Shown one piece after another: positions 1 through 38,909 of a stretch of DNA of 38,909 nt; position 1 is the stretch's first letter; every line of letters begins with the position of its first letter. Position numbers and translations under genes: made by a program. Origin of the DNA: a bacterium (GTDB taxonomy: Bacteria > JALSQH01); contig JALSQH010000118.1 of the NCBI GenBank assembly GCA_026985515.1, positions 1 through 38,909 on the forward strand. Reading direction: 5' to 3'. The notes under the pieces were generated by a model. It was given only the letters and a program-made list of their open reading frames with translations, made no database searches and was not told where the DNA came from.

Positions 1-2
1 AA

Positions 3-1379
3 CTGAATTCTGCACAACAGATCAGAGTTAAAAGGAAGAAAGCCTTAATTCCAGATCTTTTACCTGAGCCTGATGTGGTTGTGATCACCTATCCTGGATT
101 TTTGACCTCTTCCGCTCTGGAAGAATGGATAACTCGAAGGACCGCAGAAGGTCTTAATATCTTGAAAGTTTCAACAGATGAAATATACCACTGGTTCAGT
201 TTCGATAATAAAAGTCCATGGGCTATTGTAGAGTTTCTCAGGTATATGAAAAGAGTCTGGATTAATTTTCCGAAGTATCTTGTTCTCGTTGGAATGTCAA
301 CTTCCGCTCCCAGAAATGACATCATATCGCCTCCAGGTGCACGCTATCTCGAGGGAATGTGGGATCTTGTTCCATCTCCGGAGTACAGATCTGTGAATGA
401 AAATCCTCAATATTCATCTACAATTTACAGATTTTACGATACAGGGAGCGATTTTTACTATGCTGATCCAGACAGTGATGGGGTGATTGATTATATGGTA
501 GGAAGATTGCCTGTTACTGATGAAACGGAATTGAGAAATATCGTGAATAAGATCATAAGGTTCGAAACTGCAAATTCCAGTTACAATGTCATTGTAAATG
601 ATAGGGATAACAATGGATTTGATTTTTCTAACTTTGCTGATGAAATGATTTCATATTTTCCGCCAGGATTTCCAGTTTTCAGGATTGACCTTACAGATCT
701 CTCCATGGAGGAAGCGCACACTGAATTGATAAAAAAATTTTCTGAAGGAGGAAGATATCTAATTTATACGGGACATGGTTTTTTTACCTTCTGGAGTGCA
801 ATCTATGATGAACCTCCCTACTATCTCCTTTCTGTTGAACCCACTCAGGGAAGATATGACCTAAACGAAATGAAACTCTCTCCATCGCCTTTTATCGTTT
901 TTCAGATAACCTGCTTTGCCAACAGTATTTATTATCATTACTATCCCGGTTCGCTTGGGAGAAACCTTGTTATTTCTGATAGGGGAGCCTCCGCTTCCAT
1001 AGGATTCACAGATTATTCTGAATATAACTCACAGAAAGAATTTTCAAAATACCTTGCCTCAAATTTCTTTGACAGGGAAAAACGAAGATTAGGAGACGCT
1101 TTATATTCTGCTTTCCAGTTCTTTTCAAATGACCATCCAGAGATGAGGGAAGTGGACTATACTTTCAGTTTGATTGGGGATCCAACGATGGACCTGTGGG
1201 GATACTCCACTGCTTCTTCAAAAAGTACTTCGATTTCTGTTGAAGAGCCTTCTGGAAGGCTTGCAGTGGAAAGGGAAGAGGAGAGCTCTGAAGGTTGTTC
1301 CAGTATGGGAACTTTTCCGTTGTTTGAACTTATCCTGCTATTGCTGATTCCTCTGTTATGGAAGGTAAAATTGAATTAA
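3..1379 (+). CDS. Gingipain-like C25 family cysteine protease, C-terminal part (5' end outside window)
   Basis: The frame is open from the left edge, so the N-terminus is missing; a GTG at 75 is only an internal Val codon. The visible part matches the catalytic region of peptidase family C25. A catalytic-type His lies in the YTGHG motif (codon 774-776) and a Cys in the ITCFAN motif (codon 912-914), followed by the family-typical GDPTMDLWG near the end. A DPDSDGVIDY segment looks like an acidic calcium-binding type stretch. The C-terminus has a Glu/Ser-rich linker, then EGCSSMG, about 16 hydrophobic residues and a basic end (WKVKLN). This layout resembles the Cys-containing C-terminal sorting tails (MYXO-CTERM or Synerg-CTERM style), so a surface-anchored secreted protease is inferred. 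The next gene overlaps its last 22 bases. Family call is firm; substrate is unknown. Confidence 0.8.
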   Translation: MNSAQQIRVKRKKALIPDLLPEPDVVVITYPGFLTSSALEEWITRRTAEGLNILKVSTDEIYHWFSFDNKSPWAIVEFLRYMKRVWINFPKYLVLVGMSTSAPRNDIISPPGARYLEGMWDLVPSPEYRSVNENPQYSSTIYRFYDTGSDFYYADPDSDGVIDYMVGRLPVTDETELRNIVNKIIRFETANSSYNVIVNDRDNNGFDFSNFADEMISYFPPGFPVFRIDLTDLSMEEAHTELIKKFSEGGRYLIYTGHGFFTFWSAIYDEPPYYLLSVEPTQGRYDLNEMKLSPSPFIVFQITCFANSIYYHYYPGSLGRNLVISDRGASASIGFTDYSEYNSQKEFSKYLASNFFDREKRRLGDALYSAFQFFSNDHPEMREVDYTFSLIGDPTMDLWGYSTASSKSTSISVEEPSGRLAVEREEESSEGCSSMGTFPLFELILLLLIPLLWKVKLN

Positions 1380-1663
1380 TCCGTGAATTACTGCAAAAAG
1401 GGAATCCTGTAACTATGAGCGTATCCTCATACAGCATGTGGCCTGCTCTCGCACCGGGTGATTTTATCGTGGTTGGAAATGGAAAGATCAGAAAGGGTGA
1501 TATACTGGTTTTCAAAAGAAAAGATTTTTTTGTGGTTCACAGATTGATCCTGCAAATATTTGGTCTCTATTTACTCAAAGGGGATTCCTCGAGATACCTT
1601 GACATTTTAATCGGGAAAGGCAAAATATTAGGAAAGGTTCTGGTAGTTAAGAAAAAAAGTTGA
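1358..1663 (+). CDS. Small S26/S24-type signal-peptidase-like protein
   Basis: A 101-residue protein beginning inside the end of the C25 protease gene (22-base overlap, different frame), so the two are probably co-translated. It carries the SMWP box of signal peptidase I/LexA-fold proteases with candidate nucleophile Ser26. A PGDF segment, KGDILVF, then VVHRL with His61, and LKGDSS follow. A His in that place is typical of the archaeal/SipW (S26B) type, where it replaces the Lys base. It is far shorter than normal signal peptidase I and has no obvious N-terminal membrane anchor. It could be a dedicated processing enzyme for a neighbouring secreted product, or a remnant catalytic core. The fold call is fairly safe; the function is inference. 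Confidence 0.7.
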   Translation: MEGKIELIRELLQKGNPVTMSVSSYSMWPALAPGDFIVVGNGKIRKGDILVFKRKDFFVVHRLILQIFGLYLLKGDSSRYLDILIGKGKILGKVLVVKKKS

Positions 1664-1750
1664 TTGCATATTTTTTCGGCATAAAAAGGGAGGATTGGTT
1701 ACTTTTTAGGCAAAACACTTTTTAAATCCGCAGGTTAAGTTATGAGAAAA

Positions 1751-1766
1751 TGGTATTCCAGTTGTA
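1751..1766 (+). promoter_or_regulatory. Possible sigma-54 promoter for glnB-glnA
   Basis: TGGTATTCCAGTTGTA has GG at 1752-1753 and, exactly ten bases on, GT at 1764-1765 where the consensus has GC (TGGCAYR-N4-TTGCW). A start near 1777 would leave a short leader carrying the Shine-Dalgarno site of glnB. The mismatch at the key -12 C makes this weak. It is listed because PII/GS operons are often sigma-54/NtrC controlled and a much better sigma-54 site occurs at 31317. No clear sigma-70 alternative was seen in 1664-1789. Confidence 0.25.
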
Positions 1767-1774
1767 GTTTTTGA

Positions 1775-2128
<354 letters not shown>

Positions 2129-2151
2129 AACCATAAATGAAGGAGGTTACT

Positions 2152-3564
2152 ATGACACCAAAAGAAGTGATTGAGTTTGCCAAGAAGAATGATGTAAAGA
2201 TGGTTGATTTGAAGTTTCTCGATATTCTGGGAACCTGGCAGCATTTTCTGGTACCAATCAGCGAGTTAAAAGAAGAAAGTTTTGAAGAGGGATTTGGTTT
2301 TGATGGTTCCAGCATCAGGGGTTGGCAGCCCATCCATGCCAGTGACATGCTGGTTGTCCCTGATCCCGATACTGCTATTATCGATCCATTTATTGAGGTT
2401 CCAACATTGAGTCTCATCTGCAACATTGTTGATCCAATTACCAGGGAACCCTATGACAAAGATCCAAGATACATCGCCCAGAAGGCTGAGAATTATCTGA
2501 AGTCCACCGGAATCGGTGATACAGCCTATTTTGGACCGGAAGCGGAGTTCTTTATTTTTGATGATATCAGATATGCATCTGATCCCAACTATGCCTTTTA
2601 TTTCATTGATTCAATTGAAGGAATATGGAATACTGGCAGAGAGGAAAATCCAAACCTTGGTTACAAGATAAGGCACAAAGAAGGTTATTTCCCCGTTATG
2701 CCTTCTGATTCTCTTACTGATCTCAGGAATGAAATGGTGCAGGTTCTGATTTCTCTCGGGATTGATGTGGAGGCTGCTCACCATGAGGTGGCCACTGCTG
2801 GACAGGGTGAGATTGATATGAGATATGACAGTCTTGTGAAGATGGGTGACAAGCTGATGTGGTTCAAATATGTTGTGAGAAATGTTGCCAGGAAGCATGG
2901 AAAAGTTGCTACCTTTATGCCAAAACCACTCTACAATGATAATGGTTGTGGTATGCATACCCACCAGTCTATCTGGAAGGAAGGAAAACCAGTTTTTGCA
3001 GGTGACAAATATGGTGGATTGAGTGAGATTGCAATGTGGTATATTGGTGGTATTATCAAGCATGCAGCAGCCATTGCAGCATTTACAAATCCAACTGTTA
3101 ATTCTTACAGAAGGCTCGTTCCCGGTTTTGAAGCTCCAGTGAATCTTGCATATTCCAGCAGGAATAGAAGTGCAGCAATAAGGATTCCAATGTACAGCCC
3201 GAGCCCAAAGGCCAAGAGAATTGAGGTCAGATTCCCTGATCCAACTGCCAATGGATATCTTGCCTTCACAGCAATGCTTATGGCTGGACTTGATGGAATT
3301 ATGAACAAAATTGATCCTGGCGAACCTCTGGATAAGGATATTTACTCACTCTCACCTGAAGAATTGAAGGGAGTGCCTCAGATGCCAGCTTCCCTTGAAG
3401 AGGCTCTCGATGCTCTCGAGAAAGATCACGAATTTCTCCTCAAGGGAGATGTTTTCACAGAAGAGGTTATTCAGACCTGGATTGAGTACAAGAGGGAAAA
3501 GGAGATCGCTCCTCTCAGACAGAGGCCAAATCCATACGAGTTCTTCCTTTACTTCGATGCGTAA
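2152..3564 (+). CDS. glnA: Glutamine synthetase type I
   Basis: ATP-dependent glutamine synthetase, the main ammonium-assimilating enzyme. I place the start at ATG 2152 because AAGGAGG at 2140-2146 sits 5 bases before it; an in-frame ATG at 2137 lies upstream of that site. This gives 470 residues, matching the family length of about 470. Visible signatures are FDGSSIRGW near the N-terminus, [10 protein letters not shown], the [13 protein letters not shown]-site region, and [13 protein letters not shown] with NRSAAIRIP. Tyr398 in [11 protein letters not shown] corresponds to the adenylylation site of enterobacterial-type (GSI-beta) enzymes, so covalent control by an adenylyltransferase, together with the PII protein upstream, is expected. 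The adenylyltransferase itself is not in this window. Confidence 0.97.
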
Positions 3565-3602
3565 TCAAAGAGGAGGCGAACGCCTCCTCTTTGATTTTTT
3601 TT
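3563..3602 (+). terminator. Rho-independent terminator of glnB-glnA
   Basis: A perfect 16-base inverted repeat (AATCAAAGAGGAGGCG, then AA, then its complement) spans 3563-3596 and is followed by a run of T to 3602. The glnA stop codon lies in the left arm. The T run exists only on the + strand side, so it serves glnA rather than the convergent gene, whose own stop is at 3602-3604. Confidence 0.93.
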
Positions 3603-4261
3603 CAGATGCTTTTTTGCATTACAATGACAGAGAATCCGGCTTCCTCATCAGCTCTGAAAACATATTTTTCCTCAGGGGAAGGAGTTTCAGAAGGTTTCTG
3701 ATACAGGGTACTTACAGCATTAGAAAATCTCAATCCCACTTTTTCTCCCATTTCAATTACTTCTCTTACAGTGAACAATCTTGCCTTGCTGTAAAAGATG
3801 TGGCCCTCAAGCCCCTTTTTTATGTATAGCTTACCCCATTCACTTTCGGCAGGTACTATTCCAGTTATCAGGTAACCACCCTTTTTTAAAATTCTTGATG
3901 ATTCAAGGAAACTTTTTACTGGATCATCGACAAAACATATTGTTACAACCATTAAAACGAGATCAAAGGAACTGTCCTCAAATGGTAGATACTCTGCATA
4001 ACCCTGAACAGTTTTTATTCCACGTCTTTCAGCTATTGTTAGAGGCATGTGGGCGGGGTCAATCCCAAGTTTGATACATAGCCTGCTTGCGAAGTAGCCG
4101 GTACCAACTCCTACTTCTATGGCTCTTTTAAAGCTGAGATCTTTGAGAGCTTTCTTCAGTGCCTTTAGTTCAATTGGTGCCAGAACCTTTCCCTCCCCCT
4201 GAAAATACCACCTGTCGTACCTTTCAGCATATTTTTCAAATATATCTTTTGAATCTGGCAT
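3602..4261 (-). CDS. Class I SAM-dependent methyltransferase (Methyltransf_11 type)
   Basis: A 219-residue Rossmann methyltransferase. Motif I is AIEVGVGTGYFA (about residues 47-58), followed by the SAM-ribose region, then the AEYLPFEDSSFDLVL motif and the RILKKGGYLI strand typical of UbiE/Methyltransf_11 proteins. It has no membrane or signal segment, so it is cytosolic, and a small molecule substrate is most likely. It stands alone between convergent glnA and the divergent XRE-like gene. No Shine-Dalgarno is seen. A TTGATA-N16-TAAAAT promoter places transcription start practically on the ATG, so a leaderless mRNA is likely. The substrate cannot be read from sequence. Confidence 0.85.
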   Translation of the reverse strand: MPDSKDIFEKYAERYDRWYFQGEGKVLAPIELKALKKALKDLSFKRAIEVGVGTGYFASRLCIKLGIDPAHMPLTIAERRGIKTVQGYAEYLPFEDSSFDLVLMVVTICFVDDPVKSFLESSRILKKGGYLITGIVPAESEWGKLYIKKGLEGHIFYSKARLFTVREVIEMGEKVGLRFSNAVSTLYQKPSETPSPEEKYVFRADEEAGFSVIVMQKSI

Positions 4262-4268
4262 AACATAA

Positions 4269-4296
4269 ATTTTAACATCATGAGTTTTACTATCAA
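4269..4296 (-). promoter_or_regulatory. Sigma-70-type promoter of the methyltransferase gene, leaderless
   Basis: Read on the - strand: TTGATA (4296-4291), 16-base spacer, TAAAAT (4274-4269). The expected start is about 4262, next to the ATG at 4261, with no ribosome-binding site between. Confidence 0.6.
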
Positions 4297-4383
4297 GCCA
4301 GAGTGCACTTTTGGTGACTTATGATTAAATCTTTTAACGAGAGATTTTGGAAAAATTGTGTAAAAAGTTTTTTTAAATTTTTC

Positions 4384-4411
4384 TTGAAAGAAAAGAATGA
4401 TATCGTATAAT
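4384..4411 (+). promoter_or_regulatory. Sigma-70-type promoter of the XRE-like gene
   Basis: TTGAAA (4384-4389), 16-base spacer, perfect TATAAT (4406-4411). It lies 26 bases before the start codon at 4438, and a strong AAAGGAGGG (4425-4433) follows. It probably also serves mgtE and perhaps the genes further down. Confidence 0.7.
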
Positions 4412-4437
4412 TGAGGAAAATTTGAAAGGAGGGAATT

Positions 4438-4929
4438 ATGAAGAGGAGAGTGAAGAGAAAGGTTTATGAAATTAAATATCCTGCTTCAAGGGAGTTGTTT
4501 CTTTTTGCAAGAAAAGTGGTGCTCTATGAGTTGAAGAAAGAGGAAAATCTGAAAGATGAGGAGATATCTGAGGAGTTTATAAAGGACATCGAAATAGGGC
4601 GATTAATTGATTATGATTACAAATACACTCATCAGTGGAAGTTTGGGAAGAAAAAGGTCCATGATATCGGGGAGTTAATGAGGCTTGCTACAAATCTGGG
4701 AGTAACTCTTGATCTTGTGGCAAATGTTGCAACCGGTAAAATTAATTCGGAAGAAGCCTTTCAGCTGTTTTTAAAAGAAACTGAAGGTAAATATAAACTT
4801 CATGAGATATCTTCCTATGGCAAAAATGGAAAAGTGGAAGTAAAACTTTATTTTAAAGAGAGTAACAAAGAAACAACAAAGTGTATTGAAGAAGTTGAGA
4901 AAGTTTTAAAAAAATGTGACCTTCTGTAG
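4438..4929 (+). CDS. Small protein with a probable XRE-like helix-turn-helix
   Basis: A 163-residue, Lys/Glu-rich cytosolic protein not recognised as a named family. Residues about 45-100 fit an XRE-type helix-turn-helix: HQWKFGKKKVHDIGELMRLA resembles the usual W-x-x-G-K recognition segment. It is followed by LGVTLDLVANVATG, which matches the LGVSLDxL end of such domains. The tail (about 125-163) is predicted beta then helical and could mediate dimerisation. The start is well supported by AAAGGAGGG 5 bases before the ATG and by a good promoter. It sits 10 bases upstream of mgtE and is probably co-transcribed with it, so a role in controlling that unit or itself is possible but unproven. Confidence 0.6.
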   Translation: MKRRVKRKVYEIKYPASRELFLFARKVVLYELKKEENLKDEEISEEFIKDIEIGRLIDYDYKYTHQWKFGKKKVHDIGELMRLATNLGVTLDLVANVATGKINSEEAFQLFLKETEGKYKLHEISSYGKNGKVEVKLYFKESNKETTKCIEEVEKVLKKCDLL

Positions 4930-4939
4930 TTAAGGGTGA

Positions 4940-6349
4940 TTGGGGAAAAATGTGAAGGTTGAAAAAAAACAGGACCGTCCAAGCGCAAAAATTGAAATTA
5001 TAAGAAGAAATTTACGTAAGATCCTCAAGAAGAGGGAGGAGTTTCTGTTAAGGAGATTTCTCAGCAGACTCCATCCTGGAGAGATTGCTGATGCAATTGA
5101 GGATTTTTCTGTTGATGAAATGGTTGAAATATTGATGGCACTTGAAGATCCAAAGAAAATGGCAAAAGTTCTCACTTACATGAACGAGGATGTGGCTGCC
5201 GATATTGTGGAAAAGCTTCCAGGTGATATTGTGAAAAAGATTTTCACTTATCTGCCAAGTGATGAAATTATTTTCATAATGGACGAGATTGAAGAGCCGG
5301 GAGAAAAAGAGGAAATTGAAGATATTGTTGATGAACTTCCTCAGGAGAAGAAAAGGAAAATTACCAGTCTCAGGCTCTTTCCCGAAGATTCAGCAGGTAG
5401 ATTGATGGTACCCACCTTCTATTCTGTGCATCCAGAAGAGAAGATAGGTGATGTATTGAAAGAGATAAAAGGACTTGAAGATGTTGAAACACTTCCTTAT
5501 GTCTATGTTGTTGACAGTGAAAACAGACTTCTTGGTGTTGCTTCGATTAAACAGCTTGTAAGTTCTGATCCAGATCAGCCGGTAGGTGAAATCATGAATA
5601 CCCAGCTAATCACAGTTGATCCATACATGGATCAGGAAGAGGTTGCCAGGCTCTTTGCCAGATATAATCTCGTTCAGCTACCCGTTGTGGACAATAGCGG
5701 TCGGATTCTTGGAATCATAACCATTGACGATGTGGTGGATGTTATCAGGGAAGAGGCTGAAGAGGATCTTTTGAAGATGGCCGGTGCAGGAGAAAGTCTC
5801 ATAGAAAGCCTCGATGTCAGAAAAAATGTTGCCAGAAGATTGCCCTGGCTTTTTGGGAGCTGGGTGGGGGGGATAGTTGAAATAGAGGTGCTTCATTACT
5901 ATGAGCCAACTATCAGTAAGCTTGCAATACTTGCGTCGTTTATGCCAATAATACTGGGTATGGGTGGTAATATTGGACAGCAATCTGCGGCCATTGTTAT
6001 TGCTGGACTTGCGTCGGGAAGAGTAAAGTTGAAAGATTCCTTTGAATTGTTAAAGAAACAGGTAATTACAGGTTTTGTTCTTGGAGCAATCTATGGAATA
6101 CTTGTTGGATTGATAGCAGCTTTTCGCAGTACCCAGATTCCGGTTTTTACACTGGTTGTGGTTTTGTCCATGACAGCTGAAATGACCATAGCTTCCTTTG
6201 TGGGGACATTTTTACCGCTTTTTTTTGCTTTCATAAAAGTTGACCCTGCTGTTGCCACTGGTCCATTTATAAGCACGACAATGGATATAATCGGTATTTT
6301 TACCTATTTCACAACTTCTATTTTTCTTCTGAAAGGCTACCTCGCCTGA
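4940..6349 (+). CDS. mgtE: Magnesium transporter MgtE
   Basis: A 469-residue homodimeric Mg2+ channel/transporter of the inner membrane. Domains in order are the MgtE N superhelical domain (about 35-140, many acidic residues), a CBS pair (about 145-270) and five membrane helices (about 295-469). The pore-region signature GMGGNIGQQSA and the acidic DPAVATGPFISTTMD near the last helices are present. The start is uncertain: TTG 4940, with AAGGG just before it, or GTG 4952, preceded by GGGGAA. Length is slightly above the usual 450. The acidic cytosolic domains normally act as Mg2+ sensors that close the pore. It lies in a + strand run after the XRE-like gene. Confidence 0.93.
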   Translation: MGKNVKVEKKQDRPSAKIEIIRRNLRKILKKREEFLLRRFLSRLHPGEIADAIEDFSVDEMVEILMALEDPKKMAKVLTYMNEDVAADIVEKLPGDIVKKIFTYLPSDEIIFIMDEIEEPGEKEEIEDIVDELPQEKKRKITSLRLFPEDSAGRLMVPTFYSVHPEEKIGDVLKEIKGLEDVETLPYVYVVDSENRLLGVASIKQLVSSDPDQPVGEIMNTQLITVDPYMDQEEVARLFARYNLVQLPVVDNSGRILGIITIDDVVDVIREEAEEDLLKMAGAGESLIESLDVRKNVARRLPWLFGSWVGGIVEIEVLHYYEPTISKLAILASFMPIILGMGGNIGQQSAAIVIAGLASGRVKLKDSFELLKKQVITGFVLGAIYGILVGLIAAFRSTQIPVFTLVVVLSMTAEMTIASFVGTFLPLFFAFIKVDPAVATGPFISTTMDIIGIFTYFTTSIFLLKGYLA

Positions 6350-6411
6350 AGTTAAATCTTCCTGATTTGACTGTAAAAGGGGATTTTATTAGAATAATTG
6401 TGAGGTGTGCG

Positions 6412-7677
6412 ATGGAAAAAAGCGAGTATTTTATCCTTAAAATTCCCAGATCACTTCTGCCAAAAACTTTTCATCCTGAGAAAGATAGATTTTCTCTAAT
6501 ATTCAGCGGTGCAGAATTGCTGATTTTGAAGAAAAAAACTCCTGCTACCAGAGAAGAGCCAGTTTATCTCACCCTCTGGGGTGATATGAGGAGTTTTCAT
6601 GTTGAGGATCTGCTTGATGTTCTTCACATATACATGAAGACAGGAATTCTCAATTTTGACCTTGAAAATGATGTTCAAAAAACGCTTTATTTCCGTAATG
6701 GTGAGCTGATTTTTGCGCAGTCTTCCATTAAAGATGATAGACTTGGTGAAACACTTTTGAAAGAAGGAAAGATTACAAAGGAGCAGTTTGAAGAGGCGAG
6801 CAAAGAGGTTGCACCGGGAAGACATTTTGGTTCTATACTGGTGGAAAAGGGTTTCATAAAACCTTCTGATCTTGATCTTGGAATAAAAACCCAGGTTGAG
6901 AATATTGTTATTTCCCTTTTCAAATACAGAAATGGAAGATTCTATTTTCTGGAGGGAGAGAATGTTCTTGAAGGAATACAGAAAATTGATCTGGACATTG
7001 AAGCCCTGATAATAAGAGGGTTGAAGACTACTCCACCATTTGCAGAGGTGGCTGATGAGACTAACCTTGGGTATATGGTAGTTAGTGTGCTTGAGTATAA
7101 TCCGGATACGGTTCTCCTTAATCCACTTGAAAAGAAGATTATGGGTTATATTGAGGAAGAAGGTGGGGAGGTTTCGCTTCTCTCCATGAAGAGAGCTCTT
7201 CAGCTTCGTGATGTAACACTTTTTATCAATCTGAATAGACTTGCGCGCAAAAAGATAATCATGATTCAAAAATCACTTGCCAGGACTGTGATCGAAGTTG
7301 AATCAGAGGTTATGGATATAATTGAGAATAATTTTGGGCTGCTGAACAAACTGACGATACAGATTTATAATTTTGCCAGAGAAAGAGGACTTGGTGAAAA
7401 CTTCCGTGCATTTATAAATGAGTCGCTTGGTGGAGTTATGAATGATCTTGGGAGGATTTTTGATCGGGTTCAACTTTACCGGGATGGTACACTCAATGTT
7501 GATAAGTTAATTGAAAACTTAAGCACCATTCCACTTAAAGAGAGGAAGGAGATTTCGGATAGAGGGATTAACTGGTTTCTCAGTAAGGTACTTGAATGGG
7601 GAAGAAAGAACCTGAATCAGGAAGATCTTTCAAAAATAGAGAAAGCGGTAGAAAAATATAAAGAACATGCCAAATAA
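6412..7677 (+). CDS. DUF4388-domain protein 1, with winged-helix-like segment
   Basis: A 421-residue protein. The start is ATG 6412 because GAGGTG at 6402-6407 is well placed; an upstream TTG at 6367 has no such site. After a short N-terminal beta-rich segment comes a DUF4388 domain (about 54-200). It has the pattern of a GxxxxFxxxDLLxVL opening, a KTGILNF strand and YFRNGELIFAQS, then DRLGETLL and the GKITKEQ linker repeated as FGSILVEKGFI. A winged-helix-like segment follows (about 235-285), then a helical tail. DUF4388 proteins in delta-proteobacteria and relatives occur in signalling and motility/chemosensory contexts; a specific role cannot be assigned here. It is a tandem paralogue of the next gene, which overlaps it by 11 bases. 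Confidence 0.75.
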   Translation: MEKSEYFILKIPRSLLPKTFHPEKDRFSLIFSGAELLILKKKTPATREEPVYLTLWGDMRSFHVEDLLDVLHIYMKTGILNFDLENDVQKTLYFRNGELIFAQSSIKDDRLGETLLKEGKITKEQFEEASKEVAPGRHFGSILVEKGFIKPSDLDLGIKTQVENIVISLFKYRNGRFYFLEGENVLEGIQKIDLDIEALIIRGLKTTPPFAEVADETNLGYMVVSVLEYNPDTVLLNPLEKKIMGYIEEEGGEVSLLSMKRALQLRDVTLFINLNRLARKKIIMIQKSLARTVIEVESEVMDIIENNFGLLNKLTIQIYNFARERGLGENFRAFINESLGGVMNDLGRIFDRVQLYRDGTLNVDKLIENLSTIPLKERKEISDRGINWFLSKVLEWGRKNLNQEDLSKIEKAVEKYKEHAK

Positions 7678-8974
7678 CAAAATACTTCTTGAACTTGGTC
7701 CTAAAGGAGAGCTGAAATTCCCTGCACAGATCGTTGAGAAATACAGATTAAAGCAGGGAATGAAAGTATATCTTGACATACTGACCTCCTCTATTGCGCT
7801 TCTTGAACGAGAAGAGGCACTTTCTTTGCCTTTGAAAAACAGTAATTTTTCCATTTCTTTTATTGGAAAGATTTCTTCATTTGGAGTCGCAGATATCTTT
7901 TCTGTTATAAATATGGGTCAGAAAACGGGGGTTTTAATCTTCGAGTATCATGATCTGAAAAAAAATATTTACTTTCGTAATGGAGAGATTATCTATGCCC
8001 AGAGCACAGACCCGGAAGACAGGCTTGGTAACATCCTGTTTAAAGTTGGAAAAATAAGCAAAGAGCAACTTCGTGAAGCGGAAAGGGAAATGGTTGCAGG
8101 TAAGAGGTTTGGCACCATTCTTCTTGAGAAAGGATACATTACGGAAAAGGATCTCTGGGCAGGCATAAAATATCAGATTGAGGAAATTGTTTACAGTGTA
8201 TTTACTTTGCAGGAAGGGGTTTATTATTTCATTGAAGGGGAACTTGTATACAGGGATCTGGGGAGGTTCTCTCTGAATACTCAGAATATCCTTATGGAAG
8301 GTTTCAGAAGACTTGATGAGATGAATCTCATAAGGGAGAAAATCCCTTCACAGAATGTTGTTTTCAGAAAACTTAAAGATCAACCCAAGGCACCTCTTCC
8401 ACCCTCTCTTCAAAAATTGTGGTCATTGATTGATGGTAAGAGAACTCTTGCTGAATTGATCAGATTATCTGGCCTGGGGGAATTCAATGCTTACAAAGCT
8501 GTTTATGAGTTACTCAGGTCGGGGCTCATTGAAGTTGTGGAGGATGTTGAGGAAGAGCAGGATCTTCTCTCCAGGGTTGCAAGGGAGTACAATGAACTTG
8601 TGAAGATGATCATGGCTGAGATCAAAAAGAATCAGCCCAGGGCTGATGTTGTTAAACTTTTCAATACCTTTTTACAGAGGGCTCCAGAAAAGTTAAGACC
8701 CCTTTATAAGGGGGTTAGTTTTCATCCCTCCGGAAGACTTGATATTGGTGCATATATCAGGAATATAAAAAACAGTATATCTCAGGATAATTTCCTTGCC
8801 CAGATATCAGGGATGGAAGACCTGCTTTTAAAACAGAAACTAACTGAGGGTTTAAATGAATTGATAAATTTCGGACTTATTCTTGCCAAGAAGTATCTCC
8901 CCAAAGAGAAGGCGGATGAAATTATTGTAAAGGTGAGACAGTTACAGAAAAAAATTCAGAAAAAGCTTGAGTAG
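7667..8974 (+). CDS. DUF4388-domain protein 2 with AbrB/SpoVT-like N-terminus
   Basis: A 435-residue paralogue of the preceding gene with the same order of parts. Residues about 5-50 look like an AbrB/SpoVT swapped-hairpin domain (LGPKGELKFPAQIVEKYRLK then QGMKVYLDI, close to the usual G-x-hydrophobic-x-P...G-D-x-hydrophobic pattern). DUF4388 spans about 60-205 (KTGVLIF, YFRNGEIIYAQS, DRLGNILF, KRFGTILLEKGYI). A winged-helix-like region at about 245-295 (LWSLIDGKRTLAELIRLSGL) precedes a helical, Lys-rich tail. The start overlaps the upstream stop by 11 bases, implying coupled translation. The pair may form a heterodimeric regulator. This is inference. Confidence 0.75.
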   Translation: MPNNKILLELGPKGELKFPAQIVEKYRLKQGMKVYLDILTSSIALLEREEALSLPLKNSNFSISFIGKISSFGVADIFSVINMGQKTGVLIFEYHDLKKNIYFRNGEIIYAQSTDPEDRLGNILFKVGKISKEQLREAEREMVAGKRFGTILLEKGYITEKDLWAGIKYQIEEIVYSVFTLQEGVYYFIEGELVYRDLGRFSLNTQNILMEGFRRLDEMNLIREKIPSQNVVFRKLKDQPKAPLPPSLQKLWSLIDGKRTLAELIRLSGLGEFNAYKAVYELLRSGLIEVVEDVEEEQDLLSRVAREYNELVKMIMAEIKKNQPRADVVKLFNTFLQRAPEKLRPLYKGVSFHPSGRLDIGAYIRNIKNSISQDNFLAQISGMEDLLLKQKLTEGLNELINFGLILAKKYLPKEKADEIIVKVRQLQKKIQKKLE

Positions 8975-8977
8975 AAA

Positions 8978-9673
8978 ATGGTGGAATTGATTTTTGCACT
9001 TGATGTGGATAATATTGAAGAGGCAGAGCCATTTGTTGAAATTCCCGGCCTTGAGTTTTACAAGGTGGGTCTTCAACTTTTCCTTAAAGAAGGATACAGA
9101 GTTGTTGAATTTCTCAAGCAGAGGGAAAAAAAGGTTTTTCTTGATCTGAAGTTTCACGATATTCCCAACACTGTTGCCAGTGCCGCCAGACAGGCGGTGA
9201 GGATGGGGGTAGACGTGTTTAATATTCATATTACTGGTGGGTATGAAATGGTAAGGAGAGCTGTTGAGGCCACGAGGGATGAGAATGAAAAAATGGGAAG
9301 AAGTTCTCTTATCATAGGGGTAACCATCTTAACGAGCCTCTCCCAAGAAGATCTGGAAAGGGTTGGATTTAGTCTGTCTCCCAAAGAAGCTGTTATCCAT
9401 CTTGCAAAAATGGGATTTGAAGCCGGGCTGGATGGGGTTGTGTGCTCACCCGTTGAGGCAAAAAAGATAAAGGAAAATACTTCGAATTCTTTCCTTACAT
9501 TCACTCCTGGAATTACCCTCTATGGGGGGAGTAGAGATGACCAGAAAAGAACCATGAGTGTAAGAGAGGCTGTGGAAAATGGTTCTGATTTTCTCATAGT
9601 AGGCAGGCCAATCAGAAATAGCCCTGATCCTGTAAGAACTGTTGCAGAGATTCTGAGAATCATTCATGGATAG
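8978..9673 (+). CDS. pyrF: Orotidine 5'-phosphate decarboxylase
   Basis: A 231-residue TIM-barrel enzyme making UMP from OMP, the last step of de novo pyrimidine synthesis. The N-terminal FALDVDN strand, KVGLQLFLKEG and the catalytic DLKFHDIPNT motif (Asp56, Lys58, Asp61) are intact. The phosphate-binding TPGI and the DFLIVGRPI segments follow near the C-terminus. Length is normal for the bacterial group I enzyme. The ATG follows the previous stop by only 3 bases and overlaps into rlmB at its 3' end by 8 bases, so it is inside a + strand operon. No other pyrimidine gene is present in the window. Confidence 0.95.
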   Translation: MVELIFALDVDNIEEAEPFVEIPGLEFYKVGLQLFLKEGYRVVEFLKQREKKVFLDLKFHDIPNTVASAARQAVRMGVDVFNIHITGGYEMVRRAVEATRDENEKMGRSSLIIGVTILTSLSQEDLERVGFSLSPKEAVIHLAKMGFEAGLDGVVCSPVEAKKIKENTSNSFLTFTPGITLYGGSRDDQKRTMSVREAVENGSDFLIVGRPIRNSPDPVRTVAEILRIIHG

Positions 9674-10418
9674 GGAATTCCTCTACGGATTAAATCCTGT
9701 AAGAGAGGTTTTGCTCACAGGAAGAAGAAAAATTTTTCATATCTATTTTTCTGGTGAAAGGTCGAGATACAATGAGTTGATTAAGCTTTCAAGTTCTCAG
9801 AAAGTTTCTGCTTCTTTTAAAACCAGGAAGGAACTTTCCAGATTGTGTGGAAGCGACCAGCACCAGGGGGTAGTTATTGAGGTTTCACCCTATCCTTATG
9901 TTTCTGTCGAAGAAATTATTGAAACAAGCTATCCAGAATCAGAGTTCAGCAATATAGTTTTGCTTGATGGTGTCAAAGATCCAAGAAATCTTGGAGCAAT
10001 TGTTAGAAGTGCCCACCTGCTTGGTTTTAAGGGAGTCGTCATTGGAAAACACAGGGCTTCTCCAGTGACTCCAGTTGCAGTGAAAAGTTCAAGCGGTGCA
10101 ACTGAAAGGATAATGATTGCGAGAGAAACCAATCTTGCCCGCACCCTTGATTTTCTCAGGGATAATGGATACTGGGTTATCTGTGCATCTGAGAAAGCTG
10201 ATAAGACATTGGATGAAATGGAGTTTGATTTTAACCTTGTTCTTGTTATGGGAGAGGAAGGTTCGGGGATAAGACTTAATGTGAAAAAGAGGTGCGATTT
10301 TGAGGTGGCTATACCCTTACAGGGAAGCAGAACAATTGGATCGCTGAATGTTTCTGTTGCAGCTGGGATATTTATGTATGAAATAATGTCATACCAGAGA
10401 CGAAACTCTCAGGTTTGA
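9666..10418 (+). CDS. rlmB: 23S rRNA (guanosine-2'-O)-methyltransferase RlmB/TrmH family
   Basis: A 250-residue SPOUT-class RNA methyltransferase. The N-terminal substrate-binding domain begins with YGLNPVREVL, typical of RlmB, and contains DQHQGVVIEV. The SpoU catalytic domain has the three motifs: LDGVKDPRNLGAIVRSA (motif 1), LVMGEEGSGI (motif 2) and IPLQGSRTIGSLNVSVAAGI (motif 3, with the SLNVSVA knot region). Modification of G2251 of 23S rRNA is the family role; other 2'-O-ribose targets cannot be excluded. It overlaps pyrF by 8 bases and is the last gene of the + strand run, ending before a bidirectional hairpin. The last codons contain a degenerate copy of that hairpin. Confidence 0.9.
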   Translation: MDREFLYGLNPVREVLLTGRRKIFHIYFSGERSRYNELIKLSSSQKVSASFKTRKELSRLCGSDQHQGVVIEVSPYPYVSVEEIIETSYPESEFSNIVLLDGVKDPRNLGAIVRSAHLLGFKGVVIGKHRASPVTPVAVKSSSGATERIMIARETNLARTLDFLRDNGYWVICASEKADKTLDEMEFDFNLVLVMGEEGSGIRLNVKKRCDFEVAIPLQGSRTIGSLNVSVAAGIFMYEIMSYQRRNSQV

Positions 10419-10504
10419 CACTGTTTTTGTAAAAGGCAAGAAAAGTAGAGCTTAACCACTTCATGAAAGTTCGGGATTGTGGATCTGCAATTTAAGATGA
10501 AAGC

Positions 10505-10540
10505 AATCACACCAGAGACAGAAGTCTCTGGTGTGATTTT
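10505..10540. terminator. Hairpin terminator between convergent rlmB and aminotransferase genes
   Basis: A perfect 15-base stem (AATCACACCAGAGAC, loop AGAA, complementary arm to 10538) runs into TTTT on the + strand. It ends at the stop codon of the - strand gene (10539), so it may stop transcription from both sides, although the T run is short. Confidence 0.75.
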
Positions 10541-11750
10541 ATGATAACTTCTTCACCGCTTCTTCTATTCTGTCAAGTCCCCTTTTAATTTCTTCCATGC
10601 TTGTGGCATAGCTCATTCTCACATAATTATCATTCCCGAATCCAGCTCCAGGAACCACTGCCACCTTTGCCTCTTCAAGGAGATACTCTGCAAAGTCTGT
10701 GGCTGAATTTATCACTTTATCACCATACTTTTTCCCAAACAATCCACTTACATTGGGAAACACATAGAAAGCTCCTTTGGGCTTGAAACATGAAATTCCA
10801 TCTATACTGTCCAATCTATCTACGATGTAGGTTCTTCTTTTATCAAATTCCTTTCTCATTTCCTCCACGCAGTTCTGTGGCCCGGTGAGCGCTGCAAGGG
10901 CTGCTGCCTGGGATATAGAAGTTGGATTTGAAGTACTCTGACTCTGGATGTTGGTCATTGCTTTTATCACATCCACCGGTCCTGCAGCGTAACCAATCCT
11001 CCATCCTGTCATGGAGTAGGTTTTGGAAACCCCATTTATAACTATTGCTCTTTCCTTCAATTCTGGAACAAGCGCGACAATTGAATGGTGTTTGTATCCG
11101 TCATAAACAAGAAATTCATAAATCTCATCGCTGATTACCCATAAGCCGTGTTTGACAAGGATCTTTCCTATTTCTTTCAATTCTTCAGCTTCGTAGGCAG
11201 CCCCTGTAGGATTTGAGGGAGAATTGAGGAGGAACACCTTCGGATTAAGTCCGTTGCTTTTCACCTCAGATATGGTTTTTTCAAGATCCTCAGGAGTTAT
11301 TTTAAAACCCGTTTTTTCCGTTGTATGGATCAATCTGAATTCTGCATCTGCAAGTAATGCCTGATCAGAGTAGGATACCCAGTAGGGGGCCGGAATAATG
11401 ATTACATCACCCTTTTGCAGAAGCACCTGCATTGCAAGATAAAGTGAGAACTTGGCACCAGGAGAAACCAGAATCTGATCCACTGTGTATTCAAGGTTGT
11501 TGTCTCTTTTAAACTTTTCCACTATTGCCTTTTTTAATTCGGGAATTCCACCCACAGGTGTGTATTTTGTCATGCCATCCTTTATAGCTTTTATGGCAGC
11601 TTCTTTGATGTGGTCAGGTGTGTCGAAGTCAGGTTCTCCAGCTCCAAAGCCAACAACATCAATACCCTCTGCTTTCATTGCTTTAAACTTAGCTGTGATC
11701 GCAAGGGTGGGTGAGGGTTTGATCTTTTTTGCTCGCTCACTTAAGCTCAT
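10539..11750 (-). CDS. aspC: Class I aminotransferase, aspartate aminotransferase type
   Basis: A 403-residue PLP-dependent fold-type I aminotransferase of the I-gamma subgroup found in many bacteria. Signatures are GAGEPDFDTPDHIK near the N-terminus, APYWVSYSDQ, NSPSNPTGA, the SDEIYEFLVYDG segment and the PLP Lys in SKTYSMTGWRIGYAAG, with YVRMSYATS containing the substrate Arg. Aspartate/2-oxoglutarate transamination is most likely, though some members also use aromatic or prephenate substrates; it could also supply the HisC step missing from the his cluster here. Its start overlaps the coaD stop by 4 bases (ATGA), so it belongs to the rsmD-coaD operon. Confidence 0.92.
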   Translation of the reverse strand: MSLSERAKKIKPSPTLAITAKFKAMKAEGIDVVGFGAGEPDFDTPDHIKEAAIKAIKDGMTKYTPVGGIPELKKAIVEKFKRDNNLEYTVDQILVSPGAKFSLYLAMQVLLQKGDVIIIPAPYWVSYSDQALLADAEFRLIHTTEKTGFKITPEDLEKTISEVKSNGLNPKVFLLNSPSNPTGAAYEAEELKEIGKILVKHGLWVISDEIYEFLVYDGYKHHSIVALVPELKERAIVINGVSKTYSMTGWRIGYAAGPVDVIKAMTNIQSQSTSNPTSISQAAALAALTGPQNCVEEMRKEFDKRRTYIVDRLDSIDGISCFKPKGAFYVFPNVSGLFGKKYGDKVINSATDFAEYLLEEAKVAVVPGAGFGNDNYVRMSYATSMEEIKRGLDRIEEAVKKLS

Positions 11751-12250
11751 CTATTATCCTCCTGTAATATTTTTCTGAATTTCTCTTTCAGTTTTTCCTC
11801 CACGAGGGGGGGGACCATACTGCTCACAGAACCACCAAATCTCACTATTTCCTTTATGAGAGTGGAACTCAGATATGAGTACCTCGCATCTGTCATCATG
11901 AAAACTGTTTCAAGGGAAGGATTCAACATCTTATTTGCCAGTGCCATTTGAAATTCATATTCAAAGTCGGAAACTGTCCTGATCCCTCTGAGAATCACAG
12001 AGGCCTTTTTCTTTTCTGCGTATTCCACAAGCAGCCCTTCAAATCCATCAACTTCAACTTTATCAATATCTTTTAAGACCTCCCTCAGAATCTGTAATCT
12101 TTCTTCAAAGTCAAAAAAAGTTTTTTTTGCTGTATTGTGAGCAACAGCTACAATCAATTTGTCAAAGAGAAGTCTTCCTCTCTCTATTATGTTGAGATGT
12201 CCATATGTGAGGGGATCAAAGGAACCGGGATATATGGCGATTCTTTCCAT
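11747..12250 (-). CDS. coaD: Phosphopantetheine adenylyltransferase
   Basis: A 167-residue nucleotidyltransferase of the CoA pathway that joins 4'-phosphopantetheine and ATP to give dephospho-CoA. It has the N-terminal YPGSFDPLTYGHLNII with the GxxxxxTxGH nucleotide-binding motif, ILRGIRTVSDFEYEFQMALA in the middle, and YSYLSSTLIKEI (the ISSTxIR-like motif). Length is normal. It lies 3 bases after rsmD and overlaps the aminotransferase gene by 4 bases. The rsmD-coaD pair is a widely conserved arrangement. Confidence 0.96.
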   Translation of the reverse strand: MERIAIYPGSFDPLTYGHLNIIERGRLLFDKLIVAVAHNTAKKTFFDFEERLQILREVLKDIDKVEVDGFEGLLVEYAEKKKASVILRGIRTVSDFEYEFQMALANKMLNPSLETVFMMTDARYSYLSSTLIKEIVRFGGSVSSMVPPLVEEKLKEKFRKILQEDNR

Positions 12251-12253
12251 TTG

Positions 12254-12799
12254 CTAATCTCCACTTAGGATTAAAAGCCGATTCTGTCCATATTTTCTGT
12301 CCCTGTAAATGGTGAGGGAGTCGGGAATTTTTGTTTCTTTATAGGTTGGTATCTCAGTGACAATGAATCCATTATCATTGAGGAGGTGATTCTCCACTAT
12401 GAGGTTCAGAGCAGGTTCCCAGAAATCCTTTTTGAATGGGGGATCAATAAAGATGACATCAAATTTAACACCCTCCCTGCCAAATTTTTTCAGTGCAGCT
12501 TTGTAATCCATACTGTAAATTTTGCTTTTTTTCAAAAGATCAAATTTCTTTAGATTCTCAGTAACAACCATTATTGAATTGATGTCATTATCAACGAAAT
12601 AAACGGTTTTTGCACCTCTGCTGTATGCCTCTATTCCCAGATTTCCTGTACCGGCAAAAAGATCAAGAATTACCTTATCTTCCCACTCCTGAATGATATT
12701 AAAGATGGCCTCTTTAACCCGGTCTATGGTTGGTCTTACTCTATCTGATTTTGGTGGAGTTAATTTCTGACCTTTAAGGTATCCGCCTATTATTCTCAT
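12254..12799 (-). CDS. rsmD: 16S rRNA (guanine966-N2)-methyltransferase
   Basis: A 181-residue RsmD protein. The start MRIIGG (ATG 12799-12797) matches the family N-terminus. An ATG at 12811, four codons earlier, lies inside the -10 box of the promoter and so is unlikely to be used. Motifs are RPTIDRVKEAIFNII, DLFAGTGNLGIEAYSRGA (SAM site), VDNDINS, and the catalytic FIDPPF. It methylates the exocyclic amine of G966 in 16S rRNA. The mRNA would have a leader of only a few bases. It is first in the operon rsmD-coaD-aminotransferase. Confidence 0.93.
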   Translation of the reverse strand: MRIIGGYLKGQKLTPPKSDRVRPTIDRVKEAIFNIIQEWEDKVILDLFAGTGNLGIEAYSRGAKTVYFVDNDINSIMVVTENLKKFDLLKKSKIYSMDYKAALKKFGREGVKFDVIFIDPPFKKDFWEPALNLIVENHLLNDNGFIVTEIPTYKETKIPDSLTIYRDRKYGQNRLLILSGD

Positions 12800-12809
12800 T
12801 TCCCCTTTC

Positions 12810-12837
12810 ATTCTATTGGGTGTAATCTTTCTGTCAA
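12810..12837 (-). promoter_or_regulatory. Sigma-70-type promoter of rsmD-coaD-aspC
   Basis: On the - strand: perfect TTGACA (12837-12832), 16-base spacer, TAGAAT (12815-12810). Start of transcription is expected near 12803, about four bases before the ATG at 12799. Confidence 0.65.
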
Positions 12838-12859
12838 GGAGTAAAGGTGTTTTTTATGG

Positions 12860-14587
12860 CTATCTGGACGCAGAGGTTGTGACTGGGTGAGAAGATGTTA
12901 CCGGAAGGGTAAAAGATGTGGGAAATTTGATTTCAGATGTTGCTGGCTTGCTGAATTTGTTTTCAGTGATTATTGTTTTTGAAAGATACAGGGAGGCCTT
13001 CTCAGTATCTCCCTTTTTCTCATATGCCGTACCCAGGGCATATAATATATCCGGGTCGCTCGGATTGATTTTCAGTGCTTTTTTCAAAAAAGAAATGGCA
13101 CCATCATAGTCACCCTTTTTCATTAGAGAGAGGCCGGCAAGAAAGTATGCCTCTTCTTTTTGAGGGGCAAGGTCTATGGCTTTTTTAAATTCATCCACCG
13201 ATGAATCGTACTCATCGAGTTTGTAATAGATCACACCAAGTGTGATGTGGAAATCAGGGTCATTTCTGTAGCCCTCATATGCCCTCTGCATTTCAAATAG
13301 CGCCTTTCTGTACTGTCCTTTCTGCAGGTATTTTTCCTTGATTCCTCCTATCCTGTAATAGACAAGAGCCAGCTGGTAATGGGCTGGGAAAAAATTGCGT
13401 TTAAGTTCTATCGCTTTGAGTAAGGCTTTTTCAGCTTCTCTGAAGATTTTTTCTCTTTTTGATGCTTCTGATATGAGCGCAAGTTTATAAAGCGCAGTTC
13501 CCAAACGATAATATGCCAGCATAAAATCCTTTTTCCTGTCAATAGCAATTTTGTATTCCCGTATGGCTTCATTGTAAAAATTCCTGTCTTCATAAATCAC
13601 TCCAAGGGAGAAGTGAGCATAAGGGTCCACAATGAATTTTTCATTTTTTATTGCATCTTCGTCAAATTTTTTTGCTTCGTTCAGCTGAATTTGTGCAAGA
13701 GAGTATTCTCCGAGATTGTTATATATGATTGCCAGATTGAATGCCCCTCTTGCAGCTTCTCTCTTCTCCTTTCTGGATAATTCCACAACCTTTTCAAAGT
13801 ATGGTCTGGCTTTTGCGAATTCACCTCCTGCGAGATAAATTCTCCCTGTTACAAAATAGACCGGTACAAGAGATGGATCTCTGGCAAGGGCTGTTTTGTA
13901 AAATTTAAGAGCAAGTTCTCTGTTTCCCATTTGCTCGTAAATCAAACCTGTATAGGCGTAGATTATTGCCCTCTCAGGAAAGTACTTTTTCAAATATCCA
14001 AGATGCCTGAGTGCCAGTTTAAACCTGCCTTCTTTTATGTAAATTCTGATAAGTGCAAGTCTTGCATCGAAGTTTTTGAGATTTCTTCTCAGAAGTTTTA
14101 TCAGATACTTTCTTGCAAGGTCGTATCTTTTTACCATCTCGTAGGAATATGCAAGATTCAGAATAGTCTGGTCGTAGTTGGGCTGAAGAGATAATGCCTT
14201 TCTGAGAGATGCGGCGGCAAGTCCTGGCTTATGTTCCTTCAGATATATGACTCCCAGATTGTTGTAGGCGGGAAAGTATTTATCATTCACCTCAATGGCA
14301 GATTTGAGCAATTTTTTTGCTTCCTCTAATTTGTTTTTTTTAATCAGAACAACTGCAAGATTATTATATGCGGGGAGGTATCCCGGATCTGTTTTTAGAG
14401 ATTCTTTGAAATACTTCTCCGCCTCATCGTAATTCCCCTGCTGAAGGTAATAAATTCCCTTTTCATGATAGGCTTCCGCTTCTTTTCTGATTTCCTGTGG
14501 AGTTTTTTTCCTTTGAAGAAGGGTACAGGATAAGAAGGTCACCAGAAACAGATAAAGGAGAAACTCAAAAAATCTCTTTGCTTTCAT
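12860..14587 (-). CDS. TPR-repeat lipoprotein
   Basis: A 575-residue protein with a hydrophobic N-terminus ending in FLSC (Cys21), read as a lipoprotein signal although Phe at -3 is less usual. From about residue 35 to 545 it is built of tetratricopeptide repeats, at least ten. Examples are YLQQGNYDEAEKYFKESLKT, YNNLAVVLIKKNKLEEAKKL and YKLDEYDSSVDEFKKAIDLA. The C-terminus is a low-complexity Ser/Thr/Pro tail. Such proteins are periplasmic scaffolds for outer-membrane or secretion assemblies; which one cannot be told. It lies 25 bases downstream of the LarA-like gene on the same strand and probably shares its transcript. Confidence 0.85.
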   Translation of the reverse strand: MKAKRFFEFLLYLFLVTFLSCTLLQRKKTPQEIRKEAEAYHEKGIYYLQQGNYDEAEKYFKESLKTDPGYLPAYNNLAVVLIKKNKLEEAKKLLKSAIEVNDKYFPAYNNLGVIYLKEHKPGLAAASLRKALSLQPNYDQTILNLAYSYEMVKRYDLARKYLIKLLRRNLKNFDARLALIRIYIKEGRFKLALRHLGYLKKYFPERAIIYAYTGLIYEQMGNRELALKFYKTALARDPSLVPVYFVTGRIYLAGGEFAKARPYFEKVVELSRKEKREAARGAFNLAIIYNNLGEYSLAQIQLNEAKKFDEDAIKNEKFIVDPYAHFSLGVIYEDRNFYNEAIREYKIAIDRKKDFMLAYYRLGTALYKLALISEASKREKIFREAEKALLKAIELKRNFFPAHYQLALVYYRIGGIKEKYLQKGQYRKALFEMQRAYEGYRNDPDFHITLGVIYYKLDEYDSSVDEFKKAIDLAPQKEEAYFLAGLSLMKKGDYDGAISFLKKALKINPSDPDILYALGTAYEKKGDTEKASLYLSKTIITENKFSKPATSEIKFPTSFTLPVTSSHPVTTSASR

Positions 14588-14612
14588 CTTAAGGTATTAT
14601 ATCTTCTTTCGC

Positions 14613-16088
14613 CTATCCTATCAAAAAAATTGGAAGGAACAGGAACAGACCTATCTGTGTGATACTTGTTCTTTTCGCGGCTTCCTCAAGGGCTTCTGAG
14701 ACATTGTTCACAGCAATCATTCCGAGCTTTTCAGCAACATTTGGATTTCCCCCTATTGCAATCTGGGCGGAGGTGTTTACCTTTCCGGGGCAGCCCCAAT
14801 ACCATGCAAGAATAGCATGTGCGCCGTGGTAACCGTAACCATTATTGTAGAGATGGTAAAATTCCCTGTTTTTCCAGTAGAACTCTTCCAGATCCTTTCG
14901 CCTTTCACATTCCATTGGAAGATGGTTATTGTAGAGGTAAACATATGGGTAGTGTTTATCAAGATCAAAAACTTCTTCAAGAGGATTCCAGAAAATCAGA
15001 ACTCCACCATTTTTAATGGCTTTTTTGAAAAGGGAATAGATGTACCCGCTGACCATTGTATGTATCAGAACAGGATTTGTTTGAGAGTTAACACTGTATG
15101 GTGAAAGGGAGGGAAGTCCAAAGAGAACTGCATCGAACTTTTTAGGTGTGTAGATACTGAGCTGTTTTTTCACTTCTTTTATGGCTTTTTCATGAATGGT
15201 ATCCACATCACCAGCAAAAACTTCATAAAGGGGATACCAGGATCTTATTGACTGGAAGGTCTTGTATCGCGCTATTCTGGGGAGATTATTGTAAAAGTCC
15301 CATGCTACAGGAATTTTTGCGGCAATGTTTTTAAGGGAAATATCCACGGGAGGTAGAAAAATATTGCTCAATACGAGTTCAATTTTAAACAGATTTATTT
15401 TGTTTTTGATCACTTTTCCCATTCTTTTGATTATTGCGTGAAATTCTGATTCGGTGTCCATGTATGAATTTGAAATCAGGATGTCGGGGTTGTGAGATTC
15501 CAGAATTGTGGTGAAGGAGCCGGTACCCACAGCAATGGATTTCCACCCACCATTCATTGGAAGGAAAACTATACTTATGTATATTACCAGATCTGCTTCA
15601 AGGAGGTGTCTGTTTATCTCCACTCTTTCTCCCTTTTCCGTATCCCCGATCCAGACAGCGTCCTGCTCCCTGTGAAAATTCAATCTATCAATCCACCCTT
15701 TCCACACCTTTTTCCCTATCATATGTCTTACTTCTGAGGGTGTGCATCTCCTGTGAAGTCCTGTTGCACAGAGAAGGGTAACATTTTTCCTGTCTATCCC
15801 TGCCTGGAGAATCAATTTTAAAACTTCATCAAGAACAGTTTTTCGGATATCTGAGATCATGGGGGGAAAGGGGACGGAAATGTCATCAAAGGCCACAACA
15901 ACCTTGCGTGAACGCCTGAGAAGGTCTGGAAGCGGATATGTCCCATCTGGATTCAGGAGAGCGTTTTTTATTTTCCTGGTTGGAGATATTGCAGGAATAA
16001 ATGGTCTGGGAGCGGAGAGAATATCCCACTCTTCTCTGACCTTCACAGGAGTAACACTTTCTCCGTTTAGCAGGAGTACCTTTTTCAT
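14613..16088 (-). CDS. LarA-like protein (nickel-dependent lactate racemase family, DUF2088)
   Basis: A 491-residue protein of the LarA fold. LarA uses a nickel-pincer cofactor bound to an active-site Lys. Here the Lys is in NGGWKSIAVGTGSF (Lys183), His112 lies in ATGLHRRCTP (the catalytic-loop His) and His199 in LESHNP. The conserved DDxSRPTP box reads DDISVPFPP: the Arg that binds the lactate carboxylate is Val72. So the fold and cofactor Lys are kept while the substrate site differs, and lactate racemase activity should not be assumed. Cofactor genes larB, larC and larE are not in the window. The C-terminus is hydrophobic (IGLFLFLPIFLIG). A TTGACA box upstream implies an almost leaderless mRNA; a GGGG abutting the ATG is too close to act as a binding site. 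Confidence 0.75.
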   Translation of the reverse strand: MKKVLLLNGESVTPVKVREEWDILSAPRPFIPAISPTRKIKNALLNPDGTYPLPDLLRRSRKVVVAFDDISVPFPPMISDIRKTVLDEVLKLILQAGIDRKNVTLLCATGLHRRCTPSEVRHMIGKKVWKGWIDRLNFHREQDAVWIGDTEKGERVEINRHLLEADLVIYISIVFLPMNGGWKSIAVGTGSFTTILESHNPDILISNSYMDTESEFHAIIKRMGKVIKNKINLFKIELVLSNIFLPPVDISLKNIAAKIPVAWDFYNNLPRIARYKTFQSIRSWYPLYEVFAGDVDTIHEKAIKEVKKQLSIYTPKKFDAVLFGLPSLSPYSVNSQTNPVLIHTMVSGYIYSLFKKAIKNGGVLIFWNPLEEVFDLDKHYPYVYLYNNHLPMECERRKDLEEFYWKNREFYHLYNNGYGYHGAHAILAWYWGCPGKVNTSAQIAIGGNPNVAEKLGMIAVNNVSEALEEAAKRTSITQIGLFLFLPIFLIG

Positions 16089-16095
16089 CCCCTTC

Positions 16096-16125
16096 TTTCT
16101 AACATATTTCTTTGAATTTTGTCAA
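16096..16125 (-). promoter_or_regulatory. Possible sigma-70-type promoter of the LarA-like gene
   Basis: On the - strand: perfect TTGACA (16125-16120), 18-base spacer, TAGAAA (16101-16096). The start would fall at about 16089, right at the ATG (16088). The -10 is only a moderate match. Confidence 0.4.
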
Positions 16126-16168
16126 GAGCAGCAGGAGAAGGAAAGATGAAGGGAACAAGCTTCATTTT

Positions 16169-16197
16169 TTGCATTGGGAGATAAAATCCTGTATAAT
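16169..16197 (+). promoter_or_regulatory. Sigma-70-type promoter of nitrilase-queH-sirtuin operon
   Basis: TTGCAT (16169-16174), 17-base spacer, perfect TATAAT (16192-16197), followed by AGGAGTG (16217-16223) before the ATG at 16228. Confidence 0.75.
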
Positions 16198-16227
16198 AAT
16201 AGAAAATCCCTTTTTCAGGAGTGAAAA

Positions 16228-17025
16228 ATGGCAAAGTTGAAGAGATTTAATGTTGCACTGCTTCAACTTGACATTCAGAAGGGAGAAGTTGAAACAAATT
16301 TCAAGAAGATCAAATCTTATATTCCAAAACTTGCCAAGAAAAATATTAAAATTGTATCTCTTCCTGAACTCTGGCCCACAGGTTTTGTAAGAACCAGGCT
16401 TTCTAAGATGGCGGAGGAGACAAGAGAGGCTCTTGAGTGGATGGCAGAGTTGAGTGCGAAGTATGAGATGGTTATAGTGGGTTCAGGAATAGAGGAGGAA
16501 GATGGAAAGTTTTACAATTCTGCTCATGTAATTGATTCCGGGAAGATACTTGGTTTTTACAGAAAAGTCCATCTTTTCTCGCCAATTAAAGAGGATTCAG
16601 TTTTTACTCCTGGAAATGAGGCGAAGGTTTTTGATACCAGTGTGGCAAAAATTGGAGTGGTTATCTGTTATGACCTCAGATTTCCCGAATTGATACGGAA
16701 GGTCATGAAGCTTGGTGCGGAGGTTCTGATTGTGCCTGCTCAGTGGCCAGAGGATAGAATCAACCACTGGCACATTCTCCTTCAGGCAAGAGCCATTGAG
16801 AATCAATTTTTCGTTATTGGGGTAAACAGGATAGGAGAGGTGAGAATAGATTCAGGTGGAACCATTATCTACAGTGGCCACTCAATGATTATTGATCCCT
16901 GGGGTGAGATTATCTCGCAGGCTGGTGACCGAGAGGGATTCAGGACTGCAAAGTTTGATATGACGAAACTGGAGAAAATCAGAAATAAGTTTCCCTTTCT
17001 GAATGATATCAGGGACATATATTGA
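16228..17025 (+). CDS. Carbon-nitrogen hydrolase (nitrilase superfamily), omega-amidase-like
   Basis: A 265-residue nitrilase-superfamily amidase with the complete Glu-Lys-Cys triad. Glu47 is in SLPELWPTG, Lys113 in FYRKVHLF and Cys147 in VICYDLRFPE. VPAQWPEDRINHW and NQFFVIGVNRIG follow. Length and motifs resemble the omega-amidase (Nit2/YafV) branch, which deaminates alpha-ketoglutaramate-type omega-amides or repairs deaminated glutathione. The exact substrate is not determinable. It is cytosolic. A good promoter and Shine-Dalgarno site precede it, and its stop overlaps the queH start by 4 bases (ATGA), making it the head of a three-gene operon. Confidence 0.88.
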   Translation: MAKLKRFNVALLQLDIQKGEVETNFKKIKSYIPKLAKKNIKIVSLPELWPTGFVRTRLSKMAEETREALEWMAELSAKYEMVIVGSGIEEEDGKFYNSAHVIDSGKILGFYRKVHLFSPIKEDSVFTPGNEAKVFDTSVAKIGVVICYDLRFPELIRKVMKLGAEVLIVPAQWPEDRINHWHILLQARAIENQFFVIGVNRIGEVRIDSGGTIIYSGHSMIIDPWGEIISQAGDREGFRTAKFDMTKLEKIRNKFPFLNDIRDIY

Positions 17026-17681
17026 TGAGAAAGATACCTCCCGGCAGAAGGGGAGCCTATAAGCTATTCCTGCAGGAAATTGAAGAGGTAAAGAGGAGAG
17101 GCTACAAACCATCCCTTCTGCTTCACTCCTGCTGTGCCCCATGCTCTTCTTCCGTTCTTGAGCAGCTGATTCCATATTTCAAAGTCACGATTTTCTATTT
17201 TAATCCAAATATTCATCCCAGGAGAGAATATCTCACAAGAATGCAGGAGAATAGATGGTTTGCTGAAAAGATTATGGGAGTGGAATTTATAGAAGGAGAG
17301 TATGATCCCAGAAGATGGTTTAAAGCTGTAAAGGGATTTGAAAATGAACCAGAGGGTGGAAGAAGATGTCCCATTTGCTATCGTTTGAGAATGGAAGAAA
17401 CGGCGAAGTTGGCGAAGGAAAAAGGATTTGAATACTTTACCACAACTCTTTCTGTAAGTCCCCATAAGAGAGCCGACTGGATAAATCAGATTGGGCTTGA
17501 GCTTGAGGAGAAATATGGAGTCAGGTTTATGGTTGCAGATTTTAAAAAGGGTGGGGGGTATCAGAGGTCACTTGAATTATCAAAAAAGTACAATCTTTAC
17601 CGTCAGACGTACTGTGGGTGCGTTTTCAGTCTGAGGGATAGAAGGGAATATGAAAGAAGAAAAGCACAGGGTTCTTTATGA
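17022..17681 (+). CDS. queH: Epoxyqueuosine reductase QueH
   Basis: A 219-residue member of the DUF208 family, the non-cobalamin epoxyqueuosine reductase that finishes queuosine synthesis in tRNA. The N-terminal LLLHSCCAPCSSSVLE carries the paired Cys37-Cys38 and Cys41, the middle has GRRCPICYRLRME and the end has TYCGCVFSLRDR. These Cys are the Fe-S/metal ligands and redox pair of the family. FYFNPNIHPRREY is also diagnostic. It starts 4 bases inside the nitrilase gene and is overlapped by the sirtuin gene for 32 bases. No other queuosine gene is visible here. Confidence 0.93.
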   Translation: MMRKIPPGRRGAYKLFLQEIEEVKRRGYKPSLLLHSCCAPCSSSVLEQLIPYFKVTIFYFNPNIHPRREYLTRMQENRWFAEKIMGVEFIEGEYDPRRWFKAVKGFENEPEGGRRCPICYRLRMEETAKLAKEKGFEYFTTTLSVSPHKRADWINQIGLELEEKYGVRFMVADFKKGGGYQRSLELSKKYNLYRQTYCGCVFSLRDRREYERRKAQGSL

Positions 17682-18405
17682 AAAAGTAAAGGATCTGATT
17701 TTATCGAGGGAAAAGGTATGTGCTCTCACCGGGGCAGGAATTTCAGCGGAAAGTGGTGTGCCAACCTTTCGTGGAAAGGATGGATTGTGGAATAAGTATA
17801 ATCCTGCCGAACTTGCAACTCCAGAAGCTTTTTCGAGAGATCCTGAGCTTGTCTGGAAGTGGTATGACTGGCGTCGCCAGATTATTTCAGAAGCAAAGCC
17901 CAATGCCGGGCATCTGGCTCTTGCGAAACTTGAGGAGATAAAGGGCGAGAATTTTATACTGATAACTCAGAATGTGGATGGTCTTCACCAGAAGGCTGGT
18001 AGTAAGAGAGTGCTGGAAGTACATGGAAATATATGGAAATTGAAATGTACCTCCTGTACCTACGAGGAGTTTAACTATGATGTCCCATTAAAAGTGATTC
18101 CCCCCAGATGTCCAGAATGTGGGAATTTACTGAGACCTGGAGTGGTCTGGTTTGGTGAGTCTTTACCCTTTGATGTTCTTGATGAGGTTGAGAGATGGCT
18201 GAGAATGTGTGACCTCATGCTGGTGATTGGTACTTCCGGAGTTGTGCAACCGGCTGCCAGTTTTGCCTTTGTGGCGAAGCATAATGATGCTGTAATTGTA
18301 GAGGTCAACATAGAAAGAACTCCGATCTCGGAAATTGCGGATTTCTTCTTCCTGGGGAAGGCTGGTGAAATTCTCCCGCTCATTATTCCCGAAATCCTTA
18401 AATAG
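17650..18405 (+). CDS. cobB: NAD-dependent protein deacylase, class III sirtuin
   Basis: A 251-residue Sir2 protein. NAD-binding GAGISAESGVPTFRG, TQNVDGLHQKAGS, catalytic His125 in VHGNIWKL and a Zn ribbon (Cys133, Cys136, Cys154, Cys157) are all intact. The FxxYxxR-like segment reads WYDWRRQ with Tyr72 and Arg75; this Tyr/Arg pair marks class III sirtuins that remove succinyl or malonyl groups from Lys. Deacylation of metabolic enzymes in the cytosol is the expected role. Its start lies 32 bases inside queH, so it is translated from the same operon mRNA. Confidence 0.92.
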   Translation: MKEEKHRVLYEKVKDLILSREKVCALTGAGISAESGVPTFRGKDGLWNKYNPAELATPEAFSRDPELVWKWYDWRRQIISEAKPNAGHLALAKLEEIKGENFILITQNVDGLHQKAGSKRVLEVHGNIWKLKCTSCTYEEFNYDVPLKVIPPRCPECGNLLRPGVVWFGESLPFDVLDEVERWLRMCDLMLVIGTSGVVQPAASFAFVAKHNDAVIVEVNIERTPISEIADFFFLGKAGEILPLIIPEILK

Positions 18406-18517
18406 AAATTGGTTAATCCACCGTCTGCCTTTGTTTGCCTGTAAATCAACATATTATCAGCCTTTACCCGGAGAGTGACGGCAGAATATCAGGATATGTT
18501 TTTTTTAAGAATAAAAC

Positions 18518-18543
18518 CCAGAATCTTTAAATTGAGATTTTGG
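18518..18543 (-). terminator. Probable terminator of the trmI-ending operon
   Basis: On the - strand, just after the trmI stop, CCAAAATCT pairs with AGATTCTGG (one G-T pair) across an 8-base loop and is followed by GTTTTATT. The convergent sirtuin gene has only a weak ATATC/GATAT hairpin before T8 at 18499-18506. Confidence 0.5.
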
Positions 18544-18544
18544 A

Positions 18545-19327
18545 TTATTCCGGAAGCCTGATGCTGGTTTTAATTCCAAATAGCAGGTAACCTGTGTGAC
18601 TCACCATTCTTTCAAGGGGTCTTGTCATCCCTTTTCTGGGAAGCATATGTCTGAGGAGAATTTCAAAGCTTGTTATATCAATGAATCCTCTTTCCTTCAT
18701 TTTTACGCTCATTGTTTCAATTTGATTACAGGTGGGTGAGAGTACCCCGAGTCTTCCACCGCCCTTGAGTGCCACCACCGCTGGATCCAGAGCTTCCCAT
18801 GGAGAGGGTAAATCGATGAAGACTGCATCCACCTCTTTTTCGTCAAATCCTTCATGAGCCTGTCTGATCTTAAATTCCACCCTGTCTATAAGACCTGCGT
18901 TTTCAACATTCTTAATCGCATTTTTTTGAAATTTTTCGTTTCTGTCGTATGAGTATACTTTTCCATTTTCCCCAACTGCATTTGCCAGAGCTATTGTCAT
19001 ACTGCCTGAACCTGTTCCAATTTCAATAACTCTGCTGCCCTCCTTTATCCCGAGCCACATAATTATAATGGCAGCATCTTTGGGATATATAATCTGAGTT
19101 TCCCTTTTAACTTTCATCATCAGGTCTGGAATTACAGGTTCAACTATGTAAAATTTTCCCCTCTTGTTATGGGTATATGTGAAGTCTCCGAAGTCTGCTC
19201 CTATCAGTTTTTCAAGTTCTATTATGCCGTAATGGGTTGAGAGTGTTTTCCCTTTTTCCACTCTGACAAGGAATTTTTTCCCTTTTTCATCTATCAGAAG
19301 TACTCTATCACCTTCTTTAACTTTCAA
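18545..19327 (-). CDS. trmI: tRNA (adenine58-N1)-methyltransferase TrmI
   Basis: A 260-residue class I methyltransferase. The N-terminal beta domain (EGDRVLLIDEKGKKFLVRVE) and the linker RETQIIYPKDAAIIIMWLGI are characteristic of the TrmI/Trm61 group. The SAM site is VIEIGTGSGSMTIALA and the later motif is DAVFIDLPSPWEALD. It forms a tetramer that makes m1A58 in the T-loop of tRNA, common in thermophiles and actinobacteria. GGAGG lies four bases before the ATG. It is the last gene of the long - strand run and follows the HEAT-repeat gene by 28 bases. Confidence 0.92.
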   Translation of the reverse strand: MKVKEGDRVLLIDEKGKKFLVRVEKGKTLSTHYGIIELEKLIGADFGDFTYTHNKRGKFYIVEPVIPDLMMKVKRETQIIYPKDAAIIIMWLGIKEGSRVIEIGTGSGSMTIALANAVGENGKVYSYDRNEKFQKNAIKNVENAGLIDRVEFKIRQAHEGFDEKEVDAVFIDLPSPWEALDPAVVALKGGGRLGVLSPTCNQIETMSVKMKERGFIDITSFEILLRHMLPRKGMTRPLERMVSHTGYLLFGIKTSIRLPE

Positions 19328-19355
19328 TTTTTCCTCCAGACAGGATGAAAAGAAC

Positions 19356-20387
19356 TTACGATTTTAGTTTGCTGATTATTTCCTGAAGCTCCCTGACACT
19401 GGTTGCACTTTCAAGAAGTGGAAGGATACTTTTCAGTTTTTCCCTGTCAACTGCTGCCAGTGAGTTGAGCAGAGTGGATAATACACCTATCTGCTGCTTT
19501 GTCTTTTTTCCGGGGATCAGACCTTTTTTTCCATACTTTTTAACAAGGGTTACGAGACTTTTCAGTGCCCGTTCCGGGTTGTTCAAATGTGGCAGGGCAT
19601 TGGTGAGGTAAGAAACTGAAACTCTTACAAATTGTTCTTCTTTTTCATCATTGATCCTGTCCATTGCGTTTCTGAGGGCGAAGAGTATGTTTTCCGAGGC
19701 AACTGAGCTCCATAACTGGTGTCTCAAAAGAGATTCAACAACACTCCTCCTCACCACTGGATTCTTATCAATAATGAGTTTGGTAAGATACTGAACTGAG
19801 TTGATACCCTTTATTTTAATCAGTGCTTCTGCCAGCTCTTTTTTAACCTTTTCATTGTCATACCCTGTGAATCTTTCTAAATGCTGGGCAAGATCCTCAG
19901 TACCTATTTCTCCTGCAATTAAGATAAGATTTCTAACCAGATACCACGGTTCATTTGTTGTATCCAGAAGTCTTGGAAGAATATCTGTGTGCCTGGCAAA
20001 GATGTTTTTCAAAATCTCAATGATCTGAATCCTGAGGTCTTTGGCTTCAACATCCTTTAACAGATTAAGAAGTGGCGTGACGGCTCTTTCCCCAAGTTTA
20101 ATATAAACCGGAAAGAGAATTTCTCTTTCACTTTTGGGCAGTTTAACAAATGTAGAATTTAAAGCCGTTATAATTTTGTCCCAGTCTATTTCCTTGCCAT
20201 GTTGCTGAGCAGTCTGGAGAAGTCCCAGGATCCTCATGCACTCACCAAAGAGGGAATTTTCACATAGTTGCGAAAAGAAGGAGTATATCTCTTCAAGATC
20301 CTTTTCCCAATCTTCAGTTGTGAGATCTCTCTCCCACTTTTCTATCTGCTCGGAAAATTTACCAATTAATTCCTTTGCCTTTTCCAT
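19356..20387 (-). CDS. HEAT-repeat-like helical protein
   Basis: A 343-residue all-helical protein, not a named family. Segments such as LLNLLKDVEAKDLRIQIIEI, GEIGTEDLAQHLERF, LAEALIKIKGINSVQYLTKL and NPVVRRSVVESLLRHQ have the paired-helix pattern of HEAT/armadillo repeats from about residue 95 to 230. The flanks are helical. It is probably cytosolic (no signal or membrane segment) and a protein-binding scaffold. It begins 39 bases after a methyltransferase gene and could start a separate transcript, since a TTGACA box lies in the gap; no Shine-Dalgarno site is visible. Confidence 0.7.
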   Translation of the reverse strand: MEKAKELIGKFSEQIEKWERDLTTEDWEKDLEEIYSFFSQLCENSLFGECMRILGLLQTAQQHGKEIDWDKIITALNSTFVKLPKSEREILFPVYIKLGERAVTPLLNLLKDVEAKDLRIQIIEILKNIFARHTDILPRLLDTTNEPWYLVRNLILIAGEIGTEDLAQHLERFTGYDNEKVKKELAEALIKIKGINSVQYLTKLIIDKNPVVRRSVVESLLRHQLWSSVASENILFALRNAMDRINDEKEEQFVRVSVSYLTNALPHLNNPERALKSLVTLVKKYGKKGLIPGKKTKQQIGVLSTLLNSLAAVDREKLKSILPLLESATSVRELQEIISKLKS

Positions 20388-20392
20388 GTTTT

Positions 20393-20423
20393 TAGTTTAT
20401 TATATTTTTGTCTGATGTGTCAA
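20393..20423 (-). promoter_or_regulatory. Possible internal promoter before the HEAT-repeat gene
   Basis: On the - strand a perfect TTGACA (20423-20418) is followed by a TATAAT at 20404-20399 that is too close (13 bases). A TAATAA-like box about 15 bases away is the alternative. The geometry is poor, so this is only a candidate. Confidence 0.3.
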
Positions 20424-20426
20424 GTT

Positions 20427-21092
20427 TTACTTAATTTTCGTAGCTCTCAACAGCCTGACCATGTTTAAAAAATAAAAGTGTTCCTCAAAGTTACCAAACC
20501 CGTTTTCAGAAAGTATCTTTTTCCAGTCATGTTTTATGTAACCAAAGGCATAGGGACATTCAATAAATTCAAAAACCTTTCTCTTGTAAAAAGGAATTTC
20601 CTCAATTTTGAATTCATTGTAATCGAGGATAAAGAAGTTGCCGCCTTCTTTCAAAGCCTTCGATGCATTCTCAATTACCTTAAGCCTTGAATCGTGGGGG
20701 AGTCCGTGAAGCACGAAAGAAATGAAGGCTCTGTCAAATTTTCCAGTATATTCTTCGGGTAAAGGTATATCGATCCTCCTTTTTACAATTCTAACATTTT
20801 TGTAACCTGCGCATTTTTTCCTGAATGTTTTTATCATATCTTCACCGATGTCAAGGCCGGTGATTTCTCCCTCATCTGACAGGTATTTTCTCATCTTACA
20901 TGCATTGTAACCATTGCCTGCACCAAAATCTATGATTTTATCATCTGGTCTGATTTTCATCTTTTTTATCACATGGCTGATAAAGATTGAGTAGGTGCCA
21001 AGTGTGAGAATGTTGAGTAACTTTTCATACTGGGTTGCCATTATACCTGATATTTCCACGCTTGAATCAGGGTAGAGTTTCTTATTGTTCAT
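20427..21092 (-). CDS. Class I SAM-dependent methyltransferase
   Basis: A 221-residue methyltransferase of the UbiE/Methyltransf_25 kind. SAM motif I is KIIDFGAGNGYNACKM (about residue 54 on), the acidic end of strand 2 is ITGLDIGEDMI, and KFDRAFISFVLHGLP plus LKEGGNFFILDYNEF are the later motifs. It is cytosolic. It overlaps the NUDIX gene by 11 bases and is part of the run that begins with hisB. The substrate is not identifiable; an alternative start is Met18 (IMATQYEKL). Confidence 0.83.
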   Translation of the reverse strand: MNNKKLYPDSSVEISGIMATQYEKLLNILTLGTYSIFISHVIKKMKIRPDDKIIDFGAGNGYNACKMRKYLSDEGEITGLDIGEDMIKTFRKKCAGYKNVRIVKRRIDIPLPEEYTGKFDRAFISFVLHGLPHDSRLKVIENASKALKEGGNFFILDYNEFKIEEIPFYKRKVFEFIECPYAFGYIKHDWKKILSENGFGNFEEHFYFLNMVRLLRATKIK

Positions 21093-21609
21093 TCCTTCCC
21101 TCCAGTATTTTCCTTGCCTTCTTCAGGGATTCAGTAAAACACCTGAAGGGAATTGGAGGAAGGTCTTCATATCTGAAAAGCTTTGCTTCTTCTGCATCAT
21201 CACCTGCTCTGAGGGAACCACCTGTGATTTTAACCAGATATGTGATAACCAGAACATCTCCATACACCTTGGAATTATTTCTGTATACACCCAGTAATTC
21301 CTCAACTTCTCCCTTCATTCCTGTTTCCTCTTCCAGTTCTCTGATAGCGGTTTCTTCAGGATCTTCTCCCTCTTCTATAAAGCCACTTGGAGGTGCCCAT
21401 ACTCCTTTCTGTGGTTCTCTCCCCCTTTTTATGAGAAGAAATTTACCATCTCTGTGGGCAATGATTCCCACAGATGGCAGAGGATTTCTGTAGTGAATGA
21501 AACCGCATCTGGGACAGTAGGCTCTTTCCCTTCCCTCTATGTATCTGGTTTCAAGTGGCGTTGCACAGTATGGACAGTATTTGTACTCTGGAGGAATTTT
21601 TTCACTCAT
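21082..21609 (-). CDS. NUDIX hydrolase with N-terminal zinc ribbon
   Basis: A 175-residue protein. A zinc ribbon (Cys12, Cys15, Cys32, Cys35) is followed by a Nudix fold with an intact Nudix box at about residues 76-98 (GFIEEGEDPEETAIRELEEE then TGM), matching GX5EX7REUXEEXGU. The zinc ribbon and CPRCGFIHYRNP resemble the NADH pyrophosphatase (NudC)-like or ADP-ribose group, but the distinguishing NudC SQPWPFPxS signature is absent, so the substrate is a nucleoside diphosphate derivative of unknown kind. The start overlaps the M20 gene by 4 bases (ATGA). Confidence 0.85.
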   Translation of the reverse strand: MSEKIPPEYKYCPYCATPLETRYIEGRERAYCPRCGFIHYRNPLPSVGIIAHRDGKFLLIKRGREPQKGVWAPPSGFIEEGEDPEETAIRELEEETGMKGEVEELLGVYRNNSKVYGDVLVITYLVKITGGSLRAGDDAEEAKLFRYEDLPPIPFRCFTESLKKARKILEGRNEQ

Positions 21610-22928
21610 TTCCCGAGATACCTTTTCACTATTTCAAACATTATCTTTGTGCCCCATTCGAGATTATCGAGTGAAACCCTTTCATCTATTCCGTGAATTC
21701 GGTCCAGTTCCTCCACTGGAACAATTATTGGAACAATACCATAACCAAGTGAGCCTCTCATTCTGAAAAAGCGTGTATCGGTTATGCCGGGAGAAATGAA
21801 AGGCAGAACTTCAACTCCCTCTTCATTCAACACGTTTTTGATGACTGAGTATATTTCTGTGTCAACTGGAGATTCATTTGGATTGAAAGTTATTACTGGC
21901 TCAACTTCCACATCAAAGGGTTCCCCAAGTTTCCTTATTTCTTCAATGAAATCCTCTACGGTGGTACCGGGTACAATTCTGCAGTCGAGAGAGGCTTCTG
22001 CAATTTCAGGGATTACATTTCCCTTGTATCCCCAGTTTCCCATTGTAACACTGATGGTATTCTGTATTGCGGCTCCCAGTTTTGGATTTTCTTCCAGTTT
22101 TTTTCTGATAAATCCAAGAGAGCCAAGTGATTCCGCATTATTCATTATCATTTTTGCTATTCCACCCTGATACTTTGCCATACCCCTGAAAAATTCCTGC
22201 ATGCTTTCCGTAAATTTGAGGGGAAACCTGTGATTGATGAGGGTATGGAGAAATTCAATCAACTTGTTTGGTGCACTGTCTTTAATAGGCATTGAGCCGT
22301 GTCCCGGTCGTCCATGAGTTTTAATTTTTAACCAGGCCACACCCTTTTCCCCGGTTGAGAGAGAAAACAGCGGTTTGTTGTCAGGTAAAATTCCAGTGGT
22401 TCCATATCCCCCCTCACCAAGAACTACAGGTGATTCTGTGAGGTCAGGAAAATTTTCCAGCACATATTTTGCCCCAGCCTCACCACCTTCCTCCTCATCT
22501 GCCACGGAAAGCATTATGAGGTCTTTTTTGAGTTTGATGTTGTTTCTCTTTATTAAGAACATCACAACAGCATGAATTACCACGAGAATTTTTATGTCAA
22601 GGGCTCCTCGCCCATAGATGTATCCATCTTTTATTGCACCACTGAAAGGGTCAACTGACCATTCCTTTTTATCAGCAGGGACAACATCGAGATGGGAAAG
22701 TAAAAGCAAACCTTTTCCCCCCTCTTCGCCGGGGATTCTTGCCCAGAAGGTTGCTCTGTTTTCCCCCGGTGCGGGAAGTATTCTGTTTTCTATTCCTTCT
22801 CTGTCAAATTTTTCTTTCAGAAACTCAGCCAGAGGTTTTTCATTGCCGGGTGGATTGGTGGTGTCAAATTTTATTATTTCCTGAAGTAATTCCACCACTT
22901 CTTTTCTGACAAGTTTGAAATCAATCAT
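21606..22928 (-). CDS. M20 family metallopeptidase (ArgE/DapE/CPG2-like)
   Basis: A 440-residue di-zinc hydrolase. I start it at ATG 22928 because AAGGAGG sits 7 bases before it; an ATG ten codons upstream lacks such a site. Metal ligands are seen in [12 protein letters not shown] (His79, with Asp81), GRGALDIK (Asp111) and VADEEEGGE (Glu145/Glu146, base and ligand). The dimerisation domain begins near [10 protein letters not shown], and the last His ligand is in [10 protein letters not shown]. Family members deacylate amino acids or cut peptides; a peptidase or aminoacylase role is likely, a specific one not provable. It overlaps the hisIE stop by 8 bases and so is tied to the his operon. Confidence 0.88.
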
Positions 22929-23640
22929 TTTTCTCCCTCCTTCTTCTCTTCTCTTCAATGCCAGAGATTCCCTCCCGTTCTTTTAATATTTTCAGTACAT
23001 TGATAGGCGAAATATCCATGAATCCCAGAGCAACCAGGAAGTGAAAGAGAAGATCAGCTCCTTCAGAGGCGATTTTCTCGCTATTTTCTCCCAGGTCAGA
23101 TGCACGAATAAATTCATAAGTTTCCTCAAGCAGTTTTTTGTGGATTTTTTCTTTTCCTTTCACCATGAGAGATTTCACATAGGATTTTTCGGGATCTCCG
23201 TTTTCTTTTCTGTCCAGGATAGTCCTGTAAAGTTCAAGGATAAATTTTGGAAGATAGATTTCTTCAGGTTTCACCATAACAGGCAGTACCGCTCTGAGTT
23301 TTCCATCTTCGATTTTTCTGTAGAAACAGCTTCTCCTCCCCGTATGACATGCGGGACCTTCCTGATCAACTTTAAGAAGAATGGAGTCGCCATCGCAGTC
23401 AATATAAATCTCCCTTACCTTCTGAAAGTGTCCAGATTCTTCACCTTTCAACCACAGTTTTTTTCTTGATCTGGAGTAATAGTGTGCATAACCTGTTTCA
23501 AGGGTTTTTATGAGTGCTTCTCTGTCCATGTATGCCTGCATCAGTACTTCATTGTTGCTGAAATCCTGTACTATGGCAACTACAAGTCCATTCTGGTCAA
23601 ATTTTACATTTTCCAGGATTTCCCGGGTATTCACTTCCAT
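22921..23640 (-). CDS. hisIE: Bifunctional phosphoribosyl-AMP cyclohydrolase / phosphoribosyl-ATP pyrophosphatase
   Basis: A 239-residue fusion catalysing steps two and three of histidine synthesis. The HisI part (about 1-115) has [15 protein letters not shown], the metal-site DCDGD (81-85), and Cys98 and Cys105 in [12 protein letters not shown]. The HisE part (about 131-225) has KLLEETYEF and [13 protein letters not shown], the acidic metal-binding helices of the all-alpha NTP pyrophosphatase. A linker of about 15 residues joins the two. It is 7 bases after hisF and overlaps the M20 gene by 8 bases. Confidence 0.95.
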
Positions 23641-23647
23641 TTTTTCC

Positions 23648-24490
23648 TCACAGTCTCACCGGTATTCCTCTATTTTTTAAAAATTCCTTTGCCTCTCTTA
23701 TTGTAAATTCCCGATAGTGGAAAATTGATGCTGCTAAAACTGCGTCAGCCTTCCCGATGGTGAACCCTTCGTAGAGATGCTCCAGATTACCTGCACCGCC
23801 TGAAGCAATGAGGGGAATTTTTACGGAAGTTGAAACTTCAGCTGTAAGCTCCAGGTCGTATCCCTGTTTGGTTCCATCTCTATCCATACTTGTTAGAAGT
23901 ATTTCACCGGCTCCCATTTTTTCAACAAATTTTGCCCATTTTACTGCATCAATTCCTGTGGGCTTTCTCCCGCCATGGGTGTAAACTTCAAATTTGCTCT
24001 GATTATCTATTCTGACTTCTTCCCACATTTCTGAGAAACCTTTTTCCCTGTAGTACATTTCCAGCGTTTCTTCATTTTTCTTTTCCGTTATTCTCCTTGC
24101 GTCTATTGCAACCACTATGCACTGACTTCCAAACTTCTCCGCACCCTCTTCTATCAGGTGGGGATTGTATACTGCAGCGGTGTTTATTGAAACCTTGTCT
24201 GCACCAACGTTTAAAAGAGCCCTTATGTCATCAATGGTTCTTATGCCTCCCCCTACGGTGAGAGGTAGAAAAACTCTCCTTGCAGTTTCTCTGACAACAT
24301 CAATGATGATTCCCCTTTTCTCGTATGAGGCTGTTATGTCAAGAAAGGTTATTTCATCTGCATCTTCCTCGTCGTACCTCATGGCAATTTCCACTGGATC
24401 TCCAGCGTCGCGAAGATTTACAAAGTTTACACCCTTTACCACCCTCCCATCCTTCACATCAAGGCAGGGGATTATTCTTTTTGCCAGCAT
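23648..24490 (-). CDS. hisF: Imidazole glycerol phosphate synthase cyclase subunit HisF
   Basis: A 280-residue TIM-barrel synthase subunit that with HisH makes IGP and AICAR from PRFAR. Catalytic Asp11 ([15 protein letters not shown]) and Asp130 (VVVAIDARR) are intact, with [15 protein letters not shown] and [11 protein letters not shown] for phosphate binding. It is longer than the usual 253 residues because about 29 extra residues (about 134-166) lie between IDARR and [15 protein letters not shown], directly after catalytic strand 5. Its start overlaps the hisA stop by one base (ATGA-like TGATG junction). Confidence 0.95.
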
Positions 24491-25221
24491 CAGTTTCCTG
24501 CTCCTGCAATTTTAAGTGCTTCCTTCAAATCGATGGAACCATCGTAAATGGCTCTTCCAATTATTACTCCTTCAAACAGAGAATGTTTGATGGTTGAAAG
24601 TTTGATTATGTCTTCAATTGTGGATACCCCCCCCGATGCAACAACGGGAAATGGAGAATAATTCAGAACCTTCTCCAGTTTTTCAATTGATACACCGGAA
24701 AGGGTACCATCTTTCGAAATATCGGTAAAGATTATCCCTCTGAGGGGATAATCTCTGTAAACATCGATAAGTTCTGTGAGGGTAAAGGTTGATAACTCTC
24801 TCCATCCTCTCAAAGCAACCCTTTCTCCGGCAACATCAAGGCCCAGCATTACTCTTTCAGGAAATGATTCAATGATTTTCCTCGCTTCTTCAATATTTGT
24901 GACTGCAATAGTGCCAATTACAATTCTGTCAACTCTCAGATCTATATACTTTTTTGCCTTTTCCAGATTTCTTATTCCTCCCCCAACTTCTATCTTCACT
25001 TTCGTTTTTGCAACCATATCTTCAATTATTGGAAAATTAACGGGGGTTCCTTCCCGGGCACCATCAAGATCAACAACATGAACGAGTTCAACCCCTAAGT
25101 CCTCAAAAATCTTCAACTGGGTAAAGGGATCAGCATTGTAGTAGGTTACCTGATCATAGTCTCCCTGATAAAGTCTGACAACCTTTCCCTGTAAGAGGTC
25201 TATTGCGGGATAAATTTTCAC
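24490..25221 (-). CDS. hisA: ProFAR isomerase HisA
   Basis: A 243-residue TIM-barrel isomerase, the fourth histidine step. I choose the GTG at 25221: it gives [13 protein letters not shown], matching the family N-terminus. It forms a GTGA overlap with the hisH stop and has AGGTGG at 25235-25230 before it; a GTG four codons earlier (25233) is less likely. Catalytic Asp is in PAIDLLQGK and the second acid in [18 protein letters not shown] and VVASGGVST are the phosphate-binding loops. Translation is probably coupled to hisH and hisF. Confidence 0.94.
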
Positions 25222-25835
25222 CTCAATGACCACCTGAAAAAGTTATTTAAAAATCTGAGACCGATTCTTCCGCTTTTTTCGGGATGAAACTGAACAGCGA
25301 CTATGTTGTCCTTTACGACTGCAGATGTGAAATCAACACCGTAATCTGTTGTTGCAAATTCAAATTCTTTTTCTTCTGTAGACGCATAGTAGGAATGCAC
25401 GAAGTAGAAGTATGTTCCTGAGGGGATTCTATCAAAAAGAGGATGTTCCCCCTTAGTCCATACCTGATTCCATCCCATGTGTGGTATTTTATAACCCTCG
25501 GGGAGATTGAATTTCACCACCTTTCCCTTGACCCAGCCAAATCCTTTCTGCTTACCGAATTCCTCACTTTCCTCAAATATGAGCTGTAAGCCGAGGCAGA
25601 TACCGAGGTAAGGTTTCTTTTTTTCAATTATCTCTTCATTCAGAAGTTCTATAAGCCCATTTTTTGCCAGGTTGCTCATGGCATCTCCAAAGGCTCCCAC
25701 CCCGGGCAGAACAAGAGCATGTGCTCTCTTTAATTCATCGGGAGAAGAGGATACGAAAGCCTTTATGCCAAGGTATTCAAAGGCTTTTAAAACACTGCCA
25801 ATGTTACCCATGCCGTAATCAATTATTCCAATCAT
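25218..25835 (-). CDS. hisH: Imidazole glycerol phosphate synthase glutaminase subunit HisH
   Basis: A 205-residue class I glutamine amidotransferase. The N-terminal IIDYGMGNIGSV, oxyanion-strand LPGVGAFGDAM, catalytic Cys80 in YLGICLGLQLIFEESEE and the His-Glu pair in VQFHPEKSG are all present. It supplies ammonia through the HisF barrel. Its start overlaps the hisB stop by 4 bases (ATGA) and its stop overlaps hisA by 4 bases (GTGA). Confidence 0.96.
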   Translation of the reverse strand: MIGIIDYGMGNIGSVLKAFEYLGIKAFVSSSPDELKRAHALVLPGVGAFGDAMSNLAKNGLIELLNEEIIEKKKPYLGICLGLQLIFEESEEFGKQKGFGWVKGKVVKFNLPEGYKIPHMGWNQVWTKGEHPLFDRIPSGTYFYFVHSYYASTEEKEFEFATTDYGVDFTSAVVKDNIVAVQFHPEKSGRIGLRFLNNFFRWSLR

Positions 25836-26419
25836 GTTTCAATAAGGCCCTTGGTTGAAGGAAGGTCTTCTCCAGAAATTGTAATTGCTTCCCTGATGGC
25901 GCGGGCTGTTGCTTTGAAAATGGCTTCAATGGCGTGGTGGGTATTTCCCCCTTTGAGAAGATCAATGTGGAGGTTACATTTAAGATGATTCACAAATCCC
26001 CTGAAAAATTCTTCCACAAGTTCAGTGTCAAAGTTGCCAACTCTTGGGGATGAGAAGGATGCATTGAAAGAGAGAAACGGTCTGCCTCCAATATCCAGTG
26101 CAACTCTTGCAAGGGTTTCATCCATGGGAAGAATGAAGAAACCGTACCTTTTTATGCCGACTCTTTTCCCGAGAGCGTTACTGATTGCTTCTCCCAGAAC
26201 AATACCTGTGTCTTCCACAAGGTGGTGATAGTCAACTTCAATATCACCTGACGCAAATATTCTCAGGTCAATTCCGCTGTGTTTCGAGAAAAGTTCCAGC
26301 ATATGTTTGAGAAAACCCACCGGTATCTCTATCTGATAGTCACCTTTTCCATCTAAGTTTAATTCAACCTCAATGGAGGTTTCACCAGTTGCTCTACGCA
26401 GAGTAGCTCTTCTCTCCAT
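25832..26419 (-). CDS. hisB: Imidazoleglycerol-phosphate dehydratase (monofunctional HisB)
   Basis: A 195-residue IGP dehydratase without the phosphatase domain fused to it in enteric bacteria. Manganese-site motifs DYHHLVEDTGI and GNTHHAIEAIFKA are intact. The usual LDHML box at the third motif reads FLKHMLELF, with Lys38 where Asp is strongly conserved; His39 is kept. Being first of the hisBHA-F-IE set, it has a TTGTCT-N17-TAGAAT promoter of its own, divergent from dnaK. The downstream steps hisG, hisD and hisC lie elsewhere. Confidence 0.94.
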   Translation of the reverse strand: MERRATLRRATGETSIEVELNLDGKGDYQIEIPVGFLKHMLELFSKHSGIDLRIFASGDIEVDYHHLVEDTGIVLGEAISNALGKRVGIKRYGFFILPMDETLARVALDIGGRPFLSFNASFSSPRVGNFDTELVEEFFRGFVNHLKCNLHIDLLKGGNTHHAIEAIFKATARAIREAITISGEDLPSTKGLIET

Positions 26420-26420
26420 G

Positions 26421-26450
26421 TTGTTCCCTCTTGTTTCTTAATTCTAACAT
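26421..26450 (+). promoter_or_regulatory. Possible sigma-70-type promoter of dnaK
   Basis: TTGTTC (26421-26426), 18-base spacer, TAACAT (26445-26450). A start near 26457 would precede the AAGGAGA site used by the ATG at 26542. No CIRCE inverted repeat is present in the 26420-26541 leader. Confidence 0.45.
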
Positions 26451-26469
26451 ATAGGAAGGGGAAAGACAA
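26441..26469 (-). promoter_or_regulatory. Sigma-70-type promoter of the his operon
   Basis: On the - strand: TTGTCT (26469-26464), 17-base spacer, TAGAAT (26446-26441). Start near 26434 gives a 15-base leader with AGAGGGAA before the hisB ATG at 26419. It overlaps the divergent dnaK promoter. Confidence 0.6.
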
Positions 26470-26541
26470 ATGAAGATTGACATTGGTAAAAATCTGTTTA
26501 ACTTATTTAACAGAAAAAAACAAAAAGAAAGGAGAAGAGCT

Positions 26542-28473
26542 ATGGCAGGGAAAATAGTTGGAATAGACCTTGGAACAACAAATTCCGTTGTGGCAGTTAT
26601 GGAAGGGGGTGAGGTGAAAGTCATCCCCAATGAAGAAGGTGATAGAATTACCCCTTCTGTGGTTGCTTTCACGAAGGAGGGGGAAATTTTAGTTGGACAG
26701 GTTGCCAAGAGACAGGCAATCACCAATCCTGAGAACACCATCTATTCAATTAAAAGATTTATAGGTAGAAGATGGGAAGAGGCTCAGGAAGAGGCGAAAA
26801 GGGTTCCATATAAAGTGGAGAGAGCCCCAAATGGTGGGGTTCAGGTGAGGGTAGGTGATAAAACTTATACTCCCGAACAGATTTCTGCTTTTATACTACA
26901 AAAACTGAAAAAGGCTGCTGAAAACTACCTTGGAACAACTGTGTCTGAGGCAGTTATAACAGTCCCGGCATATTTTAACGACAGCCAGAGGCAGGCAACC
27001 AAGGATGCTGGTAGAATTGCAGGATTTAATGTGAGAAGAATTATAAATGAGCCAACGGCTGCCGCTCTTGCCTACGGAGTGGACAAAAAGAAGGATGAAA
27101 AGGTTGCCGTTTACGACTTTGGTGGTGGAACCTTTGATATTTCCATTCTTGAGATTGGTGATAATGTAGTGGAGGTCAAGTCAACTGCCGGTGACACTCA
27201 TCTCGGTGGCGATGATATTGACCAGAGAATCATTGACTGGTTAATAGATGAATTCAAAAAGGAAACTGGCATAGATCTCAGAAATGACAGAATGGCTCTC
27301 CAGAGATTGAAAGAAGCGGCAGAAAGGGCCAAGAAGGAGCTTTCAACCACAACTGAGACAGAAATAAATCTTCCCTTTATCACAGCGGATCAGACCGGTC
27401 CAAAGCATCTGGTGAAAAAGCTCTCCAGATCACAGCTTGAGAAGATGATAATGGATATAGTTGACAGGACAATTGAGCCGTGTAAAAGAGCCCTGGAGGA
27501 TGCAAAGCTTACTCCATCTGATATTGATGAGGTTATTCTGGTGGGTGGTTCAACAAGGATTCCTCTGGTTCAGCAGAAGGTGAAGGAGTTTTTTGGTAAG
27601 GAGCCCCACAAGGGCGTTAACCCTGATGAAGTTGTTGCTGTAGGTGCTGCCATTCAGGGAGCTATTCTTGCTGGTGAGATGAAGGATGTTCTTTTGCTGG
27701 ATGTCACTCCACTTTCACTCGGTATAGAGACACTTGGTGGAGTAATGACTGTTCTCATACCGAGAAATACAACCATACCAACGAGAAAATCAGAAATCTT
27801 TACCACTGCCGCTGACAATCAGACGCAGGTTGAGATACATGTTCTCCAGGGTGAGAGACCAATGGCGAAAGATAACAGAACACTTGCAAGATTCATTCTT
27901 GACGGAATACCTCCTGCCCCGAGAGGTGTTCCAAAGATAGAAGTTACTTTTGACATAGACGCCAATGGAATTCTTCATGTATCAGCCAAGGACCTTGCAA
28001 CGGGGAAAGAGCAGAAGGTGGTGGTCCAGGCATCCACCGGACTCACTGAAGAGGAGATTCAGAGGATGATCCGGGAAGCTCAGGAGAAAGCTGAAGAGGA
28101 TAGAAGGAAGAAAGAAATCATAGAATTGAGGAACAGACTTGATACCCTTGTTTACAGCAGTGAAAAGGTTCTGAATGAGAACAAGGATAAAATACCTGTG
28201 GCAGATCTCAATGAATTGCAGGATGCCATCAATGAAGCTAAAAAGCTCCTGGAGCAGCAGAGTGAAGATAAGACAGCCATAGAAAGTGCTCTGAACAGGC
28301 TTACGGCGGTATCTTCAAGAATCGCTGAGACGCTCTATCGGCAGGCTGGTGCAACTGGTGGTACCGGAGCAACAGGAAGTACGGGAGGTACAGCAGCCGG
28401 AGGATCTTCAGGCACCTCTGGATCAGATGAAAAGAAGGGTGACGATGGAGTAATAGATGCCGAAATAGAATAA
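26542..28473 (+). CDS. dnaK: Molecular chaperone DnaK (Hsp70)
   Basis: A 643-residue Hsp70 with start [17 protein letters not shown] at ATG 26542, preceded by GAAAGGAGA. The ATPase domain shows the phosphate-1 [41 protein letters not shown] and [12 protein letters not shown]; the substrate-binding domain has [15 protein letters not shown]. The end is a Gly/Ser/Thr-rich tail and [10 protein letters not shown]. An in-frame ATG at 26470 with its own GGAAGGGG would add 24 basic residues. grpE and dnaJ are not adjacent, unlike the usual cluster. A strong terminator follows. Protein folding and sigma-factor turnover are the family roles. Confidence 0.97.
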
Positions 28474-28500
28474 AAAAGTCATATCTGATTATGAGCTGCC

Positions 28501-28530
28501 GGAGGAGGGTTTTCCCCCTCCTCTTTTTTT
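28501..28530 (+). terminator. Rho-independent terminator of dnaK
   Basis: GAGGAGGG (28502-28509) pairs with CCCTCCTC (28516-28523) across a 6-base loop and is followed by T7. It lies 28 bases after the dnaK stop. Confidence 0.85.
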
Positions 28531-28633
28531 ATATCTGAAAGGACAGATCGATTTCTTCAATCTTGTGCCGTAATTCCCTCAGAAGAAATTTTCCTTTCTG
28601 CTTCTCAAATCTTCCCTGCCGGTACCTTATACT

Positions 28634-28662
28634 TTGTTTTTAAGGCCACTATGTGATAAAAT
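28634..28662 (+). promoter_or_regulatory. Sigma-70-type promoter of rel, extended -10
   Basis: TTGTTT (28634-28639), 17-base spacer, TGATAAAAT with an extended -10 TG and TAAAAT at 28657-28662. The start near 28669 leaves a leader of about 14 bases holding AAGGAGG (28671-28677). 28531-28633 shows no other feature. Confidence 0.65.
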
Positions 28663-28682
28663 GTAAATTTAAGGAGGAAAGG

Positions 28683-30923
28683 ATGGCTTTACCCATCCGA
28701 ATTGAAGATATTAAGGAGAAAGTTGAGGAAATAATTCCCTACGAGGATCTTCTCCTCATTGACAAGGCTTATACCATTGCCTATGCTGCGCACAGGGAAC
28801 AGCTGAGAAAGGATGGTTCTTATTACATCGTCCATCCCCTTTATGTGGCGGATATTCTGGCAGATATGAAGATGGACGCAATTACAATTGCGGCGGGCCT
28901 GCTTCATGATGTAATTGAAGATACCGAAGTGACGGAAGAGGATCTTTACAGACTTATCAGTGAGCTGGATGAAAATGAAAAACACTGCAAGAAGGTGGAT
29001 CCTTCTGAACTCGAAGAGAGGAGAAGGGAACAGGCAGCTGATATAGTTAAACTTGTTAAAGGCGTAAGCCATCTTCCCAATGTTAAATCAAGGAGCTATT
29101 TTCATAAAAGGTCGATTCAGGTGAGAGATGTGATTCTTGCAGCTCAGGAGGATCCCAGAATTGTTTTCATCAAGCTGGCAGATAGATTGCACAATATGAG
29201 AACTCTTCAATATATGGATCCCGAGAAACAGAAAATTATTGCTGAGGAAACATTGAATATTTATGCTCCAATGGCTCATCTTTATGGTCTTTACCACATG
29301 AGGAACGAACTGGAGGATCTCAGTTTCAAATATCTTTATCCTGAAAATTATGCGAAATTAAAAAAAGTGCTGCAGGAGTATGAAGCTGAAAGAATGCCCA
29401 TAATGGAGCAGGCGAGGGAAATTCTTCAGGAGGAACTTAAGAAGAAAGGGGTAAAAGCTACAGTAACAAGCCGTATAAAACATCTCTACGGAATCTACAC
29501 AAAGCTTATAAGAAGAGGAATAAATATTGAAAATGCCAGGGATGTGCATGATATTATAGGCCTGAGAGTTATTGTTGACGACGAGGATACCATCTACAAT
29601 GCATATTCCATTGTTTCAAAGTTGTGGAAAGTCGTTGAGACGAAGGATTATGTAAGCAATCCAAAACCAAATGGTTACAGGTCTTTTCATGTTATAGTTA
29701 TTGGTCCTGAAGGTAAAAAAATGGAGGTACAGATCAGAACATGGGAAATGCACGAATTTGCGGAGTATGGTTTTGCTGCCCACTGGGCCTATAAGATGAG
29801 GGGGCATAAAATACCCAGGGATGAGCTTCAGAAGATCAACCAGATAAGAAAAATCATAGATGAAGCAAGGGAAGATAATGATGACCCGCTTTCCTTCAGG
29901 GAGAGAATAGAAGAGGAGCTTAAAAAATACCAGAATTTTATCAGGGTTTTTACTCCCAAAGGTGATCAGATAACACTGCCACCTGGTTCAACTCCCATAG
30001 ATTTTGCTTATGCCATTCATACTGAGATAGGGAACCACTGTAAGGGTGCGAAAGTTGACGGTGCCATCAAACCTCTGAACTATATTTTGAAAAATGGTGA
30101 AACTGTTGAAATTCTTACTGATAAAAACAGAATGCCTTCTTATGAATGGTTGAAATTTGCGAAAACAAGGAAGGCAAGAAACAGAATCAGGAAAGCTCTT
30201 TTTGATCAGGAAGCACGGGAGTATGAGGATATTGGAAGGAGTCTGCTCAAAACTGTTTTGAAGAATTATGATATTCCTTATAAAAAGTTCGTAAACAGTG
30301 AGGAATTCAGAGAGTTCCTACGCAGGGAAAAAATCGATGATCTTGAGAGTTTTCTGATCCTCTTCGGGAGGGGAAATCTGAGAGAGAGTCATATTAAAAA
30401 AATTCTCGAAACTCTTTTACCCGATAAGAAAAAGAGTAAAAAAGGAAAGGGAAGAAATTCAGAAGGAAGAAAGTCTTCTGTGGTTATTGATGGTTTTGAA
30501 AGTCTTCCCTACAGGTTTTGTAAAACATGTAATCCCCAGTTTGGTGATGTAATTGTGGGGTATGTGAGCAGAAGTAAGAGAACAATAACTGTTCACAGGA
30601 TTGATTGTCCGGACCTGAAGAACCTGGATTCCTCAAGGATGATAATTGTAAACTGGGATGAGGACAGGGAGTCAATCGGTGAAAAGGAAGTGAGGCTTAT
30701 AGTAGAAGTTGAGGATAGGCCTGGAGTTTTAAAAGAAATCTCAACCGTTACAGAGGAAAAGGGGGTTAATATAAAGGCTTTGACTTTCAGCCCGGGAGGA
30801 GAAGGTAAGAGTATTGGATTTCTGAGCGTTCAGGTACCCGACCTCAGAACTGCACATGAACTGATCGACTCAATTGCCCGTCTCAAAAGTGTTTCAGCTG
30901 TGAGAGATTCCTCAATAAAATGA
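28683..30923 (+). CDS. rel: Bifunctional (p)ppGpp synthetase/hydrolase Rel
   Basis: A 746-residue long RSH protein, the stringent-response enzyme. The start at ATG 28683 follows AAGGAGG at good distance; the frame runs further back to a GTG at 28653 without such a site. Domains in order are HD hydrolase (His51, HD at 75-76, ED at 79-80 in LLHDVIEDT, so likely active), synthetase (about 240-380: DIIGLRVIVDD, NGYRSFHVIV, EVQIRT), TGS (about 425-485: RVFTPKGDQITLPPGSTPID), a Lys-rich linker, zinc-finger type region (KTCNPQFGDVIVGYV), and ACT (EDRPGVLKEISTV). It is convergent with rpmB, 12 bases apart. Confidence 0.96.
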   Translation: MALPIRIEDIKEKVEEIIPYEDLLLIDKAYTIAYAAHREQLRKDGSYYIVHPLYVADILADMKMDAITIAAGLLHDVIEDTEVTEEDLYRLISELDENEKHCKKVDPSELEERRREQAADIVKLVKGVSHLPNVKSRSYFHKRSIQVRDVILAAQEDPRIVFIKLADRLHNMRTLQYMDPEKQKIIAEETLNIYAPMAHLYGLYHMRNELEDLSFKYLYPENYAKLKKVLQEYEAERMPIMEQAREILQEELKKKGVKATVTSRIKHLYGIYTKLIRRGINIENARDVHDIIGLRVIVDDEDTIYNAYSIVSKLWKVVETKDYVSNPKPNGYRSFHVIVIGPEGKKMEVQIRTWEMHEFAEYGFAAHWAYKMRGHKIPRDELQKINQIRKIIDEAREDNDDPLSFRERIEEELKKYQNFIRVFTPKGDQITLPPGSTPIDFAYAIHTEIGNHCKGAKVDGAIKPLNYILKNGETVEILTDKNRMPSYEWLKFAKTRKARNRIRKALFDQEAREYEDIGRSLLKTVLKNYDIPYKKFVNSEEFREFLRREKIDDLESFLILFGRGNLRESHIKKILETLLPDKKKSKKGKGRNSEGRKSSVVIDGFESLPYRFCKTCNPQFGDVIVGYVSRSKRTITVHRIDCPDLKNLDSSRMIIVNWDEDRESIGEKEVRLIVEVEDRPGVLKEISTVTEEKGVNIKALTFSPGGEGKSIGFLSVQVPDLRTAHELIDSIARLKSVSAVRDSSIK

Positions 30924-30935
30924 GCTGGAAGAGAT

Positions 30936-31124
30936 TTAAACTTTGACAACTTTGCCAGCCTTAAGGCAGCTGGTACAAACATAAACCCTTTTGGGTTTAC
31001 CATCAACAAGGATACGAACTTTATGTAAATTTGGATACCAGACAGTTTTTGTACGATTGTGTGCGTGGCTCACATTGTATCCCCTCTGGGGACCTTTTCC
31101 ACAAACGTAACATCTCCTTGCCAT
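30936..31124 (-). CDS. rpmB: 50S ribosomal protein L28, zinc-binding form
   Basis: A 62-residue L28 with both CxxC pairs (Cys5/Cys8 in CYVCGKGP and Cys50/Cys53 in [10 protein letters not shown]), the C+ type. [16 protein letters not shown] is the diagnostic core. AAAGGAG lies 6 bases before the ATG and a near-perfect promoter lies upstream. It is single, with no rpmG next to it. Confidence 0.96.
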
Positions 31125-31156
31125 CTTACACTCCTTTGAGGTCCAGTTTTCAGCAT

Positions 31157-31184
31157 ATTATACCGGTTACCTTTTTGTTGTCAA
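31157..31184 (-). promoter_or_regulatory. Strong sigma-70-type promoter of rpmB
   Basis: On the - strand: TTGACA (31184-31179), 16-base spacer, TATAAT (31162-31157). Both boxes are perfect; AAAGGAG (31137-31131) follows before the ATG at 31124. Confidence 0.85.
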
Positions 31185-31216
31185 ACGGGGAAAGATGAAG
31201 ATAATTACCCTGATAA

Positions 31217-31248
31217 TGAAAATCTTTCTCTATGAGTGAAAATTTTTC
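31217..31248 (+). promoter_or_regulatory. Two GAAA-N3-TTTC boxes, possible activator sites
   Basis: TGAAAATCTTTC (31217-31228) and TGAAAATTTTTC (31237-31248) share 11 of 12 bases, each is a small palindrome GAAA-N3-TTTC, and they lie exactly 20 bases apart (two helical turns). They sit about 100-126 bases before the expected sigma-54 start, the usual place for enhancer-binding protein sites. No protein is assigned. Confidence 0.4.
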
Positions 31249-31316
31249 ATTCTCATTGTTTACCTTTTTTCCCATTTCCAGTCATAAATGTAGTGTTTTT
31301 CAGTGGCTTGTTTTAT

Positions 31317-31334
31317 TTGGCATGAAAGTTGCAA
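31317..31334 (+). promoter_or_regulatory. Sigma-54 promoter of the giant lipoprotein gene
   Basis: TTGGCATGAAAGTTGCAA matches the sigma-54 consensus YTGGCACG-N4-TTGCW at all but one position. GG is at 31319-31320 and GC at 31331-31332, exactly ten bases between. Transcription would start near 31343, leaving a leader of about 21 bases with AAAAGGGGG before the ATG at 31365. Confidence 0.75.
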
Positions 31335-31364
31335 CTAAATATAAAACACAAAAAGGGGGATTCG

Positions 31365-34300
31365 ATGTCGAAGGTAGGGAGCTTTTTTGTTGCAATTCTT
31401 CTTGCATTCAGTATTGTTCTTTCATCATGCGGAAAACCTGAGGATGTAACGAAGCCCACTGTAAAGATTCTTGTTCCTCAGGAAGGGAAGATCTATTCTC
31501 CCCAGCTTGTCATCAGGGGAATTGCATCTGATAATAATTTGAAGAGGGTATATGTTCAAATTGACAGTGAGCCATGGCAGACTGCTACAGGAAATGTGAG
31601 CTGGATGTTTTTTCCTGGTGTATTGACTGCTGGTTCTCACAGGGTCCAGGTTTATGCAATAGATGGAGCGGGCAACAAGAGTAAGGTTGAGTATGTGGAT
31701 TTTTACATTGATAAGGATCCTCCCACCTTTGTAATTGCTTCTCCCTACGAAGGAGAGGATTTTAATGCTTCCGATGTACAGGTAAGAATTTCCGCCACCG
31801 ATGACCTTGGAGTGAAGACGGTCTATTTTTCTCTCGACGGTCATGATTATTTTCCTGTAGATTATTCATCTTCGCCACTGGAGTATACATTTCATGACCT
31901 TGAAAATGGGGAACATGTTTTGAGTGTTTATGTTGTGGATAAGTCGGGGAAGAAGAGTGCAGTGAAAAGTGTGAGGTTTATCGTTCTTGTTGATCACACT
32001 CCACCAGAGGTGACTATTTTTTCTCCACTGGATGGAAGCTGGTTCAGCGGTGGAAGCATAACAGTCCTTGGTTCTGCCTCCGATGATCTATCTGGTGTTG
32101 ATAGAGTGGAAGTGAAGCTGGACAATGGGGACTGGGAACATGCGCTTGGTACTGATCAGTGGATGATCAATATACCTTACATAAGTGACGGAGTGCATAA
32201 AATTTATGCAAGAAGTATAGACAGGAGATTAAATTTTAGTCAGCCCGTAAGTATAACAATTTACTATGATACTCTTTCTCCCCTGCTCACAGGTGTTTCT
32301 ATCAATGACAACGATGTCATATCTGGTTACAGCTATAATGTTTCACTTTCAGCTGTTGATAATCTCTGGGTAAAGGAAATTGATTACAGAGTTTACTCTG
32401 GAGGAAATGTTTTCAGTGGAACTTATACATATCCATTTCTCACAACAATGGTTACACAGCTGATAAATATTCCTGTTAATGATGGTGTGAATACTCTCCA
32501 GATCGAAGTTCATGACAACACAGGTCACACTGTCTCTAAATCTATTACGTTTTTTGTTGATAACGCAGGACCAGAAATCAACGCCGCTGTGGATGAATGG
32601 TACAATGGTTCCTCAATAACAATTAACGGTTTTGCACAGGACGAATATTCTCCAGTTACAGAAGTGGCTGTTAGCCTTGATCATGGTCCATATCAGATTG
32701 TATTTTCAGGTAATTCTAATCCAGCATCCTGGAGCTTCACTTCAGGTATTGAAAGTGGTGAACACACCCTTGATGTCAGGGCCTTTGATATTTTTGGAAA
32801 CATGAGTGAAAATTCCTATACATTTAAAGTGGATAATACACCTCCTGTGGTTACAATTGGAACACCACAGAATGGTACCTGGTACAGTGGCGGAGATGTT
32901 TTGTTTGCTGGTAGGGCCTCGGATGATTTTTCTGGGGTTAATCATGTTTACATTTCCCTTGATGGCGGCAACACATGGGAGGAAACGACTGGCACTGAAT
33001 CCTGGATGGCTTATTATCCATCGCTTCCCGGTGGTGTTTATCATGTAGAAGTCAAGGCAGTTGACCTGGTTGGCAATGAAAGTTATCCAGCGTATGTAAC
33101 CATTTACTACGATTCCACTCCAACAATTGTCCTTTCATCCAGTATAACCGATGGAGAAACTCTTGGAGTTAGAAAGTATATGATTCCGTTCACTGCCACT
33201 GTTTATGATTCAGTTTCCCTCTACAAAGTTGATCTATATGCCGAGAGTTCAACGGGTGTTGTGTCTTCATACTCATTTACATATCCAGAGTTTGAGACTC
33301 TTGCGACTTTCACTGTTCCTGTAACGATAGGGGCTGGAGACAATGTTGTTCATATTCACACAGTGGACAGATCAGGGAATGAAGATGATGAGTACATAAG
33401 TTTTTATGTGGACTGGTTTGCCCCTGTGATTCAGATTACCAGACAGAATCAGATACCACCCTCAAAAATTATACTGAACGGAACAATTTCAGACTATTCA
33501 CCCGTAACCTTTGCCTCATACAGGTTTGATACTGATAACTGGTCGGTACTCATTGAGAATGGTACCATGAATACCTATTCCTTTGCCCTTACGAAGGACA
33601 ATGTTGGTACTACTGAACATCATCTCTACATCAAAGCCTGGGATCAGTGGGGTAATATGGCTGATTTTGTCTATAACTTCTACTATGATGTGACCGGTCC
33701 AACAGTGTATATAAACTTTCCACCAGAGAATGGTTATATTCTTGGATTAAAGTCTTTTCCTGTTGAGGGAACCGCTGTGGATGTTGGATCTGGGATTTCT
33801 GAGGTTCTCTACTGCATTGATTATCCATGTTATGTAACTCCGCAGGCCAACGGTGGTGGTGATCTTTTTGGTGTATGGAATACTGCTGAAGGTGCTGAGT
33901 CCTGGAAATTTAATGTTTCCTCACTGTCAAAGGGGATTCACTATATCCATGTTTTTGCGATTGACCTGGCAGGAAATTACGGCCAGGCCACCTCTGTTTC
34001 CGTAAATATAGCAGGAGATACAATCTATGTTTCAAGCAGTAACGGAAGCAATTACAACTCTGGTGTAACCACCACCGAACCGCTGAGAACCCTTGATTAT
34101 GCCTATGAATACGCGTTACTGCGAGGATTTACAAATATTAAGATAGCGGCTGGAAACTACGATGTGGCTGATACTTCAGATACTTCCACCTTCAAAGCCG
34201 TTTCCACATTGAAACTTGTTAATGGAATAAATCTCTACGGTGGATATTCAACAGATTTTACCTACTATGATCCTCTGACCTATGCGACACTGGTGAGCAC

Positions 34301-36641
34301 CAGCGGAAAAGGTAGAGTTTTTATGGCTGAGAAGATAACTCAACCCACAGTGATTTCAGGACTATACATTTACAATGGTGATGTTACTCAGGATACATAT
34401 CCCTACGGTGGAGGAATTCTGGTAAAGGATTCAAACTATAATCTCTACATTACCTCCTGTACGATTTTTAGAAACAAAGCGGTCTATGGCGGAGGTGTTG
34501 CCTATGTGAATTCTGTGCCCAATATTGAGTACAGCAGAGTTGCATCTAATGTGGTTTACAGCAAGGGTGGAGGCATGTACCTCACTTTTAATTATCCTCT
34601 TGAAGTAACTTTTAACGGAATGGTGTTTGCATGGAATGAAGCAAAGGAAAAGGATGAAGCGGCGGATGGTGGAGGTGTGTATATAAGTGGAGCCAGCAAT
34701 GTTTTGATTAAAAAGAATACTCTTTTCTACAGGAATCGGGCAGGTAATGGAGGAGGAATCTTTGTTAAAAATTCTGGAAAAGTGGAGATAGCCGGTGCTA
34801 TTTTTACCGGAAATCAGGCTCAGATACAGTTCTGGAGTGATGGATATGGTGGAGGAATGTATGTGAAAGATGTACCTGTTGAGATTAAAGGTGGTGTTTT
34901 CTATGGGAACAGTGCGTATAAAGGTGGAGGCCTCTATTTTGTCACAGAGAATGAAGATACGGATTTGAATGTGGATGGAAGTGCTTCACAGGTAATTGTC
35001 GATTCTAACTCGGCTGATTTTGGTGGTGGTATTTATGTAAAGGGTGGAAGTAGCACTCTGAATCATGTAGTTGTGTCAAGGAATCAGTCAAATTCAACAG
35101 AATATAACTGGATAACTGGTATACCTACCAAATTTGGTGGCGGCGGTGTTTATGTTGATGGAGGAAAAATGAGGATATATTATTCCAGATTCAGAAAAAA
35201 TATTGCACAGGCAACATGTGGTGGAATTGCTGTTTCACAGAGTGTGGTTGAACTTGACCATTCTCTTGTGATTGAAAATTACGCAGATCCTAACAATGGT
35301 ACAGGTGGTGGAGTATGCGTGGGTGGTGATGATGCCCGACTTCTTGTGACCTATTCTTCTGTTGATACTAATGAGAGCAATGCAGGTGGTGGTATGGTTA
35401 TCAAAGACAATTCAAGAGTGTTGATAGAGAATAGCAGTTTGAAGGATAATTATGCAACGTGGGCAGGTGGTGCAATTTTTGCAGGAGATCTTGAAAGTAA
35501 CGGGAGTATTCCACGGGTAAAGGTTGAAAGAAGCATCATAGATGGAAACTGGGGTAATGGTGGCGCTTATGGATTGTGGATAGCAGGTAGCATAACTGAG
35601 TATCGGAATGTAGTATCCAACAACGGTGGTTCGGGGAATGATGGAGGAGCATATTACATCTACACATGGAGCGGTGGCAATATGGTTGTGAATTCTTCCT
35701 ATGTGATTTACAGAGATAACAGTGCAAGTAGAGGAGGAGTCGTAGCTGTTTACAATTATAGCTCATCAAAAGCTATCAATGCCAGATTTGAAAATGATGA
35801 GTTTACAGGAAATGTTGCCAATAGAGGTGGTGTGGTGTATGTGGAGGAAATGGTGACAGGGGACCAGGTAACAATCAACTGGAGTAAGATTCACAACAAT
35901 ACCGCATACGCTACCGGTTCAGTTTTATATGACTTTGCAAATGAGGGTCTCGTAACTATGGTTGACAATGCTGTTTATGATAACACCGGAGATTATATCC
36001 AGCTGACTACCAATTATGATGCTCAGGTTTATCTCCTCAACAATGTTTTTGTTGATCTTTCTGGTAACTATAATCTTCTTGTCCTTGGAAGAGATAGGTG
36101 GAGAAACTCATATGCAGATCCTGTTGTGGTCAATAACCTTTTCAGCGGCGGATATAATCAGGTTGAAATCGGTGATTCAGCAGGGGATACTTCAAGTGGT
36201 TATTATGTGAATAACATCTTTTTCAATCCCGCCAATGATGGTGTGATTGAGAACAATTCCAATACTGAGCCGGAAGTTCTCTTGAACAACGATTTCTACA
36301 ATGCTGGTAACTGTCTCTACGAGGACTACGACAGCTCTCAGGTTCCGCCCAATGTTTGTTACAATACAGCAGCAGGTATAAACTCCAATGTTGATACTCT
36401 GCAGGGTCACAATGAAAATAACATGGATGACGACCCGGCTTTTGCTACTGATGGTGTGCACCTGACTTCTTCTTCCCATCTCATTGATGCCGGTTATGAC
36501 CCTGTGAATGATCCCTATGGCATCTTTGGTTTTGACAATGCATGGCCGGATATTGATGGTCAGCTGAGACCCTACGATGATCCATCTGTTGCCAATGTTG
36601 TTTCTGCCTGGGATATAGGGCCTGATGAGTACAGACCGTAA
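31365..36641 (+). CDS. Giant surface lipoprotein: nine Ig-like domains plus a right-handed beta-helix
   Basis: A 1758-residue protein with a lipoprotein signal (LSSC, Cys22); start ATG 31365 follows AAAAGGGGG. Nine bacterial Ig-like domains of about 90-100 residues follow (about 31-881), recognised by TPPxVTI...GxxxSGG openings and repeated AxDxxGN strands. From about 882 to 1740 there is a parallel beta-helix: it opens with DTIYVSSSNGSNYNSG then PLRTLDYAYEYAL, like DUF1565-type helices, and has many GGGIYV/GGGMY turns as in polymorphic-membrane-protein repeats. It ends in DIDGQLRP and DIGPDEYRP, the typical end of choice-of-anchor-Q beta-helix proteins. Domains 3-4-5 and 6-7-8 look like a duplicated three-domain block. 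Adhesion, cell-cell contact or glycan binding is inferred; no catalytic motif was found. Confidence 0.85.
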   Translation: MSKVGSFFVAILLAFSIVLSSCGKPEDVTKPTVKILVPQEGKIYSPQLVIRGIASDNNLKRVYVQIDSEPWQTATGNVSWMFFPGVLTAGSHRVQVYAIDGAGNKSKVEYVDFYIDKDPPTFVIASPYEGEDFNASDVQVRISATDDLGVKTVYFSLDGHDYFPVDYSSSPLEYTFHDLENGEHVLSVYVVDKSGKKSAVKSVRFIVLVDHTPPEVTIFSPLDGSWFSGGSITVLGSASDDLSGVDRVEVKLDNGDWEHALGTDQWMINIPYISDGVHKIYARSIDRRLNFSQPVSITIYYDTLSPLLTGVSINDNDVISGYSYNVSLSAVDNLWVKEIDYRVYSGGNVFSGTYTYPFLTTMVTQLINIPVNDGVNTLQIEVHDNTGHTVSKSITFFVDNAGPEINAAVDEWYNGSSITINGFAQDEYSPVTEVAVSLDHGPYQIVFSGNSNPASWSFTSGIESGEHTLDVRAFDIFGNMSENSYTFKVDNTPPVVTIGTPQNGTWYSGGDVLFAGRASDDFSGVNHVYISLDGGNTWEETTGTESWMAYYPSLPGGVYHVEVKAVDLVGNESYPAYVTIYYDSTPTIVLSSSITDGETLGVRKYMIPFTATVYDSVSLYKVDLYAESSTGVVSSYSFTYPEFETLATFTVPVTIGAGDNVVHIHTVDRSGNEDDEYISFYVDWFAPVIQITRQNQIPPSKIILNGTISDYSPVTFASYRFDTDNWSVLIENGTMNTYSFALTKDNVGTTEHHLYIKAWDQWGNMADFVYNFYYDVTGPTVYINFPPENGYILGLKSFPVEGTAVDVGSGISEVLYCIDYPCYVTPQANGGGDLFGVWNTAEGAESWKFNVSSLSKGIHYIHVFAIDLAGNYGQATSVSVNIAGDTIYVSSSNGSNYNSGVTTTEPLRTLDYAYEYALLRGFTNIKIAAGNYDVADTSDTSTFKAVSTLKLVNGINLYGGYSTDFTYYDPLTYATLVSTSGKGRVFMAEKITQPTVISGLYIYNGDVTQDTYPYGGGILVKDSNYNLYITSCTIFRNKAVYGGGVAYVNSVPNIEYSRVASNVVYSKGGGMYLTFNYPLEVTFNGMVFAWNEAKEKDEAADGGGVYISGASNVLIKKNTLFYRNRAGNGGGIFVKNSGKVEIAGAIFTGNQAQIQFWSDGYGGGMYVKDVPVEIKGGVFYGNSAYKGGGLYFVTENEDTDLNVDGSASQVIVDSNSADFGGGIYVKGGSSTLNHVVVSRNQSNSTEYNWITGIPTKFGGGGVYVDGGKMRIYYSRFRKNIAQATCGGIAVSQSVVELDHSLVIENYADPNNGTGGGVCVGGDDARLLVTYSSVDTNESNAGGGMVIKDNSRVLIENSSLKDNYATWAGGAIFAGDLESNGSIPRVKVERSIIDGNWGNGGAYGLWIAGSITEYRNVVSNNGGSGNDGGAYYIYTWSGGNMVVNSSYVIYRDNSASRGGVVAVYNYSSSKAINARFENDEFTGNVANRGGVVYVEEMVTGDQVTINWSKIHNNTAYATGSVLYDFANEGLVTMVDNAVYDNTGDYIQLTTNYDAQVYLLNNVFVDLSGNYNLLVLGRDRWRNSYADPVVVNNLFSGGYNQVEIGDSAGDTSSGYYVNNIFFNPANDGVIENNSNTEPEVLLNNDFYNAGNCLYEDYDSSQVPPNVCYNTAAGINSNVDTLQGHNENNMDDDPAFATDGVHLTSSSHLIDAGYDPVNDPYGIFGFDNAWPDIDGQLRPYDDPSVANVVSAWDIGPDEYRP

Positions 36642-36646
36642 AAATC

Positions 36647-36666
36647 GGGGGGTTCAGCCCCCCTTT
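36647..36666. terminator. Bidirectional terminator between giant lipoprotein and glycosyltransferase genes
   Basis: GGGGGG-TTCAG-CCCCCC (36647-36663) is flanked by TTTAATTTT on the + side and, on the - strand, by GATTTTT. It can end both convergent transcripts. The glycosyltransferase stop codon lies in the loop. Confidence 0.8.
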
Positions 36667-37499
36667 AATTTTATTCCAGTTTCTCCGGCAATGTTCTGAC
36701 AGAAGTCGATTATTTCACTGTTGTTTTTCTTCAGAGCCCCGTTATAAACTATCCAGCATTTTCTCTGAAGTTCTTTTAGTACGGCGCTTCTTTGAGCATT
36801 GCTCAGGGGGACTGAAAGTAGAAGTTTTTTCAGAGCAATGATTCTGTATCTATCAATTACAGGAGTGGTTCTTGACAATTGATCGGGATGTCCACCTCTT
36901 TTGATGACAAGAGGTTGTGGCAGTAATCCCACAGGATATTTCCATGTGATCCGGAGCCAGAGATCATAATCCTCAGCCGCTTTGAGATCTTCATCAAATA
37001 ATCCCACCTCCTTCAAAAGTTCCCTCTTCAGTATAACTGCTGAGGGACTGATTAAACACAGTTCAAGGGATCTGAAAAAAATATTTCCTCCCTCTTTTTT
37101 ATGTTTTTTTCGTGGGTTAACTCTTTTCCCGTTTCTTATCCATATTTCCTCTGTCTGGGAGATCAGGAGATCTGGATTTTGATTCATGAATTCCACCTGT
37201 TTTTCAAGTTTTTCGGGAAGCCACAGGTCATCAGAATCAAGGAAAGCGAGCAGTTCCCCGTGGGAATTTTTGATTCCAGTATTTCTTGCTGCGGCAACTC
37301 CCTTATTTTCTGGATGCCTTATGTATTTTATTGGGGGGAAGATTTCCTTTATTAGTGGTGTATCATCTGTGGAGCCATCGTCAACTATTATGAGTTCGTA
37401 ATTTTTGTAGGTCTGTCGCAGTACAGATTCGACTGCTTCTTTCAGGAAGTTCAGTCTGTTGTATACAGGTATTATAACTGAGACAAGTGGTTGAGCCAT
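36654..37499 (-). CDS. Family 2 glycosyltransferase
   Basis: A 281-residue GT-A fold enzyme that starts at MAQPLVSVIIPVYN (ATG 37499); an ATG 29 codons upstream would intrude 86 bases into ccdA and adds an unusual extension. Signatures are SVIIPVYNR, LIIVDDGSTDDT, the DxD metal site in FLDSDDLW, and EDYDLWLRI, which carries the presumed catalytic Asp of GT2 enzymes. It has no membrane segment. Transfer of a sugar to a cell-surface glycan or to lipid-linked acceptors is likely, the acceptor unknown. It starts one base after the ccdA stop, so it is co-transcribed with ccdA. Confidence 0.85.
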   Translation of the reverse strand: MAQPLVSVIIPVYNRLNFLKEAVESVLRQTYKNYELIIVDDGSTDDTPLIKEIFPPIKYIRHPENKGVAAARNTGIKNSHGELLAFLDSDDLWLPEKLEKQVEFMNQNPDLLISQTEEIWIRNGKRVNPRKKHKKEGGNIFFRSLELCLISPSAVILKRELLKEVGLFDEDLKAAEDYDLWLRITWKYPVGLLPQPLVIKRGGHPDQLSRTTPVIDRYRIIALKKLLLSVPLSNAQRSAVLKELQRKCWIVYNGALKKNNSEIIDFCQNIAGETGIKLKGG

Positions 37500-37500
37500 T

Positions 37501-38397
37501 TTATTTTGGTGTGGGAACTCCACCTGCTGCAGATTCAAGAAGACCTGAGAGGATAGAGAAATAGTTTGTGTAAAGAAGTATTCCAATTACAATGAGTAGA
37601 ATGCCGCTGAAAATAGTGAGCGGTCTTATCCATTTTCTGAATTTCTGGAAGTAAATGAAAAAGCTGTTTATTATAAGAGAGGAGAGGAAAAACGGGATTC
37701 CCAGCCCCATGGAGTAGGAGAAGAGAAGAATAATTCCCTTTGTCACATTGCCCTGGGTACTGGCATATACCAGGATGCTGCCTAAAATGGGGCCAATGCA
37801 TGGTGTCCATCCGGCTGCAAAAGTGATCCCAACTAACATTGTTCCCATCAACCCCATTGGTTTATCTCTCAATTCTATCTTTTTCTCCATAAGGAGAAAG
37901 TCAAGTTTGACTATTCCCAGTTCCATTAGGCTATATAGAACAAGGAAGAAGGCACCAAGTTTTATGAAAAGATCTTTGAAATCTGCAGACCAGTTAAAGA
38001 GGAAGGCGAGGCCAAGAAATCCAAGAGATGTTGCAAAGATTTTTCTGGCTGGTTCCCTGACATATATTTCTGTTATGTAGAGGCCAAAGAAAATGACAAG
38101 TATTCCTCCAGCTTTTCTTATGATTTCCTGATACTTAATGAGTAAGGCACCAATATATGTTGCTGATGCCCCCATGAGAACGAAAATTATTGAAAAGCCA
38201 AGTATGAACATCAATGAGTGGAGGATAACCCTCCTTGTAATTTCTTTCCTTCTGGATTTATCCTCAAATTCTTCAAGTGTCATACCGGTTATAAAAGTTA
38301 CATAAGAAGGAATCAGAGGAAGCACGCAGGGTGAAGCAAATGATAGAAACCCTGCCAGAAAGGCAACGAATATGGAAATTGATTGTACTGGCTCCAT
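37501..38397 (-). CDS. ccdA: Cytochrome c biogenesis protein CcdA (thiol-disulfide reductant carrier)
   Basis: A 298-residue membrane protein. Start ATG 38397 follows AAAAGGTGAA; a longer start is unsupported. The two redox Cys lie in FASPCVLPLIPSY (first helix) and GWTPCIGPILG (fourth-helix region), the CcdA/DsbD signature. It carries electrons from cytosolic thioredoxin to the periplasm for haem-protein or disulfide-protein maturation. It is longer than the usual 230-240 because of an extra hydrophilic and hydrophobic stretch between the first three helices and the second Cys (about residues 130-195). No partner thioredoxin-like gene is adjacent. Confidence 0.92.
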   Translation of the reverse strand: MEPVQSISIFVAFLAGFLSFASPCVLPLIPSYVTFITGMTLEEFEDKSRRKEITRRVILHSLMFILGFSIIFVLMGASATYIGALLIKYQEIIRKAGGILVIFFGLYITEIYVREPARKIFATSLGFLGLAFLFNWSADFKDLFIKLGAFFLVLYSLMELGIVKLDFLLMEKKIELRDKPMGLMGTMLVGITFAAGWTPCIGPILGSILVYASTQGNVTKGIILLFSYSMGLGIPFFLSSLIINSFFIYFQKFRKWIRPLTIFSGILLIVIGILLYTNYFSILSGLLESAAGGVPTPK

Positions 38398-38455
38398 TTT
38401 TTCACCTTTTTTAGTTAATATATGATATGAAAAAGGAAATTTAGTTCCAGCACTC

Positions 38456-38484
38456 TTCACACAGAAAATTTTCTGTGCTAAAAT
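38456..38484 (+). promoter_or_regulatory. Promoter with palindromic operator of the right-edge gene
   Basis: TTCACA (38456-38461), 17-base spacer, TAAAAT (38479-38484). A perfect 18-base palindrome, CACAGAAAATTTTCTGTG (38460-38477), fills the spacer, a classic repressor position. The start would be near 38491, about six bases before the ATG, with no clear Shine-Dalgarno site. Confidence 0.55.
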
Positions 38485-38496
38485 ATTTTCTGGAAA

Positions 38497-38909
38497 ATGA
38501 AAAGGTTAGCTTTACTGGGCTTTGTATTTGTAGCGTTTACTTATCTTAATGCTGAAGAGTGGTCCTGTTATGATATGAGGAGAAGTATTAATGAACCACT
38601 CTGTATTAACATTAAGAAACTTGAAGATCCTCGTTTTCTGACATCTACATTGAATAAAATTTCCAGAGCAATTAAAAGGGATCCTCGCAATAAGTTGCTT
38701 CATTCTCTGCGATTTCAGTTTGGATTGTTCCTGTGGGATGTTTTACCACCTGAAAAAAAAGGAGATTTTGCCAGAATAGCTATAAAATGGGCAGATGAGG
38801 AAATAAAGTACCTTCCAGATATAGGTGATGGATGGGCAGCAAAGGGGATGTTTTTGGGGGCCTATGGTTTGTCAAAAGGTCCACTCAATGTTCTCTACTT
38901 TGCCGATGA
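38497..38909 (+). CDS. Secreted helical protein, N-terminal part (3' end outside window)
   Basis: The frame stays open from ATG 38497 to the window edge (137 codons visible). A signal peptide is clear: basic MKR, hydrophobic LALLGFVFVAFTYL and a cleavage-like LNA before EEW. The mature part is helical, with ISRAIKRDPRNKLLHSLRFQ and IAIKWADEEIKYLPDIGDGW, then KGMFLGAYGLSKGPLNVLYF. This last part, with helix pairs, recalls TPR/TatT-type proteins of TRAP transporters, but no firm match can be made. Its promoter has a palindromic operator and gives a nearly leaderless mRNA. It is divergent from ccdA. Confidence 0.7.
   Translation, partial: MKRLALLGFVFVAFTYLNAEEWSCYDMRRSINEPLCINIKKLEDPRFLTSTLNKISRAIKRDPRNKLLHSLRFQFGLFLWDVLPPEKKGDFARIAIKWADEEIKYLPDIGDGWAAKGMFLGAYGLSKGPLNVLYFAD

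Follow-up and report, generated by a model that had tools for sequence, protein, structure and literature searches.

A predicted sigma-54 promoter and a tandem dyad upstream of a large Ig-repeat lipoprotein gene in a bacterial draft genome

The analysed window comprises the 38,909 nucleotides of contig C118 of a bacterial draft genome (2.36 Mb, 268 contigs, 97.6% complete). It harbours a gene putatively encoding a large lipoprotein, oriented divergently to rpmB. The following features were assigned to this region:

30936-31124, minus strand: rpmB (ribosomal protein L28; TIGR00009, 5.4e-25), the divergent neighbour of the lipoprotein gene
31157-31184, minus strand: consensus sigma-70 promoter TTGACA-N16-TATAAT facing rpmB (12/12 consensus bases)
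31178-31205, plus strand: sigma-70-like promoter TTGTCA-N16-GATAAT facing the lipoprotein gene (10/12)
31217-31248, plus strand: tandem dyad TGAAAATCTTTC (31217) / TGAAAATTTTTC (31237) with a 20-nt pitch, a direct and inverted repeat; candidate activator (enhancer) site
31317-31334, plus strand: predicted sigma-54 (-24/-12) promoter TTGGCATGAAAGTTGCAA, an exact TGGCA-N6-TTGC flanked by T and A
31317-31345, plus strand: sigma-70-like reading TTGGCA-N17-TATAAA over the sigma-54 motif (10/12)
31353-31359, plus strand: Shine-Dalgarno-like sequence AAGGGGG, five bases 5' of the ATG
31365-36641, plus strand: predicted lipoprotein of 1758 amino acids with lipobox LSSC, Ig-like repeats (Big_7, Big_13, OmpL47-type) and a C-terminal right-handed beta-helix

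The initial annotation had proposed that a near-consensus sigma-54 promoter followed by a correctly placed Shine-Dalgarno site precedes the gene of a 1758-residue surface lipoprotein, and the sequence agrees with this description. The motif lies 31 bases before the ATG at 31365, counted from 31334, and its GG (31319-31320) and GC (31331-31332) are separated by ten bases. A Shine-Dalgarno-like sequence is present between the motif and the ATG, and the transcript start predicted from the motif, about 12 bases past the GC, is located near 31344. The reading frame from this ATG comprises 1758 codons and encodes a lipobox signal peptide (MSKVGSFFVAILLAFSIVLSSC, judged by eye on the translation) as well as extracellular-type repeats.

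The N-terminal half of the protein matches Big_7 (PF17957, 1.5e-42), Big_13 (PF19077, 1.2e-27) and the OmpL47-type model (NF047446, 3.5e-43), while the right-handed beta-helix in the C-terminal half was recognised by PF13229 (5.4e-16). It thereby shares with the OmpL47-type and Big_7 Ig-like repeat lipoproteins the Ig-like repeats after the lipobox and the Beta_helix domain. It differs from these lipoproteins in the long beta-helix to which the repeats are joined and in having no orthologue found in relatives; its score of 109.5 bits is below the equivalog cut-off of 250 bits, and identity with OmpL47 of Leptospira was therefore rejected. Single-sequence AlphaFold models of the C-terminal part were poor (pLDDT 41 and 51), and a Foldseek search yielded no significant match but weak ones only, many of them to beta-helix proteins. 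No orthologue of the lipoprotein was detected in the single same-family genome (G001, 80% complete), and searches of genome contigs with the lipoprotein and with RelA/SpoT as queries revealed no close relative. The protein is probably an exported lipoprotein and perhaps adhesive; its repeat domains, and these only, suggest exposure at the cell surface rather than a periplasmic location.

Transcription from a sigma-54 promoter depends on an activator protein. The presence of rpoN had been suggested as a check, and the gene was indeed identified in the genome (sigma-54 DNA-binding domain PF04552, 2.3e-44, and the core-binding domain). The C-terminal stretch ARRTVTKYRE of its product is close to the RpoN box, ARRTVAKYRE. 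Furthermore, the genome encodes sigma-54 activator ATPases (PF00158), namely at least five of full length (three of these five with and two without a receiver domain) and two fragments at contig ends. Since both rpoN and activators are encoded, the promoter prediction is not refuted by this check.

In order to judge the motif against chance we used the strict form TGGCAN6TTGC, in which the spacer of 6 is the native spacing. It occurred in 35 of 200,000 leaders of 75 nt that were simulated with a matching dinucleotide composition (1.75e-4; 0.0175%). The longer form TTGGCAN6TTGCA has two exact matches in the 2.36 Mb genome, the other one being located inside a coding frame. Genome-wide the strict motif was found 31 times at spacer 6 compared to about 26 times per other spacer (188 in total for spacers 3-9), and most of its copies are chance matches inside genes. 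Due to this lack of a marked excess the matches were sorted by position, with the wrong spacings serving as controls and the same rule applied to all spacers, namely that the motif precedes the Shine-Dalgarno-preceded start of a gene on the same strand. The backward pattern (0 matches versus 31 for the motif) was not used as a control, since it holds CpG-type words which may make it rare.

Within 40 nt of such a start the strict motif was found in 5 of 30 cases at spacer 6 and in 0 of 88 cases at spacers 3-5 and 7-9 (Fisher p=0.0008), the 40-nt cut having been picked after the distances were seen and the 88 controls coming from among the matches listed and from other stretches examined rather than from a random draw. 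Within 150 nt the proportions were 7/30 and 3/88, respectively (Fisher p=0.0025), one of the seven cases (L016) being an internal GTG and probably false. In all five close cases the start codon follows 22-32 nt after the motif. Two further loci look similar, one of them cut by a contig end with the motif 38 nt before the start (L019), the other with a distance of 83 nt (L042). The strict motif alone thus shows no marked genome-wide excess, and the enriched part is its start-proximal subset. We estimate that strict motifs just before a start are mostly real in this genome, with a false share of under one in five.

Strict motifs were also observed at other loci. One (L109 on contig C60, 938-1084) is flanked by the gene of a sigma-54 activator, in which no sensor domain was recognised, and by a divergent gene of unrecognised family; both genes are likely to form an activator-target pair. 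Another is positioned 26 nt 5' of a Roadblock/LC7 gene (L114 on contig C222, 3853; PF03259, 2.9e-12), which is located after a histidine-kinase-like gene and before a response-regulator-like gene. The same-family genome, which also encodes rpoN, has a strict motif (TGGCAAAAAGGTTGC) as well, with 24 nt between it and the start of a gene whose product is predicted to be secreted (L184, G001:C1, 1477). Within the window a P-II-like gene is followed by glnA (1790-3564; TIGR00653, 3.7e-208). The glnB-glnA pair is a classic sigma-54 target in other bacteria; the strict sigma-54 motif was not seen upstream of the pair in the window.

Between rpmB and the sigma-54 motif, 70-100 bases upstream of the latter, the imperfect dyad pattern TGAAAN3TTTC occurs twice inside a 45-bp inverted repeat (31211-31255). 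The tandem dyad covers approximately -127 to -96 and is centred some 110 bases upstream of the predicted transcript start (31344). Sigma-54 activator sites are usually located 70-100 bases upstream. The dyad pair was first matched by eye in the leader of L042 and subsequently used in a genome-wide pattern search, by which TGAAAN3TTTC-N8-TGAAAN3TTTC was detected exactly at two places only, 31217-31248 of the window and 4038-4070 of contig C252. First-order Markov models put the chance expectation for the exact pair at 0.003 per genome when based on the genome sequence examined and at 0.02 for the composition of AT-rich intergenic DNA. These figures are somewhat favourable, as the two sites themselves had supplied the pattern.

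On contig C252 the dyad lies between the strict sigma-54 motif TGGCATCAATGTTGC and the start of a gene predicted to encode a lipobox protein of 791 amino acids with PKD-like domains (PF22352, 2e-7; PF18911, 6.9e-6). This lipoprotein is absent from the same-family genome, in which relatives of the gene divergent to it are present. The dyad pair was not found in the stretches of that genome examined, including the one that carries a relative of the divergent gene (L188). An assignment of the dyad to the lipoprotein rather than to the divergent gene is therefore weakly favoured, the link being weak because the genome used for comparison is 80% complete. The tandem dyad, which was absent from the initial annotation, is new here and ties the predicted promoter to a second locus. 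We read it as a candidate binding site of one activator common to two lineage-restricted lipoproteins.

However, the dyad is situated about 40-72 nt downstream of the strict motif on contig C252 but upstream of the motif in the window, and the two loci thus give no evidence of a common geometry. The difference in position would be compatible with a dyad pair that is unrelated to sigma-54 and serves an ordinary regulator of both lipoprotein genes, whichever of the two sigma factors, sigma-54 or sigma-70, their promoters use. The position of the dyad close to the start codon on contig C252 is likewise operator-like. Sigma-54 activator sites, on the other hand, tolerate changes of position, and a scan of the C252 leader for sigma-70-like promoters found none. 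We regard this reading, which is limited to the dyad and hence overlaps with the others, as rather unlikely.

In the main rival reading of the promoter the sigma-54 likeness would be coincidental and the gene would be driven by the housekeeping sigma-70 promoter TTGGCA-N17-TATAAA with a start near 31352. This sequence matches 10 of the 12 consensus bases, has the preferred spacer of 17 nt and is located directly 5' of the start codon. However, its -10 element lacks the conserved final T, and transcription from it would begin right at the border of the Shine-Dalgarno sequence, with a leader of 13 nt. Moreover, a sigma-70 match of 10/12 in the last 75 nt was obtained in 1.9% of the simulated leaders compared to 0.0175% for the sigma-54 motif, and the other start-proximal sigma-54 motifs have no overlapping sigma-70 reading. 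A housekeeping promoter at this position thus seems improbable, and a sigma-54 promoter appears to be the best reading of 31317-31334.

It is very unlikely that the gene is instead driven by TTGTCA-N16-GATAAT (31178-31205) with the dyad repeat at 31211-31255 acting as the operator of a repressor, for instance of the Fur family. This promoter has a 10/12 sigma-70 match, GATAATGAAAATCTTTCTC at 31212-31230 agrees with the Fur box in 16 of 19 positions (score 16, whereas none of 300 shuffles scored above 15) and a Fur-family protein is encoded in the genome. The Fur-box likeness is weakened, however, because this sole family member resembles PerR (the NCBIfam model that fits it best, with a score below the cut-off of that model) and its gene is divergent to one for a peroxiredoxin-like protein. 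In addition, just one other Fur box with up to three mismatches occurs in the genome, and it lies within a coding frame. The genome hence offers a PerR-like protein only and no set of Fur boxes; the partner dyad on contig C252 reaches only 11/19 as a Fur box, and transcripts from the upstream promoter would carry about 150 nt of leader.

We therefore return to the sigma-54 reading, by which 31317-31334 is likely to be a working promoter opened by an AAA+ activator at the dyad 31217-31248. RNA polymerase carrying RpoN would bind to the GG and GC elements and wait as a closed complex, until an activator multimer on the tandem dyad loops over and opens it. Transcription would start at about 31344 and produce a single-gene lipoprotein message with a leader of about 21 nt. 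The same activator probably also acts on the lipoprotein gene on contig C252. From the sequence we infer that the promoter is used, that an activator binds to the dyad, that expression depends on a signal, as the initial annotation had proposed, and that the product is exported to the cell surface. More tentatively, both loci may constitute a small regulon of their own in this lineage, for which the searched set holds no near relatives. A single sigma-54 activator would then recognise a site not described before (TGAAAN3TTTCA twice, 20-nt pitch), could act from either side of the start, and would turn on Ig/PKD-repeat lipoproteins that are specific to the lineage.

The arrangement has much in common with known sigma-54 (RpoN) -24/-12 promoters, that is GG-N10-GC with TGGCA and TTGC cores, a short leader, repeats of a dyad some 100 bp further upstream, and rpoN along with AAA+ activators in the genome. 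In contrast to these, the candidate site TGAAAN3TTTCA is not assigned to any known activator. The type of switch is well known and the gene set is new; the predicted promoter is of the ordinary sigma-54 kind, in a lineage that is as yet uncharacterised. In Borrelia, surface lipoproteins are under the control of a sigma-54 system, the Rrp2-RpoN-RpoS pathway (PMC4014564, PMC3162934). That pathway runs via RpoS (PMC4014564), whereas the sigma-54 motif described here is located directly 5' of the lipoprotein gene. Predictions of sigma-54 regulons extend to 16 phyla (PMC12316311), and a cross-phylum comparison ties sigma-54 to components of the bacterial exterior including lipoproteins (PMC3162934). 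The present case fits this view, to which it adds a direct instance of the motif before large Ig-repeat lipoproteins. The sighting of a motif has thereby been extended to a candidate regulon of two genes, in a bacterium for which no near relatives were present among the genomes searched. The understanding of sigma-54 itself is unchanged by this case, and the dyad may serve as a bait for the activator.

The window contains two further genes of note. The gene at 3-1379, which is cut by the contig end, is predicted to encode a Peptidase family C25 (gingipain-type) domain (PF01364, 7.6e-47), and its product weakly resembles the type IX secretion sortase PorU. The gene at 14613-16088 on the minus strand putatively encodes a protein similar to LarA-type nickel-pincer-dependent isomerases (NF052592, 2e-111, below the cut-off).
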